This document shows, piece after piece, positions 1 to 50,620 of a DNA stretch of 50,620 bases (position 1 is its first letter; each line of letters opens with the position of its first letter). The DNA is from Bacteroidota bacterium. Lineage in GTDB: Bacteria > Bacteroidota > Bacteroidia > Chitinophagales > BACL12. The stretch covers positions 1-50,620 of the forward strand of contig JAKQVC010000005.1 in the NCBI GenBank assembly GCA_029571985.1, written 5' to 3'. Under the pieces are notes generated by a model, which had not been told where the DNA came from, made no database searches, and saw only the letters and a list, made by a program, of their open reading frames with translations. A program made the position numbers and the translations under genes.

Positions 1-117
1 GAAAAAAATACTAAACCAGTATGGTCAATTTGAATCGGCGCAGGGTGGTCAATTTAAATCGGCCTCAGGTGGTCAGCTTAAATCGGCGAGAGGTGGTCAA
101 TTTGACCGGCGCTTGCA
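1..117. mobile_element. Terminal repeats of an IS21-like insertion sequence (partial)
   Basis: Four copies of an 18-bp motif close to TGGTCAATTTGAATCGGC stand at 22-39, 46-63, 70-87 and 94-110 (the last is one base shorter), spaced exactly 24 bp apart. Arrays of GGTGGTCA..CCGG repeats with this spacing are known at the ends of Bacteroidota IS21-family elements, where they are thought to bind the IstA transposase. The istA/istB genes would lie to the left of the window. The outer edge is inferred near 117, where a CA dinucleotide ends the repeat zone and sequence continuous with the neighbouring lipoprotein gene begins. The family assignment rests on recalled resemblance, not on a database match. 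Confidence 0.6.
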
Positions 118-517
118 CTAAGCCATCGTAATTCGCATAATAATAAAATCCATCATTTTTACGAATAATTTGATATCTAAAATATTCATTGTGTTTTAAC
201 AGATAATGCGTTACTGAATCCGGTGTTGAAATTTCAGGTGATATATGAACACAAGCTCTACAAATGGTAATTATGCTGTCGTCAATTAATAAGTCCATCC
301 TTTCGTCATTGTAGTAATGTATTTGACGTTTTTGCCTTTCATAACTATAAAAATGTGTTTCTGAGCCTGGAGGTATAATAATAGAATATTGAAGATAATT
401 TGATGTCATATTTATTTTAGCGGTTTTGCAACCACAGCAAACTAATGCAATCAGAAATATATATAAATTACTTTTCAGTCCAAATATGATCGGAAGTCTG
501 CGAATTTGTTGGGTCAT
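65..517 (-). pseudogene. Lipoprotein gene truncated by IS insertion
   Basis: This 150-residue reading frame starts with a basic n-region and a hydrophobic stretch ending in a Cys-rich lipobox (LVCCGC), so it looks like a small outer-membrane or periplasmic lipoprotein. I do not recognise the family. The ATG at 517 is preferred to the GTG at 532. The last roughly 18 codons (KLTTSRRFKLTT at the end) are not native: they are translated from the IS21-like terminal repeats. The original C-terminus has therefore been replaced by read-through into the insertion sequence. The genuine coding part is about 118-517. Whether a stable protein is still made is unknown. Confidence 0.6.
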
Positions 518-532
518 AATTTGAAATATCAC

Positions 533-1096
533 TATGTGTAAAATATTTGAATTGAATTACTACTGAGTTTTTGGTTATCAGGGCATTCCCTCCATCTGAA
601 TCACCCATTCCCACCCTCAGCATCCTAAATCTAATCATCTTTGAACAAAAAATACAGTCCCTCGCAACACCACCCGGTATAAACTCTTTCTTTTTTATTT
701 TTAGTATCAGGAAGCAGGTATCAGGTATCAGGTAGTGGGACAAATGCAGGGAACAGGTAAGGCGGTGAGGCGGTAAGTTGCGGGAAGAATTTTGTGTTAG
801 AAATTATTCCTCTCTGAAGCAGAAAGTTTTCTCCACTTCGCTCCGTAAACTTTCGCTACAGAGCAGGCTCTCTCATTCCTCATTCCTAATCAAAAGGTAG
901 TGAGTAGTGGGTAGTGAGTAGTGGGACAAATGCAAGAGCCCTTCGGGCTTTGGGATCGGATTGTAGATGTTGAGTGGATTTTTAATCAGCCAATTAACCA
1001 ATAATCACTCGCACACTTGCACACAGCATCCGCCGTACGGCGGACCACACTTTCACACTTGCATTCCACGTCCGCACCTTTTACTATTTTTACCCA
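533..1096. repeat. Repeat-rich non-coding stretch
   Basis: No convincing gene is present. The stretch holds a direct repeat of GTAGTGGGACAAATGCA (732-748 and 918-934), each preceded by iterations of short units (CAGGTAT, GTAGTGA). It also holds an inverted repeat GAAAGTTT/AAACTTTC (822-829, 847-854), a small hairpin AGCCC-TTC-GGGCT (937-949) and a perfect 16-bp palindrome TCCGCCGTACGGCGGA (1029-1044). It looks like an accumulation of decayed intergenic repeats. The promoter element of the next gene lies at its right edge. Confidence 0.6.
1085..1092 (+). promoter_or_regulatory. Putative -7 element of glpD
   Basis: TATTTTTA matches the Bacteroidota -7 consensus TAnnTTTG at five of six fixed positions and ends 4 nt before the ATG at 1097. 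If used, the mRNA would start at or next to the start codon. No clear TTTG is seen at the -33 distance. Confidence 0.4.
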
Positions 1097-2740
1097 ATGC
1101 CACTCAATACACATAGCCGTAAATCAAACCTCACTCATGCTGCAATGCAACACTGGGATTTAATCGTAATTGGCGGTGGCATCACAGGTGCCGGAATTGC
1201 TTTAGAAGCTGTTGCAAGAGGATTAAGCGTTGTTTTAGTAGAACAGTATGATTTTGCGAGCGGAACTTCTTCTAAGTCAACAAAATTGATTCATGGCGGA
1301 TTGCGCTATTTAAAACAATTAGAATTCGGATTAGTCCGTACCGTTGGAAGAGAGCGCGCCGTTTTGCATCACCTTGCTCCGCATCTGGTTACTCCGGTTG
1401 ATATGGTTTTGCCGATTGTTGAAGGTGGCTCACTCGGAAAATTGTCGACCGCAGTTGCCTTATGGATATATGATTTCCTGGCAGGCGTGAAACCGGAAGA
1501 ACGTTTTAAAATGTTAACCGCGCAACAAGCCGTACAACAGGAACCACTGCTCCGAACACATAACCTCAAAGGTGCAGCTGTGTATAAAGAATATCGAACA
1601 GATGATGCGCGACTTACCATGTCAGTGCTCAAATCTGCTGTTGATTTAGGCGCGCAATGCTTTAACTATGCACAGGCGATACAATTTATTGAAGATGACG
1701 GTCGCATTACAGGTGTTACGGTTCAGGATTTACTCGGTCAAGCAGTTTATAACCTGAAAGGCAGTGTTGTTATTAACGCCGCAGGCCCATGGGTGGATGA
1801 TGTGCGCTCTTTAGAAACAATACCTCGCGGAAAACGCCTGCATTTAACAAAAGGCGTGCACATTGTTGTGCCCCAGGCCTTGTTTCCAATAAAGCACTCC
1901 ATTTATTTTGATGTAGAAAGTGATAATCGAATGGTATTTGCCATTCCGCGCGATTCAATTGTTTACATCGGCACAACGGATACAAATTACACGGGTTCTA
2001 AAGCGCAGATTGATGTTACGGATGCAGATATTCAATACCTGCTTTCGGCTGTGCATGCCGTGTTTAAAGACATACATATGCATCCGGAGGATGTGATTTC
2101 CGGTTGGGCAGGCTTGCGACCATTAATACATGAGGAAGGGCGCTCACCGTCGGAATTATCCCGTAAGGATGAAATTTTCATCTCCCAAAAAGGCCTCATC
2201 AGTATGGCGGGTGGAAAATTGACCGGCTATCGTAAAATGGCGCAAAAAGCGGTAGATAAAGCCATTCGCACTGCCGGCAAACACCATTTTACTTCCCTGA
2301 AAAAGGCAGATACCCGTAAAATAAACCTGCATGGTGCCGATTTTGAAAAGGATATCCCTACATATATTACCCTGAGAAGCGGAGAGGTGCGTCATTTGGG
2401 TATAACACATCAACAGGTAACGGCATTAGTAAACCGGTATGGAACAGCTACTTCCATTATTTTAGATGAGGTGTTTAAGTACATTCAACAACTGCAGGAT
2501 CCTACATTGAGTTTGCTGAAAGCTGAAGTGCTTTACGGTATTCATCACGAACAGGTGACCAACGTCAGCGATTTTTTAGTCCGCCGAACCGGTCGATTGT
2601 ATTTTGAAATCGACTTTTGTAAAACATATTACCGCCAAATCGCATCCTGGATAGCCGAAGAACTTGGTATGGATGCAAGCGAGTCAGACCTACAATTGCA
2701 ATGGTTTGAGGCAGTTTTGCAATCGGTGCAATTCAGATAG
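1097..2740 (+). CDS. glpD: FAD-dependent glycerol-3-phosphate dehydrogenase
   Basis: This 547-residue protein oxidises sn-glycerol 3-phosphate to dihydroxyacetone phosphate and passes electrons to the quinone pool at the cytoplasmic membrane. The FAD-binding Rossmann motif GGGITGAG lies at residues 26-33, followed by the GlpD signature HGGLRYL at 66-72. The C-terminal domain typical of the family contains SDFLVRRTGR near residue 495. Length fits the family. The ATG at 1097 is only 4 nt from a -7-like element, so it would need leaderless translation. The in-frame ATG at 1145 (residue 17) would also leave the full FAD domain intact and is a real alternative. No glycerol kinase or facilitator gene is next to it, so it seems to be a single-gene unit. 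Confidence 0.93.
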   Translation: MPLNTHSRKSNLTHAAMQHWDLIVIGGGITGAGIALEAVARGLSVVLVEQYDFASGTSSKSTKLIHGGLRYLKQLEFGLVRTVGRERAVLHHLAPHLVTPVDMVLPIVEGGSLGKLSTAVALWIYDFLAGVKPEERFKMLTAQQAVQQEPLLRTHNLKGAAVYKEYRTDDARLTMSVLKSAVDLGAQCFNYAQAIQFIEDDGRITGVTVQDLLGQAVYNLKGSVVINAAGPWVDDVRSLETIPRGKRLHLTKGVHIVVPQALFPIKHSIYFDVESDNRMVFAIPRDSIVYIGTTDTNYTGSKAQIDVTDADIQYLLSAVHAVFKDIHMHPEDVISGWAGLRPLIHEEGRSPSELSRKDEIFISQKGLISMAGGKLTGYRKMAQKAVDKAIRTAGKHHFTSLKKADTRKINLHGADFEKDIPTYITLRSGEVRHLGITHQQVTALVNRYGTATSIILDEVFKYIQQLQDPTLSLLKAEVLYGIHHEQVTNVSDFLVRRTGRLYFEIDFCKTYYRQIASWIAEELGMDASESDLQLQWFEAVLQSVQFR

Positions 2741-2825
2741 GCTGTACGCTGTATGGTACGATTATCAACATTAGGCATGGATAAGTGTATTTTATGTTTC
2801 TGATTATAGAAGTATCATTGGGTAA

Positions 2826-2833
2826 TAAATTTA
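2826..2833 (+). promoter_or_regulatory. Putative -7 element of the phoH-like gene
   Basis: TAAATTTA differs from TAnnTTTG only at the last base and ends 3 nt before the ATG at 2837. Confidence 0.35.
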
Positions 2834-2836
2834 CGT

Positions 2837-4186
2837 ATGGCGCTAAAGAAAAAAGCTAAGGTGCAGGATGTAAAAAAGATATTCATACTCGACACCTCCG
2901 TAATCCTCCACGATCATAATTCAGTAAATAAATTTGAAGAGCACGATATTGTAATTCCGATTACAGTGCTCGAAGAACTGGATAATTTTAAAAAGGGGAA
3001 TGAAACCATAAATTTTGAAGCAAGAGAATTTATCCGGTTTCTCGACAATAAATCAAAAGAAGGCACACTGCAGGAATGGCGACCTGTAAACGGACGATCG
3101 TCGGGACGCATGATTGTCATGATGTTCGAAGAACACGGTGTAAATGCAGAGCGGATTTTCGGTGAGGAAAAACCGGATCATAAAATCCTGAATACAGCCC
3201 TCGTTGTTAAACACAAATATCCTGAAACGCCCGTTATACTTGTATCTAAGGATATCAACCTCCGCATTAAAGCTAAGGCATTAGGGCTTTACGCAGAGGA
3301 CTATAAAAATGATAAAATTCAGGACCCTGAATTCCTGAAGGAACCAATAGAAACCATTGAAGGTATTGATCATGCAACCATTGATAAAATATATTCGGAT
3401 GGATTTATCGGCTTCAAAAAAATTCTGAAACAGGAACCGTTTTCTAATCAATGCTTTATCTTAAAAAATGGTAGCAGCAGCGTACTTGCCAGTTACAATT
3501 CTGAAGAAAAGGTTTTTGAGAAGATAAATAAATCTACTGCCTACGGCATTAAACCGCGTAATGCAGAACAGGTGTTTGCCTTTAACGTATTGCTCAATCC
3601 AAATGTGAAATTGATAGCCTTACAGGGACAAAGCGGTACCGGTAAAACCCTGCTCGCACTTGCCAGCGCTCTTGAACAACGCAGAAACTACAAACAGATA
3701 TTTCTGGCGCGACCTATCATTCCGTTAAATAATAAAGATATCGGTTACCTGCCGGGAGATATCAAATCTAAATTAAATCCCTACATGGAACCGCTTTGGG
3801 ATAACCTCAAAATGATTCAACATCAGTTCGAGCAAAACGACAGCGAATACAAGGCCATCACCCAAATGATAGAACAGGAGAAACTGGTGATACAACCTCT
3901 TGCCTATATCAGGGGTCGCAGTATTTCAAATATCTACTTCATTATCGATGAAGCACAAAACCTGACACCGCTTGAGGTGAAAACCATTATCACTCGGGCA
4001 GGGGAGAACACGAAAATTGTTTTCACAGGCGATATCAACCAGATAGATACACCTTATCTGGATGCACATAGCAACGGATTGAGTTATTTAATCGACAAAA
4101 TTAAAAACCATCCAATGTGCTCTGTTATCACCCTGCAAAAAGGCGAAAGGTCAGAACTAGCGAATCTTGCGAATGACCTGTTATAA
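2837..4186 (+). CDS. PIN-domain PhoH family ATPase (YlaK/PhoH2 type)
   Basis: This 449-residue protein fuses an N-terminal PIN ribonuclease domain to a C-terminal PhoH P-loop ATPase, the arrangement called PhoH2, which in studied cases couples RNA unwinding to cleavage. The PIN domain covers about residues 14-150, with the first catalytic acidic residue at D19 in FILDTSV and others in VLEELDNF and the DINLR region. The PhoH half carries a Walker A motif GQSGTGKT near residue 265, the LARP(I/P)..G.LPGD family signature near 290-310 and a Walker B motif FIIDEAQN near 373. It is monocistronic between glpD and the topoisomerase IV B gene. No antitoxin-like small gene precedes it, unlike some actinobacterial PhoAT loci. 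Confidence 0.92.
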
Positions 4187-4281
4187 GAGGTAAGTCATTC
4201 CTCAAACAGGTTGAATGGTCGAAAACAGCCGGATTTGTATGAACCGGCCCTTCATGAACCGTACATTGTGCATATCCTGAC

Positions 4282-4311
4282 TTTGGGCATCTGAGAAACG
4301 CCCTATTTTCG
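4282..4311 (+). promoter_or_regulatory. Putative promoter of parE
   Basis: TTTG at 4282-4285 and TATTTTCG at 4304-4311 are separated by 18 bp, close to the Bacteroidota -33/-7 arrangement. The -7 element ends 4 nt before the ATG at 4316. Confidence 0.45.
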
Positions 4312-4315
4312 CATC

Positions 4316-6190
4316 ATGGCTAATACGCAGTATAATTATTCAGAGGAACATATCAGAACGCTCGACTGGATCGAGCACATGCGCATGCGTCCGGGCATGT
4401 ACATCGGCAAGCTTGGCGATGGTAGTTCTCCGGATGATGGTATCTACATTCTGGTAAAAGAGGTGATCGACAATGCCATCGACGAATTTATGATGGGCTA
4501 TGGAAAGCGTATTGATGTTACCATCGACAAACACCAGGTTACCGTACGCGATTTTGGCCGGGGCATTCCGCTGGGAAAAGTGATTGAATGCGTGAGCGTC
4601 ATGAACACCGGTGCGAAATATGATACTGCCGCATTCCAAAAATCAGTCGGATTAAACGGTGTAGGTACCAAAGCCGTAAATGCCCTCAGCAGCTACTTCC
4701 GCGTGGAAGCCTATCGCGAAGGCAAAACAAAATTTGCTGAATTTGAAAAAGGTATTCTGAAAAAAGATACACCCATCGGCAAATCAGATCAACGCGACGG
4801 CACCTTTGTAACGTTTATTCCGGATAATACGATATTCCGCAATTTTCATTTTATTCCGGATTATCTCGATAATCAATTGTGGAATTATGTATTTCTGAAT
4901 GCCGGACTTACCATCAATTTCAACGGTCAGAAATACTTCTCGCAAAATGGATTGCACGACCTCCTGAAACGCAATAGCAACGAAGAAACCAATCGTTATC
5001 CCATCATACATTTAAAGGGCGATGATATAGAAATTGCGTTCACACATGGCAACGAATATGGAGAAGATTATTATTCCTTTGTAAACGGACAAAACACCAC
5101 TCAGGGAGGTACACACCTGGCTGCGTTTCGCGAAGGCATTGTGAAAACCGTTCGTGAGTTTTACAAGAAAGATTTCGACGCCAGTGATATACGTCAGGCT
5201 ATTGTGGGGGCTATCGCCATCCGCGTGCAGGAACCTGTTTTTGAATCGCAGACAAAAACAAAATTAGGCAGCATTTATATGGCGCCTGATGCACAGGTAA
5301 CGGTGAAGGCATTTGTTGTGGATTTTATCAAAAAAGAACTCGATAATTTCCTCCACAAAAATCCGGCAACTGCAGATGCATTATTAAAACGCATTCTGCA
5401 AAGCGAACGCGAACGAAAAGATATTGCGGGCATTAAAAAACTCGCCAACGAACGCGCAAAAAAGGCCAATTTACATAACCGCAAATTGCGCGATTGTCGT
5501 TTTCACCTGGGTGAGGATAAACACGAAAAATCCCTGCGCTCTACCTTATTTATTACTGAGGGCGATAGCGCCAGCGGCAGCATCACCAAAGCACGCGATG
5601 TAGAATCACAGGCGGTTTTCAGTCTGAAGGGAAAGCCATTAAATGTATTCGGTCTCACTAAAAAAATAGTTTACGAGAACGAGGAGTTTAATCTCTTACA
5701 ACATGCCCTCAACATTGAAGATGGTATCGATGGTCTTCGCTATAATCAAATTGTAGTGGCCACAGATGCGGATGTCGACGGGATGCATATACGTTTGTTA
5801 TTGCTTACCTTCTTCCTGCAATTTTTCCCTGAAGTTGTCAAAAACGGTCACCTCTATATTTTACAAACACCATTATTCCGGGTTCGCAATAAAAAGGAAA
5901 CGATATATTGTTACAATGAATCTGAAAAACAGGGTGCAATCCGCAAACTGACCGGAAAGCCTGAAATAACACGCTTCAAAGGATTAGGAGAAATTTCTCC
6001 CGACGAATTCGCCGGATTTATCGGAGCCGATATTCGCCTCGAACCGGTCATCATCGGCAAAGAACAATCAATCCAGTCAACCCTCGAATACTACATGGGC
6101 AAAAACACACCCGATCGTCAAACCTTCATCATCAAAAATCTGCGCATAGAAAAAGACGTAATCGAAGAGGAGCTCGTGGTTGAGGCATAA
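4316..6190 (+). CDS. parE: DNA topoisomerase IV subunit B
   Basis: This is the ATPase subunit of a type IIA topoisomerase that decatenates daughter chromosomes with ParC. The GHKL ATPase domain (about 1-220) shows the N-box VIDNAIDEF and the GRGIP and [11 protein letters not shown] motifs. The TOPRIM domain has EGDSASGS near residue 417 and the metal-binding DADVDGMH near 487, and the C-terminal signature RFKGLGEI lies near 552. The length, 624 residues, is that of ParE-like subunits and lacks the GyrB insert. I call it topoisomerase IV rather than gyrase because of this length and the partner subunit at 9925. The pair is split by about 3.7 kb of minus-strand genes, so the two subunits have separate promoters. 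Confidence 0.92.
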
Positions 6191-6265
6191 TTTTCTTTCA
6201 AAACCGGATGTATAATCCTCCCCGTCTCCCAGTCTTCCCGGCCTCGAAACCACACGCATTGACGC

Positions 6266-6303
6266 AAAAAAAAAGAGGCCATTCAAAAAGAAACAGCCTC
6301 TTT
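6266..6303 (-). terminator. Rho-independent terminator between convergent genes
   Basis: The stem AAAGAGGC (6272-6279) pairs with GCCTCTTT (6296-6303). Read on the minus strand it is followed by nine T, so it mainly terminates the gene ending at 6324. On the plus strand the stem follows the topoisomerase gene but has only a weak T run, so it may slow polymerase there as well. Confidence 0.8.
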
Positions 6304-6323
6304 ACCTTAGGGGAATAGCAGTA

Positions 6324-7802
6324 TCAATTACCGGTGAACGTATAGCGTAATCCCACTTGTAAACCATGGGTTATATATCGCAGCGAACGATCATCAGCAT
6401 TATATGTATCACTTATTTGAGCACGGAAAGTACCTCTGCATTGGAGGGATACACTTGGTGACAGTGCATATCCAACAGCAGGGTCAACTCGCCAATACCA
6501 AACAATATCATTGAAATAATTTAATTCTTCGAGCGCATCAAAGTCGTTCAGCATATCATTCGGATAGTAGCCGGCACGCTTGTGCAATATACCAATAGAA
6601 GGACCGGTAGATAACCGGAAACTCCATTTATTGTGTTGATAGGTATAACCAAACATCATCGGAATTTCAGCATAATACAAACGGTTTGATACCTGACGAA
6701 TTTCAGTTGAATCATTTGCATAATAACTCCACGTAGTATCATTTACTAAAATGAATGTGGTATCAATCAATGGTTCGCCACCGACGTAAATGGTATCAAT
6801 AAGCATTTCAGTATGGGAGTCTACCGTAAAACTGGTATCCAGATATGATCGTTGTACGGCAAAAAATCCATCCTCACCCATTTGCATAAAATTCACGCTC
6901 AGGTTCATATCAAGCGGGAAAGGTTTGATACGCAATCCGCCTTCGAGGCTAATCGTAGGACTGAATGCAGGTTCCTGTGCTTTTTCAACATGGTTTATCC
7001 AAATCTGCGGGCCAGAACCAAAATGCGCATAACTTCTCTGTGTTCCGGCATAAATACCTGCAAACCATTGCACGCGTGTGGTGTTCAGATTTTTTGGTGG
7101 TAAGGCGCCTTGTGTTAAAGCAATACTTACACCAGGTGTTTCTTCCCAGTTGTCCGTTTCCTCCGCAATTTGATTTTCTTCTATAGGAGCTACCGGAATT
7201 TCAGTCTGGTTTTCCTGTGATACTTTAACAGGTATATCCGTAGGTGTTTGCTCTCCGGTGTTTGTTGCGTCAACTGAATTAAGTATATCCGCAGGGTCTG
7301 ACTGACCGGTGTGCTGGTTGCCGGTATTTGATTTATCCTCTTGAGATGCAGCCTGGTCAATGGCAGGTTGCTCAGTAGATGCAGTTGTTGGATGCGTAAA
7401 AGTAGATGATGCTGTAGTAGTTTGTGTATTGTTTGAAATAGAAGATTCCTGGCCCTCTGGTATGGAAGTTTGGGCAGTTGTATTTTGCTTTGAATCGGAT
7501 GCCTCTGTTTGCTGCACGGTATGTTCAGTCGTTTGCGCGCTTTGAGCAATCGTTGGGTTGTCCATTGTGTTTTGTTTCTGCCATTGCTGCGTAACAAAAA
7601 ACACACTGATGATGGTAACAACGGCAACAATGCCGCCTCCAAACCACCAGCCATACCGTTTTTTATCGGCGGCTTTGTTGAAATCAGAAAGAACCGTCTC
7701 CGCATTCTCCCAGAATTTCTCCTCATACACAAACTGACGCTGTTCCATACCCTCGCGGAACAGTTTGTCTATGGGATTTTCGTTATTTAATTTTTTTGCC
7801 AT
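6324..7802 (-). CDS. Membrane protein with cytoplasmic head, one TM, periplasmic linker and C-terminal beta-barrel-like domain; sigma partner
   Basis: This 492-residue protein starts 9 bp after the ECF sigma gene and is probably co-transcribed with it. Residues 1-50 are charged and lack a signal peptide. A single hydrophobic helix follows at about 52-71 (WFGGGIVAVVTIISVFFVTQ). Residues 75-235 are a low-complexity linker rich in Gln, Thr, Ser, Glu and Pro. Residues 240-492 alternate polar and aromatic strands with many W, Y and F, like an outer-membrane beta-barrel (PorT/OmpW-like), ending in GLRYTFTGN. The position next to a sigma factor suggests an anti-sigma role for the N-terminal head, but I see no known anti-sigma domain. 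The linker could bridge the periplasm. Function is inferred from architecture and context only. Confidence 0.75.
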   Translation of the reverse strand: MAKKLNNENPIDKLFREGMEQRQFVYEEKFWENAETVLSDFNKAADKKRYGWWFGGGIVAVVTIISVFFVTQQWQKQNTMDNPTIAQSAQTTEHTVQQTEASDSKQNTTAQTSIPEGQESSISNNTQTTTASSTFTHPTTASTEQPAIDQAASQEDKSNTGNQHTGQSDPADILNSVDATNTGEQTPTDIPVKVSQENQTEIPVAPIEENQIAEETDNWEETPGVSIALTQGALPPKNLNTTRVQWFAGIYAGTQRSYAHFGSGPQIWINHVEKAQEPAFSPTISLEGGLRIKPFPLDMNLSVNFMQMGEDGFFAVQRSYLDTSFTVDSHTEMLIDTIYVGGEPLIDTTFILVNDTTWSYYANDSTEIRQVSNRLYYAEIPMMFGYTYQHNKWSFRLSTGPSIGILHKRAGYYPNDMLNDFDALEELNYFNDIVWYWRVDPAVGYALSPSVSLQCRGTFRAQISDTYNADDRSLRYITHGLQVGLRYTFTGN

Positions 7803-7811
7803 ACCATTAAC

Positions 7812-8438
7812 TTAGTCGTGTGTGTCTAACATATTTTTTAATATCGTTCTTGCATTATTTACATGCCATTTACTGGTGCCTTCGCTGATATTTAGTAATT
7901 CTGAAATTTCTTTGTGACTATACCCGTCAATAGCAAACATATTGAATACCTTACCGGTCATTTCAGGTAAACGCATGAGCATATGATACAAGGCATCCGC
8001 CGAAATAATCGCCGCTAAATCTTCATTCACCGCCGATTCATGAATTTCAATCGTGCTGTGGTCTGAGTAATCTACTAATTGTGTATGCGTCTTATAATTT
8101 TTTTGTAACCGATAGGTATCAATGATGGTGTTAATCATAATCCTGCGCATCCAGGCTTCGACAGGAACATTTTCTTTCCGCTTATCGGCATGCGTCAGAA
8201 TTTTTAAATACCCCTGATTGAGTAACGACATTGCTTCATCCCGGTCTACAGCATAACGACTGCACACGCCCATCAAAAGTTGATAGGCCTGCTTATACAG
8301 ACTATGCTGTGCTTTTCTGTCGCCTTTCGCTGAGGCGATAAGTAATTCCGGATCGATCTGCATGGATCGCGTAGAGCCTTTAGTGCTGGTTGCTGATTTT
8401 GGGACAGCTATCCATTGTTTCTCACTAAGCGTGTGCAT
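7812..8438 (-). CDS. RNA polymerase ECF-type sigma-70 factor
   Basis: This 208-residue protein directs RNA polymerase to a specific promoter set. Region 2 is seen around residues 60-125 (DEAMSLLNQGYLKIL, then AWMRRIMINTIIDTYR). The region 4 helix-turn-helix lies around 160-205, with GYSHKEISELLNISEGTSK as the recognition part. Region 3 is absent, as in ECF factors. The ATG at 8438 adds 25 residues before region 2. The in-frame ATG at 8363 (MQIDPELL) gives the usual ECF length and may be the true start. A TATTTTTA element about 45 nt upstream of 8438 may be its promoter. The downstream membrane protein is its likely regulator. Target genes cannot be read from this window. Confidence 0.9.
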   Translation of the reverse strand: MHTLSEKQWIAVPKSATSTKGSTRSMQIDPELLIASAKGDRKAQHSLYKQAYQLLMGVCSRYAVDRDEAMSLLNQGYLKILTHADKRKENVPVEAWMRRIMINTIIDTYRLQKNYKTHTQLVDYSDHSTIEIHESAVNEDLAAIISADALYHMLMRLPEMTGKVFNMFAIDGYSHKEISELLNISEGTSKWHVNNARTILKNMLDTHD

Positions 8439-8479
8439 TGGTTGGCTCAGTTTTGATGAATGAATAGTTCCTCGGGCAT

Positions 8480-8521
8480 AAAAATAATAAAACCACCTGC
8501 CCGTACCGTCCGGACAGGTGG
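8480..8521 (-). terminator. Rho-independent terminator of the T9SS cargo gene
   Basis: On the minus strand CCACCTGTCCG (8521-8511) pairs with CGGGCAGGTGG (8503-8493), with one mismatch, and is followed by a T-rich tail (TTTTATTATTTTTAT). It lies 110 nt after the stop codon of the gene ending at 8630. The T-rich tail overlaps the possible -7 element of the sigma factor gene. Confidence 0.75.
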
Positions 8522-8629
8522 AAAATTGTCAGCACAAAGGAATCGATCTGCCATGAATAAGCATGTCAGGAGGTGTTGACTCCCGATATAAGCTATCACG
8601 AATCTGCAGGCTGAAAAGTTGGGTATTAT

Positions 8630-9793
8630 CTATTCTTTTATAAATTGAGCCCGTTCGGTGTCAAAATTGCCTACAACTTCCAGCAAATACAGTCCGGGTG
8701 GGAGAGGGCTTATGTCCAAATCTAAGTAGGAATCGTTTGTAAACAGTTGATTTTCAACGAGTTGTCCTGAACTGGTGTAAACCAAAACTTGAACCTGCTC
8801 ATCGGGCAAAGCAGTAGCTACCTGCACAAAAACAGTTGCCGGATTCGGAAATAAGGCAAATCCCGTGCCGGATTCTCCATTTCCTGACCGACAAAGCGCT
8901 GTAACACATGTCTGGAGCGGACTTGGGTCGGAGAACACCCCGTCGCACATACTGGAAATTTGGAACACATAGGTAGTATTACAGGTTAAGCCCTTTATGA
9001 TTTGGGCAGTTTTTGGGGCCGGAATGGTTTTCGTATGCCAGCCGGTTTCGCCCAGAGCCTGATAGCGGAGTTTATAGGTGGTGGCTCCCTCAACAGCACT
9101 CCATTGCACTTTTATCGCATTTTCAGTGGTCAATGCCAGGATGTCCGATGGTGCTGAACAGCCGGCAACCCCTGTATCTCCGGCAGCGATAGGCGTGTTT
9201 GGCGTTAATTGAATGGCATAGTTTTCTACCTGAATCTCCAAAGCGTCATTAATTGGTTCCGGGCACGGATCGAGGGTATTCACCTGCAATCGAACCCAGC
9301 CATACCGATAATCGGCACCCTCCTGAATACGAAATCCAATAAAACCTGAGCCGCCTCCTGCAAAAGGACCTTCTGTTTGTACAAACGGAGGATCAGAACA
9401 ACTCATGTAACTGAAGTAAAAGGTGAACGCCCCGTATCCTAATGTTCCTCCAAAATAACCGGGATTTATCCAGTTGTTTTCTGCTGAAACCAGGTCGCCC
9501 GACTCAAATCGATTCAACACATTCCAGCCCGAACTCAATATCGTGGAGGCCAATTGCACATAGGGATGATCGACACCGGCAGCCGCAATAGAATAAATGC
9601 TGCCAAAAAAGCCACCGTCCCACACATTAAACCAGATATCCGTGATTTCGTCGCCATCTACATCAATGTGCACCGCATCGTCAACCGAAATCCAATCGGG
9701 TTCAGGATTGGTATACACAATTTGCGCATCAGTTCGTGGCATTCCAGCTATCATGCCGATAGCTGCTGCGGAGTAAGCATGGAGTTTTCGCAT
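8630..9793 (-). CDS. Secreted fibronectin-type-III protein with T9SS sorting domain
   Basis: This 387-residue protein has an N-terminal signal sequence (cleavage probably after the Ala in RTDAQ, about residue 23). A middle region of about 25-205 has many aromatic and Gly residues and no recognised fold. One fibronectin type III domain spans about 212-295 (CSAPSDILALTTENAIKVQW onward). The C-terminal type A sorting domain runs from FALFPNPAT to the end, with the PxG.Y.L pattern LPPGLYLLEV. It is therefore predicted to be exported by Sec, moved across the outer membrane by the type IX system and anchored or released. The transcript is single, with its own terminator. Biological role unknown. 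Confidence 0.85.
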   Translation of the reverse strand: MRKLHAYSAAAIGMIAGMPRTDAQIVYTNPEPDWISVDDAVHIDVDGDEITDIWFNVWDGGFFGSIYSIAAAGVDHPYVQLASTILSSGWNVLNRFESGDLVSAENNWINPGYFGGTLGYGAFTFYFSYMSCSDPPFVQTEGPFAGGGSGFIGFRIQEGADYRYGWVRLQVNTLDPCPEPINDALEIQVENYAIQLTPNTPIAAGDTGVAGCSAPSDILALTTENAIKVQWSAVEGATTYKLRYQALGETGWHTKTIPAPKTAQIIKGLTCNTTYVFQISSMCDGVFSDPSPLQTCVTALCRSGNGESGTGFALFPNPATVFVQVATALPDEQVQVLVYTSSGQLVENQLFTNDSYLDLDISPLPPGLYLLEVVGNFDTERAQFIKE

Positions 9794-9924
9794 GACATCG
9801 CATTTGTAATGAAATTACGCATTTTTCATTCAAATTTTTCGTGACAGATAACGCCTTACGGTGGAAAACTTCACAAGGGATACTGATAGTGGGTACCTAT
9901 TTTTACCACCTTGATATTGCAGTG

Positions 9925-12567
9925 ATGGCTAAGAAGAAGCAAGAAACACCACAGGAAGAGTCAGCCGAAAACATAGTGCCGATAAAACAGTCGAGTACGC
10001 ATGTTTCGCATATGTATAAGGACTGGTTCCTGGATTATGCCAGTTACGTAATTCTCGAAAGAGCAGTACCGGATATCCATGACGGATTAAAACCGGTGCA
10101 GCGACGTATTCTGCATTCGATGCGCGAAATGGACGATGGGCGCTTTCATAAAGTGGCTAACGTTATCGGTCAAACCATGCAATATCATCCACACGGAGAT
10201 GCTGCAATTGGTGAAGCATTGGTAAATATGGGTCAAAAAGACCTCCTGATTGAAACACAGGGAAACTGGGGTGATGTGCGCACAGGCGATGATGCAGCAG
10301 CTCCGCGATATATTGAGGCGCGATTATCCAAGTTTGCACTCGAAGTTGTATTTAATAAGGATACTACCGAGTGGCAAATGAGCTACGACGGTCGAAAGGC
10401 AGAACCTGTTACCCTTCCGGTTAAGTTTCCACTCGTACTTGCCATGGGTGTAGAAGGTATTGCCGTAGGGTTAAGTACTAAAATTCTGCCACACAATTTT
10501 TGCGAATTGATTTTGGGAAGTATTGAAGTGCTCAAAGGAAACGAAACACAAATTGTTCCGGATTTTGCCACAGGCGGAATGGTTGATGTATCTGAATACA
10601 ATCGCGGCGAACGCGGGAGTAAAATCAGGTGTCGTGCAAAATTGGAAGTAGTAGATAAGAAAACCATCGCTATCCGCGAAATTCCATTTAGTACAACCAC
10701 TACCTCATTGATAGAATCCATTATCAAAGCGAATGATAAAGGAAAAATTAAAATTAAAAAGGTAACGGATAATACGGCCAAAGACGTTGAAATTCTTGTA
10801 GAGCTTGCAGCCGGCGTTTCTCCTGATGTAACGGTGGATGCGCTGTATGCATTTACAGATTGCGAAATATCCATCACGCCATCAACCTGTATCATTGAGG
10901 ACGACAGGCCTTTGTTTTTAACGGTAGATGAAATTCTGCGCAGAAGTACTAAAAACACAAAAGACCTTTTAAAAAGCGAACTCGACATTCGGCTTGAGGA
11001 ATTAAATGAAAAATGGCACTTCAGCTCACTGGAAAAAATATTCATCGAAAATCGCATCTACCGCGATATTGAGGAATGCGAAACATGGGAAGAAGTAATT
11101 CGCGCTATCGATAAAGGGCTTGATCCCCATAAACCGAAATTAATGCGGGAAGTTACGGAAGAGGATATTGTGCGGTTAACAGAAATTAAAATCAAACGCA
11201 TTTCCAAATTCGATGCCTTTAAAGCAGATGAATATATCCGCGAACTGGAGAAAGAAATGAAGGAGGTTAAGCATAATCTCCGCCATCTCACAGATTATGC
11301 CATCCGATATTTCGAAGAGCTATTAAAAAAATACGGTAAGGGTCGCGAACGTAAAACGGAAATCAGAAAGTTCGATACTATCGAAGCCAAAGCGGTAGTA
11401 GCTAACAATGCAAAACTCTATGTAAATCGTGAAGAAGGGTTTATCGGATTTGGGTTGAAGAAAGACGAATTCATCTGCGATTGTTCAGATATTGATGATA
11501 TCATTGCCTTTACAGATGAAGGTAAAATGAAAGTAGTGCGCATAGCAGATAAAGTATTCATCGGCAAAAAAATTCTCTACGCTCAGGTGTGGAAGAAAGA
11601 AGATGAGCGGATGACGTATCACATGATTTATACGGACGGGAAAACCGGAAAGGCATTCGCCAAAAGATTTAACGTTACCGCCATTACACGGGATAAAGAA
11701 TATGATTTAACACAGGGTAATGCGAAAAGCAAAGTATGGTATTTCAGCGCTAATCCGAATAGCGAAAGTGAAGTGGTGAACCTGCAGTTACATCCCAACG
11801 CCCGGGCCATACACAAGCAATTTGATTTTGATTTCGGCGAATTGACCGTTAAAGGTCGCTCGAGTATGGGAAATACGGTTACGAAATATCCATTGCGAAA
11901 AATCGTACAAAAAGAAAAAGGAACCAGCACCTTAGGCGGCAGAAAATTATGGATTGACGAAACGGTGGGACGCCTGAATGTGGATGCACGTGGCCGCTAT
12001 CTGGGTGAGTTTGATACGGGAGATAATTTATTGGCCATATATCGAGACGGCACTTATGAATTAACAAACTTCGAATTAAGTAATCGTTTCGAAATGCGCG
12101 ATGTACTCCTGCTCGAAAAGTTTAATGAACAACGCGTGGTGTCAGCCGCGTATTGGGACAATGAACAAAAGCAAATGTTCCTCAAGCGGTTTTATATTGA
12201 ATCAATTGTGCCGGATAAAAAATATCCGTTCATCACAGAATCAACAGGTTCTAAATTGTATTTTGCCTCAACGGCAGCAAAACCGCGTTTAGAAATTGTG
12301 GTTGTTAAAGGACGTAAACAGGAAGAAGTACCTGAAGTGGTTGAAGTGGAAACTTTTATTGATGTGAAAGGATGGAAAAGTCAGGGCAAGCGTTTAAGTC
12401 AGTACGAAATTCGAAAAGTAACCGGATTGCCGCCTGAAGCCGAACCTGAGCCGGAAGTAAAACCGGAAAAAAAAGACCCTGATCTGAAAGTAGGCACGCA
12501 AATGGAATGGGATCTTGATTCAGGAGAGACGAAGTTAAAAGACGGCAAGCAAAGTAAATTGTTTTAA
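9925..12567 (+). CDS. parC: DNA topoisomerase IV subunit A
   Basis: This 880-residue catalytic subunit cuts and rejoins DNA and pairs with the ParE-like protein at 4316. The breakage-reunion domain begins with the family signature DGLKPVQRRILHSM. The catalytic tyrosine lies in AAAPRYIEARLS near residue 121. A coiled-coil follows near 400-470 (YIRELEKEMKEVKHNL). The C-terminal half has pinwheel-like strands (GRYLGEFDTGDNLLAIY) but no canonical gyrase GQRGG box, which supports topoisomerase IV. The frame is open from 9841, but homologues begin near MAKKKQ, so I place the start at 9925. The next gene follows after 42 bp. Confidence 0.92.
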   Translation: MAKKKQETPQEESAENIVPIKQSSTHVSHMYKDWFLDYASYVILERAVPDIHDGLKPVQRRILHSMREMDDGRFHKVANVIGQTMQYHPHGDAAIGEALVNMGQKDLLIETQGNWGDVRTGDDAAAPRYIEARLSKFALEVVFNKDTTEWQMSYDGRKAEPVTLPVKFPLVLAMGVEGIAVGLSTKILPHNFCELILGSIEVLKGNETQIVPDFATGGMVDVSEYNRGERGSKIRCRAKLEVVDKKTIAIREIPFSTTTTSLIESIIKANDKGKIKIKKVTDNTAKDVEILVELAAGVSPDVTVDALYAFTDCEISITPSTCIIEDDRPLFLTVDEILRRSTKNTKDLLKSELDIRLEELNEKWHFSSLEKIFIENRIYRDIEECETWEEVIRAIDKGLDPHKPKLMREVTEEDIVRLTEIKIKRISKFDAFKADEYIRELEKEMKEVKHNLRHLTDYAIRYFEELLKKYGKGRERKTEIRKFDTIEAKAVVANNAKLYVNREEGFIGFGLKKDEFICDCSDIDDIIAFTDEGKMKVVRIADKVFIGKKILYAQVWKKEDERMTYHMIYTDGKTGKAFAKRFNVTAITRDKEYDLTQGNAKSKVWYFSANPNSESEVVNLQLHPNARAIHKQFDFDFGELTVKGRSSMGNTVTKYPLRKIVQKEKGTSTLGGRKLWIDETVGRLNVDARGRYLGEFDTGDNLLAIYRDGTYELTNFELSNRFEMRDVLLLEKFNEQRVVSAAYWDNEQKQMFLKRFYIESIVPDKKYPFITESTGSKLYFASTAAKPRLEIVVVKGRKQEEVPEVVEVETFIDVKGWKSQGKRLSQYEIRKVTGLPPEAEPEPEVKPEKKDPDLKVGTQMEWDLDSGETKLKDGKQSKLF

Positions 12568-12609
12568 ATACCGTTTGAACAATAGGGGATAGGTGGTGTT
12601 TCTATCGGT

Positions 12610-12921
12610 ATGATTCACCAAATCTTACTATCCTGTATCTTGATGTTTAGCCAGCCTGCACATCAGCAAGATTATGCATCATTTGTTTTGCATAATGAAA
12701 CATTAACCAGCATACCACTCAGCATTCCGGGTGTGATGAATCCTAATTTGAGCCCGCTGGGGTATAGTGGTGTGTCGCTTGCTTTAGGTCAGGAAGTATT
12801 TTTCATGGAAAAAAAGAAGAAGTACCTTTTATTAACGGTGGATGCATCTTTAGAAGGGGATACCCTGGAGGTTGGACAATTAATAAAAACACGCAAACAG
12901 GAGTTGAAAAATCAGCAATGA
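12610..12921 (+). CDS. Small secreted protein of unknown function
   Basis: This 103-residue protein has a short signal-like N-terminus (MIHQILLSCILMFSQPAHQQ). It then has a compact, mostly beta-type sequence with LHNETLTSIPLSIPGVMNP and a lysine-rich turn MEKKKK, ending in a charged tail. I do not recognise the family. It lies 42 bp after parC and overlaps the next gene by 4 bp (ATGA), so it is probably read as part of a parC-SDR-SRPBCC transcript. The overlap and conserved-looking composition make a real gene likely. Confidence 0.65.
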   Translation: MIHQILLSCILMFSQPAHQQDYASFVLHNETLTSIPLSIPGVMNPNLSPLGYSGVSLALGQEVFFMEKKKKYLLLTVDASLEGDTLEVGQLIKTRKQELKNQQ

Positions 12922-13607
12922 GCGTGTATTTAGTTGTTGGCGGAATGGGGGGAATTGGCTCTGCTGTTGTGAGGCAACTGATTGATCAGGGGCATCTGGT
13001 AATTGCAACCTATAGAAATACATCACCCACAGTACATCCTCAGGTGCAATGGTTACAATGGGATGTTACAACAGATTTCCCGGTTGATGTGTTACCGGAA
13101 GTTTTGGATGGCGTAGTGTATTGCCCGGGTTCTATTTTACTGAAACCCTTTCATCGAATTCCGCCATCAACATTTATAGATGATTATACCTTGCAGGTCG
13201 GAGGTGCCATCAGAGTATTACAGGCGGCGCATACTGCATTGAAGCGAAGTAGTACAGCAACTGTTGTTTTATTTTCAACAGTAGCCGTGCAAAGAGGCTT
13301 TACCTTCCATAGTGCGGTGAGTGCATCAAAAGGTGCAATAGAAGGTTTGGTGCGCGCTTTATCTGCTGAATGGGCACCGGATATCCGGATAAATGCGATA
13401 GCGCCATCCATTATTGATACACCATTAGCATCTTCCTTATTAAATACACCGGAAAAAAGAGAAGCGAATGCAGGCAGACATCCATTAAAGCGCATCGGTA
13501 ATCCGGATGATATAGCAAACGCAGTGGTTTATTTATTATCTTCAACATCTTCCTGGATGACGGGTGAAATTTTGCATGTGGATGGAGGCATGCATGCAAT
13601 TAAATAA
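12918..13607 (+). CDS. Short-chain dehydrogenase/reductase family protein lacking the catalytic Tyr
   Basis: This 229-residue Rossmann-fold protein has the nucleotide-binding motif GGMGGIG at residues 8-14. The canonical NNAG is replaced by YCPG near 68-71. The serine expected in the active site is at about 120 (LFSTVAV). The position of the catalytic Tyr in YxxxK is Val134 (VSASK), while Lys138 is kept. The C-terminal INAIAPSIIDTPL and DGG motifs are typical of the family. It may be a non-classical reductase, an enzyme using another acid, or a binding protein. It overlaps the upstream gene by 4 bp and is followed 6 bp later by an SRPBCC gene, so the three are probably co-expressed. Substrate unknown. 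Confidence 0.88.
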   Translation: MSVYLVVGGMGGIGSAVVRQLIDQGHLVIATYRNTSPTVHPQVQWLQWDVTTDFPVDVLPEVLDGVVYCPGSILLKPFHRIPPSTFIDDYTLQVGGAIRVLQAAHTALKRSSTATVVLFSTVAVQRGFTFHSAVSASKGAIEGLVRALSAEWAPDIRINAIAPSIIDTPLASSLLNTPEKREANAGRHPLKRIGNPDDIANAVVYLLSSTSSWMTGEILHVDGGMHAIK

Positions 13608-13613
13608 GTGCAT

Positions 13614-14108
13614 ATGGGCGTTTATACTTTACAGGCCGAACAGGTGTTGTACACCGATATACAAACAGCATGGGATTTTTTATGTAATCCGCAGAATTTA
13701 CGTGTCATTACACCTGAGTATATGGGTTTTGTTGTGCATACGCCAAATTTGCCGGAGAAGATTTATCCCGGCTTAATGATTCAATATACAGTGCGTCCGG
13801 TTATGCGTATACCTATGCGTTGGGTAACTGAAATTACGCATGTATCAGATAAAACCTATTTTGTTGACGAACAACGTGTTGGCCCATATCGCATCTGGCA
13901 TCATGAACATCATATTCAACAAATAGAAGGCGGTGTGTTGATGCGGGATATTGTTACATATCAGCCGCCTTTCGGTATTTTGGGGAATATCGCAAACCGC
14001 TTATTTATTCGTCGTCAGTTAAGCCAAATCTTCGAATACAGGAAAAATGTATTAGATAAAATGTATGGCCGCATTATTGATGATGAAAAAATGTCGATGC
14101 ATGTGTAA
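13614..14108 (+). CDS. SRPBCC (START-like) ligand-binding protein
   Basis: This 164-residue protein resembles the polyketide-cyclase/SRPBCC superfamily, with an N-terminal pattern of coenzyme-Q-binding/YfcH-type proteins (AWDFLCNPQNLRVITPEYMGF) and a C-terminal helix IFEYRKNVLDKMYG. Members form a deep hydrophobic cavity for lipids or other apolar ligands. A GTG at 13608 directly after the SDR stop would also open the frame. The ATG at 13614 gives the usual N-terminus. Its 3' end overlaps the convergent SBBP gene by 35 bp. Homologues often sit beside SDR genes, as here, but the ligand cannot be deduced. Confidence 0.8.
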   Translation: MGVYTLQAEQVLYTDIQTAWDFLCNPQNLRVITPEYMGFVVHTPNLPEKIYPGLMIQYTVRPVMRIPMRWVTEITHVSDKTYFVDEQRVGPYRIWHHEHHIQQIEGGVLMRDIVTYQPPFGILGNIANRLFIRRQLSQIFEYRKNVLDKMYGRIIDDEKMSMHV

Positions 14109-16998
14109 ATCGACCATTTACTGATACAATGAAATTCCCTTTTGGTAAATAAGGGTGTTCAAAATATAAAGTATTGGCTCCCGCATCTAACGACCATTTA
14201 GTTGACATTACCTGTTTGCCGGTCATATCACATATTACAACTTGAATTTCCTCCGACGACCTCGAATTCAGGTGTAACGCGGCTTTTTCATATTCAGGGT
14301 AGGTAATAGTGAGTGAATTGGCCTGTGTCATTGGTTCGAGGGCGAGTGTCTGATTAAATAAGACAATGCCCGATAAATCGTATCCGGTTAACATATAATA
14401 CATCACAGTGTCAGCATATTGCTGGTCAGTCACTGTATATAATGTTTGAGTAGATGCCTCTGATTGATATATGGGTATTATCGCTGTCGGTTCAATTCGT
14501 GACAATACATAATTGGAGCATTGATGGATTTCAGGAACCTCCCAGATAAGTGTGTTTATACCATTTGCATTTGACCCGGTGAATTCGAGAATTTCTAATG
14601 GTAATATGCAATCAATTATAAATCCAAGCGTATCCACATTGCAATCGGCATCTGATACAATTACCTCCCAGTACCCGGCGCATAAATCTGTTGCAATGGA
14701 ATCTGTTTGTCCATCGGTCCACAGGTAACTATAAGGTGCAACACCACAGGAGGGTGTCACGGTTGCAGAATCCAGACAATAACACAAATTGCTGTAGGTT
14801 AAATCCAGATTCAGGGGAACAGGATTGAATTTAGCGATGAAAGGTTCATCATCGCCGTTATGTGAGCCATCGTAGTAAGTACTACCACCGGGATTTGCCA
14901 GTGGAACTGCTTCACCAGGGTCATATTCGTGGTAAACACCGGTTAGAAAAAGTGTATTTTGTTCGAATGCAGATGACTCTAGACAGGATAAAATGTCTTC
15001 ATTTTCAAATCCATAATACGTTGCCCATGAAATCACGAATGACGTTGTAAATCGGGTCAAAAAAATATCGCCTTCACCTGCATTCGTTGCGTCATAATAA
15101 CTGGTACATCCTGCATCATAAACCGGCAAATCTGCACTCCAACTGGTTTGTGTGAGATACAGATTGTTGCATGCATCAACGGCAAGAGCATCACGCGAAT
15201 CCATGTATTCGTTTGCGCTTCCTCCAAAAAATGTGGACCATGCACAATCACCTGAATTAGTTGCTTCGAATAAAAAAATATCTGTGCCACCTGCATTGGC
15301 AGATTGATAATATCTGTCAAAATCCGGCGTATAGGTATACAAGTCAGTTGATCTGGAGTATCCACTAAAAAAAACATCATCTGTTTGATTACAAATTACG
15401 CTTTGACCATAATCAGCGTCAGTTCCACCCAAATATGTGGCCCATAATCTTGTGCCGGTGTTGGTGAATTTAATGGCGTAAGCATCCGTATCACCCGCCA
15501 TAGTGCCCTGATAAAATGTGCCGGCATCAAATACCGGAAAATTTGTCGATTTTGTTGTTCCGGTTACAAATAATTCGTTATCGCTATCAACAGCTAGTGC
15601 ATTTCCTTCGTCAAATGCATTACCGCCATAATAGGATGCCCATATTCTGGTTCCGGAGTTGTTGAATTTAAGCATAAATGCATCCTGCACTCCGCCCAAA
15701 GTTGCCTGGTAAAATGTACCGGCATTCAGCTTTGGGAAATTTGAAGATTTAGTATAGCCTGTTACAAAAATATTACCGGTTGCATCAGCAACAATGGCAT
15801 GTCCGCCTTCCTTATTGTCGCCACCATAATAAGTAGCCCACAATCTTGTCCCACTGCTATTAAATTTCAGGATGAAGACATCCTCATCTCCATTTAATGT
15901 ACCTTGGTAAAATGTGCCCGCATTGTATACAGGGAAATTTGGGCTAACCGTTTCTCCTGTAACAAAAATATTTCCGGATGCATCTGTGGTAACGCCGAAT
16001 GCAAAATCTTCGTCATCACCACCATAATAGGTTGACCAAAGCCGAACCCCGGTTGGAGAAAATTTCACAATAACTGCGTCTTCATTTCCACTATTTCCCG
16101 GTTGATAATAGGTGCCGGCATTATATGTAGGGAAATTGGTTGATTCAGCAAATCCTACTGCTATTACATTGCCGTTGAGGTCTGAGGTAATATGTGTGAA
16201 CTCTTCATTCTGACTGCCACCATAAAAAGTGCACCACCATAGCGCCGGATCGATAATCAAGGTATCCTGATCATTATAGGGCTGAAGTTCATAACCGATG
16301 GTTACATTGTTTTGATTCGATTCAATTATCTGATATGCACTTTCTACATATTGGTTTGAACTTGTATAACAATAAGGTTTGGGTTCAATTACATCTCCCT
16401 GAGCAGTTGGGATTAAAAGGCTTCCATCTTGTTGTAGGTGAATACCGCCAGGTGCTGTGTAATTTAACTGAATACAATTTGGGTTAACACCGGGTGCCAC
16501 TTCAAAGCTGAATTTTACGCCCTTTTGGTCAGTTTCAATAATCCAATTGATACCCGGGTAAATTTGATCAATCTGAATGGATTGATAGTTCTGATTTACA
16601 ATGGGAAGATCACTGCCTGCCCGATAATAGTAGCTTTTACCATTTACAGGACTACTATAATGGATGTTTTTGGAGAGTATGCTGGCATGTAAAGGTGATA
16701 CAGAAATATGGTCTAGTTTTCCTGCTGATTGTTCAAAGCCGGCATCTGCCGGGTAAAATAGCTCGATTCCGGAGCCGGTTATCCAGATTTGAGCATTCTC
16801 CACAGAATACAATGCATGTATTTGTTTGTCGGAAGCATCTGATGTAACAGAAAATTGACCAACGTTAGGTATAAAACCACTTGGTTGTGCTACCTGAGCA
16901 TATCCAAGTACAGATACCCAGATACTAATGAAACTTAGGCCAAATCTTCTAAAAGTGTGCAGTTTACAGGGGTTAGAGATAAGGCTATTTTCCTGCAT
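14074..16998 (-). CDS. Large secreted SBBP-repeat protein with T9SS sorting domain
   Basis: This 974-residue protein has a signal sequence ending near residue 35 (VLGYAQ). A first domain of about 36-250 contains FIPNVGQF and INWIIETDQKGVKFSF, as in Bacteroidota SBBP (seven-bladed beta-propeller related) proteins. About seven repeats of roughly 66 residues follow between 255 and 715, each with YYGG, GNIFVTG, NFP, GTFYQ and LKF.SGTRLWA patterns. A C-terminal Ig-like region and a T9SS-type domain from about 895 complete it. It is probably a cell-surface or released adhesin-like or structural protein. The repeats decay toward the C-terminal side (repeats 5-7). It has its own promoter element 4 nt before the ATG and overlaps its convergent neighbour. 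Confidence 0.85.
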   Translation of the reverse strand: MQENSLISNPCKLHTFRRFGLSFISIWVSVLGYAQVAQPSGFIPNVGQFSVTSDASDKQIHALYSVENAQIWITGSGIELFYPADAGFEQSAGKLDHISVSPLHASILSKNIHYSSPVNGKSYYYRAGSDLPIVNQNYQSIQIDQIYPGINWIIETDQKGVKFSFEVAPGVNPNCIQLNYTAPGGIHLQQDGSLLIPTAQGDVIEPKPYCYTSSNQYVESAYQIIESNQNNVTIGYELQPYNDQDTLIIDPALWWCTFYGGSQNEEFTHITSDLNGNVIAVGFAESTNFPTYNAGTYYQPGNSGNEDAVIVKFSPTGVRLWSTYYGGDDEDFAFGVTTDASGNIFVTGETVSPNFPVYNAGTFYQGTLNGDEDVFILKFNSSGTRLWATYYGGDNKEGGHAIVADATGNIFVTGYTKSSNFPKLNAGTFYQATLGGVQDAFMLKFNNSGTRIWASYYGGNAFDEGNALAVDSDNELFVTGTTKSTNFPVFDAGTFYQGTMAGDTDAYAIKFTNTGTRLWATYLGGTDADYGQSVICNQTDDVFFSGYSRSTDLYTYTPDFDRYYQSANAGGTDIFLFEATNSGDCAWSTFFGGSANEYMDSRDALAVDACNNLYLTQTSWSADLPVYDAGCTSYYDATNAGEGDIFLTRFTTSFVISWATYYGFENEDILSCLESSAFEQNTLFLTGVYHEYDPGEAVPLANPGGSTYYDGSHNGDDEPFIAKFNPVPLNLDLTYSNLCYCLDSATVTPSCGVAPYSYLWTDGQTDSIATDLCAGYWEVIVSDADCNVDTLGFIIDCILPLEILEFTGSNANGINTLIWEVPEIHQCSNYVLSRIEPTAIIPIYQSEASTQTLYTVTDQQYADTVMYYMLTGYDLSGIVLFNQTLALEPMTQANSLTITYPEYEKAALHLNSRSSEEIQVVICDMTGKQVMSTKWSLDAGANTLYFEHPYLPKGNFIVSVNGRFTHASTFFHHQ

Positions 16999-17002
16999 AG
17001 AT

Positions 17003-17010
17003 TAAAGGTA
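17003..17010 (-). promoter_or_regulatory. Putative -7 element of the SBBP gene
   Basis: On the minus strand TACCTTTA (17010 to 17003) differs from TAnnTTTG only at the last base. It is followed by 4 nt and then the ATG at 16998, the same spacing as in several other genes here. Confidence 0.45.
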
Positions 17011-17121
17011 AAGCACCTATTATAGGTTGTAAAAGACAATTTCGAGCAATTTCCACCCATTTGTAAGTAGTTTAGTCCTTGGTTTATGGGTCCATCAGGT
17101 ATAGTTAACACAAAAATTACA

Positions 17122-17129
17122 TAAATTTA
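17122..17129 (+). promoter_or_regulatory. Putative -7 element of the kelch operon
   Basis: TAAATTTA lies 23 nt before the ATG at 17153. It is the best TAnnTTTG-like element in the divergent interval between the SBBP gene and the kelch operon. Confidence 0.3.
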
Positions 17130-17152
17130 ACCATTCAATCATTCGACGCATT

Positions 17153-18097
17153 ATGGTTAGATGGAAATGGACACTGATTGCTTTTGCATTTTTCGTATTG
17201 TCCCCCGAGGTCAAGGCAGAACTCAAGTGGACTGAAAAAGCCAATTTTGGGGGTGAAGCCCGACACCGCAGTATTGGTTTCAGCATCGCCAAGCGTGGTT
17301 ATATGGGTCTCGGCCATTATAACTCTGTTGTGGATGTATTGTTTGAGGATATTTGGGAATATGATCCGGGTTCAAATACCTGGGCGCAAAAAGCGGATTT
17401 TCCCGGAGGTAAAATGCTGCAGTGTGTTGCTTTTACCATCGATGATATTGCCTATGTGGGCACAGGGAGAGATCCCTACTTTTATGAGCATAACGAGTTT
17501 TATGCTTACCATCAAAAAACAAATACCTGGACACCTGTTGCCGATTTTGAAGGTAGTGCCCGACATGGAGCAGTAGCATTTGCCATTAATGGCAAGGGTT
17601 ATGTAGCTACCGGTAGTGATGGGGTAAATTATAAAAAAGATATATGGGAATTTGATCCTGTCACTAACGACTGGATACCAAAAGCCAATTTACCAGGTGC
17701 CGGTCGTTTAGCCGGAGTTGGTTTTGCTATCGATTCCATCGGCTATGTTGGAACAGGTAATGCATTTGGATCAACAAATGATTTTTATGCATTTGATCCT
17801 GCCACTAATTCGTGGACGGTGAAAGCAGATGTTCCAGGTCCGACTCGACAGGAAGCCACTGGATTTGCCATGAATGGATTTGGTTATATCGGCACTGGTG
17901 ATGATTATTCCAGCGGTACTAATTATGATGACTGGTGGGAATATAATCCGGTGTCGGATACATGGGATTCAGTACCTGAATTTCCGGGGATGGGTAGACG
18001 TTACATGGCATCGTTTGTTGTCGATAATGTGGGATACTGTGGCACCGGAACCAGCGGAACAAATTTGAGAGATCTCTGGCAACTCAAAAAATTATAA
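17153..18097 (+). CDS. Secreted kelch-repeat protein without sorting domain
   Basis: This 314-residue protein has a signal peptide (cleavage probably after VKA, near residue 22). Six kelch-like blades of about 48 residues follow, each with a WEYDP..N.W core, a short R-containing turn and a (I/V)GYVGTG strand, enough for one six-bladed beta-propeller. Unlike its two downstream paralogues it stops right after the last blade (RDLWQLKKL) and has no T9SS sorting domain, so it may stay in the periplasm. It is the first gene of a four-gene operon and is followed 2 bp later by the second kelch gene. Binding partner unknown. Confidence 0.85.
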   Translation: MVRWKWTLIAFAFFVLSPEVKAELKWTEKANFGGEARHRSIGFSIAKRGYMGLGHYNSVVDVLFEDIWEYDPGSNTWAQKADFPGGKMLQCVAFTIDDIAYVGTGRDPYFYEHNEFYAYHQKTNTWTPVADFEGSARHGAVAFAINGKGYVATGSDGVNYKKDIWEFDPVTNDWIPKANLPGAGRLAGVGFAIDSIGYVGTGNAFGSTNDFYAFDPATNSWTVKADVPGPTRQEATGFAMNGFGYIGTGDDYSSGTNYDDWWEYNPVSDTWDSVPEFPGMGRRYMASFVVDNVGYCGTGTSGTNLRDLWQLKKL

Positions 18098-18099
18098 TC

Positions 18100-19344
18100 A
18101 TGCACACACGCCTAACATCCTCCTTTGTAGTGCTCATTATCAGTTGCCTGTCGCAATTCCTGCAGGCACAAAATTCGTGGTCGTCAATTGCCAGTTTTGC
18201 CGGCGGCGAACGCGAGCGTGCCGTTTCATTTGTGATTGGCAGCAGGGCCTATGTGGGCACCGGATTAGATACCGCGAATGCCTGTAAAAAAGATTTTTGG
18301 GAATACGATCCCGGCACAAATATCTGGATGCAAAAAGCAGATTTACCCGGATCGCAAAGAAGAGATGCCATTGCGTTTGCCATCGGTAATCGCGGATATG
18401 TTGGAACCGGATTAAATGGCTTTTTAGCCTGGACCGGCAGCAAGAAAAAAGATTTCTACGAATATAATCCGATTACAAATACCTGGACTGCAAAAGATGA
18501 TTTTGAAGGCAATAGTGGTTATGGTGTTTATTATGCCAGTGCATTTGCAACTGCAACAAAAGGATATGTTGTTTGCGGAAAATTTGGTTCAAGCTGGTAT
18601 TCAAATGAATTATGGGAATTTGATCCGGTGGCAAATGACTGGATTGCAAGAGCAAATTTTCCTGGCGGTGTCCGGTATGGCGTAACTGCATTTTCCTGCA
18701 ACGGAAAAGGATACGTAGGTTGTGGCGCGGATGAAAATTATTTCAGAAATGATTTTTGGGAATATGACCCGCAAACAAATGCGTGGACTGAAAAAGCCCC
18801 TTTCCCGGGGTCCCCAAGATTTAATGCCGCTGGATTTTCCATAGGCGGTAGGGGATACATAGGCATGGGAACTGATGGCGGTTATCAAAAAGATTTATAC
18901 GAATACAATCCACTCACAAATAACTGGATGCAAAAAGCGAATCTCCCGGGATCTGAACGAAGATCTTGCGTCGCATTTGCCATTGGTGATTATGGTTATT
19001 TGGGTACGGGCAAAGGCCCTGATGGCGTTAAGCGGAATTTCTTTAGATATAAACCGTTTTTCCTTTTTGAAAACGAAATGGAAGAACGCATTTCAGCATT
19101 GGTAGCCTGCAATGGTTCAGCAAATCCGGTTTTGTCTGTTTCGGGTTTGCAAACTGGTGAAGTTGCTCAGGTTCAGATTTTTTCTGCAGCAGGTCATTTG
19201 GTTGCACAGCTGGATATCCGGGATGGTGATCAGATTGCTATGCAAAATCAAACGCTGTCTGCCGGATTATATGTGTATGAAGTTATTGCTTCAACTGATC
19301 CTGAAAACATTTCTTATACCGCTGGAAAAATATATATTCAATAA
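18100..19344 (+). CDS. Secreted kelch-repeat protein with T9SS sorting domain
   Basis: This 414-residue paralogue of the preceding gene has a signal peptide ending near LQAQ (residue 24) and six kelch-like blades between about 25 and 320 (for example DFWEYDPGTNIWMQKADLPG and GNRGYVGTG). A linker and a C-terminal sorting-type domain of about 75 residues follow (VSGLQTGEVAQVQIFSAAGH onward, ending SYTAGKIYIQ). It is predicted to cross the outer membrane by type IX secretion. The start lies 2 bp after the upstream stop, indicating translational coupling. The blades resemble those of the neighbours, pointing to tandem duplication. Confidence 0.87.
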   Translation: MHTRLTSSFVVLIISCLSQFLQAQNSWSSIASFAGGERERAVSFVIGSRAYVGTGLDTANACKKDFWEYDPGTNIWMQKADLPGSQRRDAIAFAIGNRGYVGTGLNGFLAWTGSKKKDFYEYNPITNTWTAKDDFEGNSGYGVYYASAFATATKGYVVCGKFGSSWYSNELWEFDPVANDWIARANFPGGVRYGVTAFSCNGKGYVGCGADENYFRNDFWEYDPQTNAWTEKAPFPGSPRFNAAGFSIGGRGYIGMGTDGGYQKDLYEYNPLTNNWMQKANLPGSERRSCVAFAIGDYGYLGTGKGPDGVKRNFFRYKPFFLFENEMEERISALVACNGSANPVLSVSGLQTGEVAQVQIFSAAGHLVAQLDIRDGDQIAMQNQTLSAGLYVYEVIASTDPENISYTAGKIYIQ

Positions 19345-19358
19345 CCACCTCCTCGCAC

Positions 19359-20612
19359 ATGAAAAAAGTCTGTTTACTCAATACCATATTTGTTTGTTCC
19401 CTGTCAGGTTTGTTTAGCCAAATACCAGCCTGGGAGCAACGAGCTGATTATCCGGGTGATGGCAGAAGTGCCGCAGTAACTTTCAGCTTTCCGGATAAAG
19501 GATTTATCGGCACCGGATATGATGGTGAAGATTTCCGAAGAAGTTTTTATATGTACGATCCTGCAACGGATTTTTGGCTGCAAACAGAAAGTATCGGCGG
19601 TCCGGGTGGTGATGGCATGGAACGCAATTGCGCTTCCTCATTTTCGATTGGAGATAAAGGATATGTGGCAACGGGTCAGAGTGGAGATCCCTTTTTACAG
19701 GATTTATGGGAGTACAATAGAATATCCAATACATGGACATTAAAAGCTAATGTAGGTGGAATTGACAGACGCTGCGGTATCGGGTTTGGAATTGATGATA
19801 TGGGCTATGTAGGTTTGGGTCAGGATGCAACAGGATTTCGTCGTGATTTATGGGCCTATGATTCAACCACAAATACCTGGTCGCAAAAAGCAGATTTTAT
19901 TGGCACACCCCGACGATTTGCAGCGTGTTTTGTTATTGATGGCAGAGCCTATGTAGGTACTGGCGATGATGGTGCATTTAAACAGGATTTTTATCGATAT
20001 GATCCGGCTACAAATGCCTGGAGTTTGCGCGCACCTTTTGCCGGATCACCCCGTTACGGCGCTACGGGTTTTGCAGTAAATGGTATTGGTTATTTCACTT
20101 GCGGATATGATACAACATTAACCAACAGGTCGGATTTTTATCAGTATGATCCGCTCACAGATATTTGGACCCAATTAGATGATTTTCCCGGAGGACCCCG
20201 CTCGTATGCTTCAGCTTTTGTGGTAGATACACTTGCCTTTGTTGGGATGGGTTATGATACCAGTTATCTGTTTGATTTGTGGATGTGGGGCGATACAACA
20301 AATCCAAAACCTATTGATACGGCTGAGGCTATTTTAGGGCAATACATGCAGCCGCAACGCTTACATGTATATCCAAATCCGGCAAATGCATATATGCGCA
20401 TCGATATACCAGAAATATTTAGTCAAATGCCTGAAATCAGTGTATACAATTTCAATGGACAGTCGGTGAGCAGCCAATGCAGCTACTCAGGTGAGATGAA
20501 TGGATATGAATCATACATTAACCTCAATATCCAGGCATTACCTCCCGGTTCATATCAGGTCATGCTGACTTCGGATACAAGCAGATACACTGCAACAATA
20601 GTAGTATTGTGA
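19359..20612 (+). CDS. Secreted kelch-repeat protein with T9SS sorting domain (third paralogue)
   Basis: This 417-residue protein has a signal peptide (MKKVCLLNTIFVCSLSGLFS) and six kelch-like blades between about 22 and 310, with YDPATNAWSLRAPF and DGRAYVGTG as typical elements. The C-terminal type A sorting domain begins at RLHVYPNPANAYMRID and contains LPPGSYQVMLTS. The start is 14 bp after the second kelch gene, and its stop codon overlaps the start of the DUF4907 gene (TGATG). It is predicted to be exported and surface-attached or released. The three paralogues may form one surface assembly, but the sequence gives no direct evidence for contact. Confidence 0.88.
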   Translation: MKKVCLLNTIFVCSLSGLFSQIPAWEQRADYPGDGRSAAVTFSFPDKGFIGTGYDGEDFRRSFYMYDPATDFWLQTESIGGPGGDGMERNCASSFSIGDKGYVATGQSGDPFLQDLWEYNRISNTWTLKANVGGIDRRCGIGFGIDDMGYVGLGQDATGFRRDLWAYDSTTNTWSQKADFIGTPRRFAACFVIDGRAYVGTGDDGAFKQDFYRYDPATNAWSLRAPFAGSPRYGATGFAVNGIGYFTCGYDTTLTNRSDFYQYDPLTDIWTQLDDFPGGPRSYASAFVVDTLAFVGMGYDTSYLFDLWMWGDTTNPKPIDTAEAILGQYMQPQRLHVYPNPANAYMRIDIPEIFSQMPEISVYNFNGQSVSSQCSYSGEMNGYESYINLNIQALPPGSYQVMLTSDTSRYTATIVVL

Positions 20613-20980
20613 TGAGGTATTACTACCGTATAATTATCCTAATTTGTTTAGGCTGGATAGCTACAGGATGTGGCAATAAAGAGCATGAGCAGCAAAATAT
20701 TCGGCAAACCCGACATCATGCATCTACTTCAGACAGGTATGCTGTTAAAACGATACAGGTTGAAGGTGGTTGGGGATATGCTATTTATGTGGATAGTACC
20801 ATGTATGTAAAACAGGAACATATTCCGGCTATTGCTGGTGTTGTTCCTTTTGCATCAGAAGCGGATGCCCTGCTGGTAGGAACACTGGCAAAAGAAAAAT
20901 TGGAACAAGGATTGATGCCGCCAACGGTAACTGTAGAAGAAATGGTTAACCTCGGTATTGTATTACCGGCTCAAAATTGA
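20612..20980 (+). CDS. DUF4907 family lipoprotein
   Basis: This 122-residue protein has a lipoprotein signal (LGWIATGCGNK, lipid-bearing Cys near residue 20). The DUF4907 pattern follows: GGWGYAIYVDSTMYVKQEHIP, then a central A.(L)V motif and PPTVTVEEM near the end. The ATG at 20612 shares its first base with the stop of the third kelch gene. DUF4907 lipoproteins occur next to secreted kelch proteins in many Bacteroidota (recalled family context), which suggests a functional link such as anchoring or folding of the propellers, but the biochemical role is unknown. Its end overlaps the convergent PAP2 gene by 10 bp. Confidence 0.85.
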   Translation: MRYYYRIIILICLGWIATGCGNKEHEQQNIRQTRHHASTSDRYAVKTIQVEGGWGYAIYVDSTMYVKQEHIPAIAGVVPFASEADALLVGTLAKEKLEQGLMPPTVTVEEMVNLGIVLPAQN

Positions 20981-21837
20981 AGCCGCATACCCATCCCCAT
21001 TAAATTCGGTTCTAAATATGGCATCCACGTAATATAGTTTTTGCCGTGATTTTCCATTAATAATGGAAAGGCAAGTCCCAGGCCTGCACCAATGCCATAT
21101 CCCACGAATACATCAGTTGTAAAATGTCGGCCTGCAAGCATACGCATATATCCTGTGAGTAATGGATAGGTTGCGGCTGCCGACCACAATATTACACGCA
21201 TCTTGGTTTGATCATTTTCTAAATAATATCGATCCAGTATCGAAGCGCCAAAAAAACAATTATAGGCTGAGGTGAACGTATGTCCACTCGGCATACTGGA
21301 CCAACCTTTTGGTGTGTATCTGTTTTCCGTTTCAATATCCAGGGTGTAATTATAAGGTCGGGCCCGGTCAAATATTGATTTTAAATGATCTACACCTACA
21401 GCACCCGTAAAATAACCGCAGAAATACACGATGCCCAGATTTACTAAATCATCATTTGAATGTGTCACAAAAAAAGATGCCCATATCGGAAAAGCAAATG
21501 AACTTCCGGCAAGCACATCAGAAGCAGGCTTAGCAATCGCAATTCGATTCTCAGATAATGGAAATACAACCCGATCTACGGCAGGAAGTTGATTCTCGGT
21601 TAATTGCAATATATCCGCTGTTGTATGATCATAGTCGTCTGCTATCCACGGCATCGGAATAATCTCCGAAATGGCAGCAGCTGAAAACATACAGGCAGTT
21701 AAAAAAGGATGCGGAGGATCTATAACGACATCCACCGAATCAGTGGAATTTGTTTGAGAAAAAGCATACTGGTGTGTGCACATCACGAGCATGCACACAC
21801 ACCAGATGATTTTACCAAAATGGGTTAATAGTCCCAA
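20971..21837 (-). CDS. PAP2-family phosphatase (secreted or outer-membrane)
   Basis: This 288-residue protein has the three conserved PAP2 motifs: KSIFDRARPYNYT near residue 163, PSGHTFTS near 187 and GRHFTTDVFVGY near 241. Such enzymes remove phosphate from lipids such as phosphatidic acid, undecaprenyl pyrophosphate or lipid A. The ORF opens with TTG at 21837, inside the last codons of the upstream TraB-domain gene. This start yields a normal signal peptide (KIIWCVCMLVMCTHQYAFSQ), whereas the next ATG at 21792 would destroy it, so I accept TTG. The end (MGMRLQF) has a terminal Phe as in outer-membrane strands. It is probably co-translated with the TraB-domain protein. Confidence 0.87.
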   Translation of the reverse strand: MGLLTHFGKIIWCVCMLVMCTHQYAFSQTNSTDSVDVVIDPPHPFLTACMFSAAAISEIIPMPWIADDYDHTTADILQLTENQLPAVDRVVFPLSENRIAIAKPASDVLAGSSFAFPIWASFFVTHSNDDLVNLGIVYFCGYFTGAVGVDHLKSIFDRARPYNYTLDIETENRYTPKGWSSMPSGHTFTSAYNCFFGASILDRYYLENDQTKMRVILWSAAATYPLLTGYMRMLAGRHFTTDVFVGYGIGAGLGLAFPLLMENHGKNYITWMPYLEPNLMGMGMRLQF

Positions 21838-24800
21838 TATTCGTAATCGTAATTATTTTGCTTGCCAAATGTGATTTTCACTCTCGAACGACCATAGAGG
21901 GCAAGGTTTTTAATGATTTCATCTATTTGCTCCTGTTGATCTTCTTCATCGAGAATAATTTCTCCATAATAAACAAACAATGGATTTATTTCGATTTGAG
22001 TAGTATCCAGTGGCTGCAGGCCTGAGCAATCTAAACTCCAGCCTTTGTCACTGCCAATTTTACTTTTGAAGAAATACACATAGCCGGTAGTGTCGGGTGT
22101 TTCAACCAATACTTTTTTCAGAAATACCAGTGAATCCTCTTCCTCTAATTCTCTGCCGTATAAAATGGCTTCAGAAATGGAAAGCTGGTTATTGTAGGCA
22201 GAGTCCAACAGACTGTCGAGCTTGATGGACATTATGGCATCGGTAAAATCATATCGGGTTGCCTGGTTTTTCTGTAAATCAGTAATAACAGAATCCGGAA
22301 CCGGCAAACCGGATTGAAGCATGGTTAATGCTGTTCTGGATTTAAGTCTGGAGTTCTTACTGCGCAAAATCCGGTCGTAGAATTTTTTTACAGATGGGTT
22401 TTCATGGTATAAAGGATTCAATAAAACGGCATAATAATCAATTAGATCATTCGCCCAGTTATATTTTTCCTCCGGCATGCCATTCATCATGTCAAGGCCT
22501 AATAAATAGTAGGGGACATTTGACGAATAATTGTAATAATCAGAAGTGTAATCGAGGCCATTACCAAAAAATCCGGTCGAAATGTAATTCGTGTTTGTGG
22601 TAATGTTTTTAAGATTTTTAAACTTGTAATTATTATAGTAGGATGATTTGTATTTTAATTCATCCTCCTCATTCGTCAGGTTGCGCTTCAGCTCAGCGGT
22701 TGCCAGTGAGATGATTTGCTTGCTTTCAGGGATATAGTATTTGGTTGCTGAAGAGTCTTCAATATACAATTCAGTTAATAACTCAAAAATGGATTCCTGA
22801 TATTCCGGCAAAGAGGTGAAATCAAATAAAGCCGGGAATAGGGTAGCAGTCAACTCCACAGAATCAGCTAAATATAAGAAAAGACGTCGTGTCTCGTATT
22901 CCTTATCAGTCAGTGGGGTTTCGATATATAATAAATCCCTGAAAGTAGTATACGCCTCTTTGGTTTCCTGACGGGATATACTGGTCATGGTTGCGATTTG
23001 AAGGCTGGTGCTGTCTCCTGCGTCAAGATATATTTGTTTTAACGCAGCTAAAACATTTGGTCCGTTTAAATCACCCAATAATTCAATGATATCTGTTTTT
23101 TCAGATGTTTTGAGTTTTTTGTATTCAGGTCCCTGGATATAGGCAATCAATTTATCGGCATCCGCATCTTCCAGATCTATAACATCTGTTGAGGCTAGGG
23201 CTTGCTTATATAAAACAGTATCTGTGCCATTTAATGCAGCAAAGAAATCGTCTGATTTGCGCACAAAAATACTTTTACCCGAAATACTATCGCTCGGCAC
23301 ACAAGTAGCGTAGAAACGTTCAATCATCGGGCTTGGTTTTGATAGTGTATCTATGGTAGTAGACAACACTAACATACCGTTTGCTTCCAGGATGAATTTT
23401 TTATAAACGCCTCTCGAGCAATCATCACGGGTAATCAGGAAAGATAGAGATTGTATGCTGTCGTTAGCTGTGAATACTTTTCTGGATAGGTGATAGGTTT
23501 CGGTGGTATACAGACTATCGAAACTATTCCAGAAGGTGGTTGTATCCTCTTCAAAATTAAAATCGTGAAATTTATGATATTGCACATAAACATTTTCAGG
23601 TGTTACTTCTGAACGAAAATTGCTGGTCCTGTTTTTGGTTTCGAAACTGTCGTCAAGTTCTTCATCGTCATTGTCATATCCATAATAATCATAGTCATAA
23701 TCATACCCATTGTACTCAATTTCATCAATGGTCAGTATGGTGTCAGGTTTTGGGAAAATAGTTTCAACCTGGTAATATAAAGAGGTGTCAGTATAAACCG
23801 TAAAGGGTTGGCTATAGCTGAGGTCTTTAAATCGGAATGAATCAAAATAAGTATCCGGCCTTGATGGAGAATCTGTAAATGCAGCCAGAACTACATAGTA
23901 AGGGCCTTTAAGCGTTGTTTTAATATGGCAATATTGCTCGCCATTATTCCAGATGCTTTCAGCTGTTGGGTATTGACCTGTTTGGTTATATACATAATCA
24001 CCTTCCTGGGTATACTTAGGCTTTTTCATTTGATCGGCAAATTCGTGCGACAACCGGGCTAATTCAAAGCTATCCGTTTCTAAATAAGTGAAATCATTCA
24101 GATAGTAGGCAGTGAAGAAATACCGATTGTTATTTTCAGCACCTTCACCGGTGGAAATCGTTTCTGCATTTAAAATGGTTTCGCCTTGTTCTATTTCTCC
24201 GGCTATGTGCACCTTCGGTAATTGCAATTCAAATAAACCCCAGGCCGGACTATGTGTTTCCCAGCCGCTTAAGTCTTCTCTGAATGTAATAGAATTAAAA
24301 AAGGCTTGCATTTCTTTCGATTTCGTTACGAAAGTGCCAATACCAGAGCCTTTAAAAATTATGGTTTCAAGCGGACTTACAATAATTCGGTAGCGCTGGT
24401 AGAATCCGCGTTTAGTTTTGCTCACGATATCATAACCAGGCCATCCATTGTTCGTTTTGATAGCTGTTTGAGATTGGATATCACCTGGTATATATTCATA
24501 AAACATTTTTTCTAAACCGGCTAACACCTCATCCGGCGTTTTACCCTCCATATGCGCGTGATGTGCAATGCGCAAAACGGAATAGTAAGCACTGTTAGCC
24601 ATATCCGGATACAGCATATAGGTGTTTGATTTGTAATCGTTGATTACATACAATTTACCGGGACTAACAACTGAGAACAGTGAATCTGTTGCATATTGCT
24701 TTCTGGTACTCTGTGCATAAATCATCGCATCAATTTTTTCCTTTTCCTTGATGCTTTTATTGCTGACTTTTCCCTGAACAGGTCTTACGGTATAGCCCAT

Positions 24801-25682
24801 TTCGCGCAACAGATTGATGGCGCCCTGGTTGCCGGGTAAATGCGCCGCTCCAATACCTGTGAAAATAATTTTACCCTGCTGCATAATACTGTCCATGCGG
24901 CGCACCATATTCTTGTTGCGGTCAACAATAAAATATTGGTGATATCGGCTGCTCGGTGTAACTAATATTTCCAGAGAGTCAAGTCGCTCAAGGTCTCCAT
25001 CCCGATACGCCTCATCAATCATCTCGTACACGCTTTCATCCTCATCTTCAAATGCCTGACGAATCCGTTTCTTTTCAATGAAATCTGCTTCTTCTTCTTT
25101 TTCATTATCCTCTGGTTCATTGTACGCTTCCTGCAGGAGCTTTAACACTTCCTGCTCCTTTTCTAAAGCTGCAATTTTCTTATTGAGTTTTTTACCACAT
25201 TGGAAAATGAATAAATCCAGGTAGGTTTCTTCTGCATAATCACCTTCGCGATCATTGTAGCGATACAAGTATCCATTTACAAGCCACGAATCATCACCAT
25301 AGGCCGATAAGTATACTTCATCATCCGGCACAAATACAGCTGAAACATCGCTATAAAAATCTTTTTCAGAGTAGCTAAACAATCTGTTATTGTAATAACT
25401 TGATTCGTTATAAGAATAATTGCCCGATTTATCCGGATTGCCGAAATCGTTTTCAATCCAATGCTCCGGATTGCTTTCAAGCGCAATAACATCTGCACTT
25501 TTTAAGGCAATAAAAAAGCTGTCGGTCAGGTGAAAGGCAATTTTATCACTCACATGCATGGTACCGTACAGGTAACTTGGTTTAGTAAGCCCGTTGCCGG
25601 TAATTTCCCAAAGAAGTGATTTAGTTTGTCCGATGAGGGTCAATGGCAGGACAAGCGCCAGCAGGCTGAGGATTCTTCGCAT
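21825..25682 (-). CDS. Very large TraB/GumN-domain protein
   Basis: This 1285-residue exported protein has a signal peptide (LSLLALVLPLTLIGQ). A TraB/GumN domain covers about residues 21-305, with the first GxxH motif in YLYGTMHVSD (40-43), the conserved Glu in ALESNPEHW (69) and the second GxxH in GIGAAHLPGN near 280. These residues are those proposed to bind metal in the Tiki/TraB protease clan. The remaining ~980 residues are not recognised. They are rich in Asp, Glu, Ser, Thr and Tyr, with an acidic Tyr/Asp tract near 650-670, and the C-terminal half looks helical, like repeats. Most TraB/GumN proteins have only about 300 residues, so the extension is the unusual part. A PAP2 phosphatase gene overlaps its 3' end. 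Confidence 0.85.
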   Translation of the reverse strand: MRRILSLLALVLPLTLIGQTKSLLWEITGNGLTKPSYLYGTMHVSDKIAFHLTDSFFIALKSADVIALESNPEHWIENDFGNPDKSGNYSYNESSYYNNRLFSYSEKDFYSDVSAVFVPDDEVYLSAYGDDSWLVNGYLYRYNDREGDYAEETYLDLFIFQCGKKLNKKIAALEKEQEVLKLLQEAYNEPEDNEKEEEADFIEKKRIRQAFEDEDESVYEMIDEAYRDGDLERLDSLEILVTPSSRYHQYFIVDRNKNMVRRMDSIMQQGKIIFTGIGAAHLPGNQGAINLLREMGYTVRPVQGKVSNKSIKEKEKIDAMIYAQSTRKQYATDSLFSVVSPGKLYVINDYKSNTYMLYPDMANSAYYSVLRIAHHAHMEGKTPDEVLAGLEKMFYEYIPGDIQSQTAIKTNNGWPGYDIVSKTKRGFYQRYRIIVSPLETIIFKGSGIGTFVTKSKEMQAFFNSITFREDLSGWETHSPAWGLFELQLPKVHIAGEIEQGETILNAETISTGEGAENNNRYFFTAYYLNDFTYLETDSFELARLSHEFADQMKKPKYTQEGDYVYNQTGQYPTAESIWNNGEQYCHIKTTLKGPYYVVLAAFTDSPSRPDTYFDSFRFKDLSYSQPFTVYTDTSLYYQVETIFPKPDTILTIDEIEYNGYDYDYDYYGYDNDDEELDDSFETKNRTSNFRSEVTPENVYVQYHKFHDFNFEEDTTTFWNSFDSLYTTETYHLSRKVFTANDSIQSLSFLITRDDCSRGVYKKFILEANGMLVLSTTIDTLSKPSPMIERFYATCVPSDSISGKSIFVRKSDDFFAALNGTDTVLYKQALASTDVIDLEDADADKLIAYIQGPEYKKLKTSEKTDIIELLGDLNGPNVLAALKQIYLDAGDSTSLQIATMTSISRQETKEAYTTFRDLLYIETPLTDKEYETRRLFLYLADSVELTATLFPALFDFTSLPEYQESIFELLTELYIEDSSATKYYIPESKQIISLATAELKRNLTNEEDELKYKSSYYNNYKFKNLKNITTNTNYISTGFFGNGLDYTSDYYNYSSNVPYYLLGLDMMNGMPEEKYNWANDLIDYYAVLLNPLYHENPSVKKFYDRILRSKNSRLKSRTALTMLQSGLPVPDSVITDLQKNQATRYDFTDAIMSIKLDSLLDSAYNNQLSISEAILYGRELEEEDSLVFLKKVLVETPDTTGYVYFFKSKIGSDKGWSLDCSGLQPLDTTQIEINPLFVYYGEIILDEEDQQEQIDEIIKNLALYGRSRVKITFGKQNNYDYEYWDY

Positions 25683-25794
25683 AGGTTGGTTGTGGTAAAA
25701 CTTTAGTTATGGACAAGATTACGTAATAAAACCCTTTTTTCCGTATCCTTAGTATGCATACCTGCGCTTTTGACAGATTTATGCACGTTTCTGG

Positions 25795-25826
25795 TTTGTG
25801 GATATGCGGCTACTGGCCGACCTTTG
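25795..25826 (+). promoter_or_regulatory. Putative promoter of glgB
   Basis: TTTG at 25795-25798, a 20-bp spacer and GACCTTTG at 25819-25826 match the Bacteroidota -33/-7 pattern except for the first base of the -7 box. The -7 box ends 4 nt before the ATG at 25831, which argues against the upstream GTG at 25798 as the start. Confidence 0.6.
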
Positions 25827-25830
25827 CAAT

Positions 25831-27783
25831 ATGGCAATGGAGGTTACTTATGGGTTTTCGCGATTAACAGCGTATGACATTCACCTGTTTCGGGAAGGTA
25901 AGCACTTCAGGTTATATGAAAAACTTGGCGCACATTTTGTGGATGAAGAGGGATTTGCCGGGGTTTACTTTGCCGTTTGGGCCCCAAATGCCCGCCAGGT
26001 ATGTGTTAGCGGCACATTCAACCATTGGGATACCACACAATTGCCGCTCAAATTGCGTGACGATGATTCCGGTATCTGGGAAGGTGTGGTAGGGGATGTT
26101 TTGCATGGCGACTTATACAAATTCATCATTACCGGCTCTAATGGCGAGGTTTTCGAAAAAGCAGACCCCTTTGCGAGAAGAAATGAACCCGCTCCCGGCA
26201 CCGCATCTATTATTTGGGAACATCATCATGCCTGGCAGGATAACCTCTGGCAAACAAAGCAAAGGCCGCTGTCATTCGATAAGCCGATGAGCGTCTATGA
26301 AGTGCACCTCGGTTCATGGGGGCGACAACAAGACAACCCACAGGCGTTTCTTACATACAGACAATTGGCCGATACATTGGTCCCTTACGTTAAAGATTTA
26401 GGTTTCACGCATGTCGAATTTCTGCCGGTAACGGAACATCCGTTTTACGGTTCCTGGGGTTATCAAACACTCAGCTACTTTGCACCTACCGGCCGTTATG
26501 GAACCCCAGACGACCTTATGTATCTGATCGATGCGTTTCATCAGGCGCATATTGGAGTTATTCTTGATTGGGTGCCGTCACACTTTCCTGAAGATGGACA
26601 CGGACTTGCATTTTTTGATGGCACACATCTCTTTGAACACGAAGATCGACGCAAAGGATTTCATCCTGATTGGAACTCCCTGATTTTCAATTACGGACGA
26701 TACGAGGTGAAATGTTTTTTAATCAGCAGTGCCATACATTGGTTGGATATATTTCATTTTGATGGCATACGCGTTGACGCAGTGGCCAGTATGCTATATC
26801 TGGACTATTCGCGAAAAGAAGGAGAATGGTTGCCCAATATCTATGGTGGAAATGAAAATCTGGAAGCGATACAGTTTTTGAAAGAATTAAATGAAACCAT
26901 ATTTAGTGAATTTCCGGCTGCCATCACCATTGCAGAAGAATCAACCTCCTGGCCAAAAGTTTCCAAACCTACTTACGATGGTGGCCTTGGATTTGGCATG
27001 AAATGGATGATGGGATGGATGCATGATACCCTGGCCTATTTTAAAGAAGAACCTGTTTACAGAAAATACCATCAGGATAAACTCACCTTCAGCATGTGGT
27101 ATGCTTATAGCGAGAATTTTGTGTTGAGTTTATCACATGATGAAGTGGTACATGGAAAGGGTAGTCTGATTAATAAAATGCCTGGCGATGAATGGTTGAA
27201 GTTTGCCAACCTCCGCTTAATGTTTAGCTACATGTTTACGCATCCATTTCCAAAACTGGTATTTATGGGTGGAGAATTTGCGCAATATAAAGAATGGAAT
27301 CACGATCAGAGCCTTGATTGGCATTTAACCGAATTGCCGCTCCATAAGGGCATGCAAAACCTGGTTCGCGATTTAAATGATATCTATACCGGTGAAAAAT
27401 CTATGCACGAACAGGATTTTGTGGAGGCTGGATTTAACTGGCTAAGTATCAATAATCACGATCAGGGCGTGTTAGTCTGGCAACGTCAGGGTAAAAAACC
27501 AGGCGATCATGTAATTGTTGTGGGCAATTTTGATCAGCAAACGCATATTGATTACAAAGTTCCTGTGATGCAGCGCAATCACTATGTCGAAATATTTAAC
27601 AGCGATGCTGAAAAATATCAGGGAAGCGGATTACTCAATTCGGGATTATTGAAACCTGAAATAAAAACTAATTCAGAAGAAACGGATGAGGTGAAGCAAT
27701 TTGAATTAGCTATTACCATCCCGCCACTCTCTTTATTGGTACTGAAGCCGGTTGCCAAGTTGCGCAGATCAGCTAAAAAATAG
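25831..27783 (+). CDS. glgB: 1,4-alpha-glucan branching enzyme
   Basis: This 650-residue GH13 enzyme makes alpha-1,6 branches in glycogen. An N-terminal CBM48 domain lies at about 20-130 (FAVWAPNARQVCVSGTFNHW). The catalytic barrel shows DGIRVDAVASML (nucleophile Asp), TIAEESTSW (acid Glu) and LSHDEVVHGK (third acidic residue). A C-terminal all-beta domain follows, and the length fits GlgB. The frame opens at a GTG at 25798, but that codon lies inside the predicted promoter, so I start at 25831 (25837 is also possible). The tail RRSAKK is strongly basic. No other glycogen gene is nearby. Confidence 0.93.
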   Translation: MAMEVTYGFSRLTAYDIHLFREGKHFRLYEKLGAHFVDEEGFAGVYFAVWAPNARQVCVSGTFNHWDTTQLPLKLRDDDSGIWEGVVGDVLHGDLYKFIITGSNGEVFEKADPFARRNEPAPGTASIIWEHHHAWQDNLWQTKQRPLSFDKPMSVYEVHLGSWGRQQDNPQAFLTYRQLADTLVPYVKDLGFTHVEFLPVTEHPFYGSWGYQTLSYFAPTGRYGTPDDLMYLIDAFHQAHIGVILDWVPSHFPEDGHGLAFFDGTHLFEHEDRRKGFHPDWNSLIFNYGRYEVKCFLISSAIHWLDIFHFDGIRVDAVASMLYLDYSRKEGEWLPNIYGGNENLEAIQFLKELNETIFSEFPAAITIAEESTSWPKVSKPTYDGGLGFGMKWMMGWMHDTLAYFKEEPVYRKYHQDKLTFSMWYAYSENFVLSLSHDEVVHGKGSLINKMPGDEWLKFANLRLMFSYMFTHPFPKLVFMGGEFAQYKEWNHDQSLDWHLTELPLHKGMQNLVRDLNDIYTGEKSMHEQDFVEAGFNWLSINNHDQGVLVWQRQGKKPGDHVIVVGNFDQQTHIDYKVPVMQRNHYVEIFNSDAEKYQGSGLLNSGLLKPEIKTNSEETDEVKQFELAITIPPLSLLVLKPVAKLRRSAKK

Positions 27784-27805
27784 GGTCGGATTTATTTTAT
27801 TCCTC

Positions 27806-28357
27806 CTATTTAATGCCTAAAGCCTGTGCTTTTAAAAGAGCAACTACCGTTAGCGAATCCTTTATTTCGCCGGTTTCCAGCATTTTGTAGGCTTCTGAAA
27901 CTGGCAACTTGCGAATAATTAAGGCTTCATCTTCATCCGGAGCTGGTGGCGTGTGGGAGAGTTGTTCTGCTAAATAAATAAAACCTACTTCATTCGTCAC
28001 AGAATTACTCAACTGAATTTCCTGGATTAAAGTCCATTTTTCGGCAATAAGTCCTGCCTCTTCCGCTAACTCACGTTTCGCATTTTCTAATGGGTCCTGT
28101 TCAATTTTTCCACCACCTTCCGGAATTTCCCAGGTGAACATATCAAATGGATACCGGTGTTGTCCGATTAACCAGGTATTCCCATCTGCATCAATTGGCA
28201 ATATGCCTATTGCATAATTTTTGAAAGAAACGATTCCATAAATACCCGGATTTCCGGACGCGTTGATAACCTGGTGTTCTTCAACATGAATCCATGGATT
28301 ATCATAAATGTCCTTTTTACTTAAAGTTGTCCAGGGGTTTGGGTATGTTTTTTCCAT
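27806..28357 (-). CDS. Nudix hydrolase, ADP-ribose pyrophosphatase-like
   Basis: This 183-residue protein has a Nudix box at about 81-103 ending in RELAEEAGL, with the metal-binding Glu residues in REL.EE. The first Glu of the box (Gx5E) is replaced by Gln87, next to Glu86. The surrounding WEIPEGGG and IYLAEQLS patterns are those of ADP-ribose/sugar-nucleotide pyrophosphatases. It would split ADP-ribose into AMP and ribose 5-phosphate. It is the last gene of a seven-gene minus-strand operon and starts 1 bp after the sirtuin stop. That position fits removal of ADP-ribose-type products of the sirtuin, which is inference. Confidence 0.88.
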   Translation of the reverse strand: MEKTYPNPWTTLSKKDIYDNPWIHVEEHQVINASGNPGIYGIVSFKNYAIGILPIDADGNTWLIGQHRYPFDMFTWEIPEGGGKIEQDPLENAKRELAEEAGLIAEKWTLIQEIQLSNSVTNEVGFIYLAEQLSHTPPAPDEDEALIIRKLPVSEAYKMLETGEIKDSLTVVALLKAQALGIK

Positions 28358-28358
28358 A

Positions 28359-29042
28359 TTACAGTTGAGGTAAAATTTCCTGAATAAAATAATCTACGCC
28401 GGTTATGGCAGGTTGTGTGATAAACTGCACGCCTGCAGTTGCTTGCATGTCTGGTTTATCAGGATTGATAACAATGACAGGTGTATGAAGTTTGCGATAC
28501 TGAAATAAAGATGCGGCAGGATAAACCACCATACTGGTGCCAATAATGACAATAACATCAGCGCGTTCAACCAGTCGTATCGCTGGTTCCATCATAGGCA
28601 CCATTTCACCGAACCACACAATATGTGGTCGCAATTGAGCGCCATCCGGAGCTAAATCGCCGGGATGAATATCATCACGTTTTTCAATAATCAGGTTTGG
28701 ATTGCGTTCACTTCTGGCTTTGATTATTTCTCCATGTAAATGCAATACCTTTTGTGAACCGGCACGTTCATGTAAATCATCAATATTTTGCGTAATAATA
28801 TCTACGGGATGATGTGCTGCTAATTCGGCTAAAGCGATATGCCCTCTGTTAGGTTGAGCTTGCAAAATGCCGACTCTTCTTTCATTATAAAATCGCAAAA
28901 CCAGTTCCGGATTTTTATACCAGGCTTCAGGAGTAGCCACATCTTCCACACGATGACCTTCCCATAATCCACCTGCACCTCTGAAGGTGTTGATGCCGCT
29001 GTCTGCGCTCATCCCTGCTCCGGTTAATACGACGATGTGCAT
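28359..29042 (-). CDS. cobB: Sir2-family NAD-dependent protein deacylase
   Basis: This 227-residue sirtuin has the NAD-binding motif GAGMSADSGINTFRG (about residues 8-22), the TQNIDDLHERAG motif and the catalytic His in LHLHGE near 120. The four zinc-binding Cys of most sirtuins are missing between HGE and the next strand: that section (IIKARSERNPNLI) has no Cys, as in many Bacteroidota CobB-like proteins. It removes acyl groups from lysines at the cost of NAD, giving nicotinamide and O-acyl-ADP-ribose. It lies 10 bp after an NAD(P)HX-repair gene and 1 bp before a Nudix gene, so three NAD-related functions sit together. Confidence 0.9.
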   Translation of the reverse strand: MHIVVLTGAGMSADSGINTFRGAGGLWEGHRVEDVATPEAWYKNPELVLRFYNERRVGILQAQPNRGHIALAELAAHHPVDIITQNIDDLHERAGSQKVLHLHGEIIKARSERNPNLIIEKRDDIHPGDLAPDGAQLRPHIVWFGEMVPMMEPAIRLVERADVIVIIGTSMVVYPAASLFQYRKLHTPVIVINPDKPDMQATAGVQFITQPAITGVDYFIQEILPQL

Positions 29043-29052
29043 ACTTCAAAAC

Positions 29053-30528
29053 TTATATTGCTGAAAGGAAACCATAGGCTGCCTGAATATGATTTATAAT
29101 ATCACCGGCAACAAGATTTTGACCAAATATATGTTGCATAGCTAAATCACCTGCTAATCCATGTAAAAATACGCCTGTTCTTGCAGCAATTTCAGGCGTG
29201 TATCCCTGTGCAATTAAACCTGCCAACACACCGGTTAAAACATCGCCGCTTCCGGCTGTGGCCATCCCCGGGTTTCCTGATCCGTTAAAGGTGCAATGTC
29301 CATCAGGTGTAACCACTATTGTAAACGCTTTTTTATACACGATAATACATTGCAAGCGTGCTGCAGTTTCACGTAATTGTTGCATTAACTGCATCCAATT
29401 TGTGTGCGCGCCCGCAAATCTCATCCATTCTTTTGGATGTGGTGTAAGTATGCTGTTTGCTGGAATGTGTTGTTGCAAATCCGGTTGTGCCGATACAATA
29501 TTTAATGCATCTGCATCTATAACCATTGGTTGATGACAAGAGGTTAAAACTGTTTGAAGCGCTTCAATGCCTGCCTGATCAGTTCCTAAACCCGGGCCTA
29601 TTGCGATGGCTTGATAGTGTCGTTCTGACAATAAACTGCGCAGTTGTGTGCGCGTTGCATACATGATTTCCGGCTGTTCAAAGGCAGGATTATCTGTGCA
29701 TTGCGTCACCAAACCCGCACCTGTTTGCAGGCATGCTGATGCACATAAAGCAGCTGCCCCTGGCATACCCACACTTCCCGCAATAATACACGCATGACCG
29801 TTAGTGCCTTTATGTGAAAATACGGGTCTGTTCGTATACACCTGTTGAATATCCTCGAGTTGGATAAAGGTATAAGCGGAATGATGGTTTTCTAACCAGT
29901 GTGGAGATAATCCGATATCAACAATTTGCCAATCACCAATATATGCTGCATTTTCTTCAAAGAAGAAAGCCAGTTTTGGTGTTTGAAAGGTGATGGTTTG
30001 ATGTGCCTTGATAATAGCACCGTCGGAAGGAATATCAGCAAATAATCCTGACGGCATATCTACCGAAATACGCACGACCTCCATACCATTTATATCCTGA
30101 ATAACATCTGCCATCCATCCGTTAATAGCTCTGTTTAATCCGGTGCCAAACAAGGCGTCAATAAGTATGACGTTTTCAAACAGCGGAATGCGCTGACCGT
30201 GTAAAACATGTAAAATGGGTATCGACCATTTTTGAAGTCGCTGATAATTTAGCTGAGCGTCATTACTGCCGGTTGCGATATCGCCACAAACGACTACGGT
30301 TATTTTATACCCTTTTTGATGGAGTAATCGGGCTATACAAAATCCATCACCGCCATTATTACCGATGCCGCATACAATAACAAATTGGTGTTCAGCTGCA
30401 TGTGTTTTCAGCAGTGCACGCACAAAGGCAATGGAAGCTCGTTCCATGAGCATGTCGCTACTGATGTTTTGCTCTTCAATTGTAGCTTTATCCCATTCGT
30501 GCAGGTGCCGGGCACTGATAATTTTCAT
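29053..30528 (-). CDS. nnrD/nnrE: Bifunctional NAD(P)HX epimerase / ADP-dependent NAD(P)HX dehydratase
   Basis: This 491-residue protein fuses two repair enzymes for hydrated NADH and NADPH. The N-terminal YjeF epimerase domain (about 1-210) has VCGIGNNGGDGFCIARLL near residue 52 and SVDMPSGL near 155. The C-terminal ribokinase-like dehydratase (about 225-491) has IGPGLGTD, DADALN, LTPHPKEW and the nucleotide-binding AGSGDVLTGVLAGL near 440. Both active sites appear intact. The start ATG overlaps the stop of the NlpC/P60 gene by 4 bp (ATGA). It belongs to the same operon as the sirtuin and Nudix genes. Confidence 0.93.
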   Translation of the reverse strand: MKIISARHLHEWDKATIEEQNISSDMLMERASIAFVRALLKTHAAEHQFVIVCGIGNNGGDGFCIARLLHQKGYKITVVVCGDIATGSNDAQLNYQRLQKWSIPILHVLHGQRIPLFENVILIDALFGTGLNRAINGWMADVIQDINGMEVVRISVDMPSGLFADIPSDGAIIKAHQTITFQTPKLAFFFEENAAYIGDWQIVDIGLSPHWLENHHSAYTFIQLEDIQQVYTNRPVFSHKGTNGHACIIAGSVGMPGAAALCASACLQTGAGLVTQCTDNPAFEQPEIMYATRTQLRSLLSERHYQAIAIGPGLGTDQAGIEALQTVLTSCHQPMVIDADALNIVSAQPDLQQHIPANSILTPHPKEWMRFAGAHTNWMQLMQQLRETAARLQCIIVYKKAFTIVVTPDGHCTFNGSGNPGMATAGSGDVLTGVLAGLIAQGYTPEIAARTGVFLHGLAGDLAMQHIFGQNLVAGDIINHIQAAYGFLSAI

Positions 30529-31301
30529 ACCACGCGTTTAAGGATGCGCAGTTTATGCGTATATTTTTTAAGGTCCTTATTAAAGATACCATAATGATCT
30601 ATCATATCAATACGCACACATCCGCTGGCATGTATGATTTGATCGTTGCCCAGCAAAATGCCAACATGGGTGATGCGCCCATCTTCATTATCAAAAAAGG
30701 CAATATCACCTTCACGGGCCTCATGAATAAAATGCAGGGTCTTACCGCAGTCGGCTTGCTGAAAGGCATCTCTGGGTAATTGAATACCGTATAATTTAAA
30801 AACAACTTGTGTGAATCCGGAACAGTCAATTCCAAACGGACTTCTGCCGCCCCACAAATAAGGTGCATGTAAAAATTTCATGGCAAAGCGCCGAATATGT
30901 TCACCCTGAATGAGGTTGCTATCGGCTCCTATCGCCTGACCACTATACACAAATTTTTCTTTGCCGATGCGAAAATTCATGCCATCAAAATCATATAGTG
31001 TACTGCCAATCACAATTGGAAAACTTCTGTCATTATTACTAATCGTTTGCACAAGCTCTGCAGCAACGGAAGCAGGAGCCTTCATGAGTTTTTCAGCCTC
31101 AGCAGGACTCAATAACTGATGTTGTTTGCGATGGATCCAACCAGAATACTGGTCAAATAAAAGCGTGATACGCAACCAGTCTTCGCGCGTTTCCTCTACA
31201 GTATACATCTCACCAAATAATAATTGGGTTGATTGTTCTGCTGCATGTTCCGGCTTAGTACGAACTGCGATTACACTTTGAAAGGCGATACCGTATTCCA
31301 T
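30525..31301 (-). CDS. NlpC/P60 (C40) peptidase, cytosolic type
   Basis: This 258-residue cysteine peptidase has N-terminal SH3-like strands (about 1-150, ending after the FDGMNFRIG region). Its C-terminal NlpC/P60 domain has the catalytic Cys in GIDCSGFTQ near residue 180, the His in THVGILLG and a third polar residue in the IIHASG strand. There is no signal peptide, so it is probably cytoplasmic, like YkfC-type enzymes that trim recycled cell-wall peptides between D-Glu and the diamino acid. It starts 3 bp after the upstream membrane protein gene. Confidence 0.88.
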   Translation of the reverse strand: MEYGIAFQSVIAVRTKPEHAAEQSTQLLFGEMYTVEETREDWLRITLLFDQYSGWIHRKQHQLLSPAEAEKLMKAPASVAAELVQTISNNDRSFPIVIGSTLYDFDGMNFRIGKEKFVYSGQAIGADSNLIQGEHIRRFAMKFLHAPYLWGGRSPFGIDCSGFTQVVFKLYGIQLPRDAFQQADCGKTLHFIHEAREGDIAFFDNEDGRITHVGILLGNDQIIHASGCVRIDMIDHYGIFNKDLKKYTHKLRILKRVV

Positions 31302-31304
31302 GTA

Positions 31305-32849
31305 TTATAGTTGATAAACAATATAGCGTTGATTTTGTGCGATAATCGGGTAGGGGAGTGCAACATCTGCAAAGGTAACAATATGTGTAATGCCCCGGGT
31401 AGTATGCAAGTGTTGCAGGGTGTCGGGTGTGAGGTTTCGAAAATGCTGATCGGCTAATCCAACTGCTGCAAAACTGATGACATCGCTTGTGGCAGGATTA
31501 ATGCTATAAATTTCCTCAAACCGTGCTGACCATTCATGGATAAATCCTTTGGTATGCGTCAGCGCTTTATAATCGACATACCCACTGCGTTTGCTGTAAT
31601 ACTTTAATTCATCTAAAGACGCCGGCTGAATGAATAGGGCATCTTTAGCTGTATGTTCCGCAATTTGGCGACTGATATCAATTTCGGGGGTGGTTCTTTC
31701 ATAAAAGGGTAATTCATAGGCGGTGTTCGTTTTCCATCCTGAAATAGTAGGGAAATGTATCAACCACCAGGCAAGGCTAAACACTATTACTAAAGAAAAT
31801 GTCCATAGTATCGTTTGCCTCATGTTGAATGAAGACAATAATCTGCTAGCCGCTCCTAAAAGTGCAAACACGGCTATAGCCTCTAGCCACATAGTTGATT
31901 TAAACCATTGAGCAGTAGCAATTGTAACGGAATGCATATAAAGAACACCGAGCGAATACACCAGACATCCTGCCAGAATCAGGATGCAGAAAAACCATAA
32001 AAAACGCTGTTTTCTAAATAATAATAAGGGGGCGAGAATAAACAGCGGGCCCAACATCATCCAGTCCTCTGTAGAATATGCTGTAGGCATATAATGATGA
32101 GCATTACGGAACACAAAAAAGCTTTGAAAGAATAAGGCATCATCCCAGGGCTCGTCCTGCAAGCCCATTTGCAGCAATGCAATAAATACGCCACCGGTGC
32201 AGAGGTATACCAGTACCGGCCATCCGTATTTCACTACGGCGGACTTTACATTGCGTTCTGTTAACGCTTGTATAAATAGGCTGCCTGTAACTAACAGGAA
32301 CAACTGTAATCCGGCAAGCGGATGCATAAAGGTGCTGAGTATGATTAAACTATAACCCAACCAAATTTTATTACGCAATAGCATCCAGATAGCTGCGGCG
32401 GCAATAGCATCAGACATGAGGGTTGCACTCAGTTCGCGACTGAATAATTCATTCATCCCCAATGCATGGAAATTTAAAGGGAACAACAACAATATAATTC
32501 CGGCAAAGGCCAATCGTTTCGACCCACTGATATGTTCGCCTATACCAATCAGCGATCTGAACAGTAAAATGGATGCTGCTGTAAATAAGAGGAATGAGGG
32601 CCATTCGAGGTGCTCGCCGAAAGGCATTAACAGGCTCAGGTAGAAACTGCGTTCATTTGGAAAACGTGCGGATGCTTCCTGCACATAAAAATCCCCGGGA
32701 TACAAGGTGCTGTCATGTGCGTGCAATAACAATGGTGTTAATTGTATGCTATTTTCATGACCAAAGGTATAGCCCCAGCCAATCACCATCAGGATAAACA
32801 GTAACAATATCCCAATCCATATATAAATATGTGATCTTTTCTGGTGCAT
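31305..32849 (-). CDS. Polytopic membrane protein of unknown function (GT-C/PMT-like layout)
   Basis: This 514-residue protein has about 10-12 membrane helices. The first (YIWIGILLLFILMVIGWGYT) is followed by a periplasmic loop with Asp and Glu (LLHAHDSTLYPGDFYVQEAS), an arrangement seen in GT-C glycosyltransferases. A soluble C-terminal domain of about 120 residues begins near TPEIDISRQIAEH. I do not recognise the exact family. The frame opens at 32885, but the ATG at 32849 shares a base with the stop of the flippase gene (TGATG), a typical coupling signal, so I start there. The pairing with a flippase-like protein suggests a role in surface glycan assembly (inference). Confidence 0.8.
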   Translation of the reverse strand: MHQKRSHIYIWIGILLLFILMVIGWGYTFGHENSIQLTPLLLHAHDSTLYPGDFYVQEASARFPNERSFYLSLLMPFGEHLEWPSFLLFTAASILLFRSLIGIGEHISGSKRLAFAGIILLLFPLNFHALGMNELFSRELSATLMSDAIAAAAIWMLLRNKIWLGYSLIILSTFMHPLAGLQLFLLVTGSLFIQALTERNVKSAVVKYGWPVLVYLCTGGVFIALLQMGLQDEPWDDALFFQSFFVFRNAHHYMPTAYSTEDWMMLGPLFILAPLLLFRKQRFLWFFCILILAGCLVYSLGVLYMHSVTIATAQWFKSTMWLEAIAVFALLGAASRLLSSFNMRQTILWTFSLVIVFSLAWWLIHFPTISGWKTNTAYELPFYERTTPEIDISRQIAEHTAKDALFIQPASLDELKYYSKRSGYVDYKALTHTKGFIHEWSARFEEIYSINPATSDVISFAAVGLADQHFRNLTPDTLQHLHTTRGITHIVTFADVALPYPIIAQNQRYIVYQL

Positions 32850-34135
32850 CAATGAATCAGATATGTAAAGGTAATAAACACGCAAAGCAATGCGATACTG
32901 TATATCGACAGCAACCTTACCGGAATATAATTTGGCAGACGCACACCTTCACGGCGCAATTGATACATCAGTATCACTTTATTACTGAAGTGCGCAATTA
33001 CGGTTCCATATGCAACACCACTAATGCCAATCCAGCGCAATAAAAACATACTTACAACAATATTGATAAAAAACTCTGCAATGGAAGCATACATAATTTT
33101 CTTTGTATGGCCCATTCCCAACAATATAGAATGCGGAAATACCAGCCTTGAAATGATTAATAACAGATAGATATTAAAATACAGATAGCTGTCCTGAAAC
33201 TGCGGATTGTATACAATAGGGTAAGCCTGGTAACTAATGGCCATTAAAACAAGAACTACCGGAAACAATCGCTTTATCAGTTTTTGTGTGCCTTCCTTAA
33301 CTGTATTGAAATCCTGCATATGTCCACTGATATGCACCACCATGGCAGCGCTAAAAGCATTGGCTAAAAGCAAGCTGATGGGAAATTCACGCGCCCCATA
33401 TTGATAAACAGCGAAAGTAGATTTATCGAAATACCGATTGATAATCAACCCATCCACATAAATAGATACGCCACCTAAAAAGAAGGATATAATTAAAGGA
33501 TAAGCATGGTTCAGAAATTGGCGCACTAAGTTGAAATTGAACCTTAACCCGGTTTCACCAGATACGATGTATAAACTGATTAACGCCTTAGTGCCCATAA
33601 ATATATTGGCGCCAATCAATACTGACGTTAAGTCCTGGTACAAAAATGCCGGCAAGGCAATGGCGATAATGTGAAATACAAATTGAAAAATGCTCAACCG
33701 GATTAATCCCTTTCCATTTTCTCTGGCTAATAAAATATAGTCAGCCAGAAAGGAAAAATTGTTTAATACGAAGTACAAAATAAACAATAGCGAAACCGGT
33801 AAATCTAAATCCACTGAATAAATATCTCCCCAAACCCTACGCGTGGCGAGCAGGAGCAGACTGATGAGGAGCGTCAGCACAGTGACAGCTCCAAACAAAG
33901 ATTGTATTTCGGTTTCAGGCGATGACGATTTTTTATATCTGGATAAAAAGGTGTGTGTAGTACCATTTATCCAGAAAAAACTTACCGTGCCGGTAATCAG
34001 CAACATGGTTTCATATATACCAATACTGGCAGTTGACAGATTGCTTTTTGATAACAATACCGATATAGCTAACAACGCACCAAAACGCGCGATTTGTAAT
34101 ATCTGAATGGCTTGAAATGCGGGGCGTTTAAACAT
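32849..34135 (-). CDS. Polysaccharide flippase-like (Wzx/MATE-type) membrane protein
   Basis: This 428-residue protein has about 12-14 predicted helices and the N-terminal pattern of oligosaccharide flippases (ILQIARFGALLAISVLLSKS, then GIYETMLLITGTVSFFWING). Flippases of this clan move lipid-linked saccharides across the inner membrane. The ATG at 34135 is 4 nt after the stop of the copper-type ATPase gene. The longer frame from 34180 would overlap it by 41 bp. The stop codon overlaps the next gene's ATG. No glycosyltransferase cluster surrounds it, so the cargo is unknown. Confidence 0.8.
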   Translation of the reverse strand: MFKRPAFQAIQILQIARFGALLAISVLLSKSNLSTASIGIYETMLLITGTVSFFWINGTTHTFLSRYKKSSSPETEIQSLFGAVTVLTLLISLLLLATRRVWGDIYSVDLDLPVSLLFILYFVLNNFSFLADYILLARENGKGLIRLSIFQFVFHIIAIALPAFLYQDLTSVLIGANIFMGTKALISLYIVSGETGLRFNFNLVRQFLNHAYPLIISFFLGGVSIYVDGLIINRYFDKSTFAVYQYGAREFPISLLLANAFSAAMVVHISGHMQDFNTVKEGTQKLIKRLFPVVLVLMAISYQAYPIVYNPQFQDSYLYFNIYLLLIISRLVFPHSILLGMGHTKKIMYASIAEFFINIVVSMFLLRWIGISGVAYGTVIAHFSNKVILMYQLRREGVRLPNYIPVRLLSIYSIALLCVFITFTYLIH

Positions 34136-34139
34136 CGGT

Positions 34140-36245
34140 TTATGAAATGTGTTTATTGCGCAGTCTGATTGCATTTCCAATTACAAATACATCGCTGAAT
34201 GCCATACTTAAGGCAGCAATAATCGGGCTTAATAACCCGATAGCGGCAATGGGAATAGCCAGAACATTATAAAAAAATGCCCAAAACAAGTTTTGTCTGA
34301 TCGTGCGTAAAGTAGCGTTACTGAGTGCATACGCTTCTGTTAATTTTTCAAGGTGTCCATTCAATAAAATAATTTGTGCCGACTGGATGGCAATATGTGT
34401 TGCCGTACTCATCGAAATGCCCACATGCGCCATTTCTAAAGCAGGTGAGTCATTAATACCATCACCCACCATCGTCACAATTCCAGCCTCACGCCAGGTT
34501 TTTATTTTATCCAGTTTGTCTGACGGGGATTGTCCGGCATAATAGGTATCTATTCCGATGGTTTCAGCCAGTTGTTTGCATTTATCTTCCCGGTCGCCAC
34601 TTAACAGGATAGTTTTAATGCCTTTCTTTTTGAAATAGGCAATCATGTCAGCAGCGCCAGGTTTAATCGTGTCTTGTATGTTTATGCCGGCATATAATTG
34701 CTCGTTGCATAATACAACAATATCATACGCTTTATTATCAGATTTGCCGATAAACAAATGATTTCCTTTGTCATCAAAACCTTGTACACCTCTTCCTTTA
34801 ATTTCTTCGACTTTTGTCAACTGTACACGTTGAGTGCTTGTAAAATGTGCACACAAACTCTTTGCAATGGGATGTGAGCTATGTGTTTCGAGGGCTACTA
34901 TCCAGGCAGCGAGCGTGTCGGCATCTCCCTGTAAAAGGGATACATCAGTTACTTGCAATTTGCCTTCAGTTAAAGTCCCTGTTTTATCGAAAACGATATG
35001 GGTAGTGCGCGCAAATGATTCTGCCGTTGCCGCACCCTTTATCAATATGCCCTGACGCGCACTTCTGCCTAATCCAACCATAACGGCGGTTGGTGTGGCC
35101 AATCCCATTGCACACGGACAAGCAATTACCAATACGGCTATGGCACGGAGTAAACTCATCTCAGCTGAAATATGCAGCACGAAAAAAGAAATACCATAAG
35201 TAAGCACAGAAAGTGTAATAACCACCGGAACAAAAACAGCACTTATGCGGTCGGCAAGTCGTTGCAGATTTGGTTTATCAGCCTGTGCCTGTTTAACCAT
35301 GTCGATAATGTTTTGCAACACCGAACCTTCTGATGTTGCGGTCACCTGAATTTTACAAGTGCCATCCTGCACAATCGTAGCACCCGCTACTGTATCACCC
35401 TTTTGTTTTAATACAGGCATGCTTTCGCCGGTCAGCATCGATTCATCTACCCAAACCTGACCAGAAAGCAGTTTGCCATCAGCCGGAATCTGGTCGCCGG
35501 TATTGACTAAAAGCACATCATTTTTCTGCAATTCCGATACCGCTACTTCATCAATATGATCGCCGCCGGCTAATAAATCATAATGCACGCGTTTGGCAAA
35601 TTGCGGTTGGAGTTTTTTTAATGCCTGAATGGCAGTAGTAGTTTGTTTAACACTGCGATGCTCAATGACATTGCCAATTAACACCAGTGATACAATGCTG
35701 GCAGCTGTTTCAAAAAATTGCATATCCATTCCGGCATGTGTAACCCAACCGTAAACGCTATATCCAAAAGCGGCAACTACGCCGGTAATAATCAGTACAT
35801 CCATATTTAATATACCGGTGCGAACTGAACCGAGAGCGCTTTTCCCGAAATGAAAAAAACCAATCAAAAAAACCGGCAGGCACAACAGAAATTGCACCAA
35901 TGGGTCGTGTAAAGTTGACCACGCAGGTATCATACTCAACAACAGGAGGAGCGTAAACGGAAGGGTAATCAGGGTTTTAATTTCAAGAGCAGAAAGTCGG
36001 TTCTTTTGTGCTGATATTTTTGCCTCCTGCTCAGAAACGACCTTGTATCCCAATCCTTCAATGCCGTTCACAATTTGAGACACCTTGATGTTTGGGCTAA
36101 TCGTAAAATGCACATCTCCGGTGGCGAAATTTACAGAGACATCCTCCGCCCCCTTTTGTTGTATGACGCGGGTTACACCTAAGGCACAATTGGTGCACGT
36201 CATCCCTTCAACAAGCAACGATATTTTCTCGCCCGATTTTTGCAT
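34140..36245 (-). CDS. copA: Copper-translocating P1B-type ATPase
   Basis: This 701-residue exporter has one N-terminal heavy-metal domain with the GMTCTNC motif near residue 16, eight membrane helices, the CPC metal motif (IACPCAMGLATPTA), the TGES actuator loop, the phosphorylation site DKTGTLTEG and the GDGINDSPAL hinge. The CPC motif and the C-terminal SMAFSDVFVIGNAIRLR motif fit copper(I) rather than zinc. The frame can open at a TTG at 36251; the ATG at 36245 is more likely. It is the first gene of a seven-gene operon with overlaps or short gaps throughout, an odd neighbourhood for metal export. No copper regulator is visible nearby. Confidence 0.9.
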   Translation of the reverse strand: MQKSGEKISLLVEGMTCTNCALGVTRVIQQKGAEDVSVNFATGDVHFTISPNIKVSQIVNGIEGLGYKVVSEQEAKISAQKNRLSALEIKTLITLPFTLLLLLSMIPAWSTLHDPLVQFLLCLPVFLIGFFHFGKSALGSVRTGILNMDVLIITGVVAAFGYSVYGWVTHAGMDMQFFETAASIVSLVLIGNVIEHRSVKQTTTAIQALKKLQPQFAKRVHYDLLAGGDHIDEVAVSELQKNDVLLVNTGDQIPADGKLLSGQVWVDESMLTGESMPVLKQKGDTVAGATIVQDGTCKIQVTATSEGSVLQNIIDMVKQAQADKPNLQRLADRISAVFVPVVITLSVLTYGISFFVLHISAEMSLLRAIAVLVIACPCAMGLATPTAVMVGLGRSARQGILIKGAATAESFARTTHIVFDKTGTLTEGKLQVTDVSLLQGDADTLAAWIVALETHSSHPIAKSLCAHFTSTQRVQLTKVEEIKGRGVQGFDDKGNHLFIGKSDNKAYDIVVLCNEQLYAGINIQDTIKPGAADMIAYFKKKGIKTILLSGDREDKCKQLAETIGIDTYYAGQSPSDKLDKIKTWREAGIVTMVGDGINDSPALEMAHVGISMSTATHIAIQSAQIILLNGHLEKLTEAYALSNATLRTIRQNLFWAFFYNVLAIPIAAIGLLSPIIAALSMAFSDVFVIGNAIRLRNKHIS

Positions 36246-36346
36246 ACACAATACCTGCAGGCAACTGCTTTAACCTGTTCACTGCAGTTATGCCTAAAAT
36301 TAGAGTTAATTATTTGGCTAAATGTAGGGTTACCAACATCATTTTA

Positions 36347-36354
36347 TAGTTTTA
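36347..36354 (+). promoter_or_regulatory. Putative -7 element of the superoxide dismutase gene
   Basis: TAGTTTTA matches TAnnTTTG except at the last base and would give a leader of about 22-24 nt before the ATG at 36384. No TTTG lies at the expected -33 distance. The divergent copA gene starts 138 bp away. Confidence 0.35.
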
Positions 36355-36383
36355 ACCTCTTATATCAGAAACATTCGACAATC

Positions 36384-37160
36384 ATGGAAAATTCAAAAAA
36401 CACAAGTAGAAGGTCTTTTTTAACCAAATCAGCAATCGCAGCTGCCGGTATCAGCCTGTTTAAAGGGTTTCACTTTAACACGGCTCGCGCTGAGGTGTAT
36501 TCAACGCCGGTATTCAACGGGCTATTACCTGAAGGCGGAACATTCACGCTTCCGGCATTAGATTATGCCTACACGGCGCTTGAGCCCTATATCGACGCCC
36601 GAACCATGGAAATTCATCACACAAAACATCACCAGACATATGTGACTAAATTGAATGAGGCTTTAGATAAAGCACCTGAGCTGAAGGAGAAGTCATTGAC
36701 TGACCTGATTACGAATATCAATGCACTACCGGAATCAGTGCGACAGGCGGTGCGTAACCATGGTGGCGGACATTTCAATCACAGCATGTTCTGGAAACTG
36801 ATGTCGCCAGATGCTGCCAATGCTAAAGCGTCAGATGAGTTAGCTGCTGCTATCACGGCAAAATGGACAAGCTTCGACAACTTTAAAGCTGAATTCAGCA
36901 AAACCGCAACAGGGGTATTTGGTTCCGGATGGGCCTGGCTTATTGTGGATAAAGAACGCAACCTGAGCATCACCACAACACCAAATCAGGATTGCCCGGT
37001 GATGGATATCGCCGCAACCAGAGGTCGTCCTATTTTAGGAATCGATGTGTGGGAACATGCGTATTACCTCAAACACCAAAATAAACGTGCCGATTATATC
37101 GCTGATTTCCTGAATGTTATTGACTGGAATCAGGTGAGTAAATGGTACGCAGAAAAATAA
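36384..37160 (+). CDS. Tat-exported Fe/Mn superoxide dismutase
   Basis: This 258-residue enzyme converts superoxide to oxygen and hydrogen peroxide. Metal ligands of the Fe/Mn family are visible in MEIHHTKHHQTYV, GGGHFNHSMFWK and DVWEHAYYLKH. The PNQD motif near residue 197 places Gln as in manganese or cambialistic types. The N-terminus TSRRSFLTKSAIAAAGIS is a twin-arginine (Tat) signal. The enzyme therefore folds with its metal in the cytoplasm and is then exported, so it would protect the periplasm. The open frame begins at 36240, but the Tat signal sets the start at 36384. It has its own promoter and is divergent from copA. Confidence 0.93.
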   Translation: MENSKNTSRRSFLTKSAIAAAGISLFKGFHFNTARAEVYSTPVFNGLLPEGGTFTLPALDYAYTALEPYIDARTMEIHHTKHHQTYVTKLNEALDKAPELKEKSLTDLITNINALPESVRQAVRNHGGGHFNHSMFWKLMSPDAANAKASDELAAAITAKWTSFDNFKAEFSKTATGVFGSGWAWLIVDKERNLSITTTPNQDCPVMDIAATRGRPILGIDVWEHAYYLKHQNKRADYIADFLNVIDWNQVSKWYAEK

Positions 37161-37277
37161 ACCCTTCTCCTGAAACAACCTGAGTCTGCAGGTGATGCAC
37201 TTTGTAAGATTTCCGGTGGAGATGCGCATGAGGTCTGATTTCGGGCACTCGTGCTGGGTAACAACAATGCCAGTTCA

Positions 37278-37309
37278 TTTGGCAATTTTAAGCTGGTGCA
37301 TTATCTTTG
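37278..37309 (+). promoter_or_regulatory. Promoter of tRNA-His
   Basis: TTTG at 37278-37281, a 20-bp spacer and TATCTTTG at 37302-37309 match the Bacteroidota primary sigma consensus at every fixed position. Transcription should begin about 6-7 nt downstream, just before the tRNA. Confidence 0.85.
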
Positions 37310-37321
37310 CACCCTCAAAAC

Positions 37322-37396
37322 GGTGATTGTAGCTCAGCTGGTTAGAGCATCGGATTGTGGTTCCGAGGGTCGTGGGTTCGAGTCCCATCATTCACC
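37322..37396 (+). tRNA. tRNA-His (anticodon GTG)
   Basis: The cloverleaf is complete: acceptor 37323-37329 with 37389-37395, D arm GCTC/GAGC (37332-37348), anticodon stem TCGGA/TCCGA with loop TTGTGGT (anticodon GTG at 37357-37359), and T arm 37372-37388 with TTCGAGT. An extra G at 37322 opposite C at 37396 is the G-1:C73 pair expected of tRNA-His. Position 5:68 of the acceptor is a T:T mismatch. CCA is not encoded after C73. It is transcribed alone, with its own promoter and terminator. Confidence 0.93.
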
Positions 37397-37403
37397 CACC
37401 GTC

Positions 37404-37432
37404 AGGGTCTTCATAACGAAGACCCTTTTTTT
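37404..37432 (+). terminator. Rho-independent terminator of tRNA-His
   Basis: AGGGTCTTC (37404-37412) pairs perfectly with GAAGACCCT (37418-37426) around a 5-nt loop and runs into seven T (37426-37432). It also overlaps the stop codon of the convergent antiporter gene. Confidence 0.92.
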
Positions 37433-39572
37433 ATTTCCCTTTATTCGAGAATGCGCGATAAACAGTTTTGCCGATATTATTTATACGGGCAATATTTTGC
37501 TTGAAGGATGAAGGTGCTAAAACCGAATATTCAAAGTTCAAATCGCCGGTAACAAATTCAGGACGAACCGGGTATAATAAAATGAAGCTTTTAGTATGGA
37601 AATGTTTATTCAACCGAAAAGGTACCTGCTCTAATGCACTGAAATGCGATACTGATTTTTGTCGCGCACTGACAACTATAAATAAATCAGTTTGTTTAAC
37701 GATGTTTTTCAAACTCTTCAGATCTTCCCAGTCGGTAAACTCACTGTATTCAGCCTCCAATCGCAATTTAGAACGGTTAATGGCATCAACAATTTCAAGT
37801 GTTTTTCGCTCTCCCCAAAACATGCATTTTGCACCGATTTGATGGGCGAGTTGCCTGGTCGCCTCTAACCACCTGAAAAATCCGGCCTCGAATTCGGCAT
37901 TCGGCGGCATGACAATGGCAATTCGGTTAAAGGTATTTAAAGGCGATTCTACATGCGCAATCCAAAGCATTTGGTCAGTGCTGTGAATGACCTGCTGCAA
38001 AATACTGCCGAAAATTTTATCTGTGGTTGTTACACGTTCGTGCCAGCCCAATACCACTTCTGTTATACCTAATTCTTTTACCGCTCCGCTAATACCACTG
38101 GCAATACTCACATCCACACGTGTCAGAATTTGCACACTGGTTTCATTTCCAGAAATGTGTTCAGCGGCTAATTGCAAACTTCTTCGCGCGCGAATTAGTT
38201 GCTCCCTGGCCTGCTGACCGTCTTCCACCACACCCAACGGATATAAGGGTTCTTTGGAAGATGGATTGCGAATCAGCATCGCTAAATCCAATAATGTTCT
38301 GGCAGATTCCGGATTGCCGACAGGTATTAAAATACGCTCAATAATTTCAGGCTGGGGTTCTATTTTCTTGGTTTCACTTACCACATAATTTCTACCCGCT
38401 GCTTCGGTTACAAATGAACTGACAAGACAACTGATTAATATCACTATAATCGTCCCGTTTAAAATGGTTTCATCCAATAAACCTAAGTCAAACGCAACTA
38501 AAATAATCGCTAAAGTAGCTGCCGCATGAGCTGTGCTTAATCCGAAAATTAAATTGCCCTCAATCCGCGATAATCCAAAACTCCATTTCGTTACCATGGC
38601 TGCAATGTATTTTGTGCTCAGGGCAACTGCTACCAATACAGCGGCTACAAAAACGGCATAAGGACCATCAAATAATACATGCAGGTCGATAATCATACCT
38701 ACATTAATCAGAAAAAAGGGAATAAAAATTTGATTACCGACAAATACGAGCCGGTTCTTGAGGGTGCTGGCCGGAGGTATCAATCGCGAAAGACTAATAC
38801 CGGCCAAAAAAGCACCAATAATATGTTCGAGTCCTGCCAGCTGAGACAAGAATGCGGCAATAAAAACTAGCGTTAAAACAAAAATAAATTGTGAGCCACC
38901 TTCATTTTCCAACTTGCTGAAAAACCATCGCGCAACCCTGGGATAAATAAATAACACGATAGAAGCAAACAACACAACAGATATACCTAATCGCAACCAA
39001 AACTCCGACGTAGAGGTGTCTTTAGAGGCATTTGTGATAATGGAAAATAATAATAATACTAGTGTATCCGTAATAATGGTGCCACCTACGGTAACCATCA
39101 CGGGTAAGGAGCGTGTAATTCCTAATCGGCTCACTATAGGATATGCTACCAGTGTCTGAGTCGAAAACATGCTGGATGTAATCAACGCAGGCACTAAATC
39201 TAAATGCAATATCCAGCGACAAACAAAAAAGCCTAAAATAAACGGTATAATAAACGTGAGTATACCAAATGAAACGCTGGTCTTTGCATTTTTTCTGAAT
39301 CCGGCAATTTCAATTTCAAGTCCGGCTAAAAACATAATGTATAGTAAGCCGACTGTGCCAAATAAAACGATTGCACCATCGCGTGCTAACAGGTTAAATC
39401 CATGTGGACCTATTGCAACACCCGCAAGAATCATAACAACGATTGACGGAATTCGCAACGCCTTTAGTAAAATGGGTGAAAGCAGGATAATGCCCAGCAC
39501 CATACTGAAAATAATAACCGGCTCCTTAAACGGAGTAGTTAAATCCATCAATATAGAGGAGCTGATTCCCAT
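37431..39572 (-). CDS. Cation:proton antiporter (CPA2) with C-terminal UspA-like half
   Basis: This 713-residue protein has a CPA2 sodium/potassium-proton antiporter domain with about 12-13 helices over residues 1-420. The core shows PSIVVMILAGVAIGPHGFN near 40 and the GAFLAGISLSR motif near 255, with an acidic residue in the GTIITDTLVLLLFS helix. Residues from about 430 (PEIIERILIPVGNPESARTL) to the end form two universal-stress-protein-like domains in the cytoplasm, probably regulatory. The ion cannot be decided from the sequence. The ATG at 39572 lies 7 nt after a perfect -7 element. Its stop codon lies at the tRNA-His terminator. Confidence 0.9.
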   Translation of the reverse strand: MGISSSILMDLTTPFKEPVIIFSMVLGIILLSPILLKALRIPSIVVMILAGVAIGPHGFNLLARDGAIVLFGTVGLLYIMFLAGLEIEIAGFRKNAKTSVSFGILTFIIPFILGFFVCRWILHLDLVPALITSSMFSTQTLVAYPIVSRLGITRSLPVMVTVGGTIITDTLVLLLFSIITNASKDTSTSEFWLRLGISVVLFASIVLFIYPRVARWFFSKLENEGGSQFIFVLTLVFIAAFLSQLAGLEHIIGAFLAGISLSRLIPPASTLKNRLVFVGNQIFIPFFLINVGMIIDLHVLFDGPYAVFVAAVLVAVALSTKYIAAMVTKWSFGLSRIEGNLIFGLSTAHAAATLAIILVAFDLGLLDETILNGTIIVILISCLVSSFVTEAAGRNYVVSETKKIEPQPEIIERILIPVGNPESARTLLDLAMLIRNPSSKEPLYPLGVVEDGQQAREQLIRARRSLQLAAEHISGNETSVQILTRVDVSIASGISGAVKELGITEVVLGWHERVTTTDKIFGSILQQVIHSTDQMLWIAHVESPLNTFNRIAIVMPPNAEFEAGFFRWLEATRQLAHQIGAKCMFWGERKTLEIVDAINRSKLRLEAEYSEFTDWEDLKSLKNIVKQTDLFIVVSARQKSVSHFSALEQVPFRLNKHFHTKSFILLYPVRPEFVTGDLNFEYSVLAPSSFKQNIARINNIGKTVYRAFSNKGK

Positions 39573-39579
39573 TCAGCCG

Positions 39580-39587
39580 CAAAGATA
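39580..39587 (-). promoter_or_regulatory. -7 element of the antiporter gene
   Basis: On the minus strand TATCTTTG (39587 to 39580) is a perfect TAnnTTTG. It is followed 7 nt later by the ATG at 39572, so the leader would be only a few nucleotides at most. Confidence 0.5.
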
Positions 39588-39656
39588 CGGGTATTCCGTA
39601 AGCTTTGGTTAGCAGGGTTAAGATGTTTAACAGGTTTTATAAATGCTTCTGCTACA

Positions 39657-40112
39657 TTATAAATCTAATATGTCAGGATTGTCATACGTTTCCTCCATGG
39701 CACGTACTTTACGCATGACGATAAACCCGGCAATCATCAGTCCGAAAATGCTGTATAAGCAATACTCCATTCCTGGCATGCCGATTAACCATTCCTCTCG
39801 TCCTAAAAAACTAAATCCATTAAATATAATGAGCAGAAACACGATTGTGGAAACAATAATCGTGGAGATAATAACCCCCATCCACTGTGCACGCGGTGAG
39901 CGATGTGAACGGATAATGTATATGTTGATAATGGATTGCAAACCTAAAAACAGAACACTATACACAAACATAAAGAGCAAGTCCGTCATCAGCGAAAACA
40001 AACTGCCATGTTCCTCCAATACTGCCATTAACAACAAATTGAAACTAATCACCAAAACAAAGTTTAACAACACTTGCTGGATGGTTAATTTGGAGATGGT
40101 ATTATAATTCAT
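39657..40112 (-). CDS. Small four-helix membrane protein of unknown function
   Basis: This 151-residue protein has four predicted membrane helices (about 12-34, 38-60, 78-100 and 115-137), short loops and a charged tail ending DNPDILDL. I do not recognise a family. It stands alone on the minus strand, between the antiporter and a radical-SAM operon. A TAGTTTTA element ends 4 nt before its ATG, the spacing seen at several other genes, which supports it as a real gene. Confidence 0.65.
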   Translation of the reverse strand: MNYNTISKLTIQQVLLNFVLVISFNLLLMAVLEEHGSLFSLMTDLLFMFVYSVLFLGLQSIINIYIIRSHRSPRAQWMGVIISTIIVSTIVFLLIIFNGFSFLGREEWLIGMPGMEYCLYSIFGLMIAGFIVMRKVRAMEETYDNPDILDL

Positions 40113-40116
40113 ACCC

Positions 40117-40124
40117 TAAAACTA
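40117..40124 (-). promoter_or_regulatory. Putative -7 element of the 151-residue membrane protein gene
   Basis: On the minus strand TAGTTTTA (40124 to 40117) is followed by GGGT and the ATG at 40112, again a 4-nt gap. Confidence 0.35.
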
Positions 40125-40165
40125 AGGATTTTTTCATATTCAGTAAATCAAACCACTTGTGTAAC

Positions 40166-41599
40166 CTAAGCGCGCAGAGGATGATCGTTTACAGGCAATG
40201 GAATCATTTTTTCCACTTTTGCCTCGGGCAGGCGTTGCTTGGGTTGTATGTTAGAGAGCACCGCTTCTAATACGGGCAGCATATACGATAATTGATCAGT
40301 CTTAATCAGGAAATTCCATACGCCTTCAAATTTTTTCCAGCCTGCTGTATAAAAGAAATGTTTCAATATGTGTTTTATAGCATCGTGGTGCATGCTGGAG
40401 CGGAAAATATTCGACCAGCTGTAAAAATCGCGATACGCACGATGATATCCCACCTCCAATGCTTCTGCCGATATTTTTTTTGTTTGATACACCACATGTC
40501 TTGTATCATACAAATCCCAGTTCTGTGTGAGCAATCGACCGGATGCTTTCATGTCGGCATATAAACGCGTGCCGGGGTAGGGGGTTAAAATATGAAATGT
40601 GGATGTTGTAATACCTCGCTCAACAGCCCAGTTAACTGTTCGGTCGAATACTTGCTCATCATCATCATCCAACCCAAATACAAAACTGCCATTAATCATA
40701 ATACCTAAATCATGCAATCGCGCAATAGCTTTATTATAATCCTTTTGCAAATTTTGTTTTTTATTGCTTTGCAAAAGATTGGATGCCGACAATGTTTCAA
40801 ATCCAACGAAAATACTGCGCAAACCAGCTTCTGCGGCTTGTTCTATTAATGTGCCCCGCAGTATCGAATCAACAGTAGCAGCGCCCTGAAAAACACGTTT
40901 CATACCGCGCATGCCTGAAAAAAGAGCAGAAGCAAATTTCGTATCTCCCAATAAATGGTCATCCAAAAAATACAGATGCCTGCCGGGTAACCGGTCAATT
41001 TCTGAAAGGGCATCATCAACACGCTGTGTGTAAAATGATTTTCCACCACTATAAAATGCATCCTTATAACAAAAATCACAATGGTGCGGACAACCTCTCG
41101 TAACCACGATAGAGTTTGGTACGAGATATTTTGCACGTTTAATTAAATCGCGACGAATAGGCGGTACTTTATCTAAAGTACGTATCGGCGACTGATATAC
41201 TTTTTGTATGCAGCCTTTCCGGAAATCTGCTAAAAAAGTTGGGAAGGTATGTTCACCCGGACCTATAAAAATAGCATCTGCATGCGGCATAGCTTCTTCA
41301 GGTAACGATGTAACATGCAAGCCACCCAACACCACACAAATACCTTTTGCCCGATACAAATCTGCAATACGATAGGCACGGTAGGCATTGGTAATATACA
41401 CCTGAATAACCACTAAATCCGGTTCGTCATCTGTATCCAATACTTCTACATGTTGATCAACAATTTCTACGCTGTCATCACTTGAAACATACGCTGCAAG
41501 TGTAGCCAACCCTAAGGGCGGAAACAGTGCATATTTTATAGGTCGCCAATAAGGTTGTTCAGCCTCTGTGAGCGCTGGTAAAATCATCTTGATGTGCAT
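40166..41599 (-). CDS. B12-binding-domain radical SAM protein
   Basis: This 477-residue enzyme begins with a cobalamin-binding-like Rossmann domain (about 1-140: SVEIVDQHVEVL, VVLGGLHVTSLPEEA, DAIFIGPGE). A radical-SAM domain follows, with the cluster motif CPHHCDFC near residue 170 and later SIFVGFETL, NGSFVFGLD and FHILTPYPGT. The N-terminal domain lacks a clear DxHxxG motif, so cobalamin binding is not assured. A C-terminal helical part of about 100 residues follows. I start at 41599 (MHIKMILPAL); 41605 is possible. It overlaps the upstream membrane protein gene by 41 bp, so the two are co-translated. Substrate unknown; homologues act in methylation or lipid modification. Confidence 0.85.
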   Translation of the reverse strand: MHIKMILPALTEAEQPYWRPIKYALFPPLGLATLAAYVSSDDSVEIVDQHVEVLDTDDEPDLVVIQVYITNAYRAYRIADLYRAKGICVVLGGLHVTSLPEEAMPHADAIFIGPGEHTFPTFLADFRKGCIQKVYQSPIRTLDKVPPIRRDLIKRAKYLVPNSIVVTRGCPHHCDFCYKDAFYSGGKSFYTQRVDDALSEIDRLPGRHLYFLDDHLLGDTKFASALFSGMRGMKRVFQGAATVDSILRGTLIEQAAEAGLRSIFVGFETLSASNLLQSNKKQNLQKDYNKAIARLHDLGIMINGSFVFGLDDDDEQVFDRTVNWAVERGITTSTFHILTPYPGTRLYADMKASGRLLTQNWDLYDTRHVVYQTKKISAEALEVGYHRAYRDFYSWSNIFRSSMHHDAIKHILKHFFYTAGWKKFEGVWNFLIKTDQLSYMLPVLEAVLSNIQPKQRLPEAKVEKMIPLPVNDHPLRA

Positions 41600-42032
41600 C
41601 GTCAATGTGTTGAAGTGTAGGTTCAGGTTTATTTAACTTTTGAAGTTGAAGTATGAGTATACCTATAGTGGCGCCGTAAAAAAAAGGATACAATACCTCC
41701 GTTAGCAGCCATTGCTTTTTACCATGTTCAATAAATGTCAGCGATAAATATGCGAGTGCAATAGCCGAAATCGTTTCCATCATCCAGCGAAAAGAGGGAT
41801 GCTTTACATACGTTCGAAATAAATAATTGATGCTCATTTGCACGCATAATGCCGGCAATCCGACAAAGCATCCGATGAGCACGATCAATACAAATAGCTG
41901 CAACATTTCGGCATTAACGAAACTCAAAGGCGTTTCTGCACTAAGAAGTGGAGCACGAACAATAAAGCAGATGGCGCCACAAATGATGCTAACGACATAC
42001 AATTTCAGCATATGAAAGATAAATCGTTCCAT
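41559..42032 (-). CDS. Small membrane protein in the radical-SAM operon
   Basis: This 157-residue protein has four predicted helices (about 8-28, 44-64, 84-104 and 113-131) and a hydrophilic tail that overlaps the start of the radical-SAM gene. I do not recognise the family. It starts 2 bp after the stop of the preceding membrane-protein gene. The tight packing suggests that the radical-SAM enzyme works on, or together with, a membrane component. Confidence 0.65.
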   Translation of the reverse strand: MERFIFHMLKLYVVSIICGAICFIVRAPLLSAETPLSFVNAEMLQLFVLIVLIGCFVGLPALCVQMSINYLFRTYVKHPSFRWMMETISAIALAYLSLTFIEHGKKQWLLTEVLYPFFYGATIGILILQLQKLNKPEPTLQHIDDAHQDDFTSAHRG

Positions 42033-42034
42033 AC

Positions 42035-42421
42035 TTAGTTGTATAAAACCTGAAGTATATGCAGGCGCTCAAAAAAAGTAAATCTGAATGCTCCAAGAAG
42101 GCATAAACCGGCTAATACCATCAGTACGTTTTGCAGGTTTTTAAGTCTGCGATTCTGTTTATGCGCACCTAACCGCGACCTGATATTAATCAGTAGGGTG
42201 ATGAGCGGCAATCCGATAAATACGAATAACTGAAATATTTCTCCTCCGGGCGATGGCTCCAGCAGGAATGATTTTACAAATATCCCTTTCTCAAATAAGG
42301 TTGCCGATAAAATACCCAGCCAGTAAAAACAGGGTGCCACCATAATCAGCAATCCTGCGCTTATAGCGAATAGCTGTGGGTCGGTCAGATCGATGTTTCT
42401 TTTTTCCATGTCTACGTTCAT
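42035..42421 (-). CDS. Small membrane protein, first gene of the radical-SAM operon
   Basis: This 128-residue protein has three predicted helices (about 17-40, 60-79 and 97-113). A basic cytoplasmic loop (INIRSRLGAHKQNRRLKN) separates the last two. No family is recognised. The frame starts at 42421 (MNVDMEK); an ATG at 42409 is equally possible. It is followed 2 bp later by the second small membrane protein. I see no convincing -7 element before it. Confidence 0.6.
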   Translation of the reverse strand: MNVDMEKRNIDLTDPQLFAISAGLLIMVAPCFYWLGILSATLFEKGIFVKSFLLEPSPGGEIFQLFVFIGLPLITLLINIRSRLGAHKQNRRLKNLQNVLMVLAGLCLLGAFRFTFFERLHILQVLYN

Positions 42422-42695
42422 TTAAAGTTTGTTTCAATCGTTTCAGGAGCCGCCTGAGCATGCGCCCTGATGTGGTAAACACATGTTTCATTATGAATTG
42501 CAAATAACTTTGAAAAGCAAAGTAAATGTGTTTTACTATACGGAACAAGTCCTCAAATGTTAAAATCTGATAAATCTGGCACGGGATTGGCCTGAAATTT
42601 CGTAAAGTGTTGAAAATCAATTAGATACGATACCTGTATGTCACCTATTTTGTCAATCCGACCGCCGTTTTTCATCGTATATACACCGGCTGTTA

Positions 42696-42753
42696 TATTT
42701 TTGCTTGTGTGTTCGGCTCCCGATAGATGGTATCTGTAGGGAGCCCTTTTTTT
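42696..42753 (+). ncRNA. Candidate very short transcript: -7 element followed by terminator
   Basis: TATTTTTG (42696-42703) is a perfect TAnnTTTG. Seven bases past the expected start, GGCTCCC (42715-42721) pairs with GGGAGCC (42739-42745), followed by CTTTTTTT (42746-42753). An inner GATA/TATC pairing is possible in the loop. Transcription from this element would end after about 40-45 nt, 140 bp upstream of lpxK. It may be a tiny RNA, a decoy promoter or an attenuator. Sequence alone cannot decide. Confidence 0.4.
42715..42753 (+). terminator. Rho-independent terminator
   Basis: A 7-bp GC-rich stem (GGCTCCC/GGGAGCC) precedes seven T on the plus strand. No plus-strand protein gene ends nearby; the closest upstream plus-strand gene is tRNA-His, more than 5 kb away. 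Confidence 0.75.
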
Positions 42754-42878
42754 GGGGGAAATGTTGATGTGGTTGGGGTTTGCCGGCTCGGTAGCGCACG
42801 CTTTTAACGCAAACCACCGCTGTCAGTACCGCACGGCATTTACACGAAACAAATGTCTGCGATTGACAACCTGAACCT

Positions 42879-42886
42879 TACCTTTG
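42879..42886 (+). promoter_or_regulatory. -7 element of lpxK
   Basis: TACCTTTG is a perfect TAnnTTTG and ends 4 nt before the ATG at 42891. The LpxK N-terminus is well conserved and begins at this ATG, so a downstream start is unlikely and a leaderless mRNA is the simplest reading. Confidence 0.6.
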
Positions 42887-42890
42887 CCAC

Positions 42891-43931
42891 ATGCGACTTT
42901 TGCTTTTGCCGCTGGCGTGGATTTATGGTTGTATCATACGTTTCAGGAATTTTTGCTACGACCGGGGATGGCTCAAATCTTTTGCTTTCGATTTTCCAAT
43001 TGTGTTAATCGGTAATTTGTCAACCGGAGGCACAGGTAAAACTCCTCATACCGATTTACTGATTCAACATCTTAAATCCCACAAAAAAATTACAACCTTA
43101 AGTCGCGGATATAAACGCACCTATACCGGATTCGGCATTGCAACAGAAAAAAGTCTGGTCGAGGATATTGGCGACGAACCCAAAATGTACAAACAAAAAC
43201 ATCCGGATATTGAAGTTGCCGTGCATGCCGACCGTGTAGAAGGGGTGTACCTGATACTTCAGGATGAACCTGATACGCAGCTCATTTTAATGGATGACGG
43301 ATTTCAGCACAGAAGAATTAAAGCGGGCTACAATATCCTCCTGACTACTTTCGACAAACCATTTTATAAAGATTATTTACTGCCCGCCGGCAACCTGCGA
43401 GAACATCGATCTGCAGTTCGTCGCGCGCAAACAGTAATCGTTACGAAATGTCCGGATACCATCACTGAAGAACAAATGACGGAAATGCGCACGGCCATTC
43501 AACGATATAAGCAATTGCCCGTGCATTTTACGCGATATACCTATTTACAGCCAAGGCCCTTATTTGCTGATCAACCGATGCAATCCATTCCGGCACAGTC
43601 TGCCGTTACTCTGCTGACAGGTATTGCAGGTAACAAGCAGCTTAAAGCGTATTTGAATAAACAGTATAGTCAGATAAAGGCAATGGCATTTGCCGATCAC
43701 CACTACTTCACGCCTTCCGATTTACAGCGAATAGCAGCACAAACGCAGGATGGTATTATCATCACCACCGAAAAAGATGCCATGCGTTTAATGGAAGTAC
43801 GCGAAGGTATAGATGTACTTCAACTGGCTATTTTTGTTCAGCCTGTTGCGGTGGAATGTATAAGTAATGAGCAAGCATTACTGCATGACCTTGAAACCTG
43901 GCTCAGCACCATGCAAACGGCTGCTGTGTAA
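42891..43931 (+). CDS. lpxK: Tetraacyldisaccharide 4'-kinase
   Basis: This 346-residue kinase adds the 4'-phosphate to the lipid A precursor at the inner membrane. The N-terminal membrane-associated segment MRLLLLPLAWIYGCIIRFRN is typical. The P-loop GNLSTGGTGKTPH lies near residue 42, followed by LSRGYKRT and the Asp-rich LMDDGFQHRR motif near 140. Length fits the family. The gene heads a plus-strand group with purine nucleoside phosphorylase (45 bp later, with its own -7 element) and a porin, a gene order I recall from other Bacteroidota. Confidence 0.93.
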   Translation: MRLLLLPLAWIYGCIIRFRNFCYDRGWLKSFAFDFPIVLIGNLSTGGTGKTPHTDLLIQHLKSHKKITTLSRGYKRTYTGFGIATEKSLVEDIGDEPKMYKQKHPDIEVAVHADRVEGVYLILQDEPDTQLILMDDGFQHRRIKAGYNILLTTFDKPFYKDYLLPAGNLREHRSAVRRAQTVIVTKCPDTITEEQMTEMRTAIQRYKQLPVHFTRYTYLQPRPLFADQPMQSIPAQSAVTLLTGIAGNKQLKAYLNKQYSQIKAMAFADHHYFTPSDLQRIAAQTQDGIIITTEKDAMRLMEVREGIDVLQLAIFVQPVAVECISNEQALLHDLETWLSTMQTAAV

Positions 43932-43953
43932 GCATGTTCAGCGATATAAATAT

Positions 43954-43961
43954 TACCTTTG
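43954..43961 (+). promoter_or_regulatory. -7 element of the purine nucleoside phosphorylase gene
   Basis: TACCTTTG is a perfect TAnnTTTG located 15 nt before the ATG at 43977. It supports that ATG over an in-frame TTG at 43959, which lies inside the element. Confidence 0.55.
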
Positions 43962-43976
43962 TCTAAAATTCGCTTT

Positions 43977-44801
43977 ATGGAAAGTCTGTTAGAAAGATTA
44001 CAAGAGGCCGTTTCGTTTATCAGACAACGCACCAGCTTTCAACCTGAATATGGTATTATTCTCGGAACCGGGTTGGGCAATCTGGTGTCAGATATGCAAA
44101 TTGAACATGAAATTAATTATCACCTGATTCCGCATTTCCAGGTATCAACTGTGGAAAGTCATTCCGGTAAATTGATTTTCGGAACAATTGGCAATAAAAA
44201 AGTAGTGGCCATGCAGGGGCGCTTTCATTACTATGAAGGTTATACCATGGAAGAAGTTGTGTTCCCGGTGCGCACCATGAAATTATTAGGTATAAAACGT
44301 CTCTTTATCTCAAACGCTGCCGGCAGTTTAAATGCCAATATCGAAAAAGGAGATTTGATGATTTTGCGCGACCATATCAATTTGCAACCATCAAATCCTT
44401 TAATTGGTCCGAACGAATATGAATTAGGTCCGCGATTTCCTGATTTATTTCGCTGCTATGATGAGGCACTTATCGAATCAGCGATGAACATCGCACGCGA
44501 AAATAATATTCGATGTCATAAGGGCGTTTATGTAAGCGTACCCGGACCAAATCTTGAAACACCTGCTGAATATAAATATTTACATATCATTGGTGGTGAT
44601 GCTGTTGGCATGAGTACTGTTCCGGAAGTATTGGCAGCTGTGCATATGGGCTTGCCGGTATTTGCGATTTCAGTTATCACGGATAAAGGTTATCCGGCAG
44701 AGGAAATTGAACCGGTTACTGTTGAAAGTGTCATAGCCGTTGCTAAAGAGGCCGAACCAAAAATGACCCTCATATTGCGTCAATTGATTGCACAACTTTA
44801 A
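43977..44801 (+). CDS. Purine-nucleoside phosphorylase (trimeric type)
   Basis: This 274-residue enzyme splits purine nucleosides with phosphate to free base and ribose 1-phosphate. Family motifs are all present: GIILGTGLGNL near residue 21, the phosphate site GRFHYYEGY, the ISNAAGSLN strand near 110, the VPGPNLETPAEY motif near 190 and GMSTVPE near 210. A high-confidence N-terminus starts at MESLLERLQ. Its stop codon overlaps the first base of the porin gene start (TAATG), so the two are probably co-translated. Confidence 0.94.
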   Translation: MESLLERLQEAVSFIRQRTSFQPEYGIILGTGLGNLVSDMQIEHEINYHLIPHFQVSTVESHSGKLIFGTIGNKKVVAMQGRFHYYEGYTMEEVVFPVRTMKLLGIKRLFISNAAGSLNANIEKGDLMILRDHINLQPSNPLIGPNEYELGPRFPDLFRCYDEALIESAMNIARENNIRCHKGVYVSVPGPNLETPAEYKYLHIIGGDAVGMSTVPEVLAAVHMGLPVFAISVITDKGYPAEEIEPVTVESVIAVAKEAEPKMTLILRQLIAQL

Positions 44802-46789
44802 TGCCTTTCGTGTTGCACGTAAAACGTTTAACAGATAAACAGATGATAAGCAAAGGAGTATGGCTTATCTGTCTGTTTGTTTTGACATCCCAATGTGTTT
44901 TCGCGCAGACCGATACCTTATCAAAAGACTCAACAGGAATAACAACATTATTTGATTATCATAACGCCCATATTCAATTCCAAAAATTATCCAGGATTGG
45001 AAATTGGCGCGATGTAGATACAAGCTTAAATCAATTTTATCAATTTAATCCGGCCCGCAAAGACATAAGCTTCGAACAAATATGGCTTGGCAACTTAGGC
45101 AGTCCGGTGGGTATGCGGTATTTTACATATAACCGCATGTTAGGTTTTGATTACGGTCGTCACGAACGTGATCCTTATATTACAGATTTGGATGAGTTGC
45201 GTTATTGGCGTGCAAATGTGCCTTTTACCAGAGTGAGTTATGTAACAGGACAATATGGTGAACAATTATTTACTGTTCAACACACCCGAAATTTTGGTCC
45301 GCAATGGAATATGTCTATCGATTTTAATAAGATAGCTTCCGAAGGATATTATCAGCGCATGCTCAATAATTATACAAATACAGCGCTAACCTTATCCTAT
45401 CACACAAAAAATGAACGATACGCCATTGATGCTGCCGGTATACGCGGAAAGAATTTTAATCAGGAAAATGGTGGAATAAATAATGATACCTTATTCGATT
45501 ACCCAACACCAAATCTGGCAGAACCATTCCGTGAGGATGCCTTCACCGAATGGGGCAACTGGCAGGGTAGAGTAGCCCAACGCTATGCATTCGGCAAAAC
45601 TATTTCCTATGCCGTAAATGACACCACGCAGGCCGAATATTTTAGTCAGCGTATGATAGTTTCACATACCTTCTCCGGCACGAAACATAATTATCTGTTT
45701 GAAGATGATGCTGACGATATCAGTTATTATGGCGAGCTTTATTATACTGGTGACACACTCAGAGATCGCACAATCGTCAGTGGATTTTCAAATGAGTTTG
45801 CTGTTCAGAGTCCATATATGTTCAAGGATACCAGCAGTGTTACAGAAAGCTTTTTTCCTTTCAGATACAAAGCAGCATTAACACAACAATGGCATGAAAT
45901 TGCCGATCAGGGTGGTGACACGGTTGTGCAGAATTTGGTTGTGAGTGGACTACTATATTTTCCAAATCTCTTGCATCATAGATTAGCTGTTGGTGTTTAT
46001 GGTGGTTACGATATATTTTCAAACGCCTGGCATACAGAAGCGCGCGTTGATCTTAGTAATGGATTAAGTCCCGCGTATGTAGGATTCAGATTAGGCAAAT
46101 TTGACCCAACGGTAATGGATGTACGTTATTACGGTTTCGACCGCCAATGGGATAAAAATTGGGGGCAAACAAATCAATTAACCATTATGGCAGGTGTGGG
46201 TCCAAAGGCATTTAATGTAAATGCATCTTACACGCAATTAAGCAATTATTATTTTAGTTTTTACACCTATGCTTTTGACCCTGGTGATGAATCGCAGATT
46301 GTTTCATTTGCATATGATGATTTCGGCATAACGCAATTCAATATCAATTCAGATATCAGGTTGGGTGATTTTGTTTTTCAAAATGCCTTGGGTTTACAGC
46401 AATGGCGTGAAGTAACACTAAATGTGCCGACTCTGTTAGTCCAATCCAATTGGTATTTTCAAAAGCACTTATTCAAAAATGCCATGTATACCCAAATGGG
46501 GGTAAATATGTGGTATAGCAGTCGGTATTCACCGATTCCATATGATATGGTTACCGGTAGATTTGTGCAACTTTTAGGTGGATACCTCAGCTCGATAAAT
46601 CTCGATGAAGTAACCTACGCACCTATTCTGGATGTGTACATTTCTGCCGACATTCGCACCTTCCGCTTTTTCTTCAAAGTGGACAACGTAGCCCAAAACC
46701 TCTTCAGCAAAGGCTACTACCTGGCCCCCAACTACCCGATCCAACCCCGCTCCTTCAAACTCGGCCTCGACTGGAGCCTCTACCAATAA
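44801..46789 (+). CDS. Putative porin (outer-membrane beta-barrel)
   Basis: This up to 662-residue protein has a signal peptide (SKGVWLICLFVLTSQCVFAQ) and then a long alternating pattern of aromatic and polar residues (for example YGEQLFTVQHTRNFGPQWN) ending FKLGLDWSLYQ, as in the Bacteroidota putative-porin family. It would form a channel in the outer membrane. The ATG at 44801 overlaps the PNP stop. A second ATG at 44843 places the signal peptide right at the N-terminus and is a credible alternative. The long non-coding palindrome array begins about 110 bp downstream. Confidence 0.87.
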   Translation: MPFVLHVKRLTDKQMISKGVWLICLFVLTSQCVFAQTDTLSKDSTGITTLFDYHNAHIQFQKLSRIGNWRDVDTSLNQFYQFNPARKDISFEQIWLGNLGSPVGMRYFTYNRMLGFDYGRHERDPYITDLDELRYWRANVPFTRVSYVTGQYGEQLFTVQHTRNFGPQWNMSIDFNKIASEGYYQRMLNNYTNTALTLSYHTKNERYAIDAAGIRGKNFNQENGGINNDTLFDYPTPNLAEPFREDAFTEWGNWQGRVAQRYAFGKTISYAVNDTTQAEYFSQRMIVSHTFSGTKHNYLFEDDADDISYYGELYYTGDTLRDRTIVSGFSNEFAVQSPYMFKDTSSVTESFFPFRYKAALTQQWHEIADQGGDTVVQNLVVSGLLYFPNLLHHRLAVGVYGGYDIFSNAWHTEARVDLSNGLSPAYVGFRLGKFDPTVMDVRYYGFDRQWDKNWGQTNQLTIMAGVGPKAFNVNASYTQLSNYYFSFYTYAFDPGDESQIVSFAYDDFGITQFNINSDIRLGDFVFQNALGLQQWREVTLNVPTLLVQSNWYFQKHLFKNAMYTQMGVNMWYSSRYSPIPYDMVTGRFVQLLGGYLSSINLDEVTYAPILDVYISADIRTFRFFFKVDNVAQNLFSKGYYLAPNYPIQPRSFKLGLDWSLYQ

Positions 46790-46897
46790 CCGAACACCCG
46801 CCCACATCACTCAATAAAGCAAATACAAAGTATAACGCAGTCCACCCCAACTCCATCTTAGCAACACACGCACTAACAACACACACCGCCCGTCTAA

Positions 46898-47386
46898 CAA
46901 TCAGCCCCAGGGGGGCGACACACCCACTAACAACACACCGCGACCAGCACACAGCCCCATCGGGGCGACACACCCACTAACAGAACACAGAACGGCCTCC
47001 AACCAGCCGCATCAGGGCAACAAACACATTTCCAACTTATCGCCCGTCTAGCAATCAGCCCCAGGGGGGCGACACACGCACTAACACAACGATGGACTAA
47101 GAACACACAGCCCAATAGTGGCGACACGCTCTAACAACACACATCGTGACCAGCAATCAGCCCCAGGGGGCGACACACCCACTAACACAACGATGGACTA
47201 AGAACACACAGCCTGATATGGGCGACACACAAATTACCAAGCAACCGCCCAACAAACAATCAGCCCCATAGTGCAACAAACACATTTCCAACTTACCGCC
47301 CGTCTAGCAATCAGCCCCAGGGGGGCGACACACCCACTAACAACACGATGGACTAAGAACACACAGCCCCATAGGGGCGACACAAC
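46898..47386 (-). repeat. REP-like palindrome array 1 (minus orientation, ~51-bp period)
   Basis: Ten units begin near 46902, 46952, 47004, 47056, 47108, 47158, 47209, 47261, 47312 and 47364, spaced 50-52 bp. Each has a small palindrome AGCCCC-nnn-GGGGCG followed by ACACACCCACTAACA or a variant. A two-unit module is duplicated almost exactly 256 bp apart (47017-47127 and 47273-47383). On the minus strand the unit reads GTGTCGCCCC..GGGGCT. The array ends 4 nt from the stop codon of the RAYT gene. Spurious ORFs cross it, and nothing here looks coding. Confidence 0.9.
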
Positions 47387-47389
47387 GTA

Positions 47390-47851
47390 TCAATCGAAGC
47401 AATCAAACCCATACCTGGGATCAATCTCAAACCCCTCATTCGCGAGCCACTCTGCATATTCCTGTCTGAAGGTTTTTGTTTTATGATGCTCCTCCTGATT
47501 TTGTATATAGGCTATCGTCCGTAACCGATGATTATAAGAACAAGTAAACGCACTATATCCAGCTTGCCATGAAAAACCCGCCCCTTTACGCAGTTCATGA
47601 TTCATATAATTCGTACTCGAAGCCTTCACCGCACCAATAACAGACGATAAAGTTTCTGTCGGTAAAAGAGAGAACAATATATGCACATGATCCAACCATC
47701 CACCAACTGCATACACGTAGTGTCTTTTTGAACGTAATATCCCTGCGATGTAAGCATGAAAATCATCACGAATCTCAGGTGTGATGAAACAGCCACGATC
47801 TTTAACAACGAAGACTGCATGAATCACAATCTGGGTATAGGAATTTGCCAT
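47390..47851 (-). CDS. REP-associated tyrosine transposase (RAYT, Y1/IS200-like)
   Basis: This 153-residue protein belongs to the single-strand DNA transposase family with the HUH motif DHVHILFS at residues 54-61 and the catalytic Tyr at 115 in IAYIQNQEEHH. The C-terminal KTFRQEYAEWLANEGFEIDPRYGF is typical of the Bacteroidota branch. Family members cut and join single-stranded DNA at hairpins. The ATG at 47851 (MANSYTQ) is preferred to the frame start at 47860. It stands between palindrome arrays in opposite orientation and has no partner gene such as tnpB, which is the layout of RAYT loci that spread REP sequences rather than of a mobile IS200 copy. A perfect 8-bp inverted repeat lies just before its start. 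Confidence 0.88.
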   Translation of the reverse strand: MANSYTQIVIHAVFVVKDRGCFITPEIRDDFHAYIAGILRSKRHYVYAVGGWLDHVHILFSLLPTETLSSVIGAVKASSTNYMNHELRKGAGFSWQAGYSAFTCSYNHRLRTIAYIQNQEEHHKTKTFRQEYAEWLANEGFEIDPRYGFDCFD

Positions 47852-47856
47852 AAATA

Positions 47857-47881
47857 GCAATACTACATCCGGCAGTATTGC
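47857..47881 (-). promoter_or_regulatory. Inverted repeat upstream of the RAYT start codon
   Basis: GCAATACT (47857-47864) and AGTATTGC (47874-47881) form a perfect 8-bp inverted repeat around a 9-nt loop. The proximal arm is 5 nt from the ATG at 47851. It could shield the start region in the mRNA, bind a regulator or be a DNA hairpin recognised by the transposase. It is unrelated in sequence to the array palindromes. Confidence 0.5.
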
Positions 47882-47975
47882 ACTTATTTATCCTAAGCGA
47901 GTATATTCGAATATAAGCGTGTTGATTCGGGTTGGATTTTTAGTAAGCCTTGGCTGTATCGTAAGCTTCAGCCGT

Positions 47976-48334
47976 TGTGTCGCCCCTATGGGGCTGTTTG
48001 GTATGTGCTATGTCTGGTTAGTGGGTGTGTCGCCCCCCTGGGGCTTAATGCAATATGTGTCGCTCCGTTGAGGCTTAATGCAGTATGTGTCGCGCCGTTG
48101 GGGTTTAATGCAGTATGTGTCGCTCCGTTGGGGCTTAATGCAGTATGTATCGCTCCGTTGGGGTTTAATTCAGTATGCGTCGCTCCGTTGAGGCTTAATG
48201 CAGCATGTGTCGCCCAGTTGGGGCTGTTTGGTTTGTGCTATGACTGGTTAGTGTGAGTCGCGGCGATAGGGCTTAATGCAGTTGGGGTTGTCTCATTGGG
48301 ACTTGTACAATTTGTGTGACCCCGATGAGGCTTT
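47976..48334 (+). repeat. REP-like palindrome array 2 (plus orientation, mostly exact 30-bp period)
   Basis: Palindromic units start at 47981, 48031, 48061, 48091, 48121, 48151, 48181, 48211 and 48259, with two decayed ones near 48290 and 48320. Six intervals from 48031 to 48211 are exactly 30 bp, with unit consensus near CGCTCCGTTGGGGCTTAATG plus CAGTATGTGT. The outer intervals (47981-48031 and 48211-48259) are 50 and 48 bp and carry the GGTTAGTG spacer seen in arrays 1 and 3. The long and short forms share the palindrome and the GTGTCG lead-in. An open frame across the array follows trivially from a period divisible by three. The rest of the interval up to 48448 shows no other gene. Confidence 0.9.
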
Positions 48335-48448
48335 GCGTGAGGAGTGCTTGGACTTGTTAGTAGGTTTGTTGCATTTTGGGGAAACGAGGTGTGTACTTTG
48401 CCTTGCTATTTGTTGTGCATTACCGTTGGTGATGATGGCGGAGAGTAT

Positions 48449-49705
48449 TTATGTTTTTTGTTTTTGTTTTTTTGCGGCGGGGAATAGGACGTTATTGAGG
48501 ATAAGACGATAACCCGCTGAATTGGGATGTAACTCTAATTCGGTTGGCGGATCGCCGACGTAGTGTTTGTAATCTTCTGGGTCGTGTCCGCCGTAGAAAG
48601 TCCAGGTGCCGTAGCCATATTCACCATGAATGTACCGTGCTTCATTCGCCGCTTTATTTTCGCCCATAATTAAGACACTACTTTTAATAAGGCTATTATT
48701 AAAAGCAGTTGTTTGTCCAAAAAAACCAGGAATCGTGCGTTCATGACACTGTGTAAGCATGGTTGGAACAGGATCCCATTTTGCAGAAAAATCAAAGAGC
48801 GTGAAAAAATCTAATGGCTTATCTACATTGCGTGTTTGTGAAACATCAATATCACTTATGCGATACTCATACGGATTTCTGCTGATAGTGAAATCCTCAA
48901 AAGCAAAACACTTTTCATAATCTAATTTAGCCTGCGCACCCGGATCTGCCGGATCGCCATCAAACATAACTTCACATATATCCACACCCTCAGCCGCTAA
49001 GGCTATATCGTAGCTATCAGCCGCAGAACACATCGCAAATAAGAATCCACCTCCGCTCACAAAGTCGCGAATTTTATGCGCCACCGCCAGTTTTAACTGC
49101 GATACCTTCGTAAATCCATATTCCTTGGCAATGGCCTCATTTTCTTCAACCTGCTGCTGATACCAAGCCTGCGTGTGATAAGCACTCCAGAATTTCCCGT
49201 ATTGTCCTGTAAAATCCTCATGGTGTAAATGCAGCCAGTCGTATTTCGGCAATTCACCATCCATTACTTCCTGATCGTATACAACCGTGTACGGAATTTC
49301 AGCATAAGTAAGTACAAGTGTAACCGCATCATCCCATGGTTGTTTGGTTTTGGGACTGTATACAGCCACCTTAGGTGACTTTTCAAGCTTCATCACATCC
49401 ATATTCGCTTCCGGGTTTGCAATTTCAGCAACGATATTGTTATAGGAAGCATCCGGGATAACATCATAACTCACCCCTCTGATTAAACATTCTTTTTCGA
49501 GTTCATCGGAATATTGAAAACAAAAACTGCCGCCGCGATAATTTAACATCCAGTCAACCTTGCCTCCTTTTTCTAAAAACCAATAGGCTATACCATAGCA
49601 TTTAAGATGGTCTTTTTGTGAGTTGTCCATCGGCAACAGGATATAGGAAGCCTTTGCTACGAGGGCCACAAAAAAGAGGAAGGTGAATATGCTGAGTTTT
49701 TTCAT
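48449..49705 (-). CDS. Exported asparagine-synthetase-B-like protein of unknown function
   Basis: This 418-residue protein has a signal peptide (MKKLSIFTFLFFVALVAKAS). The sequence YILLPMDNSQKDHLKCYGIAY near the mature N-terminus belongs to a Bacteroidota group annotated as asparagine synthetase B, although I see no glutamine-hydrolysing Cys start or PP-loop. Later motifs include VYSPKTKQPWDDAVTLVLTY, LHLHHEDFTGQYGKFW and GGGFLFAMCSAADSYD, which look like a Rossmann or ThuA/glutamine-amidotransferase-like fold. The ATG at 49705 follows a perfect -7 element by 10 nt. Its 3' end lies about 115 bp from array 2. The true activity is unknown. Confidence 0.8.
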   Translation of the reverse strand: MKKLSIFTFLFFVALVAKASYILLPMDNSQKDHLKCYGIAYWFLEKGGKVDWMLNYRGGSFCFQYSDELEKECLIRGVSYDVIPDASYNNIVAEIANPEANMDVMKLEKSPKVAVYSPKTKQPWDDAVTLVLTYAEIPYTVVYDQEVMDGELPKYDWLHLHHEDFTGQYGKFWSAYHTQAWYQQQVEENEAIAKEYGFTKVSQLKLAVAHKIRDFVSGGGFLFAMCSAADSYDIALAAEGVDICEVMFDGDPADPGAQAKLDYEKCFAFEDFTISRNPYEYRISDIDVSQTRNVDKPLDFFTLFDFSAKWDPVPTMLTQCHERTIPGFFGQTTAFNNSLIKSSVLIMGENKAANEARYIHGEYGYGTWTFYGGHDPEDYKHYVGDPPTELELHPNSAGYRLILNNVLFPAAKKQKQKT

Positions 49706-49715
49706 ACGTCGACAA

Positions 49716-49723
49716 CAAATGTA
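49716..49723 (-). promoter_or_regulatory. -7 element of the asparagine-synthetase-B-like gene
   Basis: On the minus strand TACATTTG (49723 to 49716) is a perfect TAnnTTTG and lies 10 nt before the ATG at 49705, implying a leader of only a few nucleotides. Confidence 0.5.
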
Positions 49724-49836
49724 ACGCAAAAATTACGCCAAAGTATATGTGTTATCGGCCTGTGCAGACCAAGTCAAAGGTTACTGTTGATGGCAGTAAA
49801 GTGGCTAATGCGAAAGGGTGGGAAGCGCCGTTATTT

Positions 49837-50064
49837 TCACAAAGATTCAAACAATCGCTGCTTTTCTTCCATCCAGGCTTGCATGTCGGCAGGAGATTGC
49901 ATGTTTTTTTGCATTTCCTGCATGGCCTGGATATGGGGCTGATCGCCTTTTTGGAACATGTCCATGGCGTGTTGTTTGCTCTGGGCAGCTATTTCCTGGA
50001 AGGTTTCGGCTTCAAAGATGTGGTCGCAGGCACCGCCGAGTTGGTTGCAGGTCATTTTTTTCAT
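49837..50064 (-). CDS. DUF1059 family small protein
   Basis: This 75-residue cytoplasmic protein has the DUF1059 pattern: MTCNQLGGACDHIFEAET with two Cys at residues 6 and 13, a following helix and the HAMDMFQKGD segment. The rest is a Met- and Gln-rich helix (QAMQEMQKNM). Function is unknown; the two Cys could bind metal. It has a perfect -7 element 4 nt before its ATG, so its expression is probably leaderless. It is a single-gene unit between the asparagine-synthetase-B-like gene and array 3. Confidence 0.85.
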   Translation of the reverse strand: MKKMTCNQLGGACDHIFEAETFQEIAAQSKQHAMDMFQKGDQPHIQAMQEMQKNMQSPADMQAWMEEKQRLFESL

Positions 50065-50068
50065 GAGT

Positions 50069-50076
50069 CAAATATA
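50069..50076 (-). promoter_or_regulatory. -7 element of the DUF1059 gene
   Basis: On the minus strand TATATTTG (50076 to 50069) is a perfect TAnnTTTG, followed by ACTC and the ATG at 50064. This is the same 4-nt gap as at lpxK. Confidence 0.55.
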
Positions 50077-50128
50077 TTGGTTTTGGATGATGGAGGGAAG
50101 GGAAGGGCGGTGTTGGTTTAATCGGACG

Positions 50129-50340
50129 TTGTGTCGCCCCTATGGGGCTATGTGGTGTGTGCTTTGGCTTTGTTAGTGGGTGTGTCGCCCCGCTGGGGCT
50201 GTTTGATGAGCGTTAGGCTTTGTTAGTAAATGTGTCGCCCCTATAGGGCTTTGTGGTGTGTGCTATTGCTTGTTAGTGGATGTGTCGCCCCGCTGAGGCT
50301 TAATACTGTATGTGTTGCCCTTGTGGGGCTTTTATGTGTG
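50129..50340 (+). repeat. REP-like palindrome array 3 (plus orientation)
   Basis: Five units start near 50135, 50186, 50236, 50286 and 50316, with three intervals of 50-51 bp and one of 30 bp. They share the core GTGTCGCCCC-TAT-GGGGCT, and the long intervals carry TTGTTAGTGG-type spacers. The stretch from 50340 to 50500 is G-rich and shows no gene; a frame read through the array is spurious. Confidence 0.88.
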
Positions 50341-50513
50341 AGGTGTTTGTTGGTGGTGGGGGGCGATATTTATGGTATTTGGGGTGGTGTGGGGTGCTGT
50401 TACGGCGGGTTTTTTGGAGGTTATGGGTGTTTAGAAGGATTCTAAATTAAGTGTTCAACAGGGCATGTGAACAAAGAAGAGGGTAATGCATTCATATTTC
50501 AATGTCCATATTA

Positions 50514-50521
50514 TACATTTG
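50514..50521 (+). promoter_or_regulatory. -7 element of the succinate dehydrogenase operon
   Basis: TACATTTG is a perfect TAnnTTTG, 21 nt before the ATG at 50543. No TTTG is found at the -33 distance. Confidence 0.5.
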
Positions 50522-50542
50522 CAAACCAGTAAACTATAACTA

Positions 50543-50620
50543 ATGAATTGGTTCAGCGCGTTTTTGACATCTTCAATTGGCCGTAAGATGGTGATGGGAG
50601 CTACAGGTCTGTTCCTGATT
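50543..50620 (+). CDS. sdhC: Succinate dehydrogenase cytochrome b subunit (5' end only)
   Basis: The 26 visible codons read MNWFSAFLTSSIGRKMVMGA and continue TGLFLI to the window edge. This is the characteristic N-terminus of the Bacteroidota cytochrome b558-type membrane anchor of succinate:quinone reductase, which begins with MNWF..FLTSSIGRK and leads into the first haem-binding helix. The rest of the gene, and probably sdhA and sdhB, lie to the right of the window. The start is supported by a perfect -7 element upstream. Confidence 0.85.
   Translation, partial: MNWFSAFLTSSIGRKMVMGATGLFLI

Follow-up and report, generated by a model that had tools for sequence, protein, structure and literature searches.

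A single-copy Y1 transposase gene of the IS200 side framed by dispersed palindrome arrays in a Bacteroidota genome: a probable REP/transposase pair

The window analysed here, a stretch of 50,620 nucleotides, is one contig of the 4.01 Mb draft genome (282 contigs) of a Bacteroidota bacterium. It contains a Y1/HUH transposase gene (47390-47851, minus strand) framed by two divergent arrays of short palindromic units that point outward on both sides, and a third array of the same family. The subfamily to which the transposase belongs has a copy number of one in this genome. The features are the following:

46903..47383, minus strand (the gene's strand): array 1, 8 clear and 2 degenerate units on the 3' side of the gene, pointing away from it
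47384..47400, minus strand: leader (GCTTCGATTGATACGTT) of the array 1 unit next to the gene, overlapping the last codons and the stop of the gene
47390..47851, minus strand: Y1/HUH transposase gene, 153 aa (Pfam Y1_Tnp, 78.2 bits, E 7e-22; motifs and alignment)
47965..47976, plus strand: leader (GCTTCAGCCGTT) of the array 2 unit next to the gene
47977..48332, plus strand: array 2, 9 clear and further degenerate units on the 5' side of the gene, pointing away from it
50131..50330, plus strand: array 3, 5 units of the array 1/2 family, period 50-51 then 30 nt

The Pfam match bears out the 153-residue HUH/Y1 transposase that an earlier note on this DNA had claimed, and the third array with the same unit was also found. 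The earlier count of about ten minus-oriented units on the 3' side of the gene was right (the clear ones lie within 3 mismatches of GTGTCGCCCCnnnGGGGCT), and that of about eleven plus-oriented units on the 5' side was close. Between the stop codon of the gene, at 47390, and the start of the nearest array 1 unit, at 47383, there are 6 nt counted from GTGTC, or the 4 nt claimed if the conserved TT before GTGTC is taken as part of the unit. The period of the units in the window is 49-53 nt, except in a block of array 2 (48027-48225) where it is exactly 30 nt. An ORF of 93 codons with a CVAPLGLNAV repeat (47975-48256, plus strand), whose frame is held open by the 30-nt period, is probably a by-product of that period and not a gene. 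Array 2 is adjoined by the gene of a 426-aa protein (48449-49729, minus strand) that matches nothing in Pfam or NCBIfam at E 0.001.

The unit can be written GTGTC-GCCCC-nnn-GGGGC-T, that is a 5' foot (GTGTC), a 5-bp stem, a 3-nt loop and a 3' T. As a single strand (GTGTCGCCCCGATGGGGCT), typical units are predicted to form just this stem and loop (-4.8 kcal/mol), whereas the one unit tested from the 30-nt block of array 2 folds poorly. The genome-wide count, which had been asked for beforehand, gave 91 matches when up to 2 mismatches were allowed, against 0 for the control, the reversed pattern, while a degenerate 18-mer gave 64 against none for its control; the array layout is thus far beyond chance. 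There are 29 unit clusters in the genome, nearly all between predicted genes, and most arrays have a period of 49-53 nt. More than 20 array loci are scattered over the genome against one copy of the gene, and the REP/transposase layout proposed earlier is in this respect supported by comparison. Units are therefore dispersed without the gene, and arrays share spacers internally: spacer identity is 0.76 within arrays and 0.57 between them (0/2000 permutations), suggesting that arrays grow in place after their founding. The first unit of nearly all arrays is preceded by CGTT and, further 5' at about half of the arrays of the genome, by a leader GCTTC..TATA.GC (GCTTC lies within 30 nt upstream of 17/33 first units, with about 2.5% expected per unit), whereas later units are preceded by TTGTTAGTGGGT. 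Neither an Rfam search of the repeat nor a plasmid search gave a match, and no empty sites for units were found.

Many dispersed arrays are embedded in a larger repeat, likewise intergenic and about 155-160 bp in size (loci L015, L016, L017, L019, L023, L027 and L028), which is made of quasi-tandem 8-9 nt motifs (ACGTCGAC, ACCTGAAC, CTTACCGC). Divergent array pairs were also seen without a gene (L011, 4758-5051; L026, 5017-5296). Their inner units are about 145-160 nt apart and their first-unit leaders are similar, a layout like that of the gene locus minus the gene, and these pairs are possibly deletion derivatives.

Comparison with other genomes shows that gene and units are linked across order and phylum as well as at this locus. 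A total of 120 genomes were searched (that of the window included), 59 of which carry a homolog, and hairpins were collected from the flanks of 89 homologs of the subclass from the order and of 80 from a phylum-wide scan, with the HU genes of the same order as a control; since at least 3 of the 80 phylum-wide loci are also in the order set (L189, L209 and L233), the sets are almost, though not entirely, independent of each other. Within 400 bp, hairpins with stems of at least 5 bp occur at 0.42 (order) and 0.45 (phylum) per 100 bp versus 0.07 beside HU genes, and at least two hairpins with the same stem were found at 47/89 and 53/80 loci versus 0/30 control loci. This concentration decays within about 500 bp: densities are 0.66 and 0.83 per 100 bp over the 100 bp nearest the gene, and 0.01-0.12 at distances above 600 bp. 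On 34 of 46 sides the unit closest to the gene faces outward (p=0.0016). The commonest feet are of the type TNTC, with TGTC, TATC and TTTC in the lead, and were found in 64/257 and 63/259 hairpins, where about 8 are expected in each set; these counts come from a repeat of the scoring without the selection (positions -1, -2 and +14) that had made a first version partly circular. By contrast, the classical GT[AG]G foot was found in only 1/257 and 1/259 hairpins (4 expected), in agreement with the earlier remark that the motif is unlike GTAG/GTGG REPs. The tandem amplification that had been stressed before is real at this locus but not unique to it, for arrays spaced at about 50 nt flank homologs in other genomes, and clustered REPs were already known (PMC3733652).

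The type of palindrome follows the lineage of the protein. Mapped on the protein tree, palindrome type requires 30 changes (shuffled minimum 32, mean 35.7) and loop length 5 (shuffled minimum 8), although such shuffles separate co-evolution from shared ancestry only in part. Paralogs within one genome carry different palindromes (e.g. in G001, G061 and G041): in G001 one gene has an array of ACCCC units and the other has GCCCC hairpins, and a search of G000 and G002-G005 did not find the ACCCC unit. Stems are constrained to pair. In G006, where the stem is GCTCC/GGAGC, the changes fall at partner positions in 23/24 matches, and in G057, where it is ACCCC/GGGGT, they do so in 47/48, the foot being GTGTC in both; these matches come from a search with 2 mismatches and no pairing requirement, while covariation counts on the collected hairpins were set aside because those had been selected for perfect stems. 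The proposal that GTGTC is the recognition foot gains support from this comparison, the foot being kept across genomes while the stem changes in pairs, and GTGTC may be regarded as a putative guide.

Which enzyme this is matters for the interpretation. With its DHVH, WQ and YIQNQEEHH motifs and a predicted catalytic Tyr115, the protein is assigned by sequence to subclass 1.2 of TnpA_Y1, which belongs to the IS200 side of the superfamily, and it displays what defines that subclass (DH[IV]H, WQ, Y---Q--HH, about 150 aa and low copy number). It passes the NCBIfam IS200 model NF033573 (58.3 bits, cutoff 55) and falls well below the RAYT model REP_Tyr_transpos (24.4 bits, cutoff 80). A profile of 23 members found IS200/IS605 transposases among solved structures and not TnpA_REP, and the predicted structure (pLDDT 86) is closest to ISDra2 and IS608, with TnpA_REP 4ER8 last among the significant matches. 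Classical RAYT membership (TnpA_REP, class 2) was discarded given the missing Y---NP motif, the RAYT score and a GTGTC foot in place of GT[AG]G, and the earlier designation as a RAYT transposase in the Proteobacterial sense does not stand. The reference classification describes subclass 1.2 as neither insertion sequence nor REP-associated and lists it without REPs (Quentin et al. 2018; PMC6006769). The same-stem hairpin families contradict that published description and not the assignment of the protein. The automatic search of Quentin et al. targeted canonical REPs, whose foot is GT[AG]G (PMC6006769), and would therefore miss these hairpins. No earlier report of REPs for subclass 1.2 was found in the part of the literature searched.

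Our preferred reading, to which we give a probability of about 0.75, is that the locus is an independently arisen REP/transposase pair ('REPtron') with an IS200-side enzyme of subclass 1.2. The system works like REP/RAYT, yet by the features tested its enzyme is outside the RAYT class. We infer that the enzyme binds, cleaves and mobilizes the units. It would bind the hairpin as a single strand, read the foot (GTGTC here, TNTC in many relatives) as a guide and cleave beside it via Tyr115, so that units could be moved or excised. A founder unit would occasionally be placed elsewhere, after which the array would expand on the spot. Two neighbouring feet may delimit a fragment of about 50 nt that can be cut out and joined in at another foot, or the expansion may be due to ordinary slippage and recombination.

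The main difficulty for this scenario comes from units found without the gene. Using a degenerate TGTC-footed pattern, which leaves out other palindrome types, unit count and gene presence were not correlated across the 120 genomes (rank test, p=0.26), matches being present in 20/59 gene-bearing and 18/61 gene-less genomes. Among the gene-less assemblies, G057 (132 units), G110 (20), G092 (16) and G030 (8) carry several units, and even a profile search for the gene found none in any of them; in G057 no Y1 transposase was found either. The 132 units of G057 match the degenerate pattern, many of them are of the form GTGTCACCCC-nnn-GGGGT, and they are often 54 nt apart. However, the gene-less assemblies in question are drafts of 230-490 contigs and genes of the subclass crowd contig ends (17 lie within 500 bp of an end, with 4.2 expected), where they are easily lost, which makes gene absence in such drafts unreliable. 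True loss of the gene, or mobilization by another enzyme, is possible in these unit-rich assemblies. The earlier note would have been contradicted by equal abundance of the repeat in relatives lacking the gene, and the outcome is divided: the four gene-less relatives of the same family show no more units than the control, but in several other gene-less assemblies the control is exceeded.

These assemblies, the absence of a correlation between counts and gene presence and the locally duplicated look of the arrays would all suit host repeats, such as terminators or mRNA-stabilizing hairpins, that spread or slip independently and merely have the gene among them. We consider this improbable nonetheless, since host repeats would leave unexplained why hairpin density is centred on the gene in two samples and not on the control gene, why lineage-specific palindromes match the protein clade and differ between paralogs of one genome, and why no Rfam family matches. 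It is equally doubtful that this is an ordinary insertion sequence of the IS200 type, in which case the hairpins would be the subterminal ends of a mobile element with tnpA and would have multiplied around a copy in decay. The IS200 model score and the ISDra2 and IS608 transposases as nearest solved structures are what such an element would predict, but not one gene copy against more than 20 gene-less repeat loci, nor many mostly outward units per side in place of one hairpin per end. The multiple near-identical element copies that mark IS200/IS605 are not seen, the gene being single-copy here and paralogs in relatives being 26-88% identical and never near-identical. Finally, the position of array 1, a few bases past the stop codon, and of array 2, upstream, could mean that the main role of the flanking arrays is to regulate the transposase gene (through attenuation or mRNA decay) and that dispersal is a by-product. 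This would leave the dispersed gene-less arrays unaccounted for, and we regard it as very unlikely.

Taken as a REP/transposase pair, the system has features of several known ones. With TnpA_REP/RAYT class 2 (E. coli, Stenotrophomonas, Marinomonas; PMC8266576) it shares a single-copy Y1 enzyme, outward short palindromes, clusters near the gene and inverted flanking palindromes dispersed in the genome, and perfect 5-bp REP stems are known in Marinomonas (PMC8266576). It differs in having Y---Q--HH rather than Y---NP, a TNTC/GTGTC rather than a GT[AG]G foot, and a structure nearer IS200/IS605. IS200/IS605 elements (IS608, ISDra2) provide the nearest fold and sequence profile and have subterminal ssDNA hairpins with a 5' guide, whereas here there are no multiple gene copies, many opposite-oriented hairpins per side and gene-less dispersed units. 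Subclass 1.2 itself (PMC6006769) is alike in protein motifs, length, low copy number and Bacteroidota distribution, but has no REPs listed, while over half of the loci examined here have same-stem hairpin families. TnpA_Y1 class 3, described as possible intermediates (PMC6006769), likewise combines a Y1 enzyme with a class-1-like Y motif and several atypical hairpins dispersed in the genome, but has its own Y----Q motif and CnGA foot and is mainly found in Planctomycetes, Acidobacteria and Proteobacteria. The CGTC-tagged palindromic repeats (Di Nocera 2013; PMC3733652), whose tag is reported to vary to TGTC, are present in some Bacteroidetes but, unlike the units here, have 8-9 bp stems, are mostly head-to-head dimers and show no association with a transposase gene.

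By extension, we lean towards the view that subclass 1.2 as a group consists of REP-forming enzymes with their own TNTC-footed hairpins (other feet in sub-clades), and that on the IS200 side insertion sequences gave rise to REP systems independently of the class 2 RAYTs. The reference classification left the role of the subclass open, and a cognate hairpin family provides a testable substrate. A second case of REP systems from IS200-type enzymes would be useful for the study of transposase domestication, and the hairpin family would explain a class of intergenic repeats in Bacteroidota that may break draft assemblies.

A different Y1 gene was also seen at locus L127 (2741-3295; contig C35 of G000). 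It encodes 184 aa with NHIH and YIHRNP motifs, like subclass 2.6, and has on its 3' side (about 2300-2730) its own cluster of GGGTC-tcY-GACCC palindromes. The genome has 8 exact copies of this palindrome: 5 sit beside the gene, and contig C112 has the other 3.
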